From Pyrodictiaceae archaeon (lineage in GTDB: Archaea; Thermoproteota; Thermoprotei_A; Sulfolobales; WANQ01), in assembly GCA_015521735.1 (NCBI GenBank), contig WANQ01000043.1, positions 59,187 through 123,186 of the forward strand: a stretch of DNA of 64,000 bases. Reading direction: 5' to 3'. The translations under genes and the position numbers were made by a program. Numbering within the stretch: the stretch's first letter is position 1; each line of letters opens with the position of its first letter. Of this stretch, positions 1 to 64,000 are shown piece by piece. Under the pieces are notes generated by a model. The model saw nothing but the letters and a program-made list of their open reading frames with translations. It was not told the DNA's origin and searched no databases.

Positions 1-1270
1 TTCCAGTCTTTATCAATCCTCTCTTAACAGCCTCTAGTATACCCTTTACTTCATAAGGTCCTACAGCTTTAACATACCCATATGTTTTAGGCATTATTTC
101 TCCATCAGGTTTACTAGGTCTTAGGTCTTTTAGATCCATCTTTTTCAGCATTACTTGTAATTCTCTTGTAGTTATAACGTGTTCTCCATGTAGTTTTCTT
201 GCAACACATTGCGTTATTAGTACACTATGATATCCTAGTCTTGGTGTTGGTGGACGTACAAGGTATTTCCTTAGTTCAGGGTAGAACTGGTTTACATACT
301 TGTATTCTGCTTCGCTTACTGGCACTATGTTTAACTCGTGTGTGAGCTGTATGTCTGCTAAAGGCGACCATATTATTATCCTAGTAAATCCTAGTTCTCT
401 AAGCGCGGTAATAACCTTACCAGGATCTACTTCTTCTGCTTCTGCTAGTGCTGCTAATGCTTCTGGCTCTATGTATGCTATTGGATTATGTTTTGAGAGG
501 AGCCCTTGAACGTTTTCTATATCATTTCTGTAAACTAGGGCTCCTACAGGACAGTAAGCTGTACATAAACCACATAGTATGCATGTAGTGTTCTCAAATG
601 GCTCATAGAATGGTGTTGCAACTGCTATGTCTATTCCACGGTTAACGAATCCTAAAGCATTTACACCTAGACTACTACATACTCCAACGCATCTACCACA
701 AATAATACATTTATCTGCATGGAGCCTTAGTATCTTACCCCTAATATCACGTAAGTATTCACGACAGAACTCAAATCTCCTCTCACCTTGCTTAAACCAT
801 GATCCTCCCACTATCTTGGCTATGAGTTCTACTAACTCCCACTTGTTAATTGGGCATCCTCTTAGCCAGTAATCAACTCTAACATATCTTGAAATAGGTT
901 CTCCTTCAATGATTCCTTCATGCTTCTCTTCGCTTCCATAGACTTTCTTTACTCCATTAATGCTTCTTCCTTTCATAAGCCCTGGTATTCCTCCTAGGAG
1001 ACTACATGTACCTAGGGCTACTAGTATCTTCGCCTTTCTCCTAATCTCCTTTAGCTTCTCAGCATCCTCTATGGAAGCTACTGCTCCTTCAACGAATACT
1101 ATATCGTATTCCTCTCTTTCACTAGTATAGCCTAAAAGAGGTTCATAGGCTATTTCTATACCGTATTTCTCCATTAACTCGATTAGCTTCTCACCTAGAT
1201 TAACTATTTCATGCCTACATCCCTCGCATCCTGCTAGAGAGTATATTCCTACAATAATTTTGTCTGCCAT
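1..1270 (-). CDS. Chimeric hydrogenase subunit: [NiFe] small-subunit N-half + 2x[4Fe-4S] + [FeFe]-hydrogenase-like domain (3' end outside window)
   Basis: The frame is open from ATG at 1270 to the window edge (423 codons), so the C-terminus is missing. Residues 1-150 match the proximal-cluster half of a group 3 [NiFe] small subunit: C15 and C18 (AGCEGC), C89 (GTC), C139 (GCP). Residues 188-198 and 230-240 are two CxxCxxCxxxC ferredoxin motifs. From about residue 265 the chain resembles the large-subunit C-terminal domain of [FeFe] hydrogenases (PF02906 type), with a segment like VLTTREL followed by a GGVMEA-like region (VGPYEVKGILEA). The usual double-Cys loop is replaced by VSEAEY and only one Cys of the next loop remains (C355), so an H-cluster looks unlikely; the third loop lies outside. 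It is last of the visible operon, 16 bases after the large subunit. A hybrid electron-transfer subunit is inferred. Confidence 0.8.
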   Translation of the reverse strand, partial: MADKIIVGIYSLAGCEGCRHEIVNLGEKLIELMEKYGIEIAYEPLLGYTSEREEYDIVFVEGAVASIEDAEKLKEIRRKAKILVALGTCSLLGGIPGLMKGRSINGVKKVYGSEEKHEGIIEGEPISRYVRVDYWLRGCPINKWELVELIAKIVGGSWFKQGERRFEFCREYLRDIRGKILRLHADKCIICGRCVGVCSSLGVNALGFVNRGIDIAVATPFYEPFENTTCILCGLCTAYCPVGALVYRNDIENVQGLLSKHNPIAYIEPEALAALAEAEEVDPGKVITALRELGFTRIIIWSPLADIQLTHELNIVPVSEAEYKYVNQFYPELRKYLVRPPTPRLGYHSVLITQCVARKLHGEHVITTRELQVMLKKMDLKDLRPSKPDGEIMPKTYGYVKAVGPYEVKGILEAVKRGLIKTG

Positions 1271-1286
1271 GGATTTATACCTCAAC

Positions 1287-2558
1287 TTATTGTTTAACTA
1301 CAACATGGACAGCACATGGAAGACATGGATCGTATGCTCTAACAAGCATTGACAAATACTTTTTAGCTTCAACTACGTCTAATTCTCCTTCAACTATCTT
1401 CTTACCCAAGGTCATAGCTGAGTGTTCTATGTGGAGGGCATTCATTGCTGTAGGCGTTATTATATTAGCGTATACTACTCTACCCTCACTATCAACCCTA
1501 TAATGATGTATGAGTAGTCCTCTAGGTGCTTCAAGTACTCCTACTCCTTCACCACTACGTATGGTGTATTCTGTTCTTAGCCTAAGATCCCTATCTTTCA
1601 GTTCATCTAGCTTCTCCTTAACATCCATTATAGTTGCTAGTATTTCTAGTGCCTTAGCCTTAATGTTGGCGTAGGGATTGTTTAGTTCCTTTACAATAGA
1701 TGACACGTAGTCCTCTAATCCTACTAGTCTCTCACCATACTCCAACACTCTTGCACGTGAGCCAACATAGAATACTCTACCATTATATCTGTAAACCTTG
1801 GAGTTTGAGTAGTCTACTACCTCCTCTGAGATATACTTAGGGTAGTCTACGGCCCTGAACTTCTCCCCAGTAGACGATAGAATATAGTCGCCTATGGAGA
1901 GATAGCCTATAGGTGATTCAGATACAAGGTATACTGGTGAAGGATCTACTAGTTCTGGTAGTTCAAGCCTAGTTACATGGTCTACTACTTCTCTTGCAAG
2001 CTTCTCTGCCTCACCTAGTATCCTCACAGCTTTCTCTACTTTATCCTTTGAAGGCTTCTTTGTAAATCCTCCAATTCTATAAGTATTCGGGTTTACTATC
2101 CTACCTGCTAATAGCTCAACTACTTGTAAGCATAAGTTGTTTAGCTTAAACCCTACTTTAATTAAGTCTGGATTCCTTGATAGAAGCTCTGATAAAGTCC
2201 TAGCATTATAGTAGTCTGGTAGTGCTAGGAAGAATAAGTGTACTACATTGTTTTGTGCTACCTGTATCTTGTTCATGGATTCTTTTAGCAGTATTATATC
2301 ATCTGGTAGCTCTACTCCCAGCGCGTTTTCTATTGCTGTAATCGATGCTAAGAAATGTGCTATACTACATGCTCCACATATTCTTGACGCTATTATTGGT
2401 GCTTCATCTACTTTTCTACCCTCTATTACAGCTTCTATAAGCCTCATATCATGTACTACACGGAATTTTGCGTCAACACTACCATTCCTTAAGCTTAGCC
2501 TTAACTCTAGGTGTCCGAATACTTTATCTATTCTCTCGCTTAGCTCGAGATAGCTCAC
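1287..2558 (-). CDS. [NiFe]-hydrogenase large (catalytic) subunit, group 3-like
   Basis: This 423-residue protein carries the Ni-Fe site. The N-terminal motif RICGAC gives C61 and C64 with H68 nearby, and the C-terminal motif DPCLPC gives C412 and C415. The DPCxxCAxH arrangement is that of cytosolic group 3 (Mvh/Hox/sulfhydrogenase) enzymes, where a protease trims the tail after the His; only five residues (VVVKQ) follow H418 here. The length is normal for the group. The ATG at 2558 overlaps the stop of the upstream gene by four bases, so translation is probably coupled. No hyp maturation genes or maturation protease are in the window. The substrate is presumably H2/protons, with electrons exchanged through the neighbouring Fe-S and flavin subunits. 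Confidence 0.93.
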   Translation of the reverse strand: MSYLELSERIDKVFGHLELRLSLRNGSVDAKFRVVHDMRLIEAVIEGRKVDEAPIIASRICGACSIAHFLASITAIENALGVELPDDIILLKESMNKIQVAQNNVVHLFFLALPDYYNARTLSELLSRNPDLIKVGFKLNNLCLQVVELLAGRIVNPNTYRIGGFTKKPSKDKVEKAVRILGEAEKLAREVVDHVTRLELPELVDPSPVYLVSESPIGYLSIGDYILSSTGEKFRAVDYPKYISEEVVDYSNSKVYRYNGRVFYVGSRARVLEYGERLVGLEDYVSSIVKELNNPYANIKAKALEILATIMDVKEKLDELKDRDLRLRTEYTIRSGEGVGVLEAPRGLLIHHYRVDSEGRVVYANIITPTAMNALHIEHSAMTLGKKIVEGELDVVEAKKYLSMLVRAYDPCLPCAVHVVVKQ

Positions 2559-3226
2559 TTCTTTTCACCTCCATTATAGGTTTCTAGTAATATGTTGTAG
2601 ATCTTGTCTAGGCTTGGGTGATTATTCCAGAATAACTTCATCTTAGAGAATACTTCTTCTAATGGTATTTTATGCTCCTTGTAGAGCCTAGCCGCCTCAA
2701 CTAGTACGTCTCTACGTGTTATAGGGCCACGACATCCTATACATATAGTTCCTTCTCTAGTACAGGGGCTACCACAACCAGCTATAGTTATTGGGCCTAG
2801 GCATGGTTCTCCTCTTACTAGTAAACACTCGTTTCCGTGGAGAGGGCATTCAGCACATACTGGTATGCCTTCTACACCATATTCTCTTGCTAAGTCTAGT
2901 AGTTGGCAGAATCCGCCTTTCCTTGGACAAGACTGGCATTTAATTTTATGGGATGCTAGTATTAGTTCTAGTATTACTCTACGGTTACGTCTAACTCTCT
3001 CTGTATTAGTGTAGACTCTTAGCCCCTCTGATACAGGGTAGGCGCAAGCTGGTACTAGTCTACCGTTACCTAGTTCTACAATACATATTCTACATGATGC
3101 TTCACGGTATATTCCCTTGAAGAAGCATAGTGTTGGAACACTATATCCAGCCTTAATTACAGCGTCAATTATATATGATCCCTCCCCTACTTCTACTTCT
3201 TTATCATTAACGTAGACCTTAACCAT
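2555..3226 (-). CDS. NuoG/HoxU-like Fe-S protein fused to the distal-cluster half of a [NiFe] small subunit
   Basis: Residues 1-80 form a plant-type [2Fe-2S] domain (C34, C45, C48, C61). H93, C97, C100 and C107 form the His-Cys3 [4Fe-4S] motif of NuoG/HoxU. Instead of the usual next ferredoxin domain, residues 124-165 hold eight Cys (C124, C127, C134, C142, C151, C155, C162, C165) within text such as GEPCLGPITIAGCG and CIGCRGP. That is the signature of the C-terminal half of Mvh/sulfhydrogenase-type small subunits, which binds the medial and distal [4Fe-4S] clusters. The matching N-terminal half is in the protein at 1-1270. The order makes this the electron wire between the flavin subunit and the Ni-Fe site. 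The ATG at 3226 follows the NuoF-like stop by nine bases. Confidence 0.85.
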   Translation of the reverse strand: MVKVYVNDKEVEVGEGSYIIDAVIKAGYSVPTLCFFKGIYREASCRICIVELGNGRLVPACAYPVSEGLRVYTNTERVRRNRRVILELILASHKIKCQSCPRKGGFCQLLDLAREYGVEGIPVCAECPLHGNECLLVRGEPCLGPITIAGCGSPCTREGTICIGCRGPITRRDVLVEAARLYKEHKIPLEEVFSKMKLFWNNHPSLDKIYNILLETYNGGEKK

Positions 3227-3235
3227 ACCGTATTA

Positions 3236-5191
3236 TCACCTCTTCTCAACTGCTCCTACAGGACAAACAATATAGCATTGACCACAGTGAATACACTTTG
3301 ACTTATCAATTACATGGGGCTTACCTAGTTCACCTGAAATAGCTTTAGATGGACAATTTCTTGCACAAGTACCACATCCAGTACATTTGTCAGGGTTAAT
3401 CCAGTACTCTACTAGCTTAGTACATACTTTTGCAGGACAACGCTTACTACGAACATGTGCTAGGTACTCGTCCTTGAAGTATCGTAGCGTTGACAATACT
3501 GGGTTAGGGGCTGTTCCACCGAGAGCACATAAGCTTGAACTCCTAATTACATTTCCTAGCTCTTCTAGTACTTCTAGATCCTCTTCACTTCCTTCACCAT
3601 TAGTTATCTTTTCCAGTATATCGTAGAGTATCTTCATCCCTATGCGGCATGGGAAACACTTGCCACAGGATTCTGCTACAGTAAAGCTTGTAAAGAACTT
3701 AGCTACATCAACCATACAGCTATGGTCATCTATTACTACTATTCCACCAGAACCCATTATTGCTCCAGCTTTCTGCAATGTCTCGTAGTCTATTGGTGTT
3801 GATAGTAGGCTTGCAGGTACACATCCACCACTAGGCCCACCTATCTGTACTGCTTTGATTTTCCTACCTTCTGGTGGTCCTCCAGCAATCTCTACTACTA
3901 GCTTCTCTATTGTTGTCCCTACTGGTACTTCGTAGGCACCAGTACGTTTAACTGAACCCGTTACACAGAACATCTTAGTACCCTTAGTCTTCTCTGTACC
4001 ATACTTGGCGAACTTCTCCCATCCCTCAGCCATTATCGTTGCTACATGAGCTAGTGTCTCAACATTATTGATTATGGTAGGTTTACCCCATAGTCCACGT
4101 GTTGCTGGATAAGGTGGTCTTTGCCTAGGCCTAGTCCTCCCCTCTATTGCTGCGATTAACGCTGTTTCTTCTCCACATACAAAGGCTCCTGCACTAAGGA
4201 TTACTTCTACGTCAAAGCTAAAGCCTCTTCCAAGAATATTGTCTCCTAGTAGACCATACTTTCTTGCCTGCTCAACAGCTTTTGATAAGCGCTCAGCCAT
4301 TAATGGTTTTTCTGCTCTAACGAATATGAAACCCTTACTCGCACCTATGGCGTAGGCTGCTATTATCATTCCCTCAAGTACTCGGTGGGGATCTGATTCT
4401 GCTAGCAATCTATTCATGAATGCTCCAGGGTCTCCTTCATCAGCATTCATTATAATGTACTTGACGTCTCCTGGTTGCTCACGAGCAATCTTCCATTTCA
4501 GCCACGTTGGGAATCCTGCTCCTCCACGTCCACGTAGACCCGACTTCCTTATCTCCTCTATTACTTCCTCAGGCCTCATGTTTAGTGCTCGGTCTAGTCC
4601 ACGGTATCCTCCAAGAGCTATGTACTCCTCTATTGACTCTGGATCAACTATTCCACAGTTCCTTGAAACCCATCTTACCTGATTCCTCCATGGCTCAAGC
4701 TCGTCTAGTAGTGGCACCTTGTCTTCTCCTTTCGCATTACCAGTACGATTCCTTAATGCAAAAGCACTTGATACATCTCCTTCAAGGTATTCTTTTATAA
4801 TTCTTGGCACATCACTTGGCTTAACATTAGCGTAAATCGCTGAAGGCATACCCTTCTTAGACAGCTCTATCCATGGATCTATGTAGCACATCCCCATACA
4901 TCCAGTTCTATGTATATCAGCTAGTATTCCACGTGACTTAACCTCTTTAACAACAGCTTCGTAGACTTCGTGTGCTCCAGCAGCAATAGTACAGCTAGCA
5001 AGTGGTACATTTATCTTAAACCCATGTCTACCATATCTTATCTCTTTAAGTCTTCTACTCCTCCTGACACGGCATTCAACGTCTTCGTGACATAACGGTC
5101 CACTTAGTCTACACCTAATATAGTGGCGACAAGGATACTCAGGGCTATGCCAACATCTATTACAACACTTATCCATTAATGTCCAGGTCAA
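3236..5191 (-). CDS. NuoF/HydB-like flavin subunit (FMN, NAD(P)H, Fe-S)
   Basis: This 651-residue protein has the layout of HydB of trimeric bifurcating hydrogenases: a thioredoxin-like [2Fe-2S] domain (about 57-130), the NuoF 51-kDa core (about 180-590) and two C-terminal ferredoxin motifs (C603-C613 and C633-C643). The FMN/NADH loops are visible (GLRGRGGAGFPTWLKWK near 218, GAFVCGEETAL near 335, GLWGKPTIINNVET near 367). The core [4Fe-4S] motif is SCGKCFPC near 508-515 with C555. Two oddities stand out. The first of the four thioredoxin-domain Cys is missing (V62; C67, C98 and C102 remain), and an extra Cys-rich tail occupies residues 9-40 (seven Cys). It probably oxidises NAD(P)H or reduces NAD(P)+ and passes electrons on. 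It overlaps the NuoE-like gene by four bases. Confidence 0.92.
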   Translation of the reverse strand: MTWTLMDKCCNRCWHSPEYPCRHYIRCRLSGPLCHEDVECRVRRSRRLKEIRYGRHGFKINVPLASCTIAAGAHEVYEAVVKEVKSRGILADIHRTGCMGMCYIDPWIELSKKGMPSAIYANVKPSDVPRIIKEYLEGDVSSAFALRNRTGNAKGEDKVPLLDELEPWRNQVRWVSRNCGIVDPESIEEYIALGGYRGLDRALNMRPEEVIEEIRKSGLRGRGGAGFPTWLKWKIAREQPGDVKYIIMNADEGDPGAFMNRLLAESDPHRVLEGMIIAAYAIGASKGFIFVRAEKPLMAERLSKAVEQARKYGLLGDNILGRGFSFDVEVILSAGAFVCGEETALIAAIEGRTRPRQRPPYPATRGLWGKPTIINNVETLAHVATIMAEGWEKFAKYGTEKTKGTKMFCVTGSVKRTGAYEVPVGTTIEKLVVEIAGGPPEGRKIKAVQIGGPSGGCVPASLLSTPIDYETLQKAGAIMGSGGIVVIDDHSCMVDVAKFFTSFTVAESCGKCFPCRIGMKILYDILEKITNGEGSEEDLEVLEELGNVIRSSSLCALGGTAPNPVLSTLRYFKDEYLAHVRSKRCPAKVCTKLVEYWINPDKCTGCGTCARNCPSKAISGELGKPHVIDKSKCIHCGQCYIVCPVGAVEKR

Positions 5192-5718
5192 CTACCACCA
5201 CCTTTAATCTTCTTCAATGCTAGTGAACGATATTTTGCAACAATACGTCTAGCATCACGTATGGTTACATGCCCGTGAAGGTACCGCTCCTTACCATCCC
5301 TACTAATAACCATGACTACCGGTGCTAGACTACATGCACCAAAACATCTCGCCTTCTCTACACTAACCGTTCCATCCTTTGCAGTATTCTCGTATTTCCC
5401 TAAACCCAAAAACCTCTTCATAGCCTCATAATTGTCTAGATTACCTTTAAGATGACAAGCCGTGCCCATGCAGACTAGTATTATATAATACCCAGGTGGC
5501 TCAAGCTTAAACTGGTGATAGAATGTTGCAACATTAAGTACCTCACTTAACGGAATACCTGTTAACTTTGCAAGCTCCTCCAATGCTCTTCTAGGCAAAT
5601 AGCCATAACGACTTTGTATCTCCTGTAACATACGCATAAGATACCTTCTCTCACCACGATACCTAGCAACTATACTAGATACCACGTTGACTACTGTTTG
5701 ATTAACCAACGCATTCAC
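5188..5718 (-). CDS. NuoE/HydC-like [2Fe-2S] subunit
   Basis: The 176-residue protein has the 24-kDa NuoE fold: a helical N-terminal domain (about 15-70) and a thioredoxin-like [2Fe-2S] domain with C83-x4-C88 (CMGTAC) and C125-x3-C129 (CFGAC). It is the first gene of the hydrogenase operon and partners the NuoF-like flavoprotein. The start is GTG at 5718; no strong ribosome site precedes it. An AT-rich segment (minus strand, about 5762-5772) could be the TATA box, giving a leader of roughly 20 bases. A 22-bp inverted repeat lies about 95 bases upstream of the start. Confidence 0.92.
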   Translation of the reverse strand: MNALVNQTVVNVVSSIVARYRGERRYLMRMLQEIQSRYGYLPRRALEELAKLTGIPLSEVLNVATFYHQFKLEPPGYYIILVCMGTACHLKGNLDNYEAMKRFLGLGKYENTAKDGTVSVEKARCFGACSLAPVVMVISRDGKERYLHGHVTIRDARRIVAKYRSLALKKIKGGGS

Positions 5719-5810
5719 CGAGCTACTAGCTTACGCGTCCTGCAATGCCAGCAAACATGTTATTTACTATGAGTCAAAAGTAATCATAATTACAGTATTA
5801 GTTTAAGTAA

Positions 5811-5832
5811 CCGTAATTACACGTAATTACGG
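5811..5832. promoter_or_regulatory. Perfect inverted repeat, candidate operator of the hydrogenase operon
   Basis: CCGTAATTAC and GTAATTACGG are 10-bp perfect arms separated by AC. The site is in the 166-base gap upstream of the hydrogenase operon start. A dimeric regulator site is inferred; the neighbouring AbrB-PhoU protein is one candidate binder. Confidence 0.5.
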
Positions 5833-5874
5833 TGAAAAGAGAATATGAGTAGCCGTAGCTCTATAGAGAATAGG

Positions 5875-5892
5875 TAGAGTAATATTACTCTA
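5875..5892. repeat. 18-bp perfect palindrome over the regulator stop codon
   Basis: TAGAGTAATATTACTCTA reads the same on both strands and overlaps the last codons of the AbrB-PhoU gene. It may be an mRNA 3' hairpin or a protein site; no T-run follows, so a terminator is not clear. Confidence 0.45.
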
Positions 5893-6922
5893 GAAGTGGG
5901 AAGAATCGGCAACGACATGCTTTATCTCTTATACACCTACTAACAGTTATACGGGCTATGCTCATAGAACTTCTTATTACTGGTAGTATTTCCTCAGCTA
6001 TCATAGTATTATGTTTTCCTAGTTCTCCTAAAAGCTCGTTAATATACTCCATTACGATTTCCTCTTTACCTAATACCGTTAACGCCTTATTTATATCGTT
6101 ACTTATATACGATGATATGGATGCTTCATATAGTTCTTGCAAGTAGCCTATGATTTTGTCTATTTCTTCTCCTAGTTCAACTCTATCCCTGCTAGGAGTA
6201 CTAGCTATCATTCTAGCTAGTCTTGTAATAGAATCTGTTATCTCCTTGAGATCCCTTAAGACTATTATGGAATCTATTATATCCTGTATATTCTTACCAC
6301 GTACTACGTTTTTCTTAGAGGCTCTTAGGCCTAGATAGTATATTCCTTCAGCTTCCTCTTCTAAGTCTTTTAGCTCATCTAGTATTATTGTATTATTACT
6401 ACGTACTAGTTTACGTGTTATACTGAATACTTGGTTAAGTGTAGTGGAGAACTTTTCTATAATGGGTTCAACGTTAACTGGAGCTTCCATGAACGTTAAC
6501 TTATAGGAGTAGCCTTTAAGTCCGGGTAATACCACCATTCCGGGAAGCTTTTTCCTTAGTATCCTTAATGATTCTCCTAGTACCTCTTGCTTGCCCTTCA
6601 CGTGTATCTCGGATACACCTTCAATGTATGCTCCAATGACTTCTTCTACTAATTGCTTAGTACTTCTACGAGTAGCATCCAATGCTATTCTTAGACCTAA
6701 AGGTTCTTCTGACACCTTCTCTCTTGGAGGGCGAACTATTATTGTATCTTCATGTTTTTCTAGTTCTACTAGGTCTCCTACCTCTATACCTAGTTCACGA
6801 CACCATTTCTTAGGTATGGTTATAGCATATGATGCTTCTCCTACTCTAAGTACTTTCCTTCGCTCCTTCTCTAAAGCCAATACACATAACACCCTACAAT
6901 TACAAATTGTTGTAGTAGGCAA
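5885..6922 (-). CDS. AbrB-PhoU family regulator
   Basis: An N-terminal SpoVT/AbrB-type DNA-binding domain (roughly residues 20-62, text such as ITIPKKWCRELGIEVGD) is followed by about 270 helical residues with two PhoU-like three-helix repeats. The architecture equals that of 55486-56523, which sits beside the phosphate importer. In archaea such proteins are annotated as phosphate uptake regulators. Here the neighbour is the hydrogenase operon, so the signal sensed is open. The longest frame starts with TTG at 6922, but a good TATA box occupies 6922-6930. Transcription would then begin near 6900, so the real start is more likely GTG at 6892 or TTG at 6880. The C-terminus is Cys-rich (CIRDKACRC), unlike the other copy. 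Confidence 0.8.
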   Translation of the reverse strand: MPTTTICNCRVLCVLALEKERRKVLRVGEASYAITIPKKWCRELGIEVGDLVELEKHEDTIIVRPPREKVSEEPLGLRIALDATRRSTKQLVEEVIGAYIEGVSEIHVKGKQEVLGESLRILRKKLPGMVVLPGLKGYSYKLTFMEAPVNVEPIIEKFSTTLNQVFSITRKLVRSNNTIILDELKDLEEEAEGIYYLGLRASKKNVVRGKNIQDIIDSIIVLRDLKEITDSITRLARMIASTPSRDRVELGEEIDKIIGYLQELYEASISSYISNDINKALTVLGKEEIVMEYINELLGELGKHNTMIAEEILPVIRSSMSIARITVSRCIRDKACRCRFFPLLE

Positions 6923-6930
6923 TTATATAT
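6922..6930 (-). promoter_or_regulatory. TATA box of the AbrB-PhoU gene
   Basis: ATATATAAT on the minus strand lies about 26 bases before position 6900. It overlaps the longest possible start codon and so argues for the downstream GTG at 6892 with a very short leader. Confidence 0.55.
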
Positions 6931-7090
6931 CTTGACGCTAGAATAACTACAGCATTAAGTAGACCCCACGGTAGACAATGGAGTTTAAGCCTTAATGTAG
7001 AGAGGTCACAGGTAGTGGAGGAGGATACTAGTAGAAGTAATTCTTAAGAATACTGGGTATAGGTAGTAAACGGTAAAGCAGATGAAATAG

Positions 7091-7381
7091 TTACTCTATG
7101 ACTAATAGGTTATCCCTCTTCTCGACTACGCCTTTCTCTACAAAGGCTGTTAGTACGAGTCCTCTTGCTAGAACTGATGGGTTGACACGGACAATACCCT
7201 TAACTTCAACTTCGAGTACACCTTTAACTATGCCTTCTTTGACTTTCTCGCCAGTCTCGTTACGATAGATATGGTAATTGACGTCGAAGCCACTTTGGGT
7301 CTTCTCGGCTTCTTCGCCTTTAACCTTTATGGGTAATTCTACTTTAACTGGGGTAAGGTGAAGTAGTATCATGTACTTCAA
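7091..7381 (-). CDS. Small hypothetical protein
   Basis: I do not recognise this 96-residue protein. It is rich in Val, Lys and Glu with alternating hydrophobic residues, which suggests a beta-rich soluble fold; there is no Cys, signal peptide or membrane segment. A ribosome site GGAGGT (minus strand, 7391-7396) stands nine bases before TTG at 7381, which favours this start over the ATG at 7372. It is a lone minus-strand gene facing away from the plus-strand set at 7544. Coding is likely because of the ribosome site and even amino-acid use, but the function is unknown. Confidence 0.6.
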   Translation of the reverse strand: MKYMILLHLTPVKVELPIKVKGEEAEKTQSGFDVNYHIYRNETGEKVKEGIVKGVLEVEVKGIVRVNPSVLARGLVLTAFVEKGVVEKRDNLLVIE

Positions 7382-7543
7382 TCTACAATTACCTCCTCGC
7401 TGAGTGATTATGGCTTCTACCTAATATTTTATTCCCTTAGCTTCAGTCTTGTCTTCCTCTCTTGTTGATTACATGGTATTAATAGTTGTTGCTTTAAAGT
7501 ATTTTGTTAGAGGTGAAATATTATTTAGTAGTCTCGTGTATCG

Positions 7544-7969
7544 TTGTCTGGGTGTTGGGTTCTGCCAGTAATACTTGTTGAGGAGTTGTCTAAGAGTCGT
7601 ACTGGTAAACATGCTGTCCGTAAACTTGCATTTATTGTTTCAAAGGATGGTGGTATACGTAGGGTTGAATGTAGAGAGTGGCTTGATGCACCTAAGACTT
7701 ATACTCGTGGATGGAGTCGTGCATGTAGTGTTGAGTTAGGTGAAAACGAGTATGCTGTACAAGTACATCTTGTAAAAAACCTTTACGGACATGTTAAGGG
7801 GTATATCTTAGTCTATGATCGTGAAGGAAACGTTGTCTTTAGAGCTGTTTATCGTAGACTTAAGCTTAGGAGAAGTTTCGGGCACCCACGTTATGCTTGG
7901 ATAGTTAAGCGTGTAGCAGAGGAACTCAAACTACCAGTTAAAAGGTATAATCTAGGCGTAGTGGTGTAG
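7544..7969 (+). CDS. Hypothetical basic protein
   Basis: A 141-residue protein I do not recognise. It is basic with many Arg and aromatic residues, has two Cys and no membrane segment, and ends in a Val-rich tail. The TTG at 7544 is the longest start. The stop is six bases before the start of the Cys-rich protein at 7976, so the two are probably co-transcribed. The predicted fold is beta strands in the middle (about 75-110) and a helix near 118-133. A role in nucleic-acid binding is possible from its charge but not shown. Confidence 0.65.
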   Translation: MSGCWVLPVILVEELSKSRTGKHAVRKLAFIVSKDGGIRRVECREWLDAPKTYTRGWSRACSVELGENEYAVQVHLVKNLYGHVKGYILVYDREGNVVFRAVYRRLKLRRSFGHPRYAWIVKRVAEELKLPVKRYNLGVVV

Positions 7970-7975
7970 CATGAA

Positions 7976-8338
7976 ATGCCCAGGCTTGTAGAGCCATTAA
8001 GTTCTGAGGAGAAGGAAGCTGCTCAGAGAATAATTAAGGCCTTCAACGTTTATGGAGCATTTGTTTTTGAAGCCCGGGAGAAGAACTTATTCTTCAACGT
8101 TATAAGGAAGGCTGGGCTTGAACCATTAATTAACATTAGAGAGCTTCGTAGAAGACGTGTACAAATATACGTAGTACTATTAAACGAGAGGCCGTGTGTT
8201 AACGAGTGTAATTACAGGTGTCGTAGTGTAAGCGAAGATGAAAGAGACATGTGTGTTAACGAGTGTGTACGAGAGTGCCTAGCTAACCGTAGAAAGTATC
8301 TCATAGAGGCCTTAGAGAACGCGGTAGCTAACAGCTAG
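7976..8338 (+). CDS. Hypothetical protein with paired CxxxCxxxC motifs
   Basis: The first 65 residues are helical and basic. The last half carries two copies of a CVNEC-type element, each extended to CxxxCxxxC (about residues 74-82 and 92-100), separated by a short acidic linker. The pattern suggests either metal binding or a pair of antiparallel helices stapled by disulfides, as in CHCH-like hairpins; disulfides inside the cell are common in hyperthermophiles. I do not recognise the family. It follows the 7544 gene by six bases and precedes the phosphoesterase-like gene by 50 bases in the same direction. Confidence 0.7.
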   Translation: MPRLVEPLSSEEKEAAQRIIKAFNVYGAFVFEAREKNLFFNVIRKAGLEPLINIRELRRRRVQIYVVLLNERPCVNECNYRCRSVSEDERDMCVNECVRECLANRRKYLIEALENAVANS

Positions 8339-8388
8339 ATACCCAGAAATAGGTTTTCCACACTAATGGTTAGAGTGAGTGCTGGGCT

Positions 8389-8925
8389 GTGGCTAAAACA
8401 CTTGTACTAAGCAATCTCTGGTATCCTTGGCCTGGAGCAAGTATGATGTTATCCATAGTATTCCGTAGAGAAGAACCAGAAACCATAGTCTTAAATGGCG
8501 ATACAACATACTGTAGACGTGACCAAGAATGCCCCCATGTACTTGATGCTCTAGAAACCATTAGAGCTGCTGCACCCTGGGCTGACATAGTATACATTCC
8601 AGGAGACATAGATATCCATGCACCTAAATGCATTAAGCAAAACCCAGTATTCCGTAGAGAAGTAACAGTAGCTGAAACATATATTGTCGAGTCAATAGAA
8701 GCAAAATACTATATAACACACGGACACCAAGCAAGAGAAGACGAGCTTAGAAGAAAACTAAAACTAGGCCCATGGGACTGGCTAGTCCTAGGACATAGTG
8801 GTAGACTTGAAGAAAACCCCTTAACAAGAATAATACATGTAGGTGGACTAGGATTATACACACCACCAGCACTACAGGGATACCTAGTAATAGAGGATAA
8901 AGGACATAAACTCAAAAAACTATAA
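8389..8925 (+). CDS. Degenerate calcineurin-like metallophosphoesterase (YfcE/MJ0936-like)
   Basis: The order of motifs is that of YfcE-type phosphodiesterases: LVLSNLW (usually SDxH), LNGDTTY (GD at 37-38), IPGDID (usually GNCD, 71-75), THGH (110-113), GHSG (135-138, usually GHTH) and VGGLGLY (usually NPGS). The first metal-binding Asp-x-His pair and the last His are absent, so at least one metal site should be lost or altered. Length (178 residues) is normal. The start is GTG at 8389. It may be an inactive or re-purposed member acting with the two small unknown proteins upstream; that is inference. Confidence 0.75.
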   Translation: MAKTLVLSNLWYPWPGASMMLSIVFRREEPETIVLNGDTTYCRRDQECPHVLDALETIRAAAPWADIVYIPGDIDIHAPKCIKQNPVFRREVTVAETYIVESIEAKYYITHGHQAREDELRRKLKLGPWDWLVLGHSGRLEENPLTRIIHVGGLGLYTPPALQGYLVIEDKGHKLKKL

Positions 8926-8929
8926 AGTA

Positions 8930-9005
8930 CACCATAGGGGGATGACCGGAAAAAGCGTCAGAACAAAATAGATGAAGTATTCACGGACCGGGGGACCCCT
9001 TCCTC
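8930..9005 (+). other. GC-rich convergent intergenic island, possible ncRNA or terminator
   Basis: This stretch between convergent genes is much richer in G and C than its surroundings. It has two GATGA words (8941-8945 and 8971-8975) like C and C' boxes, but the D-box positions read CAGA and CGGA instead of CTGA. A short GGGG/CCCC hairpin lies near 8990-9000. A TATA-like CTATAAAG sits at about 8920-8928. The evidence is too weak to call a guide RNA. Confidence 0.25.
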
Positions 9006-9019
9006 GTAACGTGAAGATA

Positions 9020-9496
9020 CTACTCTTTCTCTTCTTTTCTCAATGTAACTATTAATACTAGTATTAAGCCTATAATCAATAATGCTAATCCCACTATTGT
9101 CTTAGAGAACATAGTTGTATAATACCATAGAAACGATATTACTTCAATTATGTTTGGCCATAGACTCGATAAAAGTATTGTAGCACCTATTATCATTAAT
9201 AATGCTCCAAGAACTAAAATGGCGTTTCTCATAATCTCTTCCCTTTTCATACCCTTCTTTACTTCTTCTACAACGCGTTTTGCTTCCTCATGTAATTCCT
9301 TTTTGGTACAAGGTTCTTTAGGCATTATTATACATGCTATTATGTAAGCTGTTAATACTGCACCAGGATTAATTGCAAATAATGCTACTGCTGCAAGTCT
9401 TACAAGTACGGGGTCTATGTTGAAGTATTCTGCTATACCACCACATACCCCACAAAAAACCTTATAATTTTCACTTCGACACAACATTTTCTTCAA
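9020..9496 (-). CDS. PspC-domain membrane protein
   Basis: Residues 1-60 match the PspC domain: a basic start with Cys (MLCRSENYKVFCGVCGG), then AEYFNIDPVLVRLAAV and a membrane segment ending in IIMP. A charged helical linker (about 62-88) follows, then two more membrane segments (about 90-113 and 130-152) and a KEEKE tail. PspC proteins belong to membrane-stress responses in bacteria; in archaea they occur alone and their role is not established. It stands alone on the minus strand, 120 bases downstream of the nucleoside importer operon. Confidence 0.85.
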   Translation of the reverse strand: MKKMLCRSENYKVFCGVCGGIAEYFNIDPVLVRLAAVALFAINPGAVLTAYIIACIIMPKEPCTKKELHEEAKRVVEEVKKGMKREEIMRNAILVLGALLMIIGATILLSSLWPNIIEVISFLWYYTTMFSKTIVGLALLIIGLILVLIVTLRKEEKE

Positions 9497-9619
9497 AGAC
9501 CATTAAACCTCTGTGGACTCAATCGTGGCCGTGTTCTATCTAGGCATTACATGGTTAAAAATAGTATTACTTACAAAAACGTTTTAGCTAACATACCACT
9601 GTATTATTCGAGAGGGTCT

Positions 9620-10525
9620 TTACTCTCTCTTGTAGGGTCTACCTACGTGTGCTGGTGGTCTTGACCTACCTATTAGTCCTGCTACTACTGCTATTGTTGC
9701 TATATAGGGTATTGTATTCATGAGTGTTACAGGTATTATTGCTTTTATTGCTGCCATGTTCTTTATCCACTCTGCTAGTGTCCAGAAGAATCCGAATAAT
9801 GCTCCTCCACCTAGAGCTAGTATTGGGTTCCAGTTAGCAAAGTTTACTAGAGCTAACGCTATGAATCCACGCCCTGCTGGTAACTCCTTAGTTATTGCTG
9901 CAAGCCAGTCTATGCTTAGAAATGCTCCCGCTAAACCTGCTAAAGCTGCACCGTAAACTGCTGATAATAATTGAGTTAACTCAACGTTAACTCCGACAAC
10001 ATCTGCTGCTTCAGGGTTTTCTCCTACAGCTCTTATCTTTAAGCCTATACTGGTCTTGTATAAGAGATAGTATGTTCCTATGGTTATCAATATCATTACT
10101 ATGAATAATGGGCTTATCTCTATGCCTGGTATAATTGGGACTTTTGCTTCTAGTGGTGGTGTATAGTATCCTCTTACACCCCATACAGCTTCAATACCAA
10201 ATGCCACTGTTCCTAATGCAAACAAGTTAATTCCCAGGCCACTAATAATGTGGTCTCCTTTAAGGTAAGCTGTTATGTATCCATGGATTAAGCCTATTAG
10301 TGCACCCATACCTATTCCTGCTAATACTCCAATCCATGGATTCATAGCCATTTCAGCAAATACTACTGCCATGAACCCTGATAAGAGCATTATTCCCTCT
10401 AATCCTATATTGACTATGCCTGCTCTCTCAGCTACAATCTCACCTACAGCTGCTAGGATGAGAGGTGTCATTGCATAACTTGTTCCACGTAGAATATCAA
10501 GTATCATAACTAATTCTTCTGTCAT
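9620..10525 (-). CDS. ABC transporter permease, BMP/nucleoside type (NupQ-like)
   Basis: A 301-residue membrane protein with about eight hydrophobic segments. The sequence EIVAERAGIVNIGLEGIMLLSG is split typically for the BPD_transp_2 family of nucleoside importers, and GENPEAADVVGVNV is the cytoplasmic loop that contacts the ATPase. It is the second permease of the importer; its ATG at 10525 overlaps the first permease stop by four bases. The final tail (RPPAHVGRPYKRE) is cytoplasmic. Confidence 0.92.
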   Translation of the reverse strand: MTEELVMILDILRGTSYAMTPLILAAVGEIVAERAGIVNIGLEGIMLLSGFMAVVFAEMAMNPWIGVLAGIGMGALIGLIHGYITAYLKGDHIISGLGINLFALGTVAFGIEAVWGVRGYYTPPLEAKVPIIPGIEISPLFIVMILITIGTYYLLYKTSIGLKIRAVGENPEAADVVGVNVELTQLLSAVYGAALAGLAGAFLSIDWLAAITKELPAGRGFIALALVNFANWNPILALGGGALFGFFWTLAEWIKNMAAIKAIIPVTLMNTIPYIATIAVVAGLIGRSRPPAHVGRPYKRE

Positions 10526-11628
10526 AGCTCAACACCTCTTCTCCTAATCATTCTTCTACGAATAAGTCTAATTAAACCAGGCATGGCCAGAGCCCAAACA
10601 ATTATGCCTTGAACAGCTTTAACCATTTCTAATGGTACTCCTGCAGTTGTTTGCATACCACGTGATCCAGCTGATAATGCTCCAATAAATATTGCTGCTG
10701 GTATTATCCCTAATGGATGATTTGCACCTATAAGTGATACAGCTATTCCATCAAAACCGTAGCCAAAGAGATTCGATAAACCTGTAGTTATGGCGTAACT
10801 TGGTGGTCTACCAGTTATCTCGCTTACACCTGCAAGTCCTGCAGCAATACCTCCTATAATGAATGCCCATAGCATTGTCTTCTTAGGATTAATACCTCCA
10901 TACCTAGCTGCTGTGGGGTTAAGTCCTGTTGCTCTTATCTCGTATCCTAGCACCATATGCCATAGCAGATAGTATACTATAAATACTGTTATTATAGCTA
11001 TAATGAAGGATACTGAAAGCTCTGTACCCCTTATTAGTAATGGTAGTCTTCCTGGAGGAGGCATGCTAATGGTTTTTGAAGCATCTATAGGGTTAGGATA
11101 AACGTATACTCTAGCGTATTCTACTATCCAGAATGCAATCCAGTTCAACATTATAGTTGATACAACCTCGTTAACGCCTCTCAAAACCTTTAGTAGACCT
11201 GCTATTAGACCCCATGCTGCAGCTAATAGTGATCCTACGATAAATGCTAATGGGAGATACAATGGTCCTGGTAGAGTCCATGATGCTACTATTACTGCTC
11301 CAAGTGCTCCCATGTACATTTGTCCTTCAGCACCAATGTTGAAGAGACCTGCTCTTACACCTATAGCAAATGTTAGCGCTGTAAGCATTACTGGTGTTGC
11401 AAAGCTAAGCGTCATAGCGATATAGTATGGGTCTGTGAGACTAAGTGATGTTTCAAACATTGCAGCATAAGCTTTTATGGGGTCAAAACCCCCCATATAC
11501 ATCATGAGTCCTGCTATGACGAAGCCTACTATAATAGCAAATATTATTTCAACTAACTTTTCAAGAGTACCCTTAAGGAGTACGAGTTTTCCTTTTAAAC
11601 TACTTAAGCTACCCATGTAGATCACCAC
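10522..11628 (-). CDS. ABC transporter permease, BMP/nucleoside type (NupP-like)
   Basis: A 368-residue membrane protein of the BPD_transp_2 family. FNIGAEGQMYMGALGAV and ATGLNPTAARYGGIN are the family's conserved segments, and about nine membrane helices are visible. It pairs with the downstream permease to form the channel for nucleosides or similar solutes. The start may be GTG at 11628 or the ATG four codons later (GSLSSLKGK follows). It lies 12 bases after the ATPase gene. Confidence 0.92.
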   Translation of the reverse strand: MVIYMGSLSSLKGKLVLLKGTLEKLVEIIFAIIVGFVIAGLMMYMGGFDPIKAYAAMFETSLSLTDPYYIAMTLSFATPVMLTALTFAIGVRAGLFNIGAEGQMYMGALGAVIVASWTLPGPLYLPLAFIVGSLLAAAWGLIAGLLKVLRGVNEVVSTIMLNWIAFWIVEYARVYVYPNPIDASKTISMPPPGRLPLLIRGTELSVSFIIAIITVFIVYYLLWHMVLGYEIRATGLNPTAARYGGINPKKTMLWAFIIGGIAAGLAGVSEITGRPPSYAITTGLSNLFGYGFDGIAVSLIGANHPLGIIPAAIFIGALSAGSRGMQTTAGVPLEMVKAVQGIIVWALAMPGLIRLIRRRMIRRRGVEL

Positions 11629-11640
11629 GTACGAGTTTTC

Positions 11641-13209
11641 TTAAGAGGCTTCAAGCACTTTACGATTTGAAGAAGTATTCTTTAATTGATCCATGTGGTA
11701 GCCTCCCATCATTAATCCTATTTGCTCTTCTGTTAGTTCTTCGGGTTTGGCTATGCCCATGAATTCTCCTTCATACATTATTGCTACTCTATCACTTAGC
11801 TGTAATACCTCATCTAGGTCAGCTGAAACTAGTAGTACTGCTTTACCTTCATCTCTCATCTTTATCAGTATTTTACGTATATATTCAGTAGCTGCCACAT
11901 CTAATCCACGTGTTGGTTGTGCAGCAACTATTACTACTGGTGTCTTGCTAAGTTCTCTTCCAACTACTAGTTTCTGCTGGTTACCTCCACTAAGACTTCT
12001 TGCTGGTGCACGTACTCCTGGTGCTACTATTTCGAATCGCTCAATAATTTTCTTTGCATGTACGTTAATGTTTTTCCACTTCATGTTTAATAACTTGCCT
12101 ATGAATTTTTTCAATCTATGTATACCGAGTACACTGTTCTCGGCAACAGTCATGTCTAGTACAAGGCCTAGCTTCTGCCTATCTTCTGGTATGTGGCTTA
12201 AACCCATGCGGTATAGTTCTGATGGAGGCTTATTGGTTACATCCCTACCCATTAATATAACCTGGCCTTTCTCAACTCTTCTTAGCCCGGTTATTGCTTC
12301 AACTAACTCTGATTGACCATTACCCTCAACTCCTGCAATACCAAATATTTCTCCAGAATATACTGCAAACGATACGCCTTTAACAGCCCATCCTCCTAGA
12401 TCACTTCTAACCCATAGATCCTTAACTACTAGTACTGGTTCACCTGGACGTGCAGGTTTTTTCTCAATCCTAAACACTACTTCCCTACCAACCATCATCT
12501 TAGCAAGCATTTCAGGAGTTGCTTTACTAGTTTCTACTACTCCTACAACCCTTCCTCTACGGAGAACTGTAACTCTATCGGTAACCTCTAATACTTCTCT
12601 AAGCTTATGTGTTATGAATATGATAGTCTTACCTTGCTTTTTCAAATTCCTTAAGGTTTCAAAGAGTTCTTTTGTTTCAATTGGTGTAAGATTAGTTGTA
12701 GGCTCATCAAGTATTAGTATATCGACGTTTCTGTAAAGCATTTTAAGTATCTCTATTCTCTGTCTTACACCAAATGGTAAGTCCTCAACTTTAGCATCTA
12801 AGGGGATTTTTAGACCAGTAGTCTCCATCAACTCTTCTATTTTCTTACGATCAATTACCTTACCTGGTAGCCCTAATATGATATTCTCGTAGGCTGTAAA
12901 TGCTGGTACTAGTGCTAGGTGTTGGTGAACCATTCCAATACCGTGTTTTAATGCTTCACTAGCACTCTTAAAATGCACTTTTCTTCCACGGATATAGATT
13001 TCACCAGAAGTTGGTCTAAGCAATCCTGACAGTATTTTCATTAACGTTGTTTTACCTGCACCATTTTCTCCTAGAAGCCCATGTATTTCTCCTTTCTTTA
13101 CCTCAAAGTCTACTCCACGTAGTGCAACTGTTCCATCGGGGTATACTTTGACTATATCCTTCATGTACACTATTGTATCATTTCGTGGCAAGGAACTACG
13201 CCCCAACAA
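11641..13209 (-). CDS. ABC transporter ATPase with two nucleotide-binding domains (NupO-like)
   Basis: Two ABC domains lie in one 522-residue chain, as in ribose and nucleoside importers. The first has Walker A GENGAGKTT and Walker B ILILDEPTT, with FGVRQ in place of the LSGGQ signature, as is usual for the N-terminal half of this family. The second has an imperfect Walker A (GVEGNGQSE) and a proper LSGGNQQK signature, so the sites are asymmetric. The longest start is TTG at 13209; GTG or ATG starts just before MKDIVKVYPDG (about codons 14-16) would remove a non-conserved leader. It powers the two permeases downstream. Confidence 0.92.
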   Translation of the reverse strand: MLGRSSLPRNDTIVYMKDIVKVYPDGTVALRGVDFEVKKGEIHGLLGENGAGKTTLMKILSGLLRPTSGEIYIRGRKVHFKSASEALKHGIGMVHQHLALVPAFTAYENIILGLPGKVIDRKKIEELMETTGLKIPLDAKVEDLPFGVRQRIEILKMLYRNVDILILDEPTTNLTPIETKELFETLRNLKKQGKTIIFITHKLREVLEVTDRVTVLRRGRVVGVVETSKATPEMLAKMMVGREVVFRIEKKPARPGEPVLVVKDLWVRSDLGGWAVKGVSFAVYSGEIFGIAGVEGNGQSELVEAITGLRRVEKGQVILMGRDVTNKPPSELYRMGLSHIPEDRQKLGLVLDMTVAENSVLGIHRLKKFIGKLLNMKWKNINVHAKKIIERFEIVAPGVRAPARSLSGGNQQKLVVGRELSKTPVVIVAAQPTRGLDVAATEYIRKILIKMRDEGKAVLLVSADLDEVLQLSDRVAIMYEGEFMGIAKPEELTEEQIGLMMGGYHMDQLKNTSSNRKVLEAS

Positions 13210-13320
13210 TAATGTGATAGAATGTTACTTCCAGCCCTGACTCAGTGTGTGATAGAAGGGGGTAGTTTGGGATAAAAAACTAGTGGTTTAAACAAGTATA
13301 TTCTATTGTCAATGCTTGAG

Positions 13321-14751
13321 TTAGCCTGCTGGTACTCCTAGTTTCTCACGTATTTGCTTAATCTCGTTAGCATCTAATGGTATCATCTTCTCAATATCAG
13401 AGAACTTTAAGCCCCATACAGCTACGTCTGGAGTAGTCTTTAGCTTTTCTGCTAGTTTGTCAACCTCCTCCCATATCCATGCTGGTATACTCTCTCTCAT
13501 CTTCTTAACCTTCTCTATTATCTCGGTCTTGTTTACCTTTCTACCTGCTTGCTCTGCTATTGCTAGGAATGTTTCTAGGTCTTCTAGCTTACTTATACCT
13601 ACACCTCCCTCCTTGAGGCCTAGTTCTAGTACACCACCATACTTGTCTAGTTTACCTGCATAGTAGTCTAGTGCCCTCTGAACAGCTGTATACACACCTA
13701 CGTCTACGCGCTTCATCATGCTAGCGATTATGAATCCTGGCTTAATCCAGTCCTGGTCACTGTCAACACCGATCGCGAACGGTGGTCCCATGTCTCTACC
13801 CTGTGCTTTACCAGCCTCTTCTACTGCTTCGAATATTCCTAAACCAGTAGCGCCAGCAACGTTGTATACTATACATGCTCCTTGTGCTAGCTGTGCTTCA
13901 GTTGCAGTCTTACCTCTTGCTGGATCATTAAATGCTCCAGTATATGTCCAGAGCACGTTTAGCGGCTTAATTTCTTTACCTGTGTACTCCTTGTATATTT
14001 CTTCACCGTATCTTATACCCCAATAGTATCCTGCTTCGAACTTGTATAGTACTGGTATCTCCATTCCTAGGACTACTCCTACTGCTGAGCAGTTGAAGTA
14101 GTGGGCTACCATTCCAGCTAGTGCTCCAACTAGAGCACTACCCTCATGCTCCTTGAACAGTACGCTTAGAACGTTAGGCTTGTCTGGTATGTATCCGTCA
14201 ATTATAGCGAATAATTGGTCGGGGTATTCGTCTGCTACTTGTTTTACTGCATCTGTCATTAGGAATCCTACTGCTACTATTACTAGGTATTCACCTGTTC
14301 TAGCAAGGCTTCTTAGGTTTGGTAAGTAGTCTGCTTCAGTCTTGCTCTGTACTTCTACTAGCTCTAAGCCAAAGTCCTTTGCTGCTCTACTACCACCTAG
14401 GTATGCCATGTCATTGAAGCTTAGGTCTCCTCTACCACCTATGTCGTATACTACTGCTATCTTCTTTCTAGGCGGCTTATAGGTTGGTGTAGGTGATGGG
14501 CTAGGTGTTGTAGTAGGACTCGGTGAGGGAGTAGTGGTGGGTGAAGGCGTGGTTGTTGGTGTTGGAGATGCTGCAACAGTTGTTGTGACTGTGACTGTGC
14601 TTGTGACAGTCTGTGTTACTGTTTGTGTTATTGTTGTTGGTGCTCCAGCCATTGTTCCAGCATAATATGCTGCTATACCGACAACTATTATTAACACGAT
14701 GAATATGGCTGCTAGAGCTGAAGTTGATATAGCCTTATATAGTTTTCTCAT
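13321..14751 (-). CDS. BMP-family substrate-binding protein
   Basis: An N-terminal membrane segment (about residues 9-33) is followed by a Thr/Pro/Ser-rich linker (about 38-92) of TPSPSPT repeats, then the BMP fold beginning at KKIAVVYDIGGRGDLSFND. This is the typical archaeal form, anchored by one helix and a probably glycosylated stalk, in place of a bacterial lipoprotein; no lipobox Cys is present. The domain matches PnrA/Med-type nucleoside-binding proteins. It is the first gene of the importer operon (binding protein, ATPase, two permeases), separated from the ATPase by 111 bases. Confidence 0.92.
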   Translation of the reverse strand: MRKLYKAISTSALAAIFIVLIIVVGIAAYYAGTMAGAPTTITQTVTQTVTSTVTVTTTVAASPTPTTTPSPTTTPSPSPTTTPSPSPTPTYKPPRKKIAVVYDIGGRGDLSFNDMAYLGGSRAAKDFGLELVEVQSKTEADYLPNLRSLARTGEYLVIVAVGFLMTDAVKQVADEYPDQLFAIIDGYIPDKPNVLSVLFKEHEGSALVGALAGMVAHYFNCSAVGVVLGMEIPVLYKFEAGYYWGIRYGEEIYKEYTGKEIKPLNVLWTYTGAFNDPARGKTATEAQLAQGACIVYNVAGATGLGIFEAVEEAGKAQGRDMGPPFAIGVDSDQDWIKPGFIIASMMKRVDVGVYTAVQRALDYYAGKLDKYGGVLELGLKEGGVGISKLEDLETFLAIAEQAGRKVNKTEIIEKVKKMRESIPAWIWEEVDKLAEKLKTTPDVAVWGLKFSDIEKMIPLDANEIKQIREKLGVPAG

Positions 14752-14956
14752 ATAGAATCAACCCCGTTTTAAACCATGCTGTAGTTGTAGGCTACTGTCA
14801 GGTCTAGTATAGTGTAGGTGAGGGAATTAAAGCTAACTTTTAATAGATGCTAAATTAACAACAATGCGACTTATACAGGTAAACTCTACCTAGTAATACT
14901 TGCTTTAACCCATTATACACTATCTAGGAGTATTTTGTTATGTAGGGTAAGACAAG

Positions 14957-15919
14957 CTATCTTAGATGTTCTACGTCGCCAGCATAGACTAATATTCTTG
15001 TACCATTAGTTAGTTTTACTACTAGTGATCCATCATCTGCTATGTCTTCAGCTAAACCTTCAATTGTTCTACCATCTATTAAGTGTACTCTAACTCTGCT
15101 ACCTATAGTTGTAGAGTATTTTCTCCATAAACTTGTTATTCTATCGTATTGTTCCTCAACTAATGCCTTATAGTTTTCGTTGAATCTGTAGAGTATTGAT
15201 CTAAGTAGTGGTATTCGTGGGAGCTTTCTACCAGTTATGTTTGCTAGAGTAGTAGCCTTGTCTTTAAGCCAGCTAGGTAGGTCATTGTTTACGTTTAATC
15301 CTATGCCTAATAGGATGTAGTCCACTATGTCTGCTTCTACTCTACCTTCAACTAGAATACCTGCAAGCTTTAAGTCATTGTATAATACGTCGTTAGGCCA
15401 TTTAAGCATTGTTTTAACTCCTAGAAACCCTTCTATACCTTCTACAATAGATGCTCCTGCAACGAGGCTTAGTAGTTGTAGATACCTTATTTTCCTTGGC
15501 CTAAGAATTATTGTAAACCATAGTCCTCCTTTGGATGCAATCCATTCTCTACCCATTCTCCCCCTACCCTTACTCATTTCCTCTGCTAGTACTATTGTTC
15601 CTTCAGGCACGCCTTGCCTAGCTAGAGCTTCTGCTATATCTTGTGTAGAAGCACATTTCTCTACGTAGTGTACTCTAAATTTCAGTGGTCCAGGGATATC
15701 TCTTACATATCTATCAGCTAGTGATAGGTCATCTGATACAAGTAACCTATACCCACGTCTTGGATGAGTTTCAATAACGTATCCTAGGAGTTTAAGCTCC
15801 TCTACTAGTCTGTGGACCATTGCCCTAGATAATCCTAGTCTACGTGCTATTACTGGCCCAGGAACATAGTCTTTGGTACTAGAGAGTATGTTTAGAATCT
15901 CCCTTAGCCTTTGATCCAA
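14957..15919 (-). CDS. birA: Biotin-protein ligase with N-terminal DNA-binding domain
   Basis: Residues 1-62 form a winged helix-turn-helix (RLGLSRAMVHRLVEEL near the recognition helix). The catalytic domain follows, with the biotin/ATP loop GRGRMGREW (118-126), KWPNDV (173-178) and K184, and a small C-terminal domain. It attaches biotin to carrier proteins such as the acyl-CoA carboxylase BCCP. The retained DNA-binding domain suggests it also represses biotin genes, as in Escherichia coli. The start overlaps the EcfT gene by 41 bases, so it belongs to the biotin uptake operon. Confidence 0.95.
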   Translation of the reverse strand: MDQRLREILNILSSTKDYVPGPVIARRLGLSRAMVHRLVEELKLLGYVIETHPRRGYRLLVSDDLSLADRYVRDIPGPLKFRVHYVEKCASTQDIAEALARQGVPEGTIVLAEEMSKGRGRMGREWIASKGGLWFTIILRPRKIRYLQLLSLVAGASIVEGIEGFLGVKTMLKWPNDVLYNDLKLAGILVEGRVEADIVDYILLGIGLNVNNDLPSWLKDKATTLANITGRKLPRIPLLRSILYRFNENYKALVEEQYDRITSLWRKYSTTIGSRVRVHLIDGRTIEGLAEDIADDGSLVVKLTNGTRILVYAGDVEHLR

Positions 15920-16559
15920 GTGTCTCCTTACCCATCCCCTTATACCTGGTATTGCGTGTAATTAAGTATTTACGAGTGTAAAAGTATTCTATGAACGATA
16001 GTGTTGATGTTAGAGCTAAATACGTAGTTGCAGTTAGGGTTGCAGTCAGCCTCTTAATGAAGCCTGCTCTTCTAAGGTTAACACTGTAGACTTCTAGAAT
16101 CCTAGTATAGTCAATGTATAATGTATATGCTAATCTAAAAACCAGTGCAAGAGCTAGTGCTAGGTTGGGTGACTTACTTGAAATAACTGCTATGAGGTGT
16201 AAGGGGTCTATTAAAGCTATTGTAGTAGAAGACAATAATACCAATACCATGAGTCTTAAAGAGCTAATAGTAGTGAACTCAAGGTCTATGAATCCCATGA
16301 TATACTGGAATGTTGTTGATAGTAGCATGAATGGTACTAGTAGTACTAGTAATGCCTTTGATACCTTAAACAATACCTTGAGTCCACGTAGCTTCAATAA
16401 AACTACTAGTAATACTGCTACATACAGTAGCAACCATATAGGCTTAACCATGAACACGGTAAGCGATAGGATAGTAGTAGACACTATAACTATGATAGGA
16501 TTAATTCTCCTATGGATTCCAGGTATGAATAACTCGAATATCTCAGCTAGTAGCTTCAA
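15879..16559 (-). CDS. bioN: Energy-coupling factor transmembrane protein (EcfT/BioN)
   Basis: The 226-residue protein has about five membrane helices and the CbiQ/EcfT cytoplasmic region with an R-R-A-G motif (NLRRAGFIKR, about 161-170) that couples to the ATPases. Its tail is hydrophilic and basic. It lies between the double ATPase (17-base overlap) and BirA (41-base overlap). In this operon it would join BioY to the ATPase for biotin uptake. Confidence 0.85.
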   Translation of the reverse strand: MKLLAEIFELFIPGIHRRINPIIVIVSTTILSLTVFMVKPIWLLLYVAVLLVVLLKLRGLKVLFKVSKALLVLLVPFMLLSTTFQYIMGFIDLEFTTISSLRLMVLVLLSSTTIALIDPLHLIAVISSKSPNLALALALVFRLAYTLYIDYTRILEVYSVNLRRAGFIKRLTATLTATTYLALTSTLSFIEYFYTRKYLITRNTRYKGMGKETLGSKAKGDSKHTL

Positions 16560-17796
16560 TTATTTTACGCCCTCTTATCTCATATACTTTATCAGCTACT
16601 CTAGAAAACAATTTGCTATGGCTGAATACTAGTACACTACGCTTGCCCGTATAGAGCAGTGTATTAACTAGTCTTAGCGACTCATAGTCATCTAAGCCTA
16701 TTAGTGGTTCATCTAGAATTATTATGTCTGCTCCACTAGCCATTGCTAAAGCTATACTTAGTAGTCTTGCTTCTCCAATACTTAGCGTATACGTATGCTT
16801 TTCCAAGATCTCCTCAATGCCTATGGTTTCCACTATTTGTTCTAAGCTAAGTCTTCTATCACCAATAGCATGGTAGAATCTTAGTTCTTCTCTAACAGTT
16901 CTATGAGAAAACCAGTAGATAGGTGATTGTGGTATGTAGAACAATCTACCATTTATCTTAACCTCTCCCTTCAACGGCTTTAGTATTCCAGCAATGGTTT
17001 TTGCTAGAGTTGTTTTACCTACACCGTTTCGCCCATAAACTAGGACTACTTCACCTTCCTTTACCGTTAAGTTTACGTTGTCTAGTAATGGTCTACTGTA
17101 GCCTACGGAAACATCTACTACTTCTAATAATACCTTATTACCGCTACGTCTAGGTACATGGGGTTGTCTAGGTGTTTGCACGGAATTCCTATGACTAGGC
17201 ATGTATATGGTATAGTCTGTATAACTTTCCAGTAACTTTACTCTATGGTCAACTAACAGTATTGTCAGTTTCTGGATCCTTGCAAGTCTTCTAGCATGTT
17301 TCATGAAGTTTTCTAGGCTTTCACTATCTAGGTGGGATGTAGGTTCATCTAAGAGTAGTACTTTAACGTTACCATTTAGCGCCATAGTTGATATAAACTT
17401 GTAGAGCTGACCTAATGATAACTGATCTACTCTTACATTAAGGTCGCCGATAAACCTTGGGGGATAGGAATTTATGGGTGATACTAGGTTTTGTTCACTT
17501 ATAATCCATGGGCTAATGTTGTAGGCTATAGGGTCTTGTGGTACATACGCAATAAGTCCTTTCTCAACTGCTTGTCGTGGCTCTAGGCCTAGTACTCGGA
17601 TAACGCCTTCTACATTATACTTACTATACAGGTATGGGATTATGCCAGCAATTACCTTAAGTAGTGTTGTTTTACCCGAACCTGTTGGACCTGTAATTAG
17701 GACTATTTCCCCCTTGTTTACGTTGAGGTTGAAGTTGTTGATTATGGTGTAGCCGTTGATTTCTACTACTAGATTTCTCACCTCTACTGCCTTCAC
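16543..17796 (-). CDS. ECF transporter ATPase, two fused ABC domains (BioM/EcfA1A2)
   Basis: Both EcfA halves are in one 417-residue chain. Domain 1 has Walker A GPTGSGKTT (36-44), a signature LSLGQ and Walker B VLLLDEPTSHLD. Domain 2 has GRNGVGKTT, a signature LSIGE and IIILDEPLIGLD. Both signatures depart from LSGGQ at the third residue. Most organisms encode the halves separately; the fusion fixes a heterodimer-like pair. It overlaps BioY by four bases and EcfT by 17, so the module is dedicated to BioY, presumably for biotin. Confidence 0.92.
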   Translation of the reverse strand: MKAVEVRNLVVEINGYTIINNFNLNVNKGEIVLITGPTGSGKTTLLKVIAGIIPYLYSKYNVEGVIRVLGLEPRQAVEKGLIAYVPQDPIAYNISPWIISEQNLVSPINSYPPRFIGDLNVRVDQLSLGQLYKFISTMALNGNVKVLLLDEPTSHLDSESLENFMKHARRLARIQKLTILLVDHRVKLLESYTDYTIYMPSHRNSVQTPRQPHVPRRSGNKVLLEVVDVSVGYSRPLLDNVNLTVKEGEVVLVYGRNGVGKTTLAKTIAGILKPLKGEVKINGRLFYIPQSPIYWFSHRTVREELRFYHAIGDRRLSLEQIVETIGIEEILEKHTYTLSIGEARLLSIALAMASGADIIILDEPLIGLDDYESLRLVNTLLYTGKRSVLVFSHSKLFSRVADKVYEIRGRKIIEATS

Positions 17797-18428
17797 TTTA
17801 TACGTACACCTCTTGCTTCTAAAAGTCTGGCTATAGTTCTAGCACTATGTATTGCTAGTAAGTGGTCCATGAGCAAGTCCTGGGGTAGGAATATGAGTAT
17901 TGAAGCGATAAGTAATAGTATGAATCTGTTACTTATTCCTCCAGCAACTGTTAGAGCCCATTCGTAGAGCTTAGTACCTGGTAGAGCGTAGTATGAGAAT
18001 ACTATGAAGCCTAGTATGTAGGTTGGTGTAAAGGCGATGAGGGTTAAGGCTAAGAGTACTACTACGTTTCTTAGCCTTAGACTACTTAGCTTTACACTAC
18101 GTGTTTTAAGGTATAGCCTACTTAGAATAGAGGTTAGGTAAGCTGATAATGGAAAACCCCATAGGTATCCAGCAGTATATCCCAAGAGAACGCCTATACC
18201 TCCAGTAAGGTTTGATGCGAAGGGTAGTCCTAGGGCTATTAATGCAAGGTATAGTGTTTGGCTTAGCAGAGCATATCTTGGCGGAAGAAGTAAGCCTGAT
18301 AGAACTACTGCATAGTTCTGCATAGTATATGGTATTGGGCCTAAGTAGAATCTTAGCTGTGCACTAATAGCTGTTAAACCAGCCATAAACGATGCTAGTC
18401 CAGTATACATTAACTTGTTTTCATTCAA
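17793..18428 (-). CDS. bioY: Biotin transporter substrate-binding component
   Basis: A 211-residue protein with six hydrophobic helices and the BioY hallmarks: GPIPYTMQNYAVVLSGLLL near the N-terminus and GGIGVLLGYTAGYLWGFPLSAY in the middle. It captures biotin in the membrane and uses the downstream ECF module for energy. The longest start is TTG at 18428, with ATG at codon 7 as an alternative. A TATA-like palindrome GTTTAATTAAAC (18445-18456) sits about 25 bases upstream, which would give an almost leaderless mRNA. No biotin synthesis genes are in the window, so salvage looks like the supply. Confidence 0.95.
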   Translation of the reverse strand: MNENKLMYTGLASFMAGLTAISAQLRFYLGPIPYTMQNYAVVLSGLLLPPRYALLSQTLYLALIALGLPFASNLTGGIGVLLGYTAGYLWGFPLSAYLTSILSRLYLKTRSVKLSSLRLRNVVVLLALTLIAFTPTYILGFIVFSYYALPGTKLYEWALTVAGGISNRFILLLIASILIFLPQDLLMDHLLAIHSARTIARLLEARGVRIK

Positions 18429-18444
18429 TCTAGGCCCTAAAACA

Positions 18445-18456
18445 GTTTAATTAAAC
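18445..18456. promoter_or_regulatory. Palindrome overlapping the bioY promoter, candidate BirA operator
   Basis: GTTTAATTAAAC is a perfect 12-bp palindrome at TATA distance from the bioY start, with a further ATTAAAC half-site at about 18483-18489. BirA in this operon keeps its DNA-binding domain. The core could also simply be the TATA box, since similar GTTTAAAC words occur before other genes. Confidence 0.35.
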
Positions 18457-18581
18457 CCAGTATAAGAATCTTAATATCCATATTAAACTATTTCTTGAAG
18501 AATCGTAACCGTGGTAGAGCCTTACTCACTACTATTATTTTAGTGTCATGTATTTCAGTGCTGAATAATTGTTTTACTACT

Positions 18582-20027
18582 CTATTCTTCTATGTTTTCC
18601 TTAATTTTCTTTCGTGTAAGGTTTACTTTTATCTTCATCTTAGCATAGCTTATGTCCATTTTCTTTGGCTTTACTTGTCTTGTAAACGCTTTTATAATTA
18701 CTTGTCCCTCCATGTAGCTTGGTATGGGTAGGTTTAGGGCGTATAGTATTGTTGGCGTGATATCGGTTATCTTTACTTTGCCTAAATGCCTGTTTTCTAC
18801 ATGTCTTCCTAGTATGGCAAATACACCGTACTTGGAATGGGTTGCTCTAATGGTTTTATGCCATAGTGGTAGGCCTATTTTATTAGAAAAGCTATAGGTT
18901 TCTGATTCTATTAGTATGCTTGGGCCTAGACTATCGTCTTCAATACTATATGCTAGTATTCCGTTAACATTGTTTAGTTTTCTTAATGCTTTTTCCGAGA
19001 CTAGCTTCTTGTATGCTTCGTTGACTCCTACTATGAATACTCCTCCTTCTTCTGAAGGCATGTATGCTCCTAGTATACGCGTCTTGTTGTTCTCATGGTC
19101 TTCAAGACCGTGTTTTCTTAGTCTTCTAGCTAAGCCTGTCTTGTAGGCTATTTTTCTAGCTATTGTTAGTGGTATGTAATTGTTTGATACTAGGTGGTCT
19201 ACTAGGAGCTTTACTCTATACCTAATGTTTACTCCTTCTACTGCTAACAGGTTATTTAGTGCTAGGTATTGGTTGACGTTGAATGCTTTAACTGGTTTTT
19301 GGAAGCCGTGGTCTGAGACAATGATCTTGTATGCCTCGTCATCGAGGTTGTCAATGATTTTGGCGACTAGTTTATCGAGTACTTCATAGTATTTTTCTAT
19401 TATACTCCACCTAGTTTTAAGGAATCTATGCTGCATCCTATCCGTTTCTGTGAATACTATTATTCCTAGGTCTATTTGTTTAAGCTTTCTAGCTAGTTCT
19501 AAGAATAGAGCTGTTCTTTTTTCAGCTGATTTCACGTTTACCTCGAAGTATTCTTCATCTGTAATTGGCTTAGAGTCTATAATGTCTACAATGTATCCTG
19601 TTGTCTCTAATACCTTGTTTACCCATTTAGGGTATGCTAGGTTGAGTCTATTGGCTATGAATCCTGCTATTATAGCGCCTTTTACTGGTTTAGCTGTGTA
19701 TATGCATGGAATGTTTACTGCTAAGGTCTTCTTATCATATACTGATAGTATGTCCCAAACGTAAACTATGTCGTCTAGCTTGTAGGTTATGGGCTTAAAC
19801 GTGTTATCCTCTAGTTTTAGAAAGGAGTATAGTTTCATGGACTTAGGTGTTAGCCCGCTAAATAGTGAGTTCCATGCAGGGATACTCCATGGAGGACTAG
19901 TACTTTCGAGAATAGCCCATGCAGATGTCTTCTCCAGAGATTTCTTGCTAAGTACTTCTAATCCCTTTATCTTTTCAAGGATGTTCCAGGAAGCTCCATC
20001 TACTCCTATCACTACTAGTTTCAACAA
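18582..20027 (-). CDS. Type I phosphodiesterase / alkaline-phosphatase superfamily protein
   Basis: The 481-residue protein has metal ligands in the superfamily order: D10 (GVDGASW), a Ser at 48 in PPWSIPAW where the family has Thr or Ser as nucleophile, D196 and H200 (ETDRMQH), D239 and H240 (SDHG), and a later His in the region around WHKTIRATH. It would cleave a phosphodiester or phosphate ester of unknown identity; many archaeal members are thought to act on lipid or nucleotide substrates. There is no signal peptide, so it should be cytoplasmic. It follows the asparaginase gene by 16 bases. The basic C-terminal tail (KKIKENIEE) is not part of the fold. Confidence 0.82.
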   Translation of the reverse strand: MLKLVVIGVDGASWNILEKIKGLEVLSKKSLEKTSAWAILESTSPPWSIPAWNSLFSGLTPKSMKLYSFLKLEDNTFKPITYKLDDIVYVWDILSVYDKKTLAVNIPCIYTAKPVKGAIIAGFIANRLNLAYPKWVNKVLETTGYIVDIIDSKPITDEEYFEVNVKSAEKRTALFLELARKLKQIDLGIIVFTETDRMQHRFLKTRWSIIEKYYEVLDKLVAKIIDNLDDEAYKIIVSDHGFQKPVKAFNVNQYLALNNLLAVEGVNIRYRVKLLVDHLVSNNYIPLTIARKIAYKTGLARRLRKHGLEDHENNKTRILGAYMPSEEGGVFIVGVNEAYKKLVSEKALRKLNNVNGILAYSIEDDSLGPSILIESETYSFSNKIGLPLWHKTIRATHSKYGVFAILGRHVENRHLGKVKITDITPTILYALNLPIPSYMEGQVIIKAFTRQVKPKKMDISYAKMKIKVNLTRKKIKENIEE

Positions 20028-20043
20028 CTTTACCTCTAGGAAG

Positions 20044-21018
20044 CTATATTTCTATTACTCTTATTCCTCCCCCATGTATGTATCCTGAAGGCATTCCCTC
20101 TGTATCGTATGCTAGGCATACCTCGCCTTCTACTGTTACGGCTATTATCCCTATAACTCTCTTACCTCCTATTTCTTCTGCTTTAATTATTGTCTTCTTG
20201 CATGCTTCTTCTAAGCTTAGTCCCTGAGATACTAGGTCTACTAGTGTTTTAGATGCCATGGATTTTACTATTACTTCGCCGAATCCTGTAGCAGTTGCTG
20301 CAGCCTTATTGTTTGCGTAGAATCCTGCTCCAGGTATTGGTGTATCTCCTAGTCTACCTGGGTGTTTTAGCCATATTCCTCCAGTACTTGAAGCTGATGC
20401 TAGAGTATTGTTTGTGTCTAATGCTACTGCTCCAACAGTATCTCCTAGTAGCCCATACCTTAATGCTAGCTCTCTAATACGTTTCCATCTAAGTGTTGTG
20501 GTTTTGCCTTGGCGTAGCTCGGACATAAGTCTATTGTATCTTTTAACTACATGGTCTGGTGGATGAGTTCTCTCAGGTAGTCCATGGCTTTTTGCTAGCA
20601 TATCTGCTCCATTACCAACAAGTACTATGTGGTCTGTTTCCTTTGCTACTATGTATGCTAGCTCAATTGGATTCCTAGGATACTTTACAGCACCTACTGC
20701 TCCTATAAGGCCATTGGATGCCATTATTCCTGCATCCATTTCTGCTTCTCCTAGAAGATTTAATGCACTACCTAAGCCTGCATTAAGCATTCCGGAGTCT
20801 TCAAGGACTTTTACAGCACTAATTACTCCTCTAACAGCACCGTTTGCTTTGAGTTCTCTATAACCTTCCTCAAGGCTTAAGCGTATTAGCTTTCCTATAT
20901 CACTTAGAGTATAAGGGTAGTCTGGGTCATCGAATACCCTTTTCCATGAGCCAGCTCCACCATGTACAACGAGTACTGGTGGTTTAACACGTTCAACTAT
21001 TACGTGCATGTATTTCAC
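20044..21018 (-). CDS. Isoaspartyl peptidase / plant-type L-asparaginase (Ntn hydrolase)
   Basis: The precursor is 324 residues. The alpha part starts with PPVLVVHGGAGSW. The autocleavage site is between D193 and T194 (LLGDTVGAVALD), and the Thr becomes the nucleophile of the beta part. ASSTGGI and the RLGDTPIPGAGFYAN segment are further hallmarks. It releases Asp from beta-aspartyl peptides or hydrolyses Asn, useful for repairing heat-damaged proteins. It is just upstream of the phosphodiesterase gene in the same direction. Confidence 0.92.
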   Translation of the reverse strand: MKYMHVIVERVKPPVLVVHGGAGSWKRVFDDPDYPYTLSDIGKLIRLSLEEGYRELKANGAVRGVISAVKVLEDSGMLNAGLGSALNLLGEAEMDAGIMASNGLIGAVGAVKYPRNPIELAYIVAKETDHIVLVGNGADMLAKSHGLPERTHPPDHVVKRYNRLMSELRQGKTTTLRWKRIRELALRYGLLGDTVGAVALDTNNTLASASSTGGIWLKHPGRLGDTPIPGAGFYANNKAAATATGFGEVIVKSMASKTLVDLVSQGLSLEEACKKTIIKAEEIGGKRVIGIIAVTVEGEVCLAYDTEGMPSGYIHGGGIRVIEI

Positions 21019-21085
21019 CTAAATCACGTCCTACACGCTTAACTAGAGCTTAGACTTAGCTGTTTCGAGGAGAAGTGTCTTGGAG

Positions 21086-21409
21086 CTAATCTTTCATCTT
21101 CTCTAAACGTTTAACTCGGAAGACTACTGTTCCACCACAAGTATATGGTTTACCTGGGTCAGGGCATTGAAGATAGCCTTCATCATCGTGTTCTCCTATA
21201 CCTAGGAGCCTAGCTGATACGCCGTGAATAAATGGTGATAGTAGGCTGGTCATGGATGTTAAGGCGTGAATACATATCCTTGTATTATTGTTTTTAGGGT
21301 CTAGGTAGAATCCATCCACTATTATCCTATCACCTACCTTATAGCCTAATGCACACTTACCTCTAACCTCCACTACCTCGATTAGAATCCTATACAATCC
21401 CTCTTCCAC
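21086..21409 (-). CDS. TIGR04076 family protein
   Basis: A 107-residue protein with the TIGR04076 pattern: a start like RILIEVVEVRGKCALGYKVGD, a central CIHALTSMTSLLSPF, and a C-terminal CPDPGKPYTCGGTVVFRV. Conserved Cys residues at each end suggest metal or cofactor binding. Members occur in many anaerobes and archaea, with no established reaction. The start is GTG at 21409. It stands between VapBC and the asparaginase with short gaps, all on the minus strand. Confidence 0.85.
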   Translation of the reverse strand: MEEGLYRILIEVVEVRGKCALGYKVGDRIIVDGFYLDPKNNNTRICIHALTSMTSLLSPFIHGVSARLLGIGEHDDEGYLQCPDPGKPYTCGGTVVFRVKRLEKMKD

Positions 21410-21462
21410 TTAAGCTCACCCAAGCATCTAATACTATGCTAGCTGAGCTGTTATCTTAACGT

Positions 21463-21903
21463 CTAGTACTTAAAGTCCTTGTACTCTATGAAGCTATAGC
21501 CTTCTTTCTCCATTACGTTGGCCAGATCCTTATCTCCTGTAATAAGCGTTAAATTGTTTTCAACTGCTAATGCTATATGTATTGAGTCGAAGTACGTTAA
21601 GTTACTATACTTTGATCTAAGCTTTTCAGCTAATACCATTGTACTAAGAGTTATAGGTACATAGTCTACTACATTGTATTCTACTAGTTTAAGCTCCATT
21701 AACTCTAAGACACGGATAGCTTTATCATAGCTTATTCCCCTTGAACGCATTACTAGTAATGCTTCAATAGGTGCTGCTGAAGATACGTGTACTCTTATTC
21801 TACGCTTTCTATGGAGTTCTAGAACAACTCTAACATAGGGGTGTAGTTTATCCTTAGCGTTAAGGCCGAAAAGAAAGTCTGTTTCAACCAAGTAGTTTGT
21901 CAT
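21463..21903 (-). CDS. vapC: PIN-domain toxin (VapC-like)
   Basis: The 146-residue PIN domain shows the acidic site: D9 (VETDFLFG), E47 (PIEALLV), D106 (YFDSIHIA) and D124 (TGDKDL). These bind Mg/Mn for ribonuclease action, often against tRNA in VapC toxins. The ATG at 21903 overlaps the antitoxin stop by four bases, the classic toxin-antitoxin arrangement. The target RNA cannot be told from sequence. Confidence 0.9.
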   Translation of the reverse strand: MTNYLVETDFLFGLNAKDKLHPYVRVVLELHRKRRIRVHVSSAAPIEALLVMRSRGISYDKAIRVLELMELKLVEYNVVDYVPITLSTMVLAEKLRSKYSNLTYFDSIHIALAVENNLTLITGDKDLANVMEKEGYSFIEYKDFKY

Positions 21904-22172
21904 CTAATATCCTCTAATAACATCTTCTCAGCTCTAACCCTATCCTTACGAGTTAACGTGAATTCTCCTAGTATTTCTGCAATCTCTTCTGAAGGATCCC
22001 TACTTACCAGTTTTACTACGATTTCACCACTACCCCTAGTATAGACCACTAGCCTTGACCCAGGCTTTATCCCAGCTTTCTCCCTAACCTCCTTGGGTAA
22101 GGTGATTCTCCCCTTAGAGTCTACTCTAACTACGCTCACAGGTACACCTATCCTAACTAGGTGGGAGCCCAC
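21900..22172 (-). CDS. vapB: AbrB-type antitoxin (VapB-like)
   Basis: A 90-residue protein with an AbrB/SpoVT swapped-hairpin domain (VVRVDSKGRITLPKEVREKAG, split across about residues 14-34) and an acidic helical tail that probably wraps the toxin. It starts at GTG 22172; a later start near codon 13 is possible. Such antitoxins repress their own promoter. It overlaps VapC by four bases. Confidence 0.88.
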   Translation of the reverse strand: MGSHLVRIGVPVSVVRVDSKGRITLPKEVREKAGIKPGSRLVVYTRGSGEIVVKLVSRDPSEEIAEILGEFTLTRKDRVRAEKMLLEDIR

Positions 22173-22225
22173 TTAATTAAATTAATCCTACTATAGAAAA
22201 TATTGTTTAAGTATAAGCTATGATC

Positions 22226-23863
22226 CTATTCTATTGTTTTAGTTATCCTATAAGCTTTCTCTACTACTATTTTCTCCAGTACCTTCAATGGTAGGTTTCC
22301 TTCCTCTAATAGTAGTTTATGGAATAACTTGTTGGTGAATCTTTTTCCGAGGATTTCTTTTACCTTTTCTCGTAGGGCTTTTATCTTTCGTTTACCATAG
22401 TTGTAGCTAATCTGGTATCCAGGGCTTAAGGTGTATCTAAGTGCTTCAGAGTATGCTCCATCTCTTGGGAGATAAGCGTCTTTAACTAGCTTCTCTACTG
22501 CTTGCTCAAACGTTATCATACCAGTACTTAACTCTACGTCTACGTATACTCTTACTGCCCTCCATAATGCGTCATGGTATACTTTTAACCTGTATTCTGG
22601 TGACTTGTCTATGCCTAGTTCTAGCATTAATTCTTCTGTGTAGTGAGCCCATCCCTCAATGAACTCGTTTGCTTGTATTAGTATTTTCCTTGTTAGGTAT
22701 GGGTTTAGTTTTGCGTAGACTAGTTGTGTATGGTGTCCAGGGTATGCTTCATGTACTATGGTGTTGAGTATATCGTATACGTTGTGGTGTTTAAGCATTT
22801 CTTCACTAGCTGGAGGTGTTACGAAGAATATTCCAGTAAAACTCCACCCAAATACTTCTGGTGGCATGTAGGCTGCGAATGGTAATAGTGGTCTCATGAA
22901 CTCTGGTGTTTCTACAACCCTAATATTCTCCATGGGCGGGAGCTCTACTACTTCTTTCTCAACAACGAACTTCTTAACATACTCTATTGTCTTCTTATAC
23001 TCCTCTAATACTTTCTCTGGTGAAGCTACGTGCTTCTCCTTTACTTTTTCAAGAGCCTCACTAATACTGCTAGCACCTATCTTCTTCGCTTCCTCCAACA
23101 TGAGTTTCCTATACTTTTCTGCTTCAACGTATCCTTGCCTACGTAGTTCTTCTATGTCTTCATCAATCATTCTAGCCTTTAACAACCTCCTATATAGTTC
23201 TAGTCCTATTGGCTTGAACCCAGGCTTAGCCTTCTCCTTTAACTCTTGTAGTAGTTCTAAGTACTTGTTGAACTCTTCACTGAGCTTCTCGCATGCTTCA
23301 ACTAGTTCACTGCGTCCATGTCTTAATCCCATTGTTTTAACTAGTCCTATAAGTGATGGTAGTCCTTTAGCTGATAATAATACATAGTCTATCCATAAGC
23401 TATATGGCTCATCTACAGCGTTAATAGACTCTTTAATCATTTTACCTAGTCCTCTAACACGACTGTAGAGTGCATTGAGTCTATGCTCTAATGGTAAATG
23501 CTCCTTAATTATTAGTGAGTACAAGGCTTCACCTGCAACCATGAATCCTGTAGGATACATCCTCCACGTAGGCCAATCACGTAAAGTTATCAACGACTCC
23601 ACAAGCCCATTGAGTAGTGGCTCGTAGTCTACTCTACGATACCCTGTTAGCTTCTCTTTATCTATACTTGAGAACTCCTTGTAATAGTATTCTACTAGTT
23701 TTATGGCCTTCTCCATTGCCTCCTTACTAAGCTTAGGGAGCAGTACATCATACTCGTGGAGTCCAAGATGAGTACCTGCTGTAGGGTATAGTTCGAGAAC
23801 ATCTCTTATTAACTTCAAGACCAGTTCATCAAATAATTCATCTTCTCTCGTAGCCAAAAGCAT
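22226..23863 (-). CDS. DUF885 family protein, probable metallopeptidase
   Basis: The 545-residue protein is mostly helical and carries the family motif VHEAYPGHHTQ (about residue 372), where HExxxGH supplies metal ligands, and a downstream Glu in NEFIEGWAHYTEELM. The layout resembles M32-like carboxypeptidases. It ends with a helical region rich in charged residues. There is no signal peptide, so it is cytoplasmic. Length is normal for the family (500-600). It has no close operon partner: a 53-base gap precedes VapB, and 150 bases separate it from the oxyanion importer. Confidence 0.88.
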   Translation of the reverse strand: MLLATREDELFDELVLKLIRDVLELYPTAGTHLGLHEYDVLLPKLSKEAMEKAIKLVEYYYKEFSSIDKEKLTGYRRVDYEPLLNGLVESLITLRDWPTWRMYPTGFMVAGEALYSLIIKEHLPLEHRLNALYSRVRGLGKMIKESINAVDEPYSLWIDYVLLSAKGLPSLIGLVKTMGLRHGRSELVEACEKLSEEFNKYLELLQELKEKAKPGFKPIGLELYRRLLKARMIDEDIEELRRQGYVEAEKYRKLMLEEAKKIGASSISEALEKVKEKHVASPEKVLEEYKKTIEYVKKFVVEKEVVELPPMENIRVVETPEFMRPLLPFAAYMPPEVFGWSFTGIFFVTPPASEEMLKHHNVYDILNTIVHEAYPGHHTQLVYAKLNPYLTRKILIQANEFIEGWAHYTEELMLELGIDKSPEYRLKVYHDALWRAVRVYVDVELSTGMITFEQAVEKLVKDAYLPRDGAYSEALRYTLSPGYQISYNYGKRKIKALREKVKEILGKRFTNKLFHKLLLEEGNLPLKVLEKIVVEKAYRITKTIE

Positions 23864-24016
23864 ACACCGAGTTAAACCATTAAACTACACAAAGATAAAG
23901 GTAGTGTGGAGCCTAGTTAACACCCTCCTTTGACTACAAGCCTAATTATTCTTAGCAATAATGTATTGTAGAGATGTAGAATAGAATGCAGATATTCGTT
24001 AAGTGTACTTAGCCTA

Positions 24017-25105
24017 TCAGTCTATGATGTGGGGGTTGGTTATTTTTATGCAGATTATTCCACTGTTAACTGCTTCACCATATAGCTCGTTTATGTAGCC
24101 TCTACCTACCTCAACAACCATGTCATTGCCTCCAATACTTAGTGTTAGTTTTACACTACACTTTGTAATCCTATAGTTTTTGATTCTGCATGCTATGGTT
24201 CTTAGGTCTTTACTGCAATGAGTGATTACTATGTCGTCTGGCCTGAATACTAGTTTAACTTTTGCTCCTTTACTGTATGTTCTATTATTACTCTTGGTTA
24301 CCAGTAGCTTAGCTTCTCCTAAATCTACTATAATGTTGTCTCCTAGATCCTTGTCTACTATGCCTTCAACTATGTTTAATCCTAGAAACTCTGCTACATC
24401 GACATCACTTATAGCGTTGAATATGGTTGTAGGTGTACCTTGTGCCTTAATAGCCCCCTTCATTAGGACTAGGATTTTATCGGATAGAGTCCATGCATCG
24501 TTTAGGTCATGTGTTACGATTAGTGCTGTAACACCTAGTTTACGTAGCATGTACTTTAACTCTACTCTAAGTGTATCCTTGACTCCAGGATCTATTGCAC
24601 TTAACGGCTCGTCGAGTAGGACTAGTTTAGGCCATGGAGCTAGAGCTCTAGCTAAAGCTACTTTTTGTTTTTGTCCACCACTTAGTTGATGTGGATACTT
24701 GTTTTCAAGTCCTTTAAGCCCAAGTACATCTACTAGTTCCTTAACCCTAGCGTCAACATCTGCTCTACTAAGCTTTAGCCTCCTTAACCCAAAAGCTATG
24801 TTATCGTAGACTGTTAGGTGTGGAAATAAGGCGTAGTCTTGGGGGACATAGCCTACTCTACGCTTTTCCGGTGGAACATACTTCTTCAACACTCCTCTAT
24901 GCTTTTCAAATACTATGTCACCATTAATTGCCACTAATCCTTCATCAGCAACTTCTAGCCCAGCTACTATGTTTAATAGAGTAGTCTTACCCGAACCATT
25001 AGGTCCTACTAATACTGCTATCTCAGACTTACCTACACTAAACTCTACATTCCTTAAAACCTCTACACCATCATACCGTTTAACTAGTCTCTCTACTATA
25101 AGCAT
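24017..25105 (-). CDS. wtpC: Molybdate/tungstate ABC transporter ATPase
   Basis: The ABC domain has Walker A GPNGSGKTT (about 33-41), LSGGQKQKVALARAL, Walker B LVLLDEPLSAID and the switch His in VTHDL. After residue 240 a small beta domain of the MOP/TOBE type follows, as in ModC and WtpC. It powers the permease directly upstream (five-base gap). Whether molybdate or tungstate is carried cannot be told from sequence; hyperthermophilic archaea usually need tungsten. The gene symbol follows the archaeal Wtp naming. Confidence 0.9.
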   Translation of the reverse strand: MLIVERLVKRYDGVEVLRNVEFSVGKSEIAVLVGPNGSGKTTLLNIVAGLEVADEGLVAINGDIVFEKHRGVLKKYVPPEKRRVGYVPQDYALFPHLTVYDNIAFGLRRLKLSRADVDARVKELVDVLGLKGLENKYPHQLSGGQKQKVALARALAPWPKLVLLDEPLSAIDPGVKDTLRVELKYMLRKLGVTALIVTHDLNDAWTLSDKILVLMKGAIKAQGTPTTIFNAISDVDVAEFLGLNIVEGIVDKDLGDNIIVDLGEAKLLVTKSNNRTYSKGAKVKLVFRPDDIVITHCSKDLRTIACRIKNYRITKCSVKLTLSIGGNDMVVEVGRGYINELYGEAVNSGIICIKITNPHIID

Positions 25106-25110
25106 TACTA

Positions 25111-25938
25111 CTACACCAGTCTTAGCCTCCCATGCTTATCTACAATGTTCATTACGAATAATATCGCAAAGGAAACCATTACCAGCAACGTTATTAGAGC
25201 TACGGTTAACCTTACCTCACCTGAGCTAAGTGTAAGGTATATTGCTATAGGTAGGGTTTCAGTCTTAAACCGTGTTGCACCAGCAAGTGTTACTGACGCA
25301 CCAAATTCTCCTAGTGCTCGGGTAAAGCCAAGTATATATGCTGATGCAACACCACTCTTAGCCATAGGTAGTAGGACGAGATATAGTGTTGAAACTCTAC
25401 TATAGCCTAGTGTTCTAGCTACGAACTCGTATTTAACGTCTACTAAGTCGAATGCCGACTTAAGAACCCTTATCATCATAGGTAGTATGACTACATATTG
25501 TGCAACTATTAGTCCTGGTACCTCAAAGACTATTCCAACCAAGTTGTCGAGTATTTTACCCAACCATGTATTGGTGAAGAATATGAGGAGAACTGCTCCA
25601 AGAGCTACTGGAGGCATTGCAAAGGGTAAGAGTAGTATTGACTCGAGAATACTCTTACCCTTAAACCTATACCTAGATAGAGCATAGGCTATGGGGATGC
25701 TTGTAGCTAGTGCTAGTGTAGTAGAAGTAAATGATGTAAGTAGGCTTAACTTTACCGAGAAGAAAACCTCATTTGACGAAATAATACTGGATAATGATGC
25801 TAGCCCACCCCAATGTATAATTGAAACTATAATGTATAATAGAAGAGCTGAAAACAATACTGGTGTTAAGAGGAATACTAAGTCAGCTTTCTGGTAGTTC
25901 AGGCACCTTAGCATAAGGAGCATACCTCTTAGCCTCAT
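25111..25938 (-). CDS. wtpB: Molybdate/tungstate ABC transporter permease
   Basis: The 275-residue protein has five to six membrane helices and the binding-protein-dependent permease loop EFVARTLGYSRVSTLYLVLLP followed by GFTRALGEFGASVTLAG, typical of ModB/WtpB. The longest frame overlaps the binding-protein gene by 56 bases. In-frame ATGs at codons 6 and 9 would shorten the overlap, and the real start may be one of these. It forms the channel for the oxyanion. Confidence 0.9.
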   Translation of the reverse strand: MRLRGMLLMLRCLNYQKADLVFLLTPVLFSALLLYIIVSIIHWGGLASLSSIISSNEVFFSVKLSLLTSFTSTTLALATSIPIAYALSRYRFKGKSILESILLLPFAMPPVALGAVLLIFFTNTWLGKILDNLVGIVFEVPGLIVAQYVVILPMMIRVLKSAFDLVDVKYEFVARTLGYSRVSTLYLVLLPMAKSGVASAYILGFTRALGEFGASVTLAGATRFKTETLPIAIYLTLSSGEVRLTVALITLLVMVSFAILFVMNIVDKHGRLRLV

Positions 25939-26734
25939 CTATTGTAGCAAAGTAGTGATACTTTCTAAATACTTCCTTAGCGTACTCAGAATTTACTACA
26001 AAGTCTATGAACTTCTTAGCTTCTTCAACATGCTTACCATACTTTGTTACAGCTATTGGTATATAGGATATCTTTGGTATTTGCTCCGGCTTAAGCCATA
26101 TAATATCGGTCTTATTCGGATACCAGTAATGAAATACATGCCAGCCAATAATAGCATCAACAGCTCCAGTAGCAGCAAGCATTGCTGTCTTAGAACAACT
26201 ACTAGCATAAACTACTATGTTCTTCTTAACCTTATCATATAGTCCATTGTACTTAAGCAAGTCTACAGCGTACTCACCAACACATACAGTCTTAGGATCA
26301 GCTATTCCTACCCTAACGCCAGGTTTAGCTAGATCTTTCAAACTAGTAATGTTCTTAGGATTATCCTTAGGCACTATTATTGCTGGAACCATGTATGCTA
26401 CTATTCTAATTGTATCAGTATAGACTATTCCATCCCTTATAGCCTTAACCATATAGTCTGGTGATCCTGGAGCAAAAAGATCACCACTTTTAGTAATCTT
26501 CAATGCTGATAAAACACTACCAGAACCACCATAATAGGCTACTACCCTAATACCCGTCTCCTCTTCAAATTTCCTTATAATCTCCTCCCAAGCCTTCTCG
26601 GCTGCAGCACCAGCAAACAATGTTATAGTTACCCGTCTTTCTTCTTCTTCGACATTAACGTGTAATGAGTAGCCTATAACTATTCCTATGATCAATGAGA
26701 ACGCTATAGCTAAAGCTATAACGCTATTACGCAT
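25883..26734 (-). CDS. wtpA: Molybdate/tungstate-binding protein (ModA/WtpA-like)
   Basis: A single N-terminal membrane segment (residues 5-24) anchors a periplasmic-binding fold that begins at VTITLFAGAAAEKAWEEI. GGSGSVLSALKITKSGDLFAPGS and the C-terminal SYIPIAVTKYGKHVEEAKKF region are typical of ModA/WtpA. No lipobox Cys is present. It is the first gene of the importer. A TATA box lies at about 26767-26776 (minus strand) with a leader of about ten bases, and a near-perfect 20-bp palindrome lies just beyond it. Confidence 0.9.
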   Translation of the reverse strand: MRNSVIALAIAFSLIIGIVIGYSLHVNVEEEERRVTITLFAGAAAEKAWEEIIRKFEEETGIRVVAYYGGSGSVLSALKITKSGDLFAPGSPDYMVKAIRDGIVYTDTIRIVAYMVPAIIVPKDNPKNITSLKDLAKPGVRVGIADPKTVCVGEYAVDLLKYNGLYDKVKKNIVVYASSCSKTAMLAATGAVDAIIGWHVFHYWYPNKTDIIWLKPEQIPKISYIPIAVTKYGKHVEEAKKFIDFVVNSEYAKEVFRKYHYFATIDEAKRYAPYAKVPELPES

Positions 26735-26791
26735 AGTTTCTCACAGTCTAACTAGCTAATATTACTAGTATTTAAGCCTATGTAGTTTGGT

Positions 26792-26811
26792 GTCAAATAA
26801 TATTACTTGAC
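26792..26811. promoter_or_regulatory. Near-perfect palindrome upstream of the oxyanion importer
   Basis: GTCAAATAATATTACTTGAC is an inverted repeat with one mismatched pair. It lies about 16 bases beyond the wtpA TATA box and between the divergent wtpA and DUF131 genes. A metal- or oxyanion-responsive operator is inferred. Confidence 0.4.
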
Positions 26812-26888
26812 AAGTTGCTGGAAAGCTATTAAGATCACCTTTATAGGCTTAGCAAGGCTATTATAATACTTAGGTTAAGGTAAAGATT

Positions 26889-27137
26889 ATGGATCAACTA
26901 GGCGTATTTATAGTACTGGGATTCATCCTAGTATTCGTGGGAATGTTAATTATATTGCTAGGTATTATTAAGGGAAGCAGTAGAGTTGAAGGTGGAGGTG
27001 TAGTAGTTATTGGCCCTATACCAATAGTATTTGGGACAAGCATTAAGGTAACCAAGATGTTAATGATCTTAGCAATAGTATTAATGCTGTTAACCATATT
27101 CTTATTCATAATAACCCAGTCAGCTAGCTTAAGGTGA
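26889..27137 (+). CDS. DUF131 (TIGR00304) membrane protein
   Basis: An 82-residue protein with two membrane helices (about 5-27 and 54-77) and the DUF131 core GGGVVVIGPIPIVFGTS between them. The family is archaeal and has no known role. Its stop overlaps the start of a second, divergent member by four bases. The opposite strand is also open over this region because of base composition, but the DUF131 motif decides in favour of the plus strand. Confidence 0.85.
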   Translation: MDQLGVFIVLGFILVFVGMLIILLGIIKGSSRVEGGGVVVIGPIPIVFGTSIKVTKMLMILAIVLMLLTIFLFIITQSASLR

Positions 27138-27448
27138 AGAAAATGACGTATAGGCCACCCTACTATAGAAGAGATAGTTCATTCAAGCTAGTTATGCTAG
27201 GCTTTATCATAATATTCATAGGGTTCATGTTGATTGTATTGTCTACTGTGTTTACTGTTTTCTCAGGGCTTAAGTCTACTCCAAGCAATACTAGTATTGG
27301 TGTTGGCGGATGTATTCTCGTATTCTTTGTACCAATATGTTTCGGTGCTGGCACACACGGCTTAGGCTTAATCACTTTACTATTAGCAGTAGTGTTAACC
27401 ATAGTAGCATTAATGTTCTTCTTCCTAACCCGTATGCTACTTAAATAA
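27134..27448 (+). CDS. DUF131-like membrane protein, diverged tandem copy
   Basis: A 104-residue protein with two or three membrane segments. The segment GGCILVFFVPICFGAGTHG lies where the first protein has its DUF131 core, so it looks like a diverged paralogue, with Cys in place of Val and Phe in the core. A soluble N-terminal stretch of about 17 residues (tyrosine- and arginine-rich) precedes the first helix. It is translationally coupled to the preceding gene. Confidence 0.75.
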   Translation: MKKMTYRPPYYRRDSSFKLVMLGFIIIFIGFMLIVLSTVFTVFSGLKSTPSNTSIGVGGCILVFFVPICFGAGTHGLGLITLLLAVVLTIVALMFFFLTRMLLK

Positions 27449-27664
27449 GCTTCCGCTAGTTCAACAACCAATCCCTAATTATTCCAGTTTATTCACAAGT
27501 ACGTAAATCAAGCCATAAATTCTCTTACTAGTATTATCAACTATTCATAGAGCCATTAATTGGTTTACCTGCCCCCTAATGCTGGTAATAGTGTAATTAA
27601 GATTATGTGGGTACATGTACTTGAAACTAAGAATTACGATTAGAAGTGCTTTTAGTTTAATGAA

Positions 27665-29086
27665 ATGCTTAGTCTTATTAGCTTATTTAGCCGTACATAT
27701 ATGTATTATATCCTATACTATGGGGTACGTGGAGTGGGTAGTAAGCTTAGGCTAAGTACACGTGATTTGAGGATACTTGTTGACGCTGTAAGGCTTGCAG
27801 AGGAGGTTAAGCCTAGCCAAGATGCTAAGAGAAGGGTTTTTGAGGAGTATGGTATTATTGGTACTGGGCTTGATAGGTTATTGACTGCTATATTCTATGA
27901 TGTGATGAAGAAGATGGGTATTTTAGATAAAATTATTGAAAGGAGGGTAGGAGTTAACCCACTAGTACTTGATCCTTGGCTTAGAGCAGGGCTTAGAGTA
28001 GCCTTAGACCTACTAGTATACCATGATCTAACCAATACAACGTTAAAGCACTTGAAATGGGGTGTAGCTGATTATCTATCAGCTAAAACGCATCCATTCG
28101 TTGGAATGTATTATTGGAGACTAGTTGATGAGTGGATTAATAATGGAGTAGAACTTAAACCGCGAAACAAGGTTGAGGAGCTGGAGTTTAAGTACCTACT
28201 ACCTGCTTGGTTCATTAACCGTATGAAGGAGTTGTTAGGTGAGAGTGAAGCTATAGAGTTGTTCAAGTCGCTTAACCAGCCATTACCAATAAGTATTAGG
28301 GTAAATACATTGAAAGCTAGTGTAAAAGAGGTATTAGAAGAGCTAAGACGTGAAGGCGTAAATGCTGAGGTTAGTAGTAGAGTTCCAGTAGTCATTAGAT
28401 TCAATGGACCATACAACTTCGATAAATCTAGACTATTCCGTACTGGGAGAATAGTTATACAAGATGAACCTGCTGCCTATGCATCTATTGTTTTAGACCC
28501 TAAGCCTGGTATGACTGTAGTTGACATGTGTGCTGCACCAGGAGGAAAGACCTCACATATCGTAGAGTTGATGAAGGGTGAAGGACTGGTGTACGCATTT
28601 GATGTTGACTCTCAGAGAGTTAAGAGGATGAGAGAGTTGTTGAGGAGAACAGGTACTCATAGGATAGTAAAGATCTATGTTGAGGATGCTACTAAGGCAC
28701 CAGAAATACTGGGTGAAGAGATAGCTGATAGAGTACTCCTTGATCCTCCATGTAGTAGTACTGGTACACTGCCCAAGAACCCTGAACTACGCTGGAGGCT
28801 CATAGAGGATAAGCTACGTGACATAATAGACCTTCAACGTAGATTGCTTAAGGCTTCTGTAAAGTTATTGAAGCCTGGTGGTAGACTACTCTACACTACA
28901 TGTAGTCTGTTATTTGAGGAAAACGAAGGAAACGTTAAGTGGGTGTTAAGCCAGTATCCTGAACTAAGACTAGTACCAGTGAAAGGACCTTATAGTGAAG
29001 GCTTTATTCCTGGTACTATGAGGGCTTGGCCTCACAGGCATGGAGTAACTGGTTTCTTCTATGCATTGTTTGAGAAGAAAGCTTAG
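27665..29086 (+). CDS. RNA m5C methyltransferase, RsmB/NOP2/NSUN family, with NusB-like domain
   Basis: The N-terminal 150 residues resemble the NusB-like helical domain of RsmB. The methyltransferase follows, with DMCAAPGGKTSHI for SAM, DPPCSSTGTL with one conserved Cys, and TTCSLLFEENE with the catalytic Cys. The C-terminal RAWPHRHGVTGFFYA is a family hallmark. The longest frame begins with ATG at 27665, but its first 23 codons cover promoter-like AT-rich DNA. A TATA box at 27705-27711 is 26 bases before an in-frame GTG at 27734, so the real, leaderless start is probably 27734. The target (tRNA or rRNA) is unknown. The 3' end overlaps ThiI on the other strand by 71 bases. Confidence 0.93.
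   Translation: MLSLISLFSRTYMYYILYYGVRGVGSKLRLSTRDLRILVDAVRLAEEVKPSQDAKRRVFEEYGIIGTGLDRLLTAIFYDVMKKMGILDKIIERRVGVNPLVLDPWLRAGLRVALDLLVYHDLTNTTLKHLKWGVADYLSAKTHPFVGMYYWRLVDEWINNGVELKPRNKVEELEFKYLLPAWFINRMKELLGESEAIELFKSLNQPLPISIRVNTLKASVKEVLEELRREGVNAEVSSRVPVVIRFNGPYNFDKSRLFRTGRIVIQDEPAAYASIVLDPKPGMTVVDMCAAPGGKTSHIVELMKGEGLVYAFDVDSQRVKRMRELLRRTGTHRIVKIYVEDATKAPEILGEEIADRVLLDPPCSSTGTLPKNPELRWRLIEDKLRDIIDLQRRLLKASVKLLKPGGRLLYTTCSLLFEENEGNVKWVLSQYPELRLVPVKGPYSEGFIPGTMRAWPHRHGVTGFFYALFEKKA
27705..27711 (+). promoter_or_regulatory. TATA box of the RsmB-like gene
   Basis: ATTATAT is centred 26 bases before GTG 27734, which fits a leaderless transcript beginning at that codon. Confidence 0.5.
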
Positions 29087-30257
29087 TGCTTCTAAGATCA
29101 ATTTCTTCTGCTAACTCTACTAGCTTATCTATGAGGTCTAATATACCGGATTCCTCCTCAAACTTTCTTGCCTCGTCTAGTTTAGCTCTAGTTGTAGGCT
29201 TGGAGACCCCTAGAGCACAGTATTCTTGTAGCTTCTTAGATTCCTCATAAGTACCTATCTCTATAGCCTTATTCACTATCTCTTGCTTGTCAAAACCTAT
29301 TAGTGGTCTTAGCACTAGTATTGACGTAGCATCATCTATTACCCTAAGATTCCTAAGTGTTTGTGAAGCAACTTGACCTAGGCTTTCACCAGTAACGAGT
29401 GCTTCAGCACCTATCCTTAATGCTAACTTCTCAGCTAGCCTCATCATTGCTCTACGAAGCACTATTATCCTATAATGTTCTGGTACTCTATCCGATATCA
29501 ACTGGACTATGGGTCTAACATCTATTACGTAGAGTTTAGGCTTATACCCATACATCCACTTGTCAGCTAACACCTTAGCTACTCTTAGTGCTCCCTCTAG
29601 GTGTGGTTTACCGCCAATGTTAAAGAACAATAAGTGTACAATGCATCCACGCTTAAGCATCATCCATGAAGCTACAGGTGAGTCTATGCCTCCCGAGAAC
29701 AGTGATAGAACTACGCCTTCACTACCAACTGGTAAGCCTCCAGGCCCTCTCACAATCTTATCGTAGAAGTATACTTGCCCCCAGCGTATTTCAACAAATG
29801 CCTCGTATTCAGGGTTCTCAAGGTTTACTCCACGAGCACCCTCCTTTAACAATGCTTCACCTAGTAGTTTCTCTACGTCTTTACTCGTAAAATCGTGTTC
29901 TCCTACACGATGTGCTCTTACAGCAAACACCTTACCCTTAACCCTCTCCTTAAAGAACTCTCTTCCAAGCTCTACTAGGTGGTTTAAGTCATGGAATACT
30001 TGCTCTACTACTGGTGAAACACTAACAACCCCCATAACCCTTGCAACATGCTCAGCTACCCTGAATGCTTCAACCTCATCTCTAAAACAGCAAACCCATA
30101 CTCTTGCATCCCTAGCCCAAACACGTTTACCTTTAACACCATTACTCGCAAGAGCATCCCTAATATTCTCTACTAGTAATCTCTCCATTCTCCTCCTACT
30201 AGCCCGGCCCTTCAATGCTATTTCACTATACCTTACCAGTAACATCCACTCAACCAT
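29016..30257 (-). CDS. thiI: tRNA 4-thiouridine synthase
   Basis: Residues 1-165 form the ferredoxin-like plus THUMP RNA-binding region. The PP-loop SLFSGGIDSPVASW adenylates the tRNA, and TGESLGQVASQTL is another family block. There is no rhodanese domain, as usual in archaea, so sulfur must come from another carrier. The CxxC pair reported in methanogen ThiI is replaced here (IIVLRRAMMRLAE); one Cys in YCALGVSKPTTR is kept. About 23 extra C-terminal residues are encoded opposite the conserved end of the RsmB-like gene, so this tail is probably a late extension. Confidence 0.92.
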   Translation of the reverse strand: MVEWMLLVRYSEIALKGRASRRRMERLLVENIRDALASNGVKGKRVWARDARVWVCCFRDEVEAFRVAEHVARVMGVVSVSPVVEQVFHDLNHLVELGREFFKERVKGKVFAVRAHRVGEHDFTSKDVEKLLGEALLKEGARGVNLENPEYEAFVEIRWGQVYFYDKIVRGPGGLPVGSEGVVLSLFSGGIDSPVASWMMLKRGCIVHLLFFNIGGKPHLEGALRVAKVLADKWMYGYKPKLYVIDVRPIVQLISDRVPEHYRIIVLRRAMMRLAEKLALRIGAEALVTGESLGQVASQTLRNLRVIDDATSILVLRPLIGFDKQEIVNKAIEIGTYEESKKLQEYCALGVSKPTTRAKLDEARKFEEESGILDLIDKLVELAEEIDLRSTKLSSQTMHRRNQLLHACEAKPS

Positions 30258-30447
30258 TACTAGTCACCACGTTACCTCCTCTCCCATATAGGGCAAAGCA
30301 CTTTTAACTAGAATAAATGTTGCGAACTAACCTAGAGTTAACACTGTTATTGTAGCACAGGTCCTAGAGCCATTGACTTGAAGTAAGGTGCCAACTAAGA
30401 GCGTGAGATTAAGAGGTAAAGCTATAGCTCTCCTAATATAACCTGGT

Positions 30448-30518
30448 TAGTGGGATGATGTAGACACACCCTTTAGATGACCAAGGTGAATGATCGAAGT
30501 GGCCAGGGCTGACCACTA
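30448..30518 (+). ncRNA. Candidate C/D-box guide RNA
   Basis: A terminal stem TAGTGG (30448-30453) / CCACTA (30513-30518) closes the unit. Inside it are ATGATGT (C box, 30455-30461), ATGA (D', one mismatch, 30477-30480), TGAATGA (C', 30487-30493) and CTGA (D, 30509-30512). Both guide intervals are 15 bases. A TATA-like GCTATAGCTC near 30421-30430 would start RNA at about 30450. The symmetry and closing stem favour a real K-turn RNA; the methylation targets are not assigned. Confidence 0.55.
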
Positions 30519-30524
30519 CTAGAC

Positions 30525-31496
30525 CTAGATCTTATTTAGTCTAAAGAGTGATTTACCGTGTTTTACAGCATATAAGCTTATAGATGATACTATGAGGTCA
30601 GCTGTAGATCCAGGATTATAGCCTTTATCAGACCATTCCTTGTCTAGGTTTCTTACATGCTTCCAGAATTTCTCTCCCTTAAGCTTTAGTGCTTCTCTTG
30701 CCTGCTCTGATACTTTTCTAGCTATGTCTGCTCCATGTTTTCTCTGGATTAGCGTGTCTATATCGTATGATAGGAGTATGAGTAGTGCTCTTACAACTGC
30801 TTCATTCCAGTCCATTCCAGAGAGCAAGCTCTCTTCAAGATAGTTTACCATCTTCTTAGACTTAACGTATCCTTCAACTATTTCTTTTGCAACAATATCT
30901 CTCTCGGAACTATATACTAGTATATCCCATAGTCTTAGATTCTTTTCTACAAGTTTACGTGTAAACTCTTTATCCCAGACATTAGGATATTCTCCCGTGT
31001 AATCACTACTCCTAATATATGATGGCCTAACTCTACGTATAGCTCTATAGAAGTACACTGCATCGTATGGTGTAGAGTAGGTGTTAATGTCCATGCTAGC
31101 AGCTATGGTTAGTTCTTCTAGTGTAAAGTTATCTCCACTCCTAAGCAGGTTACCTAAGCTTACAGCTAAGGGTACTAGTAGTAGGCTAGAACCTAGACAA
31201 GTATTACCTCCTCCATGTAGTTTTAGTGAAGTATCAACTATACCGTATATTAGGTCTCCATAGACTATTCTTCTTCCCCTAAGACCCTTATAGCCTCTAA
31301 GTATTCCACGGTAAAGATACGGTACAAATACAAGTCCCGTTACAAGAAAGTCCTCAAACCTCGTATCACTTAGGTCACGTAGCCTATGTACATTACCTGG
31401 CTTAGGATACCCTGCAGCTTCTAAGACTACTCCCGTAGAGAGTAGTATAGCGTATTTCCACATGTCTCTTCTACGTATACCCATACTTCCTACCAT
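30525..31496 (-). CDS. Triphosphoribosyl-dephospho-CoA synthase-like protein (CitG/MdcB family)
   Basis: The 323-residue helical protein has the CitG hallmarks: LEAAGYPKPGNVHR near the N-terminus, then the FEDFL block, HGGGNTCLGSSLLLVPLA, and a late PGSTADL. In bacteria CitG makes the prosthetic-group precursor of citrate or malonate lyase from dephospho-CoA and ATP. Such lyases are not visible here, and the archaeal homologues may act in another phosphoribosyl transfer. A GGAGGT lies two bases before the ATG at 31496, so ATG at codon 5 may be the better start. A TATA box near 31528-31538 fits. Confidence 0.82.
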   Translation of the reverse strand: MVGSMGIRRRDMWKYAILLSTGVVLEAAGYPKPGNVHRLRDLSDTRFEDFLVTGLVFVPYLYRGILRGYKGLRGRRIVYGDLIYGIVDTSLKLHGGGNTCLGSSLLLVPLAVSLGNLLRSGDNFTLEELTIAASMDINTYSTPYDAVYFYRAIRRVRPSYIRSSDYTGEYPNVWDKEFTRKLVEKNLRLWDILVYSSERDIVAKEIVEGYVKSKKMVNYLEESLLSGMDWNEAVVRALLILLSYDIDTLIQRKHGADIARKVSEQAREALKLKGEKFWKHVRNLDKEWSDKGYNPGSTADLIVSSISLYAVKHGKSLFRLNKI

Positions 31497-31581
31497 TACC
31501 TCCTAGCTGTCCCGTCTAATACGTAGAGGGTTAAATAGAGTTACCCTATGAGTGGGTTAAGTGTACAACAAGTATTGAGGC

Positions 31582-31650
31582 TCGGAGCCATCCTCTAAAC
31601 TCATCACCTCAAGGGAAGGGTTCGGATAGCTCACCTCTTCCTCATAGCCC
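31582..31650 (-). ncRNA. Weak candidate C/D-like RNA in a 300-base gap
   Basis: On the minus strand, ATGAGGA (31645-31639), CCGA (31625-31622), GTGATGA (31607-31601, a perfect C-type box) and CCGA (31585-31582) are spaced 13, 14 and 15 bases apart, similar to the RNA at 43837. Both D-type boxes read CCGA instead of CTGA, a real weakness. AAAATATATC at 31679-31688 would start RNA near 31658. The rest of the gap (31497-31797) holds the CitG-like promoter and nothing else I can name. Confidence 0.33.
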
Positions 31651-31797
31651 TATCCTAAATCTATAACCATTGCCTGGGGATATATTTTGCCCCGATAAGC
31701 TACAGGTGGGAATATCATCTAACACTAAGAGTAATACACTTATTTGTAAAAGGAATTAGCTTATATAGTCTGAGGGACTTGTAGCTAAATATGTTCT

Positions 31798-32898
31798 TTA
31801 CAAGATCTTTTCAATTAAATCTATCATCTTCAACCCTGAGCCAGTTAATGGTGCGAGTACTTCATTACCTCTTGCTATGTTACCAGATTCTATTAGCTTC
31901 TTTAGTGCTGCTAAAACTGTAGCTGATGTTGGCTCTACTATTAAGCCATACATGTATAGCTCTTTTAACGCCTCAACTATTTCCTTATCGCTTACAACTA
32001 CTACCTTTCCCCTAGTCTCTTTCAAAGCCTCGACTATTTCGTTAAGTCTTGGTGGTTTTGGAACCATTATTCCATCAGCTAGCTTTGACTCACCAGTGAT
32101 ATTGGGTTTACCTCCATATAGCCTAGGGTATAATCTAATAGTTGATGAGCCCTCAACAGCTATCATTACATGTCTTCTATTCCTTAAACCCCATTTCAAT
32201 AAGTCTTTAAAGCCTTTGTGAAGTCCAAGGAATAGTCCACCAGAACCTACTGGAGCTATAACTATGTCTCCATTGAATCCTTGCTCCCATGCTTCATAAG
32301 CTATCGTCTTAGTAGCTTCAACGTATAAGGGGCTATAAGTGTGTGCTACATAGTAGTTCGCGTTGTCTCTAGCTAGTTCTAGTACTTTAACTGCTGCATC
32401 TCCACGTGTAGGTGTCTCTATGATTTTTCCTCCAAGTGCTTTTACTAGAGCTTTCTTCCCCTTAGGAGCATATTGTGGCATTACTATTATAGACTCCATA
32501 TTGTAGAGGCTAGCATAGGCTGTAACAGATATACCAGTATTCCCTGAGGTATCCTCTACTACTCTACGATAGCCTAGTAGATAGGCTAATCCTATAGCTA
32601 AACTAGATCCACGATCCTTAAAGCTTCCAGTAGGGTTAAGGTACTCTAGCTTAAACTTAACGGTTACTCCACGGTAATCTAGTTCTATGAGTGGTGTACT
32701 TCCTTCACCAAGACTTTTAGGCGGAGTTAATGGTAGACTACTTGCATATCTCTTCAACCCTACTCCACTAGGCTTCCATTCACTAGCATACTCTACCTCC
32801 AAAGGCGAACCACACTTAGGGCAACGCCAATAATATTCACTACCCCTACTCCTAAACCCACAGCTAGGGCAATAGAATACTACGTTAACCTTCTTCAA
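31798..32898 (-). CDS. thrC: Threonine synthase
   Basis: A PLP fold-type II enzyme of 366 residues. An N-terminal zinc ribbon (CPSCGFRSRG and CPKCGSPL, residues 10-34) precedes the catalytic domain, with the PLP Lys in NPTGSFKDRGS and SGNTGISVTAYAS for substrate and phosphate. APVGSGGLFLG binds the cofactor phosphate. It converts O-phosphohomoserine to threonine. The start is TTG at 32898, and a TATA-like GTATAA at about 32922-32928 (minus strand) makes the mRNA nearly leaderless. Confidence 0.92.
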   Translation of the reverse strand: MKKVNVVFYCPSCGFRSRGSEYYWRCPKCGSPLEVEYASEWKPSGVGLKRYASSLPLTPPKSLGEGSTPLIELDYRGVTVKFKLEYLNPTGSFKDRGSSLAIGLAYLLGYRRVVEDTSGNTGISVTAYASLYNMESIIVMPQYAPKGKKALVKALGGKIIETPTRGDAAVKVLELARDNANYYVAHTYSPLYVEATKTIAYEAWEQGFNGDIVIAPVGSGGLFLGLHKGFKDLLKWGLRNRRHVMIAVEGSSTIRLYPRLYGGKPNITGESKLADGIMVPKPPRLNEIVEALKETRGKVVVVSDKEIVEALKELYMYGLIVEPTSATVLAALKKLIESGNIARGNEVLAPLTGSGLKMIDLIEKIL

Positions 32899-32952
32899 GC
32901 CAAGTATACACCAGCATAAGGGTTATACGGTACCAGATATTATATCCTAAAC

Positions 32953-33022
32953 TGGCCCTCGCCTCTCCAACCGTTCCCCGTAGCCACGGGGTGGGATGAG
33001 GAGAGGTTCCGTCGGGCGGCAA
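32953..33022 (+). ncRNA. Structured hairpin RNA, H/ACA-like guide candidate
   Basis: Nested pairing is perfect at each level: GCCC (32955-32958) with GGGC (33014-33017), CCTCTCC (32962-32968) with GGAGAGG (33000-33006), and CCCCGT (32976-32981) with ACGGGG (32986-32991) closed by AGCC. The lower internal loop (3 and 7 bases) could be a pseudouridylation pocket, and the upper loop holds TGGGATGA (32992-32999), a K-turn-like strand. No ACA follows at the expected place. TATA-like words lie before it on the plus strand and none on the other side, so plus is preferred. Confidence 0.55.
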
Positions 33023-33061
33023 TCACTACTACTTATCTCAGCCTCCTAGGTTAGTAGAGAA

Positions 33062-33571
33062 TTGAGTAGAGTAGACAATAGAAGATACGCTGCAGTAAAC
33101 ATAGTGTTACGCGACATTAGCGGTAAACGCGAGTTATTGTTCATTAAGCGTAGAATTAACCCATTTGATCCATGGAGCGGCGATGTAGGATTTCCTGGAG
33201 GAGGCCTTGAACTCGGCGAAGACTATATTGAAGCCGCGTTACGTGAAACTGAGGAAGAAGTTGGAATTAAACGTCAGTACCTAGATGTTGTAGGTGTTCT
33301 AGGAGTAGAACATACATTGATCATACCCTGGCTTAAAATAGGAGTTGTTGTATCTAAGCTAAAGATCGTAAACCCCGAGATAAATCCTTCATGGAATGAA
33401 GTTGAAGAAGTATTCTGGGCTCCCATAAACGATATTATCGGTCCCGTAAGATTATTCCACTCATTCAAAGGCATAGTCGTTAACGCCTACATTGTTAAGA
33501 ACAGGTACATTGTATGGGGTTTTACTAAGAGAATCCTTGACAAATACCTAAATGTTATTAGACGAATATGA
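33062..33571 (+). CDS. Nudix hydrolase (CoA pyrophosphatase-like)
   Basis: The Nudix box is perfect: GGxxxxGExxxxAAxRExxEEVG in GGLELGEDYIEAALRETEEE followed by VGI (about residues 46-68). FPGGG and the upstream RRRINPFDPWSGDVGF match the CoA/NAD pyrophosphatase branch. It cleaves a diphosphate linkage, probably in a coenzyme or a damaged nucleotide. The start is TTG at 33062. The 3' end overlaps the DUF1614 gene on the other strand by 14 bases. Confidence 0.9.
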   Translation: MSRVDNRRYAAVNIVLRDISGKRELLFIKRRINPFDPWSGDVGFPGGGLELGEDYIEAALRETEEEVGIKRQYLDVVGVLGVEHTLIIPWLKIGVVVSKLKIVNPEINPSWNEVEEVFWAPINDIIGPVRLFHSFKGIVVNAYIVKNRYIVWGFTKRILDKYLNVIRRI

Positions 33572-34319
33572 ATGCTAGTACTAGTGCTATAAGACCAGAC
33601 AAGTATATGCCATCAAAAGTACCTGCTCCACCAATACTTACAATTGATGGACCCAGCATGTTAACGAATTTCTCTTTATCGGTCATCAATCTTAGTATAT
33701 CAGCACCAATAAGGCTTCCAAGTGTACCTGAGATATAGGATGCTGGTAGTATTATTGGTGAAGTACCTAGGAGTAACATGGTTGTTGTTACTGCTACTGT
33801 TGGAGGTAGAAACATTGGTACTGCTATCCCAATGCCCGGTATAGGTTTTGCTGCAAAGTATACTATAATAGATGTTGTAGTTAACGCTAGTAGTAGTCTA
33901 GGTATAATAGCAGGCTCATTCACTAATATACCATAGGCCATAAGTAAACTAATAGCTAATGGTATAAGTGCTCCACCAACATTAAGAGTTACCAGTATCT
34001 TGTTCTCAACTAAACGCTTACTTATTACTGGAACAGGTATTCCATAGAAGTAGACGTATTCTGCTTCATATCTAACACTGTATATCTTTGTCCCAATCTC
34101 CTTTAACACTATGTTTACTGGGCTTAAAGCAAGACTTAGATAAAACATTGTAAACGATAACATTACCCCTACAGCAGGACTGAATCCTAGGAGCGTGAAG
34201 GCTTTTACAACAACTATTTGTGCAACTAGTATTAAGGGAAGCACTGTTATCATGTAGAATACAAGCATTACCGGGTGTATAGGCAATGATATTATTACAC
34301 GTCTACTCAGACCAAGCAC
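33558..34319 (-). CDS. DUF1614 membrane protein
   Basis: The 253-residue protein has about seven membrane helices. SPVNIVLKEI near residue 65 and SIGGAGTFDGIYLSG near the C-terminus are DUF1614 hallmarks. A short soluble segment (about 80-105) contains aromatic residues. The function is unknown; the family is common in thermophilic archaea and bacteria. It converges on the Nudix gene with a 14-base overlap and has 33 bases to the next minus-strand gene upstream. Confidence 0.85.
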   Translation of the reverse strand: MLGLSRRVIISLPIHPVMLVFYMITVLPLILVAQIVVVKAFTLLGFSPAVGVMLSFTMFYLSLALSPVNIVLKEIGTKIYSVRYEAEYVYFYGIPVPVISKRLVENKILVTLNVGGALIPLAISLLMAYGILVNEPAIIPRLLLALTTTSIIVYFAAKPIPGIGIAVPMFLPPTVAVTTTMLLLGTSPIILPASYISGTLGSLIGADILRLMTDKEKFVNMLGPSIVSIGGAGTFDGIYLSGLIALVLAFIFV

Positions 34320-34352
34320 ACCCCAACATCCATAGCTTTAAGCTATTATCTC

Positions 34353-34937
34353 CTAGATAGGCTCCTTCGACAACAATATATGGTTTCCACTACGTTTAAT
34401 AAACCACACTCTTCCAAGAAATACTATTGTACGTAAACTACTATGTGAGCCTACTACAACGCTTACTAGCTCTTTAACTAGGCTATTATACCTCTCCCTA
34501 TACCCTTCATCCTCCTCTAAGAGTACTCTATGGGCCTTGGTAAGCCTTACACTACGATATATGTACAAGGCGTAGTCTAGTATCATCACTAATCCTACGA
34601 CTAGAACTGCTATGAATGCATAGTCAATGCCTAGGAGGATTACCAGTATAGTTGCTAGAAGCGATGCTAGGAGAATCAATGGTTTAGTATACTTACCAGC
34701 CATAATACTACCTAGATATATGTGCTCATACCATAAGCCTACATCATCCACCGTCAACTCCTTCATATACTCTACCACAGTCTTAGAGCCCTTAAACCTA
34801 ACCCAGAACCTATACCCTCTAGTTTCATAGCTTAACCTATTATTGTGTTTAAACAATATGGTTTTACTTAACCTAAGCCTCTCTAGGAGACCCTCAACAG
34901 CGTTTACGACTTCTACTCTTTCACTGCCCTTATACAT
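34353..34937 (-). CDS. Hypothetical membrane protein with two helices
   Basis: I do not recognise this 194-residue protein. An N-terminal soluble part (about 1-80) is followed by two close membrane helices (about 84-102 and 105-127) and a basic soluble C-terminal part with YRERYNSLVKELV. The hairpin in the membrane with both tails on one side suggests a small membrane-attached scaffold. Its start overlaps the methyltransferase stop by 25 bases, so the two are one transcription unit. Confidence 0.75.
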   Translation of the reverse strand: MYKGSERVEVVNAVEGLLERLRLSKTILFKHNNRLSYETRGYRFWVRFKGSKTVVEYMKELTVDDVGLWYEHIYLGSIMAGKYTKPLILLASLLATILVILLGIDYAFIAVLVVGLVMILDYALYIYRSVRLTKAHRVLLEEDEGYRERYNSLVKELVSVVVGSHSSLRTIVFLGRVWFIKRSGNHILLSKEPI

Positions 34938-35572
34938 ACAAAGCCTTTACCTCTAATATCTTCTGACGGCTCCTCCCACCTAGGCTTATCAAGGGGTCCA
35001 AAGCTTAGTACTCCAAGCATTTTATCTACCCTAAACCTAGCCTTCCTAAGCCTATCTACTAGTTCATTTACTGAGAGAAACCTTGCACGTGAGTAGAAGG
35101 GGTGTCCTTCTCTAGCTAACAATAAGTAGTATTGCCCCCAAGGGCTTTCACGAGGAATAATACATGATATAACATCACCTCCATTTCTCAACACTCTATG
35201 AGACTCTCTTAAAACCTCGTCTACATCGTCTACAAAGCATAGGGTTACAATTAGCAGTATTGTATTGAAAGAAGAGTTCCTATAGGGTAATTTCTCTCCA
35301 ATACCTTGTACAACCTCAATACCTCTCTTCAAAGCTAGCTCCAACATACCTATACTAGGGTCAACACCGTTCTCTACCTCAAGTCTTTTAGCAAAGAATC
35401 CTGAGCCAACACCTACTTCTAGTACTGGTCTTTTACGTAGTAGTCTTGCTACTGTTGAAACCTCCATTTCAGCTAATAACCAGTTCTCCTTATACCATGA
35501 ATCATATACATCCCTTAACTCATCAAATAATCCCGCAGTACTCAAGGGAAGCGAAACCCTCCTAGTTAACAT
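34913..35572 (-). CDS. Class I SAM-dependent methyltransferase
   Basis: The 219-residue protein has the Rossmann methyltransferase motifs: motif I VLEVGVGSGFFAKRL, an acidic residue after the second strand (VDPSIGMLELA), FNTILLIVTLCFVDD (motif IV region) and ESHRVLRNGGDV (post-III). The UbiE/Methyltransf_11 branch is likely; the substrate is unknown. It is coupled to the two-helix membrane protein gene downstream. Confidence 0.88.
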   Translation of the reverse strand: MLTRRVSLPLSTAGLFDELRDVYDSWYKENWLLAEMEVSTVARLLRKRPVLEVGVGSGFFAKRLEVENGVDPSIGMLELALKRGIEVVQGIGEKLPYRNSSFNTILLIVTLCFVDDVDEVLRESHRVLRNGGDVISCIIPRESPWGQYYLLLAREGHPFYSRARFLSVNELVDRLRKARFRVDKMLGVLSFGPLDKPRWEEPSEDIRGKGFVCIRAVKE

Positions 35573-35683
35573 GGAGGCCCCAGGCTGAAAATACCTTGCT
35601 CTTTCAAATCTAGGAGGTTCCCACGTAATTATTTTCCGGTATTTTCTTTAATTACGAGCCTAAATAACACTACTAAACAGTAT

Positions 35684-36235
35684 GTGAATGGTGTAGAAGC
35701 CTTGACATGCTCTGTTGAGGAACTCTTAGATTTCCTTAAGTCTAGGAGAAGTATTCGTAGGTTTAAGTCTGAGAAGCCTCCACTAGACCTAGTATTAAAG
35801 GTATTGGATGTAGCGAGATTTGCTCCTAGTGCTAAGAATAGTCAGCCATGGGAGTTCATAATAGTAGATGACCCCAACGTCAAGGAGAAGTTAGCGAGAA
35901 TACATGTGGGTGCTAGGCCTCTGGAGAACGCGCCTATGGCTATAGTTGTTGTTAGCGATAAGACTAGGTCACCTACATCATACCTTGTTGACGGTGCTAA
36001 TGCTGTCATGTACATATTATTAGCTTTACATGCTGTAGGCTTAGGTGGTGTATGGATACAAACTTTAAGAAACATCAAGGAAATACAAGAGATACTAAGC
36101 ATACCCGAAGAGAAAATACCAGTAGCCATAATAGCTCTCGGATACCCTGATGAATCACCTAAGCCTAAGCCTAGAAGACCATTAGAAGAACTAGTACACT
36201 ACAACAAGTATGGTGCTAGGAAACCTCTAATCTAA
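35684..36235 (+). CDS. Nitroreductase-family flavoprotein
   Basis: The 183-residue protein begins its FMN-binding fold with LDFLKSRRSIRRF and ARFAPSAKNSQPWEF, and continues with VDGANAVMYILLALHAVGLGGVWIQ and ALGYPDE, all family hallmarks. It would bind FMN and reduce an unknown substrate with NAD(P)H. The start is GTG at 35684; the first 15 residues are not conserved. The end overlaps the tRNA thiolase gene on the other strand by nine bases. Confidence 0.9.
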   Translation: MNGVEALTCSVEELLDFLKSRRSIRRFKSEKPPLDLVLKVLDVARFAPSAKNSQPWEFIIVDDPNVKEKLARIHVGARPLENAPMAIVVVSDKTRSPTSYLVDGANAVMYILLALHAVGLGGVWIQTLRNIKEIQEILSIPEEKIPVAIIALGYPDESPKPKPRRPLEELVHYNKYGARKPLI

Positions 36236-37210
36236 TCCTAGCTCAAGTATTTTTCTACGAATATACTCTCTAACCCTAGCCCCCATAGGTTCTCCTAACG
36301 CCTGCTTAGTTATCTTGCAAAAACTACATAGCTCACCACTAGCTATTAAACCACATGCCTTACACCTAGACAGCTTTTGGCTAGGCTTAGGATAAGATTC
36401 AAGATTCTTTGCAAGCCTCCTCATAAGCCCAAACTTTATCCCTGGAAAAGACTCCTCAAGAGAGTCTAGGAGCTCCTTAATCTTAAACTCCATAGTACCC
36501 CTACGTACATGAGGACACTCGTCCGGAAGGAAGGGTGTCCTAGATAATAGTACGTAGAGTAGACTCTCCCTCTCATAAACCTCGTATAACGGCCTAATCC
36601 TACCTACAGCTAAGCCCTCTACACTCCCAGTCCTAGGACCAAGCTTTGATATCTGCTCTAGGTTTTGGTTAAAGAATTCCTTTAGAACATAAGCAACTAG
36701 ATCATCTAGGTTATGCCCCATAGCTAGAGCAGATGCCTTCAACTCTACTGCAACAGCATTCATAATATACCTCTTAACCACACCACAAACACTACATACA
36801 GGTCTACGTACCTTAAAAGCTAGCTCGGGTACCGTTAACCCCAACACCTCTTTCACGTCAACAACTATGAGTGGCTTGCCAATAGTCTTAGACAACTCTA
36901 CTACCTTCTCCCTATTAGCTTTAGAGTAAACAGGTATACCCAAGTCAATGTACAAGAGGTAAAGCTTGTACCCCAGCTTACCCGAAAGCTTAGCCAGTAT
37001 ACTTGCTAGAGTAGAACTATCCTTACCACCAGATACCGCAACAACAACCCTATCACCCCTACCTACAAGCCCATACCTCCTAATAGCCCTCTCAACCTTC
37101 CTCTCAACAAACTCAAGAAAATGCCTCTTACACAACCTAAGCCTAGCATAACGTATTATCGCTACCGCTTTCTCACCACAAATACTACACTTAACCCCCT
37201 GATGCAACAC
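36227..37210 (-). CDS. ttuA: tRNA 2-thiouridine synthetase, TtuA/Ncs6 family
   Basis: An N-terminal zinc site (CSICGEK with a later CKRHF) precedes the PP-loop VVAVSGGKDSST (about 57-68). Further blocks include CSVCGVVKRY and GHNLDDLVAYVLKEF. A C-terminal zinc ribbon (CKACGL...CSFC) closes the 327-residue protein. The Cys pattern fits the Fe-S-dependent TtuA/Ncs6 group that thiolates tRNA uridine. It overlaps by 20 bases a ubiquitin-like protein ending in GG, its likely sulfur donor. The start is GTG at 37210. Confidence 0.92.
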   Translation of the reverse strand: MLHQGVKCSICGEKAVAIIRYARLRLCKRHFLEFVERKVERAIRRYGLVGRGDRVVVAVSGGKDSSTLASILAKLSGKLGYKLYLLYIDLGIPVYSKANREKVVELSKTIGKPLIVVDVKEVLGLTVPELAFKVRRPVCSVCGVVKRYIMNAVAVELKASALAMGHNLDDLVAYVLKEFFNQNLEQISKLGPRTGSVEGLAVGRIRPLYEVYERESLLYVLLSRTPFLPDECPHVRRGTMEFKIKELLDSLEESFPGIKFGLMRRLAKNLESYPKPSQKLSRCKACGLIASGELCSFCKITKQALGEPMGARVREYIRRKILELGLD

Positions 37211-37445
37211 GATACACCTCTAACTCATCACCAGGTGAAACAACATCCTCCTCAGTAAGAACCTCCCCACCCCTAACAACAACATACCCTTGAACACTCA
37301 AACCAAGCCTCCTCAACAACTCCCTAACACTAACAACACCGCCAACATCAACCTCAACAACATCCCCACCAGGCACCATCCTCACTCTAACCCTACCCAC
37401 AACAAACACCCCTACAACACTACCTTCAACAACCACTAATAACAA
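37191..37445 (-). CDS. Ubiquitin-like sulfur carrier (MoaD/TtuB/Urm1-like)
   Basis: An 84-residue protein with the beta-grasp pattern (VRVRMVPGGDVVEVDV, then a helix VSVRELLRRLGLS, then VVRGGEVLTEEDVVSPGDELEVYRV) and a C-terminal GG. A diglycine end is what E1-like enzymes activate to a thiocarboxylate. The overlap with the tRNA thiolase points to a TtuB/Urm1-like role in tRNA thiolation; MoaD for molybdopterin is the alternative, since the window also has moaA and moaC. The Val-rich N-terminal 15 residues precede the fold, so the true start may be a later GTG. Confidence 0.88.
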   Translation of the reverse strand: MLLVVVEGSVVGVFVVGRVRVRMVPGGDVVEVDVGGVVSVRELLRRLGLSVQGYVVVRGGEVLTEEDVVSPGDELEVYRVASGG

Positions 37446-37654
37446 GCTAAACCCTTAAAACACCTAATGAAAGACGCAAACAACAACCAAGAAAACATTA
37501 AAGGAGGAAAGGAGGACAAGAGGAAAGAAGAATTATCCCCATAACACTTTGAGAACAATAATAGAACTAGATACATGCTAGATAGACCACTACTAGTTTA
37601 CGTGAATCCCCTACCAAGAAGCTAAAACTTTAGTCTAAAAGAGTTGAGCAAAAT

Positions 37655-39850
37655 CTATCCTCTATAACGTTTAAGAACTATTATAGTCAATAACACTAAG
37701 GTTACTAGTATTAATAATACTAAACGCGTGTCAAGTAGCTCAACTCTATTAGCTGAGATGCTTAGAGTCTTAGTAGAAGTTGGACTAATGGTTAAATTAG
37801 AGCTTATATTAATGATGCTTACAGTATTGACAATACTGGTAGCCGAACTAATAGTAGTTGACAACGTCTTACTCTCCATAATTCTACTAATGGTGTAGTT
37901 AGTGTAATTTACCCTAGACGCAGTAGTCTCCTCAGTAACATTCACTGTACTCGTAGCTAGACTAGTAGTACTGATAGTACTTGACGTCGACGCAGTTCTA
38001 GGAGGTAAGGTAATAGTTAAAACAGCACCCTTACCATGATAAGGTGAAGGCAGACTAGTAGCCTCCATAGACTCAATACCACGATTAACATCGCTCATCT
38101 TTTTCTCAAGCTCAGATAAAGGCTTAATAAGAGCCCTAGGATTGACGCTATTAATGAACTCCCAAAACTCCGACTCAACCCTAGAATAAACAATACATGT
38201 TGATAGGTGTAAGCCGTGAATGTAGACTAGTAGGGCCTCACCTCCACGAATACTGACATAATATTCTGGAATGAATACGTAATATATGTTGTCAGACTCC
38301 CTACCCAACATCTTCCTCAAAATGCTTTCACCAAGAGAAATAATGACCTTATGTGTTTGTCTTACTTTATCAAGTTTCTCATTATTTAACATGATTTTTA
38401 AGACATAGCTTAATAATTTTCTACTAAGATTATCAGTATAAGTACGATTAAGCTCATCAACAAGATGCCAGAACTCCTTCAATACATCAATATTGTAGGG
38501 AATATAGAGGAAACCAGATGCGTTAAGAGGTGTGCCATACAGGTATTCACTAACAATGGGGCACGAGGTGTTAAGATAGTTAAATAATGCATTTATATCT
38601 AAACTTCTTGGGATATTAAGTCTCGCTATGCTTACAACTGTAAGTGGTAGGAATAAGTTTATGTGTATGGTTTCTAATTCTCTATCTATATCTACATCTA
38701 CAAAGAAGAGTAGGTTTTCTACTGATCTTATCATTGCGTATGGATAGTATAGGTCTCTTTTTAAATCCCTAGGCAATTTTGCTTTAACCGTACCTAGATT
38801 GCTTATTAGTTTTAGATAACGCTCGTATTCATCCCTGTAGAATACCTTGGAAGGATCCCACACTCCTGTCGCTAAATAATATTCTATACCGCTAATACGT
38901 ATGTGGAGTAGGCAAGAACCATTATTAACTAATACTATGAGGCAGTGAGGCTTCTTCATCACCCACTTGGATCCATAACCTTTAATTACTTGTACTAGCT
39001 TGGTGCCTTTTATTTCTAATAAATACTTACTGCCATTACTTAGTGTAATAAGCAAGTATGTGTCAGGTAGAGGTGGGGTAAGGTTTACTAGGTCTAGCTC
39101 GTAGGGCTTGCCATTCGGGATAACTATCTTCCTAACTGACTTGTTTAAGCCTAGTTTAGCTAGTTCTCCAATATACCATGAATATATCTTGTCAGCTATT
39201 GCTTGAGCTAGTTCATAGTCATCAACATATTTGGATATATTTCTATAGCCATCTATGCTTATCAATATCCAGAAGACATCAGGTAGTACTGGGTTAATGA
39301 AGATTTCATAGGCTCTATTACGTAGTGAGACACCATTATACGTGTAATTGTATCTCCCCCGTTCCACATATCGTTGCGATGTATTCCATCTAACAACATC
39401 GTCTATAGACGTAAAGAATCCTCCAACCCAGAAGTACCCCATGCCCAATAGTTCTTCAAATCTACTATCATTTACTAATGGTATAATGCCTTTTAGTGCT
39501 GTCCAGTTCACGTACTTGAATACATAAAAGTTATGGCTCATAGACTCTAGTAGATCACTTCTATCCCAATCTGCTCTTATCACACGTATCCTAGGCTTAC
39601 CCGAATACATAGATATATTTAGCGAGCCAAAAACAGCGTCTCGAATAACATCGGCTAGTCTCACCAAGTCTCCACCTTTTATGTACCCTCTCGCAACTAA
39701 AACCATATCGGGAACATTAGGTGCAATAATTTGTCCTCCACTCACCTGCTTGTAACTATACGTAGATGCTACAACCACATGCAGCATTGACACTAAAATC
39801 AATAAGAGAACAATAAAACTACAACATCTAACGAGCTTCTTTAAGCACAT
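37655..39850 (-). CDS. Large secreted membrane-anchored surface protein, paralogue 1
   Basis: I do not recognise the family of this 731-residue protein. It has a signal or anchor helix (about 8-29), a large extracellular region of about 600 residues rich in Tyr, Asn and possible N-glycosylation sites, a Ser/Thr-rich stalk (about 625-705), one C-terminal membrane helix (about 708-726) and a KRYRG end. It is similar along its length to the protein at 39936-42089; shared blocks include the opening RGYIK region, VNWTALK, DLVNLTPPLP, CLLHIR, YYLATG.WDP.KVFY and ELNRTYTDNLSR. A tandem duplication is clear. Its role may be tied to the secreted caspase-fold-like protein at the head of the array. Confidence 0.8.
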   Translation of the reverse strand: MCLKKLVRCCSFIVLLLILVSMLHVVVASTYSYKQVSGGQIIAPNVPDMVLVARGYIKGGDLVRLADVIRDAVFGSLNISMYSGKPRIRVIRADWDRSDLLESMSHNFYVFKYVNWTALKGIIPLVNDSRFEELLGMGYFWVGGFFTSIDDVVRWNTSQRYVERGRYNYTYNGVSLRNRAYEIFINPVLPDVFWILISIDGYRNISKYVDDYELAQAIADKIYSWYIGELAKLGLNKSVRKIVIPNGKPYELDLVNLTPPLPDTYLLITLSNGSKYLLEIKGTKLVQVIKGYGSKWVMKKPHCLIVLVNNGSCLLHIRISGIEYYLATGVWDPSKVFYRDEYERYLKLISNLGTVKAKLPRDLKRDLYYPYAMIRSVENLLFFVDVDIDRELETIHINLFLPLTVVSIARLNIPRSLDINALFNYLNTSCPIVSEYLYGTPLNASGFLYIPYNIDVLKEFWHLVDELNRTYTDNLSRKLLSYVLKIMLNNEKLDKVRQTHKVIISLGESILRKMLGRESDNIYYVFIPEYYVSIRGGEALLVYIHGLHLSTCIVYSRVESEFWEFINSVNPRALIKPLSELEKKMSDVNRGIESMEATSLPSPYHGKGAVLTITLPPRTASTSSTISTTSLATSTVNVTEETTASRVNYTNYTISRIMESKTLSTTISSATSIVNTVSIINISSNLTISPTSTKTLSISANRVELLDTRLVLLILVTLVLLTIIVLKRYRG

Positions 39851-39935
39851 AAATAATCACCTCTTACGTAAGTCTCCATGATAAAATATAGTTTAAACGG
39901 GAGAAAAAAAGCTAATTAATATCGTTTTAATGTCA

Positions 39936-42089
39936 TTACCTTCTCCTAAAATATCTAATGGCGAACAATATTACGCCTATTAGTATCATGATAGCTATAG
40001 CCACATAAGTACTAGATGACGTATCAGTAATACTAGTAGAACTAGCAGTACCAGTAATGTTCATAGCAGATAATGCCTTACTATACATGGCAACATTACC
40101 GCTAATACTTGTACTCATGCTACTTATGTTAGGCATATATGTAGTAGAAGCATTAGTAGAGTTTAAAGTCAAAATGCTAGTCTTCATAACGGTTTTTCCG
40201 GAGGTATTTGTAGTAATACCCGTAATACTCGTAATGGTAGTAATTTTCGGCATCAGAGTGATTGTGGCATTCTCCTCATGGGCGGAGTGTATAGTAGCAA
40301 TAGACGTAGTAGAAGATATTTCACGGTCTCTACTGCCCATATTCTGTAGCATGGGTAAAGGCTTAATCAATGCTTTCTCATCGACACCTTCAATAAAGCT
40401 CCAAAACTCTCTCATAAGCCTAGTATAGTTAACACATGAAATGAGATGAGGACTACCAACATATATTATGGAGCCACCGCTCCAACCATTACCCATACCG
40501 TATTCAGGCACAGCTATATAGTATTCAGATAGCCTTTTACTATCTCCTAAAATTCTTCTCAAAATACTTTTACCCCATAATGCAAGGAATAAATAAGTCC
40601 TCTTGGCTTCAACAAGATTCTCGTTGAATAATATAATCTTTAAGACGTAACTTAACAGTTGTCTACTAAGATTATCAGTATAGGTACGGTTAAGTTCGTC
40701 TATGAGTCGCCAAAACTCTTCTACTGTACTAATATTATAGAAGGTAGCATATACAAATGCTGGAGGAGGAAACTCGCCAAAAACATCAACGAGAGAGTCA
40801 ACATACTTGTTAATTAAGGGGCACGTATTATTAATGTAGTTAAAGAGTGTGCTGACATCTATGTTCTTCGGAATATTAAATTCGTATACTCCTACAATAG
40901 TAATGGGTAGTAATAGGTTTACGTGTATTACTTCTAAAGACCTATCTATATTCACATCACTGAAGAATATTACTTGAGGTGTACGTATCTGAACATATGG
41001 TTCATAGGAATTCTTTATGACCTCCCTAGGTAAATATACCTCCGTGATATTTATATCGCGTATTAGTTTTAAATAGTGTTTGTATTCATTCTCATAGAAT
41101 ACTTTTGTTGGATCCCATTTACCAGTTGCTAGATAGTATCGTATTCCCTCCTTACGTATATGTAGTAAACACGAACTATTATTAACCAATACTATGAGGC
41201 AACGACCACCTACTCTCCCAGCCATAGCGTCAAGAATAGGATTACTAATTTTTATCTCTAATAGATATTTTGTACCATTACTTGAAGTGAGTAGTAAATA
41301 AATTTTAGGTAACGGAGGAGTAAGATTCACTAAATCAAGTTTATAGGGTGCTTTATGTGGGAGAACTATTTTATTATGTATTGACTTATTCAAACCCAGT
41401 TTAACTAATCTCTCAGTATACCACGAGAATATTCTATCAGCTATTCTCCGAGCTATTTCATAATCACTTACATGCTTTGATACAGCTTTGTATCCTCTTA
41501 TATCCATGGTTATCCAGAAATTAAATAATAATACAGGACTAATGCTTAAGGAGTAAACCTTGTTATACAATGAGGTATTACCATAGCTGTAATTGTATAC
41601 TCCAACTTCAGTGTAGTGTACTGAAATATTCCATGTAATAACATCGTTTACTGAAACAAAATAACCCCAGAAAAAGCCCATCCTAAGCAGCTTTTTAAAC
41701 CTATCATCCCTTACCAATGGTATATCATCCTCTAATGCTGTCCAATTCACATACCTAAATACACGATAGTTATGACTTAGCTCCATCACTAGAGAATCCA
41801 TGTCCTCTTCGAGTACGCGTACCTTAACTTTCTTCACTGAGTACTCAGTTACATTCAAAGTCTCAAATACGATACTACGAATAGCATTAGCTAGTTCTAC
41901 TAGATCCCTATACTTTATGTACCCTCTAAAGACAAGGACCTCACGAGGTATAGTATCCTCTCGTCTATTAGCATTTTCAGATTTGTACGCTATACACGTA
42001 ACACCAACTACATTTACTATTAGTAGTACTAAGAGAACGGTAGTATACACACCTATGTAATTTATGTGACTTTTACTGTCTGAATGCAT
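39936..42089 (-). CDS. Large secreted membrane-anchored surface protein, paralogue 2
   Basis: A 717-residue protein with the same plan as paralogue 1: an N-terminal hydrophobic helix (about 14-32), a long extracellular part, a Ser/Thr-rich stalk (about 590-690) and a C-terminal membrane helix followed by RYFRRR. Blocks such as YIKYRDLVELANAIR, FRYVNWTALEDDIPLV, LDLVNLTPPLP and RTYTDNLSRQLLSYVLKI are shared with the neighbour, while the stalks differ freely. It starts 12 bases after the stop of the caspase-fold-like gene, so the two are probably one transcript. The function is unknown; a surface receptor, scaffold or protease substrate is possible. Confidence 0.8.
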   Translation of the reverse strand: MHSDSKSHINYIGVYTTVLLVLLIVNVVGVTCIAYKSENANRREDTIPREVLVFRGYIKYRDLVELANAIRSIVFETLNVTEYSVKKVKVRVLEEDMDSLVMELSHNYRVFRYVNWTALEDDIPLVRDDRFKKLLRMGFFWGYFVSVNDVITWNISVHYTEVGVYNYSYGNTSLYNKVYSLSISPVLLFNFWITMDIRGYKAVSKHVSDYEIARRIADRIFSWYTERLVKLGLNKSIHNKIVLPHKAPYKLDLVNLTPPLPKIYLLLTSSNGTKYLLEIKISNPILDAMAGRVGGRCLIVLVNNSSCLLHIRKEGIRYYLATGKWDPTKVFYENEYKHYLKLIRDINITEVYLPREVIKNSYEPYVQIRTPQVIFFSDVNIDRSLEVIHVNLLLPITIVGVYEFNIPKNIDVSTLFNYINNTCPLINKYVDSLVDVFGEFPPPAFVYATFYNISTVEEFWRLIDELNRTYTDNLSRQLLSYVLKIILFNENLVEAKRTYLFLALWGKSILRRILGDSKRLSEYYIAVPEYGMGNGWSGGSIIYVGSPHLISCVNYTRLMREFWSFIEGVDEKALIKPLPMLQNMGSRDREISSTTSIATIHSAHEENATITLMPKITTITSITGITTNTSGKTVMKTSILTLNSTNASTTYMPNISSMSTSISGNVAMYSKALSAMNITGTASSTSITDTSSSTYVAIAIMILIGVILFAIRYFRRR

Positions 42090-42101
42090 ATAATATCACC
42101 C

Positions 42102-43679
42102 CTATGTAGCCTCCTTATAATATATGATAGAGGAAGATGCAATTTGTGGGGGTTCACAACTAACTTGAATAATAGGATAATATCTAGGTGGACGAGGAAT
42201 ACGTACATAAGTCACATTAATTGAACAGTTTATTGTCTTAAAATATATTGTAATTCTGATTTTGGAGCCTTCTTTACATGCGTCATAGTATATCCATGCA
42301 GGATCACGGTATGCGAGAGATATCTCTTCATCACTGTAATCATACGTAGTGTACCTGTTTTCCGTTAATGTAGATACGTTTAGGGAGATTATACCGAGAC
42401 CATATACTTTGCCTATCCTACTTCTTTTTTCTGAAGGTTCTAATTCGTCTAAAGCTCTTTGTAGAGAGCTGAGCCATGCTTTTCCTATTGTTATGTTGTT
42501 TGCTAGTTGTTGTAGGAATTTTGTGGGTACGTCTCCGCATAGTGGCCAGTCGCATGTTGTTGTCCATCCTAGTATTCCGTGTAAGTACATGTTGGCTGGG
42601 TGGGGTACGTCGAATAGTCTTTTACCTATATCGTATTCTATTGTACCCATGAATACTCTATGCCCTATTATCTCTAGTAGTTGGCTTAGTGTTTGTATTC
42701 CTGTTATTTTTAGTGCGTCGCTTAGGTTTAGTGAGTTGCATGCATTTAGGATAACCCATTCTGTATCTCCGTATCCCCAATACGTTGACTCCTCAAACCC
42801 TAAGGGGTTTACGTAGTATAGTCTTACGCTACTTGTACCCCAGTATTTTGGTGTTTGTATTGTGGCGTTAGGTATTATTCTCTTTAGTAGAGGGTTTACG
42901 CTTTGCTCGCTGCTTGGTTCACTGTATACTATTAGGAGGTCGCCTCCATGGCCAGAGAATAATACTATGTCGTATTGTTCTCCCAGGGTTATTTCTGGTC
43001 TTTTAGACTTGTTCGGTAGTACTATTATGGCTGGCTCTAAGTCTGTCTCCATGGACTGTGGTTCGTGTACTATTGTGGTTAACGCGTGTAGTTTTACTGA
43101 GCTTATGTTAGCCCAGTACTTTAATGTTGCCTCATAATTCTCTTTCTCAACATTGACAATGCTACCAGTTTCTATTAGTACTTCTAACCTATCATCCTCA
43201 TCTATAGGACCCCAAGGCTTAACACATAGTGTAGCAGTCTCTAAGGGGCTTGGAGGAAAATAAGGACATACATATACGTAGCTTGGTTTTAATACGATAA
43301 GGCATTCAGCTCCAGGAGGACAAAGAGTCGCATTTCCTACTAATGCCATCTTTAACTCACAATTAAGTAGTACCCAGTAATAAAGTGACAAGTTATTTGG
43401 ACAAAAAGTATAGTCGAGTACTACCTCTATTGAACGATCATCTATGTTTACTGGATGCATTATTAGAAGCTTAGTACACTCTGATTGAGAAAGCACATTT
43501 AAGCTTAACTCATTAAGTCCTGAAGCTGTAGCAAGAATATTATTTAGAGATAAGCTTGCTACTAACGCAATTATAGTAATTATTATTATTGGAAGCATTA
43601 AATACAGAGGGAACATAATGTACACAAAGCACCAAATCCCTCTGTATTTAATGCTTCCAATAATAATTATTTTAACCAC
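42102..43679 (-). CDS. Secreted caspase-fold-like protein (DUF6345/C25/CHAT-like), putative cysteine protease
   Basis: An N-terminal hydrophobic segment directs export. In the middle of the protein, YDIVLFSGHGGD (H244 counted from 43679) and DTEWVILNACNSLNL (C314) give the His-Gly and Cys dyad spacing of caspase-fold peptidases. The latter, with WGYGD before it, closely recalls DUF6345-type sequences. About eight other Cys may form disulfides. There is no C-terminal anchor. The longest frame starts at GTG 43679, but ATG 43616 (codon 22) directly precedes the signal (MFPLYLMLP) and is likelier. That ATG lies in the loop of a 31-bp inverted repeat. It heads the array of two surface-protein paralogues. 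Protease activity is inferred, not shown. Confidence 0.65.
   Translation of the reverse strand: MVKIIIIGSIKYRGIWCFVYIMFPLYLMLPIIIITIIALVASLSLNNILATASGLNELSLNVLSQSECTKLLIMHPVNIDDRSIEVVLDYTFCPNNLSLYYWVLLNCELKMALVGNATLCPPGAECLIVLKPSYVYVCPYFPPSPLETATLCVKPWGPIDEDDRLEVLIETGSIVNVEKENYEATLKYWANISSVKLHALTTIVHEPQSMETDLEPAIIVLPNKSKRPEITLGEQYDIVLFSGHGGDLLIVYSEPSSEQSVNPLLKRIIPNATIQTPKYWGTSSVRLYYVNPLGFEESTYWGYGDTEWVILNACNSLNLSDALKITGIQTLSQLLEIIGHRVFMGTIEYDIGKRLFDVPHPANMYLHGILGWTTTCDWPLCGDVPTKFLQQLANNITIGKAWLSSLQRALDELEPSEKRSRIGKVYGLGIISLNVSTLTENRYTTYDYSDEEISLAYRDPAWIYYDACKEGSKIRITIYFKTINCSINVTYVRIPRPPRYYPIIQVSCEPPQIASSSIIYYKEAT
43582..43667. repeat. 31-bp perfect inverted repeat around the start of the caspase-fold-like gene
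   Basis: The arms 43582-43612 and 43637-43667 are perfect reverse complements separated by 24 bases. The left arm encodes part of the signal peptide; the right arm lies upstream of the likely ATG at 43616-43614, which sits in the loop. The match is far too long for chance and may form an mRNA hairpin controlling translation, or record a small inverted duplication. Confidence 0.9.
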
Positions 43680-43836
43680 GCATATATGTTTTTACGCTGT
43701 ACATAGTATGGTGTAGTATCTGGTTCTGATTGTGTTCTGGTTTAGCGTGGTATTGGTTATAGTGTGTGGTGTGTGAAGTAGGGCTGGGTTTCTTTTAAGG
43801 GTAACTATTTTAGTTCTGGTAGTTGATTTTCTAGTA

Positions 43837-43904
43837 TGGTGATGTTAAGGCCCGCTACTGAGCTATTATTGTGTTTGCGATGAGGAGGGAACCCGAGACT
43901 GATT
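43837..43904 (+). ncRNA. C/D-box guide RNA
   Basis: All four boxes are present on the plus strand: GTGATGT (C, 43839-43845), CTGA (D', 43858-43861), GCGATGA (C', 43877-43883) and CTGA (D, 43899-43902). Guide intervals are 12 and 15 bases, and the D'-C' spacer is 15. The segment is GC-rich relative to its surroundings, and a TTTTAAGG word near 43794-43801 could be the TATA box. Targets were not determined. The remainder of the gap 43680-43954 holds nothing else I can name. Confidence 0.7.
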
Positions 43905-43954
43905 TCCTTAATCCTTAAGTACTACTGGGTTGTCAGCGTTATTGGCTAGGTGGT

Positions 43955-45130
43955 ATGGGGTTTAGGGAGCTGTTTAGGCTTCCATTAATTTTGTTGTATG
44001 TTAATGTGTTGTTGTATTTTATAGCTGTGGGTATGAATGAGTCTATTATAGCTAGGTATACTGCTTATCTTGGTGGTAGTCCTTTTCAGGTGGGGTTGAT
44101 TTGGAGTACTTTGTTTTTGACCTCTATTCTATTGAGGACTATTTCGGGATATATTAGTGATTCTGGGTACCGTTTCTTGATGATGGTTTTGGGCCCTGCT
44201 GTTGCCGGGTTGGGTGCTTATATTATTGGTTCGTCGTCTACTCTTCTATTATTGGCTCTTGGTAGGGCTTTGCAGGGGGTTGCGTCAGCTATTTATATTC
44301 CTGCATCTATTTCTTCTGCATCAATACTTTCTACTCCTAGGACTCTGGGTAGAGTTCTTGGTATTCGTAGTGGTGTTATAAGTGTAGGTTTTATGGTTGG
44401 ACCACTTATATCTGGTTACCTAGTTGACTTGTACGGCTACTATGCATCGTTTACTGTGATATCGTTGGTTTTTACTTCAACTATACTACCAGTTATACCT
44501 TTGAGAAAGCATGTAGAGGTTGGTGGTGGTGGGTTAAGTTTACGTTTATTTATTGATAATGCTAGGATTGTCTTGTCCTATAAGACTCTTATAACAGCGA
44601 TAGTTGTTACGGTTATGTATTCTGCTGTCTACGCTACTATTTCGAGCTTTCTTCAACCAGTATACTTGGAGGCTGGTCTACCTGCTACATCCTTTAGCTT
44701 GTATATGACGTTGTTTAATGCTGTAGGTATACCAGCTAAGCTTATTGGAGGTACTTTAAGTGATCGATATGGCCCACTTATACCAATGCTTTTCGGGCTA
44801 TCGTCGATGACTCTCTCCATAGTATTATTAATCTACTATACTTACCCGCCACTGTCTTATGTTTCAGCAATACTATTGGGCTTAGGGTTTAGCCCCCTTA
44901 TACCAGCAACACAGTATCTTGCACTAAACAATATACCGCCAAGGAATCGTGGAATAGCTACAGGGTTCTATGCTATGGGTTTTGATTTAGGAAATCTTAT
45001 AGGCCCATTAACTCTTGGCAGAGTAGCTGAGATCATAGGAGGTTATGTCAACGTGTTCCCAATACTACTATTATTCACGTTTACAGCACTAGTAGTCTCC
45101 ATTACCGTATGTAAGCCTAGGAGAACCTAA
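43955..45130 (+). CDS. Major facilitator superfamily transporter
   Basis: A 391-residue protein with about twelve membrane helices. Loop motifs typical of MFS are present: SGYISDSGYRFL and GTLSDRYGPLIP (the G-x-L-a-D-r-x-G type motif in each half), and GLGFSPLIPATQYL. ATG at 43955 follows GGTG closely. It might export drugs or carry sugars; the substrate is unknown. Codons here are richer in T and G than in the neighbours on the left, perhaps only reflecting strand. A small hairpin of GTTCC/GGAAC words lies after the stop (45136-45173). Confidence 0.88.
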   Translation: MGFRELFRLPLILLYVNVLLYFIAVGMNESIIARYTAYLGGSPFQVGLIWSTLFLTSILLRTISGYISDSGYRFLMMVLGPAVAGLGAYIIGSSSTLLLLALGRALQGVASAIYIPASISSASILSTPRTLGRVLGIRSGVISVGFMVGPLISGYLVDLYGYYASFTVISLVFTSTILPVIPLRKHVEVGGGGLSLRLFIDNARIVLSYKTLITAIVVTVMYSAVYATISSFLQPVYLEAGLPATSFSLYMTLFNAVGIPAKLIGGTLSDRYGPLIPMLFGLSSMTLSIVLLIYYTYPPLSYVSAILLGLGFSPLIPATQYLALNNIPPRNRGIATGFYAMGFDLGNLIGPLTLGRVAEIIGGYVNVFPILLLFTFTALVVSITVCKPRRT

Positions 45131-45243
45131 GGAGAGTGTTCCGTTCCAGGGCTGAAGGAACAGTTCCTTAACGCTATTACCTGTCCATAAGCCTGTATTT
45201 TAAATAAGAACGAACAATAAAGAATTTCACCGAGAGCACGCGG

Positions 45244-46962
45244 GTGGGGTTAAAGGTGATGTATCTACGTATGTATGCATTACTAATACTATTAGTTACC
45301 GTACTTGGTATTGTAGCACCACTAGCTAACACTCTAGCAGTTGCACAGACAACTATTACTCCAACTAATAAGGGTGTTGATGCACTAGTAATGGTCCTGA
45401 GAAATGCTGTTGAGAGAGCACAAGCACTATTTACTAGGTGGAATGTGCCATCTGATGCTGATGTCTGGGAGAAGCTAGAGGAAATAAACAATACAATAGC
45501 TAATGTGACAAGTCTTGTTGAGGAAGGAAAAATAGATGAGGCAAGGAGTCTTGCAATAAAGTTACTTAGGGAAATAGCTGAACTGGTAAAAGAGGCTGCC
45601 AAGGAGTATGGTGAGCGTGTAGTAAATGTTACAAGAGAACGCGAAGATATAATAGAGTTGAGGGTTAAGATAAGGGTACTAAACAATACCATAAGTGTAC
45701 TGTTAAACTTAACAGTAAAAGTTGAGAAGATAAATGCTACTTTAGCTGAAGAACTACGAAAGACTCTTGAAGAAGCAAGAGCTAAGCTTGAAGAAGCTGT
45801 TAAGGCGTTAAATGAGAGTAATATTAGTCTTGCAGAAGAACTTGTTGATGAAGTCGAGGATATGGTATCAGAGGTTAAGGAGATAATAAACTATGTAGTC
45901 TCTGAGAAGGTTAAGGAGGAGGTTCATGAGAGGATAGAGAAGGCTATAGAGAGGATAGAGAAAGTAATAGACATGTTAGAGGAAAAGGTAGAAGAGTTAA
46001 TGGAGAAGAATCTTACAGCTGCTGCTGAACAGTTGAAGAAGGCTATTGCTAGGCTACAAGAAGTATTAGAGCAGTTAAAGAACATGACGGCTGAACAGTT
46101 AAATGTAACAATTTCGCCTGAAGTACTTGCTAGGGTATTCATATTTACTATGAGGGAAGTACGTGTTGTTAAAGATGAAGTAGAGTACCACGAGGAGCAC
46201 TATAGGAAGGTAGTAGAAATAGAACCCTATGTTAAAGGCCTTATAGGACTAGTAGATGGGTTAATGAGAGCTCTCCAACAGATGAGTGAGCATATGAGAA
46301 TACTACCCGAGGATGCTAAGCAAATAGTAGAAGACATTACCTTAAAGCTAGGTGACCTTAAAACCGCTATAGGGGAACTAGTTAATGCTTCACAAACAGG
46401 TAATGAAACACTAGTAGAGGACGCTAGAGAGAGAATTGAGGAACTTGTAAGCAGTGTTACTGAGCTAGTAGATGAGTTAAAGGATAAGCTAGGCGGTAAA
46501 CCTATGTTTATGCCAATACTAACGCTATTAGCAAGAATAAAGGAGTCATTAGATAACATACCGGACTATCTAGAAAAAGTCGTTGAGAAGGCTAAGGAGA
46601 TATCAGAAGAAGCTAAGACAAAGAAGATGAAGAGAATACTAGAAAGCATTGAGGACATGAAAGAGAAGGTAGAAGACTTAGCTAAGATGGTTAAAAAGAT
46701 TGAAAGGAAACATCACGTTAATGCTAGTGAGGTTAAGGTTAGACTAGAAGAGATGCTTAAGCTCATAGAGCAGGTTAAGGTTCAGTTAAAGAACAATAAT
46801 ACTAGTGAAGCAATAAAGCTAATGTTACAGCTAAAGCAATTAGTTGACGAAACCGGGAAAGTCTGTATAAGGCTTAGACTAGGTAAAGAGATTTCAACTG
46901 AACTTGCAAAAACGAGGCTAATGTTAGAAATATTGATTAGATCTCTTGAGTCCAGCAGCTAG
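45244..46962 (+). CDS. Secreted all-helical coiled-coil protein
   Basis: A signal peptide (LLILLVTVLGIVAPLANTLAVAQ) precedes over 500 residues of Glu/Lys/Leu heptads with scattered N-glycosylation sites, such as NNTIANVT. There is no C-terminal membrane helix. Such proteins form long rods outside the cell, for instance as stalks or S-layer partners; I cannot name a family. The longest start is GTG 45244. GGGTGGGG just before ATG 45259, and a TATA-like TTTTAAATAAG near 45195-45205, favour the ATG. A T-rich hairpin follows the stop. Confidence 0.8.
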   Translation: MGLKVMYLRMYALLILLVTVLGIVAPLANTLAVAQTTITPTNKGVDALVMVLRNAVERAQALFTRWNVPSDADVWEKLEEINNTIANVTSLVEEGKIDEARSLAIKLLREIAELVKEAAKEYGERVVNVTREREDIIELRVKIRVLNNTISVLLNLTVKVEKINATLAEELRKTLEEARAKLEEAVKALNESNISLAEELVDEVEDMVSEVKEIINYVVSEKVKEEVHERIEKAIERIEKVIDMLEEKVEELMEKNLTAAAEQLKKAIARLQEVLEQLKNMTAEQLNVTISPEVLARVFIFTMREVRVVKDEVEYHEEHYRKVVEIEPYVKGLIGLVDGLMRALQQMSEHMRILPEDAKQIVEDITLKLGDLKTAIGELVNASQTGNETLVEDARERIEELVSSVTELVDELKDKLGGKPMFMPILTLLARIKESLDNIPDYLEKVVEKAKEISEEAKTKKMKRILESIEDMKEKVEDLAKMVKKIERKHHVNASEVKVRLEEMLKLIEQVKVQLKNNNTSEAIKLMLQLKQLVDETGKVCIRLRLGKEISTELAKTRLMLEILIRSLESSS

Positions 46963-46977
46963 GTTAGAGATAGCTCT

Positions 46978-47015
46978 CTATAACAATTTTTCTCTAATAA
47001 CTATTTTTGTTATAG
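46978..47015 (+). terminator. T-rich hairpin terminator after the coiled-coil gene
   Basis: CTATAACAA (46978-46986) pairs with TTGTTATAG (47007-47015), with T5 runs at 46987-46991 and 47004-47008. T-runs just after a stop codon are the usual archaeal termination signal. The rest of 46963-47279 shows no convincing gene: a 73-codon frame at 47103 is rich in Phe, Tyr and Cys and runs into the TrmB gene on the other strand. Confidence 0.5.
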
Positions 47016-47279
47016 GCTATTGGATAAGATACATAATAATGGCTTTAACCATAACAATGCCCATAGTATCATCTATTACTAATCTAACATCAAGGTATTA
47101 TAGTGAATAGTATGTTTCTGTATTTTAAGCCATCTTATTTCTCTTACTCATTTATGCTTGATTTATACATCAAAGTGTTTCCATGGGACTACTATATAGG
47201 TTGTATAAGTACTTGTTGCTTAGTGTTGCTGCTTCAATGGTTTTCAACATACTGTATAGTATGGTTGTTTAAGCTTTCT

Positions 47280-48326
47280 CTACTCTATTTTGAACTCAAT
47301 CATTCTAGCTTCAACATCTTCTAGGGTAGCACCAAGTCCTCCAATCCTAATTTTTTCTCCACTACTTTTCTCGATGACTATTGTTCTTATATGGTCTTCT
47401 GGAACTCTTATGACTTCTTTAACGTAGCCTTCAACTACTATTGGTCTACGGGTTCTTGTTTCGTATCCTTTTATGCGTGCCTTGATGTTTAGGTCTTGTT
47501 TTAGTGCTCTAGATGCTATATCCATTGCTAGCCATTGGTGTGTAAGAGTATATTCTTCTCCAGGTTTAACTTCTACTTCTTTTACTGGTTTAGCTAGTCT
47601 CCAGTAGCCGAAGTAGAATACTTCGTTTACTATTAGTATTAGCTCCCATTCACGTGAATGCATTGTATAGTTTTCTCCAACAACCATTACGTCTGCTAGG
47701 TCTACTTCAACCATCCTAACAATACCAGTGGGAAGTAGTCTTAGTTCTAGCCTATTTAGTGCTGAGAACCTCTTAGTAACGTATTCTTCTACATCACTAC
47801 CTATTGCAACTAAGCCTATAATCGACTTAGTGTTTTTGGATAGTTTTTCTGCTATTGGTATGTATAGTTTATCTAGCATAACTTTATCAGCTGAGAGGAA
47901 TCCATCGTATCTCATATCCATTAGTATTCTTCTAGCCTTCTCTAAGCCTGAGTCAATGCTATAGTTTATCCATATTAGTGGTTCACGTTCACGTACTCCT
48001 CCTAGAGAGTATAGCCTTGTTAACTCTTCTAGTAGTCTAGCAGCTCTACTATATATGTCGTCAACGTATTTCTTGATGTAGAGTTCTAATGCTACGTTAG
48101 GTGGTAAAGCCTTGTATGTTCTAGGTCTACCTATCTTTACTTCTACAAGCCCCTTCCTAAGCAGTGTATCTAGTATCTCGTATACTCTTGGCTGTGGAAT
48201 ACCTGCTCTAGAAGCTATTTCGGGTGCTGATGCTTCACCAACCTCTATTAGGGCTAGGTAGGCCTTAGCCTCATAGCCTTTAATACCTATTGACTCAAGT
48301 AGCTCTATTAGCCTATTCTTATCCAT
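47280..48326 (-). CDS. TrmB-family transcriptional regulator
   Basis: An N-terminal winged helix (residues 1-75; GIKGYEAKAYLALIEVGEASAPEIASRAG is split between two helices, with IPQPRVYEILDTLLRKGL for recognition) is followed by a coiled linker and a C-terminal TrmB sugar-binding-like domain (about 110-340). In Thermococcales TrmB proteins sense maltose or trehalose and control sugar uptake. The coiled-coil gene and the MFS transporter lie on one side and moeA on the other, so its regulon is not obvious. It is a single-gene unit. Confidence 0.9.
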   Translation of the reverse strand: MDKNRLIELLESIGIKGYEAKAYLALIEVGEASAPEIASRAGIPQPRVYEILDTLLRKGLVEVKIGRPRTYKALPPNVALELYIKKYVDDIYSRAARLLEELTRLYSLGGVREREPLIWINYSIDSGLEKARRILMDMRYDGFLSADKVMLDKLYIPIAEKLSKNTKSIIGLVAIGSDVEEYVTKRFSALNRLELRLLPTGIVRMVEVDLADVMVVGENYTMHSREWELILIVNEVFYFGYWRLAKPVKEVEVKPGEEYTLTHQWLAMDIASRALKQDLNIKARIKGYETRTRRPIVVEGYVKEVIRVPEDHIRTIVIEKSSGEKIRIGGLGATLEDVEARMIEFKIE

Positions 48327-48526
48327 GAAATCCCCCTATACAGCTAAGCACTTAGTGTCTATGACTGGCTAGTAGGCTAGTATACTACTGCCGCATAGTA
48401 TAGTCGGATGTTGAACTAAATATGTTTATGTTACTCGAATTCTGGGATAAAGCGTCAGTATAAGATAAGAACCCTGGAATGCTTGTTAAAGTTAATGTGT
48501 TAGGGATACTGTTTAGGTGAACCTAG

Positions 48527-49798
48527 TTGTATGATTTATCTAGGAGGCTTTACAAGTACGTTGAGCCTCGTAGAGCTCTTGAAATACTTGTTAACGGGTT
48601 AAAGCCTAGTATAATGGAGGTGGATGTTAGGAAGTCTCATGGCATGGTGCTTGCAGAAGACGTTTACTCCCCCATAGATAGGCCTTGGACTAACCTATCA
48701 CATGTTGACGGCTTTGCTGTACGTGTTGAAGATGTTAGGAGTGCTAGTAGTGTTAACCCGGTTAAACTTAAAGTGGTTGAAGGTGTTGATTCTAGGAATG
48801 CACATAACTATAGGATTGGTAGGGGTGAAGCAGTATACGTTGAAACAGGTTATCCTATTCCAGAGGGAGCAGACGCAGTTATTCCCGTGGAATCAGTTAG
48901 AGTTGAGGAGGGCTATGTATACGTTTACGCTAATGTAGGGAAGGGATACAATGTAACACCTAGAGGAGGAGACGTTAGCAGAGGAGAGATCATAGCGCGT
49001 AGAGGTACAGTGGTTACTCCAGCACTACAAAAGCTACTAATAGACTTAGGAATACCTTCAGTTAAGGTCTACCGTAAACCAGTTATCATGGTATATGGTG
49101 TAGGGGATGAGCTAGTAGAGGATGTAGTACCTCCATCTACAACCATGATACCTAATTCTTCAGCCTACATGGTTAAAGGAGTATTAGAGTATTATGGTGG
49201 AGTAGTTGAGAAAACAAGCATATTACCTGATAACCCAGGCGTCATAGCTGAAACAATATCTCAGGACTTAGAGGAGGCTGACATTGTTGTAACTATTGGA
49301 GGAGTATCTATGGGGCCAAGAGACTATACGTGGACTACTCTTGTAGAAAAACTAGGAGCTACATCATATTTCAGAGGATTGATGGTTCAACCAGGTAGAG
49401 CTACAAGTGGGCTAAGAGTAAGAGATAAGGTGATTGTAAACTTACCCGGACTACCTCAGTCAACACTTACGGGGCTAGTATTCATCCTGATACCATTAGT
49501 GAACTATCTTAGAGGTATAGGAGCCTACATAAAATTACCATACACTAAGGCTAAGAACAAGGAGACTACTAGGATAGAGAAATACCCAGGATTCCAGAGA
49601 GTAAGGTATGTAGAACTAAGTAATGGCTATGCGAAAATACTCTCCGACATAGACTCATACTATGTTAAGCCAATAGCATTAGCAGATGGATTCACCATAA
49701 TACCGCCAGGTAAGACCTTGGTAAAGGAGGGAGAAGAAGTAAAAGTATACCACCTACCACCATTACACAACATAAGAATTGTCGATAAGATACCATAG
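48527..49798 (+). CDS. moeA: Molybdopterin molybdenumtransferase
   Basis: The 423-residue protein has MoeA domain order: a linker domain with HVDGFAVRVEDV, YVETGYPIPEGADAVIPVE, the MoCF domain (VYGVGDELVE, then IVVTIGGVSMGPRDYT and a VNLPGLPQST block) and a C-terminal beta barrel. It inserts Mo or W into molybdopterin, with AMP release. The start is TTG at 48527 with GGTGA seven bases before. It lies opposite to tfx, moaC and moaA. A MoaB-like adenylyltransferase is not in the window. Confidence 0.92.
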   Translation: MYDLSRRLYKYVEPRRALEILVNGLKPSIMEVDVRKSHGMVLAEDVYSPIDRPWTNLSHVDGFAVRVEDVRSASSVNPVKLKVVEGVDSRNAHNYRIGRGEAVYVETGYPIPEGADAVIPVESVRVEEGYVYVYANVGKGYNVTPRGGDVSRGEIIARRGTVVTPALQKLLIDLGIPSVKVYRKPVIMVYGVGDELVEDVVPPSTTMIPNSSAYMVKGVLEYYGGVVEKTSILPDNPGVIAETISQDLEEADIVVTIGGVSMGPRDYTWTTLVEKLGATSYFRGLMVQPGRATSGLRVRDKVIVNLPGLPQSTLTGLVFILIPLVNYLRGIGAYIKLPYTKAKNKETTRIEKYPGFQRVRYVELSNGYAKILSDIDSYYVKPIALADGFTIIPPGKTLVKEGEEVKVYHLPPLHNIRIVDKIP

Positions 49799-49937
49799 CA
49801 AGTATTCTCTAAGGAACCATGCTGGTAAGAAGATGGAAGAGTATGCTGTTATGAGCTATGCTTCCTACTATAGTCTTCTACTATAGATGGAGTAGCACAT
49901 GTTTTTGCATTACCTGTATTCTTTATGGCTTGTTAGG

Positions 49938-50393
49938 CTATAGTTCTTGTATTTGCTTGTAAAGTTGTTCTACGTCTTTGTACGGGTATACATCTATTTC
50001 CCCATTGTGTTCAACCAATATTATTACTGGCTCCTTCACCTTATTCCCTTCTACGCATTTTCTTGCTTTGAAACGTATTAGCTTGAATATGAGTGTAAAG
50101 TCTCCTTTAACTTTTATCTTCTTCTTATCAGATTCCTCTATTATTATCCTTGGTATATCTACTAGTTTAGTATCAGGCTTTACTATGATTTTTAGTGGAG
50201 CTGTTGCAAGCCTATATGCTACTAGTGTTTCCTTAGCCAACCTTATCTTCTCCATAGCACTTTTCTCAGCAAATGCTATTGCTTGATGAGACACATTTAG
50301 CTTCCTAGCTACTTCTCTTAAAGTTAAACCCCTTGCCCTCAGCTTCAATACCCTTAACTGGTTTTCTGTAAGCAATCCATACCTTTTAGGCAA
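49938..50393 (-). CDS. tfx: Tfx-family DNA-binding protein
   Basis: Residues 1-60 match the Tfx helix-turn-helix: YGLLTENQLRVLKLRARGLTLREVARKLNVSHQ is spread over three helices. The C-terminal half (about 70-145) is a basic beta-rich domain as in Tfx. Tfx of Methanothermobacter binds downstream of the fmdE promoter of a molybdenum formylmethanofuran dehydrogenase. Sitting between moeA and moaC here, it may control Mo/W cofactor genes. A TATA box GCTTATATAC at about 50427-50436 (minus strand) gives a leader near 12 bases. Confidence 0.9.
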   Translation of the reverse strand: MPKRYGLLTENQLRVLKLRARGLTLREVARKLNVSHQAIAFAEKSAMEKIRLAKETLVAYRLATAPLKIIVKPDTKLVDIPRIIIEESDKKKIKVKGDFTLIFKLIRFKARKCVEGNKVKEPVIILVEHNGEIDVYPYKDVEQLYKQIQEL

Positions 50394-50576
50394 GCCTACA
50401 CCCTTACGTATTTAGCTATTCTCTAAGGTATATAAGCTAAATAGCATTGCATTGAAACGATAAAGCTATAGACAGAGAAAATCAACTATGGTGTCCCGTG
50501 TATGGTGGTAAGGGTTAAACCCCCTTGTTAGAAAGCTGTATGGGACTTGTAATCACCTGCTGGGATTGCGGAAAAA

Positions 50577-50644
50577 GGGCCCCGTCACAGCGGTAGCCCA
50601 GATCATCCCATTTCTGGTATCTGGGCCCGCTACTCCAGGGCCCC
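50577..50644 (-). ncRNA. Hairpin K-turn RNA with own promoter and terminator (H/ACA-like)
   Basis: On the minus strand GGGGCCC starts at 50644. GGGCCC arms (50638-50643 with 50577-50582) form the base; the 7-base TGGAGTA and 6-7-base TGTGACG sides face each other as a pocket. GCGG/CCGC and GCCCAGAT/ATCTGGGC (8 bp perfect) form the upper stem, and CCA-GAAA-TGG caps it, with GATG opposite A as a K-turn. A strong TATA box (TTTTATAAG, 50671-50680) predicts a start near 50649, and T5 (50576-50572) follows the base. No ACA box is seen. The rest of 50394-50805 has a weak hairpin (GTCCC 50493 / GGGAC 50542) and no gene. Confidence 0.7.
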
Positions 50645-50670
50645 TAGTATACTAGTTTAGGCTAACCTAG

Positions 50671-50680
50671 CTTATAAAAC
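50671..50680 (-). promoter_or_regulatory. TATA box of the hairpin RNA
   Basis: GTTTTATAAG on the minus strand lies about 26 bases before 50649, next to the first base of the RNA stem. It does not suit any protein gene nearby. Confidence 0.6.
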
Positions 50681-50805
50681 ATTGTAAAAGTAATACACAG
50701 AGTGTATTGGTAAGGATTTGTCCATACAGTGCTCTAAGGGGTGAAGTCTAAGGATAGGGTATAACTGGGATGCTTTGTTGTGTGGTGGGCTATGAGGGGT
50801 TAGGC

Positions 50806-51255
50806 TTAGTTGTTGGTTAATGGTTTCTTTGTTTTTGATACTACTTTTATATACTCTATCCTTGTATGAGGGTATTGTCCTTGAGGGTCTTTTTCATACT
50901 TCTTAACCATGTCCCATATGTTGAGTAAGGCTACTGTTACTCCTACTAGTGCTTCCATTTCTACTCCTGTCTTAGCTGTTGTTTTCACCTTTACCGTTAC
51001 TTTTATTCTCTCACTATCAATTACCTTGTAGTCTACTTGTACATGGGTTATTGGTATATTATGGCATAGCGGTAATATGTTCCACGTGTTTTTTACTGCA
51101 TTTATTGCAGCTATCCTCGATACTGTGAAGACGTCCCCCTTCTCTACTTCTCCTTTAACTATTTTATCTATTGTTTCTTTTCTTAGCCTTATAACGCCCT
51201 CTGCTACTGCTTCCCTATACACTACCTCTTTCCCAGTTATATCAATCATCGACAA
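50806..51255 (-). CDS. moaC: Cyclic pyranopterin monophosphate synthase
   Basis: The 149-residue protein has the MoaC blocks: MIDITGKEVVYREAVAEG at the N-terminus, GKDVEKGDVF-like TIDKIVKGEVEKGDVF, AKNTWNILPLCHNIP-like text (AVKNTWNILPLCHNIPI) with the active-site Cys-His, and TGVEMEALVGVTVALLNIWDM. It makes the cPMP precursor with MoaA. Its start overlaps the moaA stop by 14 bases. Confidence 0.95.
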   Translation of the reverse strand: MSMIDITGKEVVYREAVAEGVIRLRKETIDKIVKGEVEKGDVFTVSRIAAINAVKNTWNILPLCHNIPITHVQVDYKVIDSERIKVTVKVKTTAKTGVEMEALVGVTVALLNIWDMVKKYEKDPQGQYPHTRIEYIKVVSKTKKPLTNN

Positions 51256-52213
51256 GACTTACTTCCTCTAAGGTTTTAGTAGACCAGATTCTCTTATACA
51301 CGCCTAGGTCTTTGAATTTAAAATATGGTTCTCTCAGCCTTACTGCTTCCCTGAACTTTTCTTCTAACTGTTTCTCGTCTCTATTAATTATTGCTGGCCT
51401 CATGTCTACTGTTCTGTTAACGTATATACATGTTTTAAGTTTACCATCAGGTGTTGCCCTAAGCCTTGTGCATCGTGCACATAGTAGTGGGTTACCATAG
51501 CCTTTTACTATTGACACCTTTATTCCCGTAGGCATTACGTATGTTGGCCTGAACTGGAATTCTCTATAGTATTTCTTAATGCTATGTTTTTCTAAGTATT
51601 CTTCTATTTCTTTTAGCGGGTAGTGTAGTTTCCAGTATTCTTCTCCTACTAGTCCTAGAGGTATTAGTTCTATTATGTTTAGGTCTAGTCCATGTTTTTC
51701 GGCAAAGCCTATTATGTCCTTGTACTCTTTTGAGTTAAGTGATAGTACGAGGTAGTCTATCTTTACCTTAATTCCTGCTTGTTTTGCGGATTTTATTCCT
51801 TCAATTACTTTTTCTAGTCTACCTCTTGTTATTTCATAGAATGTGTAGGGGTTTAGTGAGTGTAAGCTTATGTTTACTTGTTCTAGTCCTGCATTTGCTA
51901 GTTTATCTGCGTAGTATTTTAGTAGTGACCCGTTTGTAACCATGGATACTTTTCCTCCAGCATTATGTATTTCTTCTACTATTTCATGTATGTCTCCTCG
52001 TACCAGTGGTTCGCCTCCAGTTAACTTGTAGTTCACTATACCTAGCTTTACTCCTACTTTTGCTACGAAACCCCATTCCCAAGGCTCTAGTTCTACTATA
52101 GGATTAGTGAATATTCCTTCACGGTGACAGAATATGCATTCATGGTTACATCTCAGTGTTACACTTATTCTTAAGTGTGTTACAGGTCTACCGTAGCGAT
52201 CTACTAGAACCAT
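51242..52213 (-). CDS. moaA: GTP 3',8-cyclase (radical SAM)
   Basis: The radical SAM triad CxxxCxxC is C22, C26 and C29 (RCNHECIFC). LTGGEPLVRGD and VTNGSLL follow as usual. The second [4Fe-4S] motif is in LLCARCTRLRATPDGKLKTC. The C-terminus ends in SLVDD, without the GG tail that bacterial MoaA needs, as in several archaeal versions. It turns GTP into the cyclic precursor for MoaC, the next gene. Confidence 0.95.
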   Translation of the reverse strand: MVLVDRYGRPVTHLRISVTLRCNHECIFCHREGIFTNPIVELEPWEWGFVAKVGVKLGIVNYKLTGGEPLVRGDIHEIVEEIHNAGGKVSMVTNGSLLKYYADKLANAGLEQVNISLHSLNPYTFYEITRGRLEKVIEGIKSAKQAGIKVKIDYLVLSLNSKEYKDIIGFAEKHGLDLNIIELIPLGLVGEEYWKLHYPLKEIEEYLEKHSIKKYYREFQFRPTYVMPTGIKVSIVKGYGNPLLCARCTRLRATPDGKLKTCIYVNRTVDMRPAIINRDEKQLEEKFREAVRLREPYFKFKDLGVYKRIWSTKTLEEVSLVDD

Positions 52214-52302
52214 AGCCTAGCATCTCCTACTATGAGTTAGATGGCCTAGTAAGTGGTATTTATTCCTTTGCCTGGTGGAACAGTGTATATGTGTGTGTAC
52301 TA

Positions 52303-55300
52303 TTAGTTCTTAGAACTGGTTGCTAGTAGGTATTTCACGTAGTTTGCTCTAGAGCTTACTTCAATGTATTTTCTTAATGCTTCAACCTCTGTTTCCATTA
52401 ACTTACTATAGCCTTTATCCTTGATCTTAGATACTATTTTATGTATTTCCTCTATACGTGGAGGCTTAGGGTAATTGAATATTTTTACTGTAGCATCTAT
52501 TATTCTATCGTTTGGTGTTGATTCAAGCCATGTCCCCTTAATAGTATTTGACAGTTCTATTGAGGATTCCTCTATTATTGTTGGGAGCTTCCTTAACCTT
52601 GCTTTCCTAAGGCTGTAGGCCATGTTTTTTGATGGCACGATTATCTTGTAGTCCTCATAGTATAGTAGTTCGTCAACTATATTCTCTATTCTTCTAAGCT
52701 CTTCTGGAGGTTTTATTCCTGGAGCAGCAAGTATTAGATCCACATATGTGTAGTTTTCTTCTCCATCAAATACTGTTAATGCTACTAGTAGTCTTGGTAG
52801 GGAGAAAACGTCTCCTCTATCAATTTCCTCTATTATTGCGTCTACGACGGCTATTTTGAGTGCTCTACTAGGTTTAGGTATACTAGTTAATTTGTCGAGT
52901 AGTTCTACTTGTACTTCTCTATCCCTTAATATGTAGTCTATTGCTTTAGCCGCATACTCCTTTACTATACCCCAGTCTATGTTTAATGATAGGAAGTCTG
53001 CATAGGCTAGTTCATCTACTTGGTTAAGTAGTATTAGGTCTAGGTCGTCTGGAGTATATGATAATACTTTTCTCTTTACATCATACCAGTCTAGTGTGTT
53101 TATTAGATTGCATGCTTCTGGTTCATGTAGTTCAAAGAACTTTTTATCACCAACTTTTTCTACACCATACATTATTGTTTCAAAACCTATACCGTAGAGT
53201 CTTCTCAATACTATCATTATGTAGGCTAGTCCTAGTCTTAGTAGTGATGTATCTAGTGTTTCGTCTACTTCGTATATGTATCCGTAAGTGTAGTCACGGT
53301 ATTCGCCGTTAACAGTTGATGGGACGTATATGGTTTTCTTATCTCTTGTTACAACGTGTCTTCCCCCAATGCTTACTATTTTAGGTTTTTCTGAAGACAC
53401 TATCCATACTACGCGGTTAGGTACTTTTATTAATTGGCCAAAACCATTTCTTGGTGGATAGACTACGCAGTGTACGTGTGTCATTATCTTACCAGTTGCT
53501 AGGTCTTTAACTAGGCTTGGTTCTTCACCCCATCGTCTCTTAACTTCTATGTATTCTTCGTAGGCTTCTCCTAGTGCATCGTCTTCCCAGAACTTTATCT
53601 CCCATAAGGGTTTCTCGTAGACTGCTACAACTGTTCTTCTCTTACCTACTATGCGGTGTCTTATCACCATTGAATCACTTGAATAGTCTATGCATCCTAT
53701 TTGGAATCTTTCTACTAGGTCGCAGTGTCCTATTGGTTCGAGAGGTTTTACTCTATCTTTTGACTCAATGTATCGTTTTATACCGTAGGGTGGTGCGAAT
53801 TCGTAGAATCCTAGTCTATCCCATATCCATTTCAGCTTCTTTTTATTAACTCCATCCTTCTTCAATACTCCTACTTTCTTCAATACTTCTTCTTCTCCTT
53901 TATCTAGTTCTCCGGTAATGTATGGTGAGATCGTCTTGGCTATTCCTGTAAATAGTTTTATGTACATGTTGTCTTTATTGAATATTGTTTTCTCTAGGGG
54001 TAGGCTAAGCCATTTACGTAGTGCTTCTATTCCCTTGGATAAGAGTTCCCAATCCCATCTACTACCAGGTATTATTATTGTCTCCGTGAACGGTATGTGT
54101 TTTCTCCTACCCTTCCTACCCTCCCTCTGTATGAATTCTCTAACATCCTCTGGTAAGCCAAGGTGTACTATTCTTACAACTAACCCTATATCTATTCCCT
54201 GTGTTAGTGTTCTAGGACTAACTATCACTTTTACTTTCCCGGATCTAGCTTGTTCTTCTATTACTTCTCTTTGCTCCTTAGAAACTAGGTGGTGGTGTAC
54301 TGCTATTCTATCACTGTAGTGGGGATTTACATTCCTAACTCGTTTAGCTACTTCTTCTGCTCTAGCTATGCTTCTAGTAAAAACTATTGTTACGCCATCG
54401 TCGTCTAGGTACTTTGATATGATTTCAGCATAGTCTAGTCCTAGTCTTGGTACATTGTATCCTAGTGCTTCTAGGTATGATAGGACTCTATAGGGGTTCT
54501 TCTTAAACTCGTTGAAGTCTCTTAAAGCATTCAACACGTCTTCATCAACATCTCTACGGCCCTGTAATTCGCTGTAGAGATCCTTTATTTTACTCCATAT
54601 GTCTTCTAGCTTTTTACCTAGTACTATTACTAAGTGGTTTTCTACGTGGAATGGTTTACCATCAATTACTACGTAGTCTCTACCCGTTTTCTCTTTTAGG
54701 AATTCGCCTAGGTCTCTTGGGTTTGCTAGAGTAGCTGTTAGTATTACTACTTGGGGTTTTGTTTCTGATAGGTATGAGACTATATCTATCATGGCCATGA
54801 GTAATGCTAGGCTACGTGGTCCGTAGAAGTCTAGTTCGTCTATTACTATTAGGTTTAGCCTACGTAGTACTGGTTCAAGTAGACTAGTTGAGGGTTTTAC
54901 TATGTATTTTTTAACCTCGTGTAGTAGGAATGCTGGGTTAGTTATGATTAGCTGTGACTCTATTATTCTTCTGCGAAGCCATGGTAAACCGTATTCTTTC
55001 ATATACTTGTCTCTTCTAGGTGCATCTAGTTGGAGCACTTTTACTCCAACAGCATCTGCGTAAGCTGTTATTCTCCTAACCTGGTCATTTGATAATGCTA
55101 GTGTTGGATAAACTGCTATTGCATTGAAGTCACTATCACTTCGAGCTTTTTTCAGAAAGTATATTATCCACGCTTCCGTTTTACCAGAGCCAGTACCAGA
55201 ACGTAAGATAATGTTCTTGCCTTCTAATAATTCTTTGTAAGCTCTATATTGGTGGGTATACAGCTTACTGGACGCTATATCTATACTTCCTATATTCTTG

Positions 55301-55431
55301 AATTCTGGTATTATATCTGTGAAGCTAACATTTACTCTATCGGGCTCCACAGCTGGCTCAGTCTCACATACTATGCTATAACCCAGTAATTCTAGAGTTG
55401 TCCTGCTATCAGTGATCTTCAAGACCGCCAT
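52303..55431 (-). CDS. Large SF2 helicase, COG1205/Hrq1-YprA-like
   Basis: The 1042-residue protein has the SF2 core near the N-terminus: YTHQYRAYKELLEGKNIIL, Walker A GTGSGKT (79-85), DELD (Walker B), a TATLANP motif III, then TIVFTRSIARAEE, TQGIDIG and QREGRKGRR (motifs IV-VI). About 550 residues of helical C-terminal region follow; a WIWDRLGFYEFAPPYGIKRY segment recalls COG1205 helicases, which often carry DUF1998, but the Cys cluster of DUF1998 is missing. It probably unwinds DNA in repair. It stands alone on the minus strand, 90 bases upstream of moaA. Confidence 0.85.
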   Translation of the reverse strand: MAVLKITDSRTTLELLGYSIVCETEPAVEPDRVNVSFTDIIPEFKNIGSIDIASSKLYTHQYRAYKELLEGKNIILRSGTGSGKTEAWIIYFLKKARSDSDFNAIAVYPTLALSNDQVRRITAYADAVGVKVLQLDAPRRDKYMKEYGLPWLRRRIIESQLIITNPAFLLHEVKKYIVKPSTSLLEPVLRRLNLIVIDELDFYGPRSLALLMAMIDIVSYLSETKPQVVILTATLANPRDLGEFLKEKTGRDYVVIDGKPFHVENHLVIVLGKKLEDIWSKIKDLYSELQGRRDVDEDVLNALRDFNEFKKNPYRVLSYLEALGYNVPRLGLDYAEIISKYLDDDGVTIVFTRSIARAEEVAKRVRNVNPHYSDRIAVHHHLVSKEQREVIEEQARSGKVKVIVSPRTLTQGIDIGLVVRIVHLGLPEDVREFIQREGRKGRRKHIPFTETIIIPGSRWDWELLSKGIEALRKWLSLPLEKTIFNKDNMYIKLFTGIAKTISPYITGELDKGEEEVLKKVGVLKKDGVNKKKLKWIWDRLGFYEFAPPYGIKRYIESKDRVKPLEPIGHCDLVERFQIGCIDYSSDSMVIRHRIVGKRRTVVAVYEKPLWEIKFWEDDALGEAYEEYIEVKRRWGEEPSLVKDLATGKIMTHVHCVVYPPRNGFGQLIKVPNRVVWIVSSEKPKIVSIGGRHVVTRDKKTIYVPSTVNGEYRDYTYGYIYEVDETLDTSLLRLGLAYIMIVLRRLYGIGFETIMYGVEKVGDKKFFELHEPEACNLINTLDWYDVKRKVLSYTPDDLDLILLNQVDELAYADFLSLNIDWGIVKEYAAKAIDYILRDREVQVELLDKLTSIPKPSRALKIAVVDAIIEEIDRGDVFSLPRLLVALTVFDGEENYTYVDLILAAPGIKPPEELRRIENIVDELLYYEDYKIIVPSKNMAYSLRKARLRKLPTIIEESSIELSNTIKGTWLESTPNDRIIDATVKIFNYPKPPRIEEIHKIVSKIKDKGYSKLMETEVEALRKYIEVSSRANYVKYLLATSSKN

Positions 55432-55485
55432 CCTTACAATGCATAGTTGTCCTCATTAATACACTCCTAGATATTATAGCAGATT

Positions 55486-56523
55486 CTAAATATTATTCCT
55501 CTTGGGCCTCACAAGTTCTCTTATAGTCATTATGTTAATTGTTGACTCAACAATATCAAGACTATATGCTCTAATCCTCCTTATACTATCGAGTATTAAA
55601 TGCATTTCAGGGAATCCTGTAAGATTGATAATGTTTTGTCTTACATGTTCCTCGGATCTCTTCAGCTCTTTGACTAATACTAGAACTTTGTTTACATAGC
55701 GTTTATCCATGTTTCTAAACCCTCTAATAGCGTTTACGTATGTTTCTCTCGTTTTACTAAATAAGTTCACTATTTGATCTGTTATTATTATCCTCTTAGC
55801 TGCTTTCAGCATATTTTTAGATATAAGGACAGCGTGGTCAGCTATTCTTTCAATACTCTTTACAGATATGACTACGTATAAGGCTTCTGGTAAAGCTGTT
55901 AAACCTAGCTGTGAAGGACTTAGCTCACCTAATAGTAGCTGGTTTAGCTGTCTCATGATTAATAAGAAGAGCTTGTCAACTACATCGTCTCTCTCAATGA
56001 TACTCTTAAGTATCCCCTCATCATATCGTATCAGGGTTCTTTCCACATCCTCTAGCATAGACCTAGTAGTATTCATCATTTTCTCTAACGCTTCAGACAT
56101 CGTAAGCGACGAGGTATTTATAACGGAATATAATGTTAGCTCGTTAGCCCTCTCCTCAAGTACTTCAAGTCCTATAGCCTTACTTTTAGCAGAATCTATG
56201 ATCCCACGTACAGCGTTGATGTCTACGTCCTTGTACCTTACCTTGATCACATTGTATCCAGCAAGATAAGCTGATAGAATCTCTATTATAGCGGTATTAA
56301 TATTGTCCGGGTTAACCTCGACCTCCTTGACCTTTATGCTTGTTTCTAGCCTAGTATATGGTGGTATTATCCTAAGCGTATAGTCTGGTAGGATATCGAT
56401 TAAGACTTCTGAACCTTGTGTTAACCCTACATTCCTTGCCCACTCCTTGGGTAAGGATATTATGAATGTTGAGCCACCAGTTACCTGTACTTTTCTCCTA
56501 ATAACGTTGCCCATGCTAAACAC
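55486..56523 (-). CDS. AbrB-PhoU phosphate uptake regulator
   Basis: Residues 6-50 form the AbrB-type DNA-binding domain (VTGGSTFIISLPKEWARNVGL as two strands and a turn). The rest is PhoU-like with two helical repeats, ending in ELVRPKRNNI. It is divergent from pstS, separated by 151 bases containing TATA boxes for both directions, so it probably controls the phosphate importer. The start is GTG at 56523 or ATG at 56514; a TATA-like GACTATATACTG at about 56549-56560 favours a nearly leaderless mRNA. Confidence 0.9.
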   Translation of the reverse strand: MFSMGNVIRRKVQVTGGSTFIISLPKEWARNVGLTQGSEVLIDILPDYTLRIIPPYTRLETSIKVKEVEVNPDNINTAIIEILSAYLAGYNVIKVRYKDVDINAVRGIIDSAKSKAIGLEVLEERANELTLYSVINTSSLTMSEALEKMMNTTRSMLEDVERTLIRYDEGILKSIIERDDVVDKLFLLIMRQLNQLLLGELSPSQLGLTALPEALYVVISVKSIERIADHAVLISKNMLKAAKRIIITDQIVNLFSKTRETYVNAIRGFRNMDKRYVNKVLVLVKELKRSEEHVRQNIINLTGFPEMHLILDSIRRIRAYSLDIVESTINIMTIRELVRPKRNNI

Positions 56524-56627
56524 CTTGACCTACACTCATTGGATTGTCAGTATATAGTCTGTATGCCAGCTATATATACCTATATACCTATTTAACATTT
56601 CTATATTCAATACATGCTCTGTAGGTA

Positions 56628-56640
56628 AGGATTATATAGA
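56628..56640 (+). promoter_or_regulatory. TATA box of pstS
   Basis: GGATTATATAGAT is centred near 56635 and predicts transcription from about 56661, with GAGGT at 56662-56666 eight bases before the GTG start at 56675. The gap 56524-56674 also has several TATATA words serving the divergent regulator. Confidence 0.55.
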
Positions 56641-56674
56641 TCATAGCGATAAGGGGGACACGAGGTAATAGAGG

Positions 56675-57796
56675 GTGATCCGTAACAAAGTACTGGGAGC
56701 CGCTATAATTGTATTCGTAGTAGTTGCAACGGTCTTGATAATCTATGGTCTAGGCTTAGTGCAGGGGGGTAGCGTAGAGAGCTTGAATAAGATGGTCCAT
56801 CTAAGAGGGTCTGGTGCAACATTTCTTCAACCACAACTTGAAGCATGGGTTCAGGAATTCATGAAAGAGTATGGCAATATCGTAATAGAGTACCAAGGCG
56901 TAGGTAGTGGTGCTGGTCAAGAACAGTTCTTTAAGGGTCTAACAGACTTTTGTGGAAGCGATCCTCCTCTTAGTCATGAGAAATGGTTAGAATACAAGGG
57001 TAAGGTATTACAGTTACCAGTTATACTTGGAGCAGTTGTAATAGTATACAATGTACCCGAGATACCGAAGAGTGTACACTTGAATCTTAGTGGTGAAGTC
57101 CTAGCACTAATATATAAAGGCGAGATAGAGTACTGGGATGATCCTCGTATAAAGGAGCTTAACCCTGGATTAGCTGATAAGTTACCTCATGAGGAAATCA
57201 TAGTAGTTCATCGCTCAGATGCAAGTGGCACTACACAAATATTCACAACATTTCTACATAAAGCAGCACCTGAAATATGGCCTATTGAACTAGTAGGGAA
57301 GACCATTGATTGGCCCGTAGATAAAGTGGGTAGAGGTGTAGGCGGTAAAGGTAATCCGGGTGTTACAGCCAATGTCATTAACACAAAGTACTCTATAGGA
57401 TACGTGGAACTTGCATATGCGTTAAAAAACAATCTAACTATAGCAGCGATAAGGAATAGAGAAGGAGTATTTGTGCTACCATCCACCGAGACCATACAAT
57501 CAGCAGCAAAACATGCATTAAAGACAAAGCTTATACCTATCTCGCCCGATGGTGATTTCTGCAAGGAACTAGATGCAATAGTATATGCACCTGGAAAGAA
57601 CTCGTATCCGTTAACAGCATTCTCACATATATTCGTGTGGAAGACCTATGAGGATAAGGCTAAGGCTGAAGCATTAAAGAGGTTTATCGAATGGATATAC
57701 ACTAAGGGATCCAAGTACATAATTGAAGGCTATGTAGCTGTACCAGAGGAAATTAAGAGTATAGGATTGAAAGCAGTAGAATTAATTGAAGGCTAG
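56675..57796 (+). CDS. pstS: Phosphate-binding protein
   Basis: An N-terminal membrane helix (about 7-27) anchors the protein, in place of a lipobox. The binding fold starts at VHLRGSGATFLQPQLEAW, and SDASGTTQIFTTFL carries the phosphate-binding Ser/Thr/Gly loop. GSGAGQEQF and GGKGNPGVTANV are also typical of PstS. It captures phosphate outside the cell. Start GTG at 56675. pstC follows after 16 bases. Confidence 0.95.
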   Translation: MIRNKVLGAAIIVFVVVATVLIIYGLGLVQGGSVESLNKMVHLRGSGATFLQPQLEAWVQEFMKEYGNIVIEYQGVGSGAGQEQFFKGLTDFCGSDPPLSHEKWLEYKGKVLQLPVILGAVVIVYNVPEIPKSVHLNLSGEVLALIYKGEIEYWDDPRIKELNPGLADKLPHEEIIVVHRSDASGTTQIFTTFLHKAAPEIWPIELVGKTIDWPVDKVGRGVGGKGNPGVTANVINTKYSIGYVELAYALKNNLTIAAIRNREGVFVLPSTETIQSAAKHALKTKLIPISPDGDFCKELDAIVYAPGKNSYPLTAFSHIFVWKTYEDKAKAEALKRFIEWIYTKGSKYIIEGYVAVPEEIKSIGLKAVELIEG

Positions 57797-57812
57797 ATAG
57801 GGAGTCCAAGTA

Positions 57813-58751
57813 ATGACATCTATTCCTAGAAGCGATAAACTATTTTTCTACGCACTACTTCCATTTGCAGGTATAGTTCTGTCAATCTTTATTCTTTTAC
57901 TTAAGATTCTTGTAGAGAATTCTCTACCAATATTCATACGTGAAGGCTTAGGATTTATAACCTCGAATATTTGGAGACCATCAGAGACTAATTCTAGAAT
58001 AGAATACTATGGTATATTATCGCCGATAGTGGGAACCTTCTATACCTCCTTAATAGCATTAATACTCGCGCTTCCAGCTTCTATAGCGTTGACAGTATTC
58101 GTGAACGAGTATGTACCTCATCGTTTCAAGATCCTTATTGTAAACCTGATAGAGGTTATGGCAGGATTACCTACTGTACTGTATGGTTTATGGGGGGCCT
58201 TCATATTTGCACCATTACTAAAAGACTACGTTATGGTGCCCCTGAATAATTACTTTTGGTTTATACCCATATTCTCATGTAAGCCTACTACACCTTCAAC
58301 TATGTTCACAGCTAGTGTGATACTAGCCATAATGGTTACACCGTTCATAACCAGCGTTATAAGAGAAGCATATGAGGCCATACCACTGAGTTATCGTGAA
58401 GCAGCTTTAGGTATAGGTACTACTAAGTATGAGTACGTCAAGATAATGTTAACTATGATAAAGCCAGCTATACTAGCAGCAGTTCTACTAGGATTTGGTA
58501 GAGTAGCAGGTGAAACCATAGCTGTCTCCATGACCATTGGTAACAGCTTCTCATTATCAATGTGTCTATTTGAGCCAGGATATACTATATCTTCTCTCAT
58601 AGCTAACCAGTTCGGTAACGCAGGATTCTACCATTACATGACATACGCGTTGTATGGTGCAGGATTCATATTATTGATAATAGGCTTGACCTTGAACTCC
58701 ATAGGCTTATATATCTTAGTGAGGTGGAGAAAAAGCCTTGAAGAGACTTGA
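57813..58751 (+). CDS. pstC: Phosphate ABC transporter permease PstC
   Basis: A 312-residue permease with six membrane helices and the PstC text GTFYTSLIALILALPASI, EVMAGLPTVLYGLWG and SYREAALGIGTTKYEYVKI (the ATPase-contact loop). It forms the channel with PstA. Its end overlaps the pstA start by 14 bases. Confidence 0.95.
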   Translation: MTSIPRSDKLFFYALLPFAGIVLSIFILLLKILVENSLPIFIREGLGFITSNIWRPSETNSRIEYYGILSPIVGTFYTSLIALILALPASIALTVFVNEYVPHRFKILIVNLIEVMAGLPTVLYGLWGAFIFAPLLKDYVMVPLNNYFWFIPIFSCKPTTPSTMFTASVILAIMVTPFITSVIREAYEAIPLSYREAALGIGTTKYEYVKIMLTMIKPAILAAVLLGFGRVAGETIAVSMTIGNSFSLSMCLFEPGYTISSLIANQFGNAGFYHYMTYALYGAGFILLIIGLTLNSIGLYILVRWRKSLEET

Positions 58752-59589
58752 TCGTAGAATAATCATGGATAGGTTCTTCAAGTATCTTGTCATAGTAATA
58801 TCACTTATAGCGCTCATGCCACTATTCTATATAATTACATCAATACTTGTCCATGGAGGAAGTACAGTATTAAAGGCTGGTATAAGTTTCCTCTACGAGC
58901 CGCCACCTTCACCACTCTCAACTAATGTAGGTGGTATAGGCCCTTCTCTATTAGGCACAATTCTATTAATGACGATAACAATCATTATAGGGTTACCATT
59001 AGCGTTCTTTACAGCAGTCTTAGCAGTGGAGTATCCTAATAGTATAATAGCTAAGTTCGTAGGCATACTTACTCGCTCATTCATTGAGATACCAACTATA
59101 CTCATAGGCGTACTCGTCTACACCATAATGGTTTTACCCATGGGTAGATTCTCAGCTATAGCTGGTGCTATAGCATTGGCACTTGTCTCTCTTCCATACA
59201 TGTACACTCACATTGAGAATGCTTTAGCCTCTATTCCCTGGATTTACCGTGAAGCGGCTTATGGGTTAGGTTTAACTAAGCCTAAAGCGCTCTTCCACAT
59301 ATTTATGGGTATTGCTCGTAGAGGTATAGTTGCTGGCATCCTCATAGGTTTAGCTAAAGCCAGTGGTGAAACAGCTCCCCTACTATTCACTATTGGTGGT
59401 AGTAGGCATTCATACTTCCAAGGACTTGATAAACCTATTGACGCTATACCATTACTCATATACGAATTTGCTCAAACACCCTACAATATATACCATGAAG
59501 TTGCCTGGGGTGCTGCATTAATCCTTCTCCTAATATACCTTGGAGTATTCGCTACATTAAGACTCCTTGTAAAGAAGGTGGAACTATGA
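58738..59589 (+). CDS. pstA: Phosphate ABC transporter permease PstA
   Basis: A 283-residue permease with [26 protein letters not shown] and [17 protein letters not shown] (contact loop). Six membrane helices. Start at 58738 is TTG, within pstC, with AGAAAAAG before it; the ATG at 58765 (MDRFFKYL) is an alternative start. It overlaps pstB by four bases. Confidence 0.95.
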
Positions 59590-60338
59590 AGTACATCGTT
59601 GATATCAAGTGTTTGAGTGTTTACATTAAGGGAAAGAAGATACTCGAGTGTATTGATCTTAAGATCCCTAGAAACTCTATCTTCACGATAATGGGTCCAA
59701 GTGGTTCAGGTAAGAGTACCCTTTTAAGAGTAATTAATAGGTTAATAGACCTAATACCCTACGCTAAAGTCGAAGGTAAAGTGTACGTATTTGGTATGAA
59801 TATATACAATGTTGACCCCTATATCCTGCGTAAACAAATAGGAATGGTATTCCAGACACCTAATCCATTTCCACATCTAAGTATATACGATAATGTCGCA
59901 CTAGGTGCGAAACTTAACGGTGTAGCTAGGAACAAGGATGAGCTAGATAAGATAGTTGAATGGGCTCTAAGGAAAGCCATGTTATGGGATGAAGTTAAGG
60001 ATAGACTACGCGAGCCTCCATCAAAACTAAGTGGTGGTCAAAGACAAAGACTATGCCTTGCTCGAGCACTAGCTATTAAACCTAAACTCCTACTACTCGA
60101 TGAACCTACAGCTAACATAGACCCAGTTAACACACGTAAAATAGAGGAAACCCTAACATCACTAAAGAATGAAATGACCATAGTCATGGTAACTCACTCT
60201 CCACATCAAGCAGCACGTATATCCGATTACATAGCATTCCTCTACATGGGCAAACTAATTGAATGGGGACCTTCTAGTCAGATACTTATTAGACCAAGAA
60301 GCAAGCTTACAGAAAAGTTCCTTAGAGGTGAAATATGA
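59586..60338 (+). CDS. pstB: Phosphate ABC transporter ATPase
   Basis: The 250-residue ATPase has Walker [10 protein letters not shown], the Pst-specific [42 protein letters not shown], Walker [13 protein letters not shown] and [10 protein letters not shown]. It powers PstA/PstC. The first ATG at 59586 overlaps pstA by four bases. Confidence 0.96.
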
Positions 60339-60339
60339 G

Positions 60340-60966
60340 TTGAACGAGTATATTGAAGAAGAGACAAGGAGACTAATCAGAATACTACATGACATGTACA
60401 GTATAGTAGAGGAAATCTTAGACTACACAATAAAGCTGTTTGAGGAAAAAGATGAAGCTACACGAAGTATTTTCAGGAATAGTATAGAGAGATTAGTTAG
60501 TGCAGTAGATATTCTCAGACGCGATGCATTCACCAAAGCACTATTATTCATAGCTAAATTCCAGCCTCTAGGAAGAGAGCTAAGATTCATTGAAGCATAC
60601 ATAAGTGTATGCTACGATGTTTACAGAATCAGTAGATATTGTAAAGAGATAAGTAGAATAGATAGTATAATAGATAGCCTCAGCTCAGAACTATTCAAAG
60701 ATCTCCGTGAAGGACTAGAATGGGCTAAATCGATGGTTAAATTAGCTACTCAAAGCTTTATTGAAAATAACGTGAACAATGCTAAGAGGGTCCTAGACAT
60801 GGATAACAAGCTTGATAACCTCTATGTGGGTTACTTGAAGAAACTTAAATCTATGGAGGCAGTGCCAAAGTACTATGCCATTAAGATCGTTATTGCGAGA
60901 CATGTTGAACGTATAGGTGATCACGCAACATACATTGCTAGGTATATTCTAGATCTTGAAAAATAG
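60340..60966 (+). CDS. phoU: PhoU phosphate signalling protein
   Basis: A helical protein with the PhoU repeats and metal-type motif RHVERIGDHATYIARYI near its end. A longer frame reaches back to 60259 inside pstB, but its first 27 codons match nothing in PhoU. TTG at 60340 directly follows the pstB stop (60336-60338) and has GAGGTG nine bases before it, so I choose that start (208 residues). It lacks the AbrB domain of the other two PhoU-like proteins and likely signals through PstB. Confidence 0.92.
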   Translation: MNEYIEEETRRLIRILHDMYSIVEEILDYTIKLFEEKDEATRSIFRNSIERLVSAVDILRRDAFTKALLFIAKFQPLGRELRFIEAYISVCYDVYRISRYCKEISRIDSIIDSLSSELFKDLREGLEWAKSMVKLATQSFIENNVNNAKRVLDMDNKLDNLYVGYLKKLKSMEAVPKYYAIKIVIARHVERIGDHATYIARYILDLEK

Positions 60967-61007
60967 TGATCACAAGAGTAAAATAGATGTAGTAGAGGTG
61001 ATATTCC

Positions 61008-62285
61008 TTATTGTGTTTGCTTCTTGTATTTTTCTACTAATTCTTTAGCGTAGTCGAATCTTATTCTTCCTTCTCTAACCATTTGTTCTGCTACCTTGTC
61101 TATTAGTTCTCCTGTTGCACCTGCCATTATTGCTAGATTCTTTGCGTGAAGCTTCATGTGTCCTCTCTGTATTCCCTCAGTTACTAGTGCTCTTAGTGCT
61201 GCTAGGTTTTGTGCTAGTCCTACAGCCGCCATTATTTCTGCTAGCTCGCTTGCCTTCTTTACTCCTAGTATCTTTAATGCTATTCTTGCTATTGGGTGTA
61301 CTTTTACTGCTCCACCAACTATTCCTATCTGTAATGGTATTTCTAGAGTTCCTACAAGATTGCCTTCACTATCCATATCCCATATGCTTAATGGCTTATA
61401 CGTACCCGTTCTTGAAGCGTAGGCGTGTATTCCTGCTTCTATTGCTCTATGGTCTTGGGCTGTTGCTAGTGCTACAGCTATTATACCATTCATTATCCCC
61501 TTGTTATGTGTTACTGCTCTAAAGGGATCAGCTTCAGCTAATGCGCTTGCATCAACTATTTTCTCTACTACCTCTCTACCCCCAACTGCTTCTGGAGGTG
61601 CTTTAGCCCATGCTCTTACTAGTCGGTAGACTGCGTAGTTTGATATTATTCTTAGCCTTGCTTCGCCACCAGTAATTTTCTCTAGTATTGGTGCTACTGC
61701 TTCAGCCATAGTGTTGACTGCGTTAGCACCCATAGCGTCTAGTACATCAACTATTAGGTGAACTACTATTGCTGGCCCACGTCTTGTCTCTACTACTCTT
61801 ACCTCTACATCTCTTGCACCACCACCTAGCTTTACTAGAACAGGGTCTTGCTGGTTAGCATGGTCTATTATCTCGTTTTTCTTTTCAAGAATCTTGAAAG
61901 CCTTATAGTGAGGTGAATCTACTTTAACCAAATGTATTTGGCCTATCATGTACTGTGGTCCAGCTTTAGCTATAATCCCGTCTCCTCCACGTAGCATTTT
62001 AGCAGCATTACTAGCTGCTGCAACAACACTACTCTCCTCTATAACCATGGGTACAAGGTAGTCTCTACCATTAATTCTAAAATTCGTTGCAATCGCGAAT
62101 GGATACGTCATACCCCCTATAACGTTTTCTATCATAGCATCAGCTATCTTAGGATCAAGATTACCAAACCTTCTCAACAACTCTACTTCTTCATCACTAA
62201 GATTAGCCCACTCCTTAACTATCTTTAACCTCTCCTCTATTGGTAGCTTATAGAATCCTGGTATACGTGAAGAACGTTGAGCCAA
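61008..62285 (-). CDS. HMG-CoA reductase, class II-like
   Basis: The 425-residue enzyme matches the degradative/class II type: SSRIPGFYKLPIEERL at the N-terminus, IGGMTYPFAIATNF, a catalytic Glu in VIEESSVVAAAS, KGIMNGIIAVALATAQDHRA with the catalytic Lys and Asp, and a C-terminal His in HMKLHAKNLAI. It converts HMG-CoA to mevalonate for archaeal lipid isoprenoids. Most Thermoproteota carry class I, so class II here is notable and may have come by transfer. It stands alone, downstream of and convergent with phoU. Confidence 0.92.
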   Translation of the reverse strand: MAQRSSRIPGFYKLPIEERLKIVKEWANLSDEEVELLRRFGNLDPKIADAMIENVIGGMTYPFAIATNFRINGRDYLVPMVIEESSVVAAASNAAKMLRGGDGIIAKAGPQYMIGQIHLVKVDSPHYKAFKILEKKNEIIDHANQQDPVLVKLGGGARDVEVRVVETRRGPAIVVHLIVDVLDAMGANAVNTMAEAVAPILEKITGGEARLRIISNYAVYRLVRAWAKAPPEAVGGREVVEKIVDASALAEADPFRAVTHNKGIMNGIIAVALATAQDHRAIEAGIHAYASRTGTYKPLSIWDMDSEGNLVGTLEIPLQIGIVGGAVKVHPIARIALKILGVKKASELAEIMAAVGLAQNLAALRALVTEGIQRGHMKLHAKNLAIMAGATGELIDKVAEQMVREGRIRFDYAKELVEKYKKQTQ

Positions 62286-62439
62286 GACCTACTACCCAGT
62301 ATACCTGTCTACGCATCAGGATATAAAGGTATAGACTCTCTAAGTAGTGTAAAGACTTATCCACTAACCACTTATTAATAGTCTTAGCTAAAACGGTATT
62401 AGTTAATAGAGGATACAAGATAGTACAGGGTGTAGAAGG

Positions 62440-63051
62440 ATGAGTAGAGTACACCTAGTATTTGATATGGATGGAACAATTATGCAAATACCAGTAGAAT
62501 GGAGTAAAGTGTTAAGTGAACTAGAAGATCTATTAGGATATAAGTTATCTGGAATACTCCCCATTCTACGTAAACTATATGGTACACCACTGTATAGGAG
62601 CATTAACTCAGTAATAGAAAAATACGAGTTAAAAGCAATTAACAAGATTAGAGTACTAGACGACTCACCTAGAGTACTAGTAGAATTATCTAAGAAGTAC
62701 CCCATACACTTAGTCACAATGCAGTCACGCAGGGTAGCTCAAAAAGCATTAGAGCTAATGGGGATAGCTAGTATACCATTAACGCTAGTAACTAGAGATG
62801 AAGCAGGATTTAGAGAAACACAACTAAAACTAGTAATGAACAAGCATAATCTAAGGCCTTCCCAAGTAGTCTTCATAGCAGATAAAGTACTCGACATGTG
62901 CATAGCCTATAAACTAGGAGTTCAAGGCATACTAGTCGCAAGAAAAGACTTTAACCCTCAAATATCCTCAACAGATAACTTAATAGAAGACCTTGAAACC
63001 CTAGGCATAATTATAGTCGAGAACTTAAGAGAACTACTAACACTACTTTAA
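62440..63051 (+). CDS. HAD-superfamily hydrolase
   Basis: The 203-residue protein begins with the nucleophile motif VFDMDGTIM (about residues 6-14). LVTMQSR (motif II Thr-like) follows, then a Lys in the VAQKALE region and a third motif around VVFIADKVLDM where the acidic pair is reduced to Asp-Lys. Phosphoglycolate-phosphatase-like enzymes are closest in layout. The altered third motif may weaken metal binding. It is a single gene with GAAGG before the ATG. Confidence 0.88.
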   Translation: MSRVHLVFDMDGTIMQIPVEWSKVLSELEDLLGYKLSGILPILRKLYGTPLYRSINSVIEKYELKAINKIRVLDDSPRVLVELSKKYPIHLVTMQSRRVAQKALELMGIASIPLTLVTRDEAGFRETQLKLVMNKHNLRPSQVVFIADKVLDMCIAYKLGVQGILVARKDFNPQISSTDNLIEDLETLGIIIVENLRELLTLL

Positions 63052-63087
63052 AGACAAGTTAGCCTAGATTAAGTGTAAAAACATGTA

Positions 63088-64000
63088 TTAGCCTATATAC
63101 TCTACTGAAGCATAACCATCGTATCTTAGTATACCTCTACCACCCTTAACAAATATTGCTACTGGTACCTCCCACCACCCTAAAGGCGCATAAACTCCTA
63201 TAGTACCAGTTCCTTCAACAATACCTACAAGTCCTGCTCCATAAGTACTATACCATTCAGTAGGGAATATCATTTTATCTACATCAGTACCTAGACACTT
63301 TATAGTATATATTGCTATTCTTGGGTTAAGTATTCTACAACTAGCTCCTCCATTAGCACCTATAATTTCTCCTTGCCTTATACCTAATCTTCTCAACGCT
63401 AATGCTGGTGCTCTTCTCGCAATAGTACCATAAACGTTGACTTCATATACTGGTACGCCGAATAATAGGCCTTTAATGTATACTCTAAACCACCAGTGAT
63501 ATACTGTTGGGTAGGGGAGAACTACTGTCATGTACCCTGAAGTGACGTTTCGTTGTTCTGTAATTTCTATTACTGGTAGGTTTGGAGGTACTGGTATTAT
63601 TGGTATTGTGAAGTTGTATGTGCTAGCACTAGAGTTTATGTTCAATACATCAACTCTATATGGGCCACTATAACTAATAATAGTGTAGTTCCTTAAGTTT
63701 ATGCTTAAGGCTTGAATGTTCTTTTCTATTAATTCTTCATCGAATGTTCCAAGTATGCTTTCCAAACTATTTATTGACGTGTTCTTTGTAACTAGTGTTA
63801 TGGCTACTAGTGTTTTTGTTGTAGTATTGTTTAATAGGTCTATTAGCTTTAGATACTTGTATCCTAGCTCCTCAACGTACTTTTTCACTACATCAACGAC
63901 AACACTTACATTCGTGGTTTCATTGTTAATAGGGCTTATGTCTTCATACATGGTTACATTACCAGGTTCTGCTACTACGGTGAATGCTTCAATTCTATAG
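63088..64000 (-). CDS. Secreted or cell-surface protein, N-terminus outside window
   Basis: The reading frame stays open from the stop at 63088 past an internal ATG at 63951 to the right edge, and the upstream codons look protein-like (EAFTVVAEPGNVTMYED). I therefore take the ATG as internal and the gene as cut. The visible part of about 304 residues is rich in Thr, Asn and Ser with many N-x-S/T sites, beta-type alternation and no membrane helix at the C-terminal end, consistent with an exported or S-layer-like protein. I do not recognise the family. Confidence 0.65.
   Translation of the reverse strand, partial: YRIEAFTVVAEPGNVTMYEDISPINNETTNVSVVVDVVKKYVEELGYKYLKLIDLLNNTTTKTLVAITLVTKNTSINSLESILGTFDEELIEKNIQALSINLRNYTIISYSGPYRVDVLNINSSASTYNFTIPIIPVPPNLPVIEITEQRNVTSGYMTVVLPYPTVYHWWFRVYIKGLLFGVPVYEVNVYGTIARRAPALALRRLGIRQGEIIGANGGASCRILNPRIAIYTIKCLGTDVDKMIFPTEWYSTYGAGLVGIVEGTGTIGVYAPLGWWEVPVAIFVKGGRGILRYDGYASVEYIG

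Follow-up and report, generated by a model that had tools for sequence, protein, structure and literature searches.

A former H-cluster domain with, most likely, an iron-sulfur cluster still in place, in an archaeal hydrogenase operon where HydA and the [NiFe] small subunit appear to have exchanged halves

The window, a stretch of 64,000 nucleotides (G000:C43:59187-123186) from a Pyrodictiaceae archaeon, was analysed together with its left flank (L002); the genome is in 44 contigs and has a completeness of 100%. The left end of the window is occupied by a minus-strand hydrogenase operon (window 5718 to -137) with the gene order HydC/NuoE, HydB/NuoF, chimera B, [NiFe] large subunit and chimera A (Table 1). 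Residue numbering of chimera A begins with MADK, whose Met lies at window 1270 on the minus strand. Adjoining this hybrid operon, a divergent and intact group 3b sulfhydrogenase operon (beta, gamma, delta, alpha) is present at L002:3864-7845 on the plus strand. Thus, the delta subunit occurs in one genome in two states, intact and split.

Table 1. Features of the hybrid hydrogenase operon and of the H-cluster-like domain (window positions unless marked L002)
Feature	Position	Strand	Basis or remarks
Chimera A (468 aa)	1..1270, then 138 bp (stop included) beyond the left edge to L002:7864	-	Domain and Cys alignments
Parts of chimera A			[NiFe] small-subunit N-half, aa ~4-160; HydA two-[4Fe-4S] F-domain, aa ~165-262; H-cluster-like domain, aa ~262-468
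H-cluster-like domain, part in the window	1..502	-	PF02906, HydA1 profile match, fold match
Loop 1 of the domain, VPVSEAE	305..325	-	Replaces TSCCPxW; Ser319; no Cys
Loop 2 of the domain, Cys355	206..208	-	TQCVARK (HydA: MPCTAKK); Cys in 20/20 chimeras
Loop 3 of the domain (C430, C434)	L002:7864-8000, outside the window
[NiFe]-hydrogenase large subunit	1287..2558	-	RICGAC and DPCLPC metal-ligand motifs
Chimera B (223 aa)	2555..3226	-	HydA N-half, aa 1-~121; [NiFe] small-subunit C-half, aa ~121-221
HydB/NuoF-type flavoprotein	3236..5191	-	Electron-bifurcating (Bfu) core type
Parts of HydB/NuoF			N-terminal thioredoxin-like domain, FMN/NADH domain, HVRSKRCPAKVC site, two C-terminal [4Fe-4S]
HydC/NuoE-type [2Fe-2S] subunit	5188..5718	-	

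The large subunit possesses both motifs that supply the metal ligands of group 3 [NiFe] hydrogenases, RICGAC and DPCLPC, and the four Cys of the small-subunit proximal cluster are found in chimera A (Cys 15, 18, 89 and 139). The best full-length PDB matches of HydB are bifurcating-type HydB, NfnB and HydABCSL-B chains (alignment over residues 60-649), and the protein features an HxxxxRCPAxxC site as well as two C-terminal [4Fe-4S] motifs. Together with HydC, the thioredoxin-like N-domain, FMN domain, Cys/His B2 (or Zn) site and two [4Fe-4S] clusters make up the architecture of the Bfu/HydABC type. Judged by these motifs and matches, the complex that harbours the domain resembles a [NiFe] hydrogenase of the electron-bifurcating kind. 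As a side observation, the large subunits of seven related loci (L040, L042, L044-L046, L048 and L049) terminate exactly at DPCLPC[AS]VH, so that no C-terminal peptide would have to be removed in nickel maturation, and that of the window extends five residues beyond this end.

The two chimeric genes flank the large subunit and are complementary in their make-up. Chimera B aligns with residues 7-127 of A. woodii HydA1 (4.7e-24) and then with residues 161-260 of the sulfhydrogenase delta subunit (8.7e-20); its HydA half has the ligands of a [2Fe-2S] and a His/Cys3 [4Fe-4S] cluster, and its small-subunit half has eight Cys for two [4Fe-4S] clusters. Chimera A starts with the N-terminal part of delta and continues with HydA from about residue 120 on. 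Jointly, the two genes hold HydA once and delta once, cut at ~120 and ~160, respectively. These alignments indicate a reciprocal exchange of halves between HydA and the [NiFe] small subunit, giving HydA-N with small-C in one protein and small-N with HydA-C in the other. Chimera B has each of its 16 cluster ligands unchanged in 18/18 sequences, and chimera A has Cys 15, 18, 139, 188, 191, 194, 198, 230, 233, 236, 240, 355, 430 and 434 unchanged in 18/18 as well; Cys89 is kept in 17/18. In the chimera A of G063 (L047), the position of this Cys89 is taken by Asp. As the genome is in 44 contigs, the fusion or half-exchange might be suspected to be an assembly misjoin, but 15 complete operons of identical gene order and domain make-up are present in genomes that were assembled independently and belong to several families of the phylum. 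By this recurrence misassembly is ruled out as the origin of the fusion, and its probability is negligible. Fusion of [FeFe] and [NiFe] parts is present in 20 archaeal sequences.

The C-terminal domain of chimera A is homologous to the H-cluster domain of HydA. In hmmscan, where PF02906 has its cutoff at 22.1 bits, the domain scores 38.5 bits (1.3e-9) and the whole of chimera A 34 bits. A genome-wide PF02906 search without a match proved to be a false negative of the fast filter, as the direct hmmscan of the protein is clearly positive. Moreover, a profile built from 19 archaeal domains matches T. kivui HydA1 across the entire H-domain at 3.1e-28, and CpI, DdHydA and CrHydA1 at 1e-13 to 1e-20. 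An AlphaFold2 model has a mean pLDDT of 91, and among the 50 PDB matches listed in a fold search with this model only [FeFe]-hydrogenases appear, with a query TM of ~0.7. A reading made earlier from the letters of the window had proposed an H-cluster domain within a [NiFe] operon and had named the lack of a detectable PF02906 match as evidence to the contrary. The domain match above cutoff, the HydA1 profile match, the fold match and the neighbouring large subunit with its RICGAC and DPCLPC motifs agree with that proposal.

After its ferredoxin motifs, chimera A contains YPEL (~aa 331-334), C355 within TQCVARK, ITTREL (366-371) and VGPYEVKGILEA, followed outside the window by TIVLYICPNGCIMGGGQPYSRSP, with which the left part of the reading frame supplies the third H-cluster loop with both Cys. 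This loop is complete, with C430 and C434 in CPNGCIMGGGQP. The HydA-like spacing of the YPEL, ITTREL and VGPYEVKGILEA blocks, the single Cys of loop 2 (present in 20/20 chimeras) and the position of the last loop beyond the window had all been read correctly from the sequence, and the left flank now adds that the last loop is whole. Regarding loop 1, the earlier view that it lacks Cys holds, and its register is revised: VSEAEY had been taken as the loop, but a gap-free count back from YPEL aligns VPVSEAE with TSCCPxW. In this register Ser319 takes the second-Cys position, and Glu takes the position of the Trp.

Comparison of 59 bacterial HydAs with 20 archaeal chimeras shows what has been lost and what has been kept. 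The first-Cys column of loop 1 is Cys in all 59 bacterial proteins and mostly F, A, Y or R in the chimeras, among which only G280 and G063 have Cys. The Trp column is Trp in 59/59 against Glu in 19/20. The Met residues of loops 2 and 3, each found in every bacterial HydA, are both lost from every chimera, with Thr in loop 2 in 18 of the 20. TSC is likewise universal in loop 1 of the bacterial set, and chimera A with its VPVSEAE does not have the proton-transfer Cys. Furthermore, the FGxTGGVMEAALR segment of the [2Fe] pocket is absent from all 20 chimeras. The stretch missing for the [2Fe] subcluster amounts to ~70 residues; loops 2 and 3 are 69-84 aa apart in the chimeras and 140-156 aa apart in the bacterial HydAs, and the length of the H-domain is down from ~300 to ~207 aa. 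Nevertheless, all 20 chimeras retain the Cys of loop 2 and the two of loop 3. Only 9 of 166 well-filled columns of the domain are invariant, three of which are those of C355, C430 and C434, and the median identity among the 20 archaeal relatives is 30%.

The second-Cys column of loop 1 demands a separate consideration. The Cys directly before the loop-1 Pro is a predicted ligand of the cubane, and the Cys preceding it is the proton donor (PMC12138974). This ligand column is Ser in 39 of the 59 bacterial HydAs, which read TSCSPGW, and Cys in 20; among the chimeras it is Ser in 19 and Cys in one (G063). A change from Cys to Ser was considered as the sole key loss and rejected, since most bacterial HydAs have it too. 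Because it is not decisive, the lost first Cys, the pocket residues, the deleted segment and the maturases count instead. Ser at this column is common in group A (PMC11406978), so Ser319 may itself serve as a cluster ligand.

The maturases were searched with T. maritima as the positive control, which was above cutoff each time. HydG had zero matches in the 23 genomes searched, HydE had none above cutoff in the same number, and HydF had none above cutoff in 20 genomes; the HydF-like matches covered only the GTPase domain, were all below cutoff and were set aside. In the complete genome of the window itself none of the three is above cutoff. With loop 1 devoid of Cys, the [2Fe]-pocket residues and FGxTGGVMEAALR missing and no maturases above cutoff, the H-cluster is almost certainly absent from the domain and the hydrogen-splitting centre lost. 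A working H-cluster assembled by unknown maturases could appeal to the intact loop 3, to the IPCCYS that G063 keeps in loop 1 and to the ACP or ECP kept there by relatives with an unexchanged operon. It is very improbable in view of the maturase searches and of the proton-transfer Cys, pocket Met and Trp, and FGxTGGVMEAALR segment that chimera A lacks. The sequence-only reading had held that a full third loop together with hydEFG would speak against its claim; the loop is complete, and no maturase was found above cutoff. The case warns against equating a PF02906 match or an intact third loop with an [FeFe]-hydrogenase, a point of relevance when archaeal metagenomes are surveyed for hydrogenases.

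The same reading had offered a non-catalytic structural relic as one interpretation. Its loss of the H-cluster stands, and the relic finds no support, as the third loop is complete and three Cys are invariant across the 20 chimeras at such low identity. A domain without any cofactor that merely holds subunits together would be compatible with the lost loop-1 Cys, the shortening by about a third of a domain once ~300 aa long and the lack of maturases above cutoff. A scaffold, though, needs no ligand Cys, and these Cys remained while most other positions, [2Fe]-pocket residues included, changed; the relic is therefore unlikely. Their persistence while the [2Fe] pocket went points to selection for keeping a cluster site, which makes it most likely that an iron-sulfur cluster is still bound in the domain. 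The Cys of loops 2 and 3 could also have been retained for another metal.

Clusters in which three Cys are combined with a non-Cys fourth position recur where one Fe has to stay accessible to a substrate. The domain might accordingly be conceived as a second active site beside the [NiFe] site, with a site-differentiated cluster (three Cys and one open Fe) or another metal doing chemistry. Such coordination, the Glu at the loop-1 Trp position in 19/20 chimeras and two relatives with both chimeras and no large-subunit gene in the operon would fit this explanation. It is considered improbable, as no conserved substrate-site residues were identified and Ser is also usual in this column of canonical HydA, so that Ser319 may simply be the fourth ligand. 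The two relatives are G056 (L035) and G024 (L038), in whose exchanged operons chimera B and chimera A are not separated by a [NiFe] large-subunit gene, so that the unit may function in another manner in them. Complete loss of the large subunit was suspected for both; homologues at 33-34% identity occur elsewhere in their genomes. Such a homologue adjoins a PAPS-reductase-domain/ferredoxin protein in G024 and G016 (L172, L173), with no small subunit detected nearby. The operon of G016 (L050) is disrupted by many in-frame stops and frame changes, is apparently decaying or poorly assembled, and gave no large-subunit match.

The reading preferred here, which is held as probable with a fair margin for error, is a soluble group-3-like [NiFe] hydrogenase on a bifurcating HydB/HydC core, with exchanged HydA and small-subunit halves and a former H-domain that carries a bare [4Fe-4S] cluster. 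The exchange would have taken place in an ancestor of the archaeal lineage. H2 would be cleaved at the [NiFe] centre in the large subunit, from which electrons would pass to the proximal cluster in chimera A, to the two delta-C clusters and the His-ligated cluster in chimera B, back to an F-domain cluster of chimera A, to the [2Fe-2S] of chimera B and finally to the FMN of HydB, which would deliver them to NAD(P)+ and ferredoxin. Beyond the metal-site assignments, these steps follow from homology to NiFe-HydABCSL (PMC8880783). Two neighbouring subunits would thereby have swapped halves with every cluster ligand retained, the electron path running in a zigzag. The [4Fe-4S] of the H-cluster-like domain would most likely be held by Cys 355, 430 and 434, its fourth ligand being Ser319 or solvent, and would lie at the end of the A2-A4 branch, matching the place of A5 in A. 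mobile HydABCSL. It may store electrons or serve for tuning, and may also hold the complex together.

Archaeal 'hybrid' hydrogenases with fused [FeFe] and [NiFe] parts were reportedly described from ten archaeal orders by Greening and co-workers in Cell in 2024. The locus very probably belongs to this set, with which it has the fusion of [FeFe] and [NiFe] parts in archaea in common. These hybrids and NiFe-Bfu are the closest known kinds. Nar1/NARF are H-cluster-domain proteins without the [2Fe] subcluster that function in cytosolic iron-sulfur assembly in eukaryotes, and it is this lack of the subcluster that the present domain shares with them by general description. The NiFe-HydABCSL of Acetomicrobium mobile (7T2R/7T30; PMC8880783, PMC9304861) shares the bifurcating HydB/HydC core and the [NiFe] S/L module. 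Its HydA also has no H-cluster and holds the A5 [4Fe-4S] at that position, at a branch end, in a holoenzyme that bifurcates (PMC8880783). However, its HydA and HydS are separate and intact whereas halves are exchanged here, and its HydS has one cluster whereas the small-subunit parts here have ligands for three. The archaeal H-domain profile gave no match to 7T2R chain A up to E = 10; the C-terminal domain of that chain is thus not detectably the same. In the [FeFe] HydABC enzymes (T. kivui 8A6T, A. woodii 7Q4V, T. maritima 7P5H), HydB, HydC, the HydA N-half, the F-domain and the H-domain are homologous, but the H-cluster is active, while H2 chemistry is assigned here to the [NiFe] large subunit. 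With the group 3b sulfhydrogenase (Pyrococcus SHI; 9E15, 9NEZ) the large subunit and both delta halves are homologous; here, in contrast, delta is cut at ~160, its halves are fused to HydA halves, and beta and gamma are absent.

An unexchanged HydA-delta-alpha arrangement exists in three relatives (G023, G047 and G194), in whose genomes HydG was not found. Their ACP or ECP in loop 1 keeps the ligand Cys and has lost the proton Cys. In the tree, exchanged forms constitute one clade (support 100/99), unexchanged forms another (100/99) and canonical HydAs a third (97/96), and G063, the sole chimera whose loop 1 has CC, branches close to the base of the exchanged forms. The simplest history is that HydA joined the [NiFe] complex, lost maturation and underwent one half-exchange with delta, after which the domain shrank and Ser became fixed. 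One operon type would offer a natural series from an active-type H-domain through four-Cys forms without maturases (unexchanged forms and G063) to the shrunken three-Cys form. That the H-domain was turned into a three-Cys (plus Ser) [4Fe-4S] holder after a reciprocal half-exchange, with neither conversion nor exchange described as such before, is put forward tentatively and is somewhat doubtful as a whole.

Several minor observations were also made. A genome of the same phylum (G237, 96% complete) encodes a canonical HydA with TSCCPAW, MPC, CPGGC and an Fe_hyd_SSU domain at L171:7910-9724; of the two maturases searched there, HydG gave no match and HydE none above cutoff. By eye, a serpin-like protease-inhibitor protein is recognizable close to the hydrogenase cluster (L002:1366-2652). 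Also by eye, window 9620-14751 encodes a BMP-type lipoprotein, an ABC ATPase and two permeases, which probably form an importer of nucleosides.
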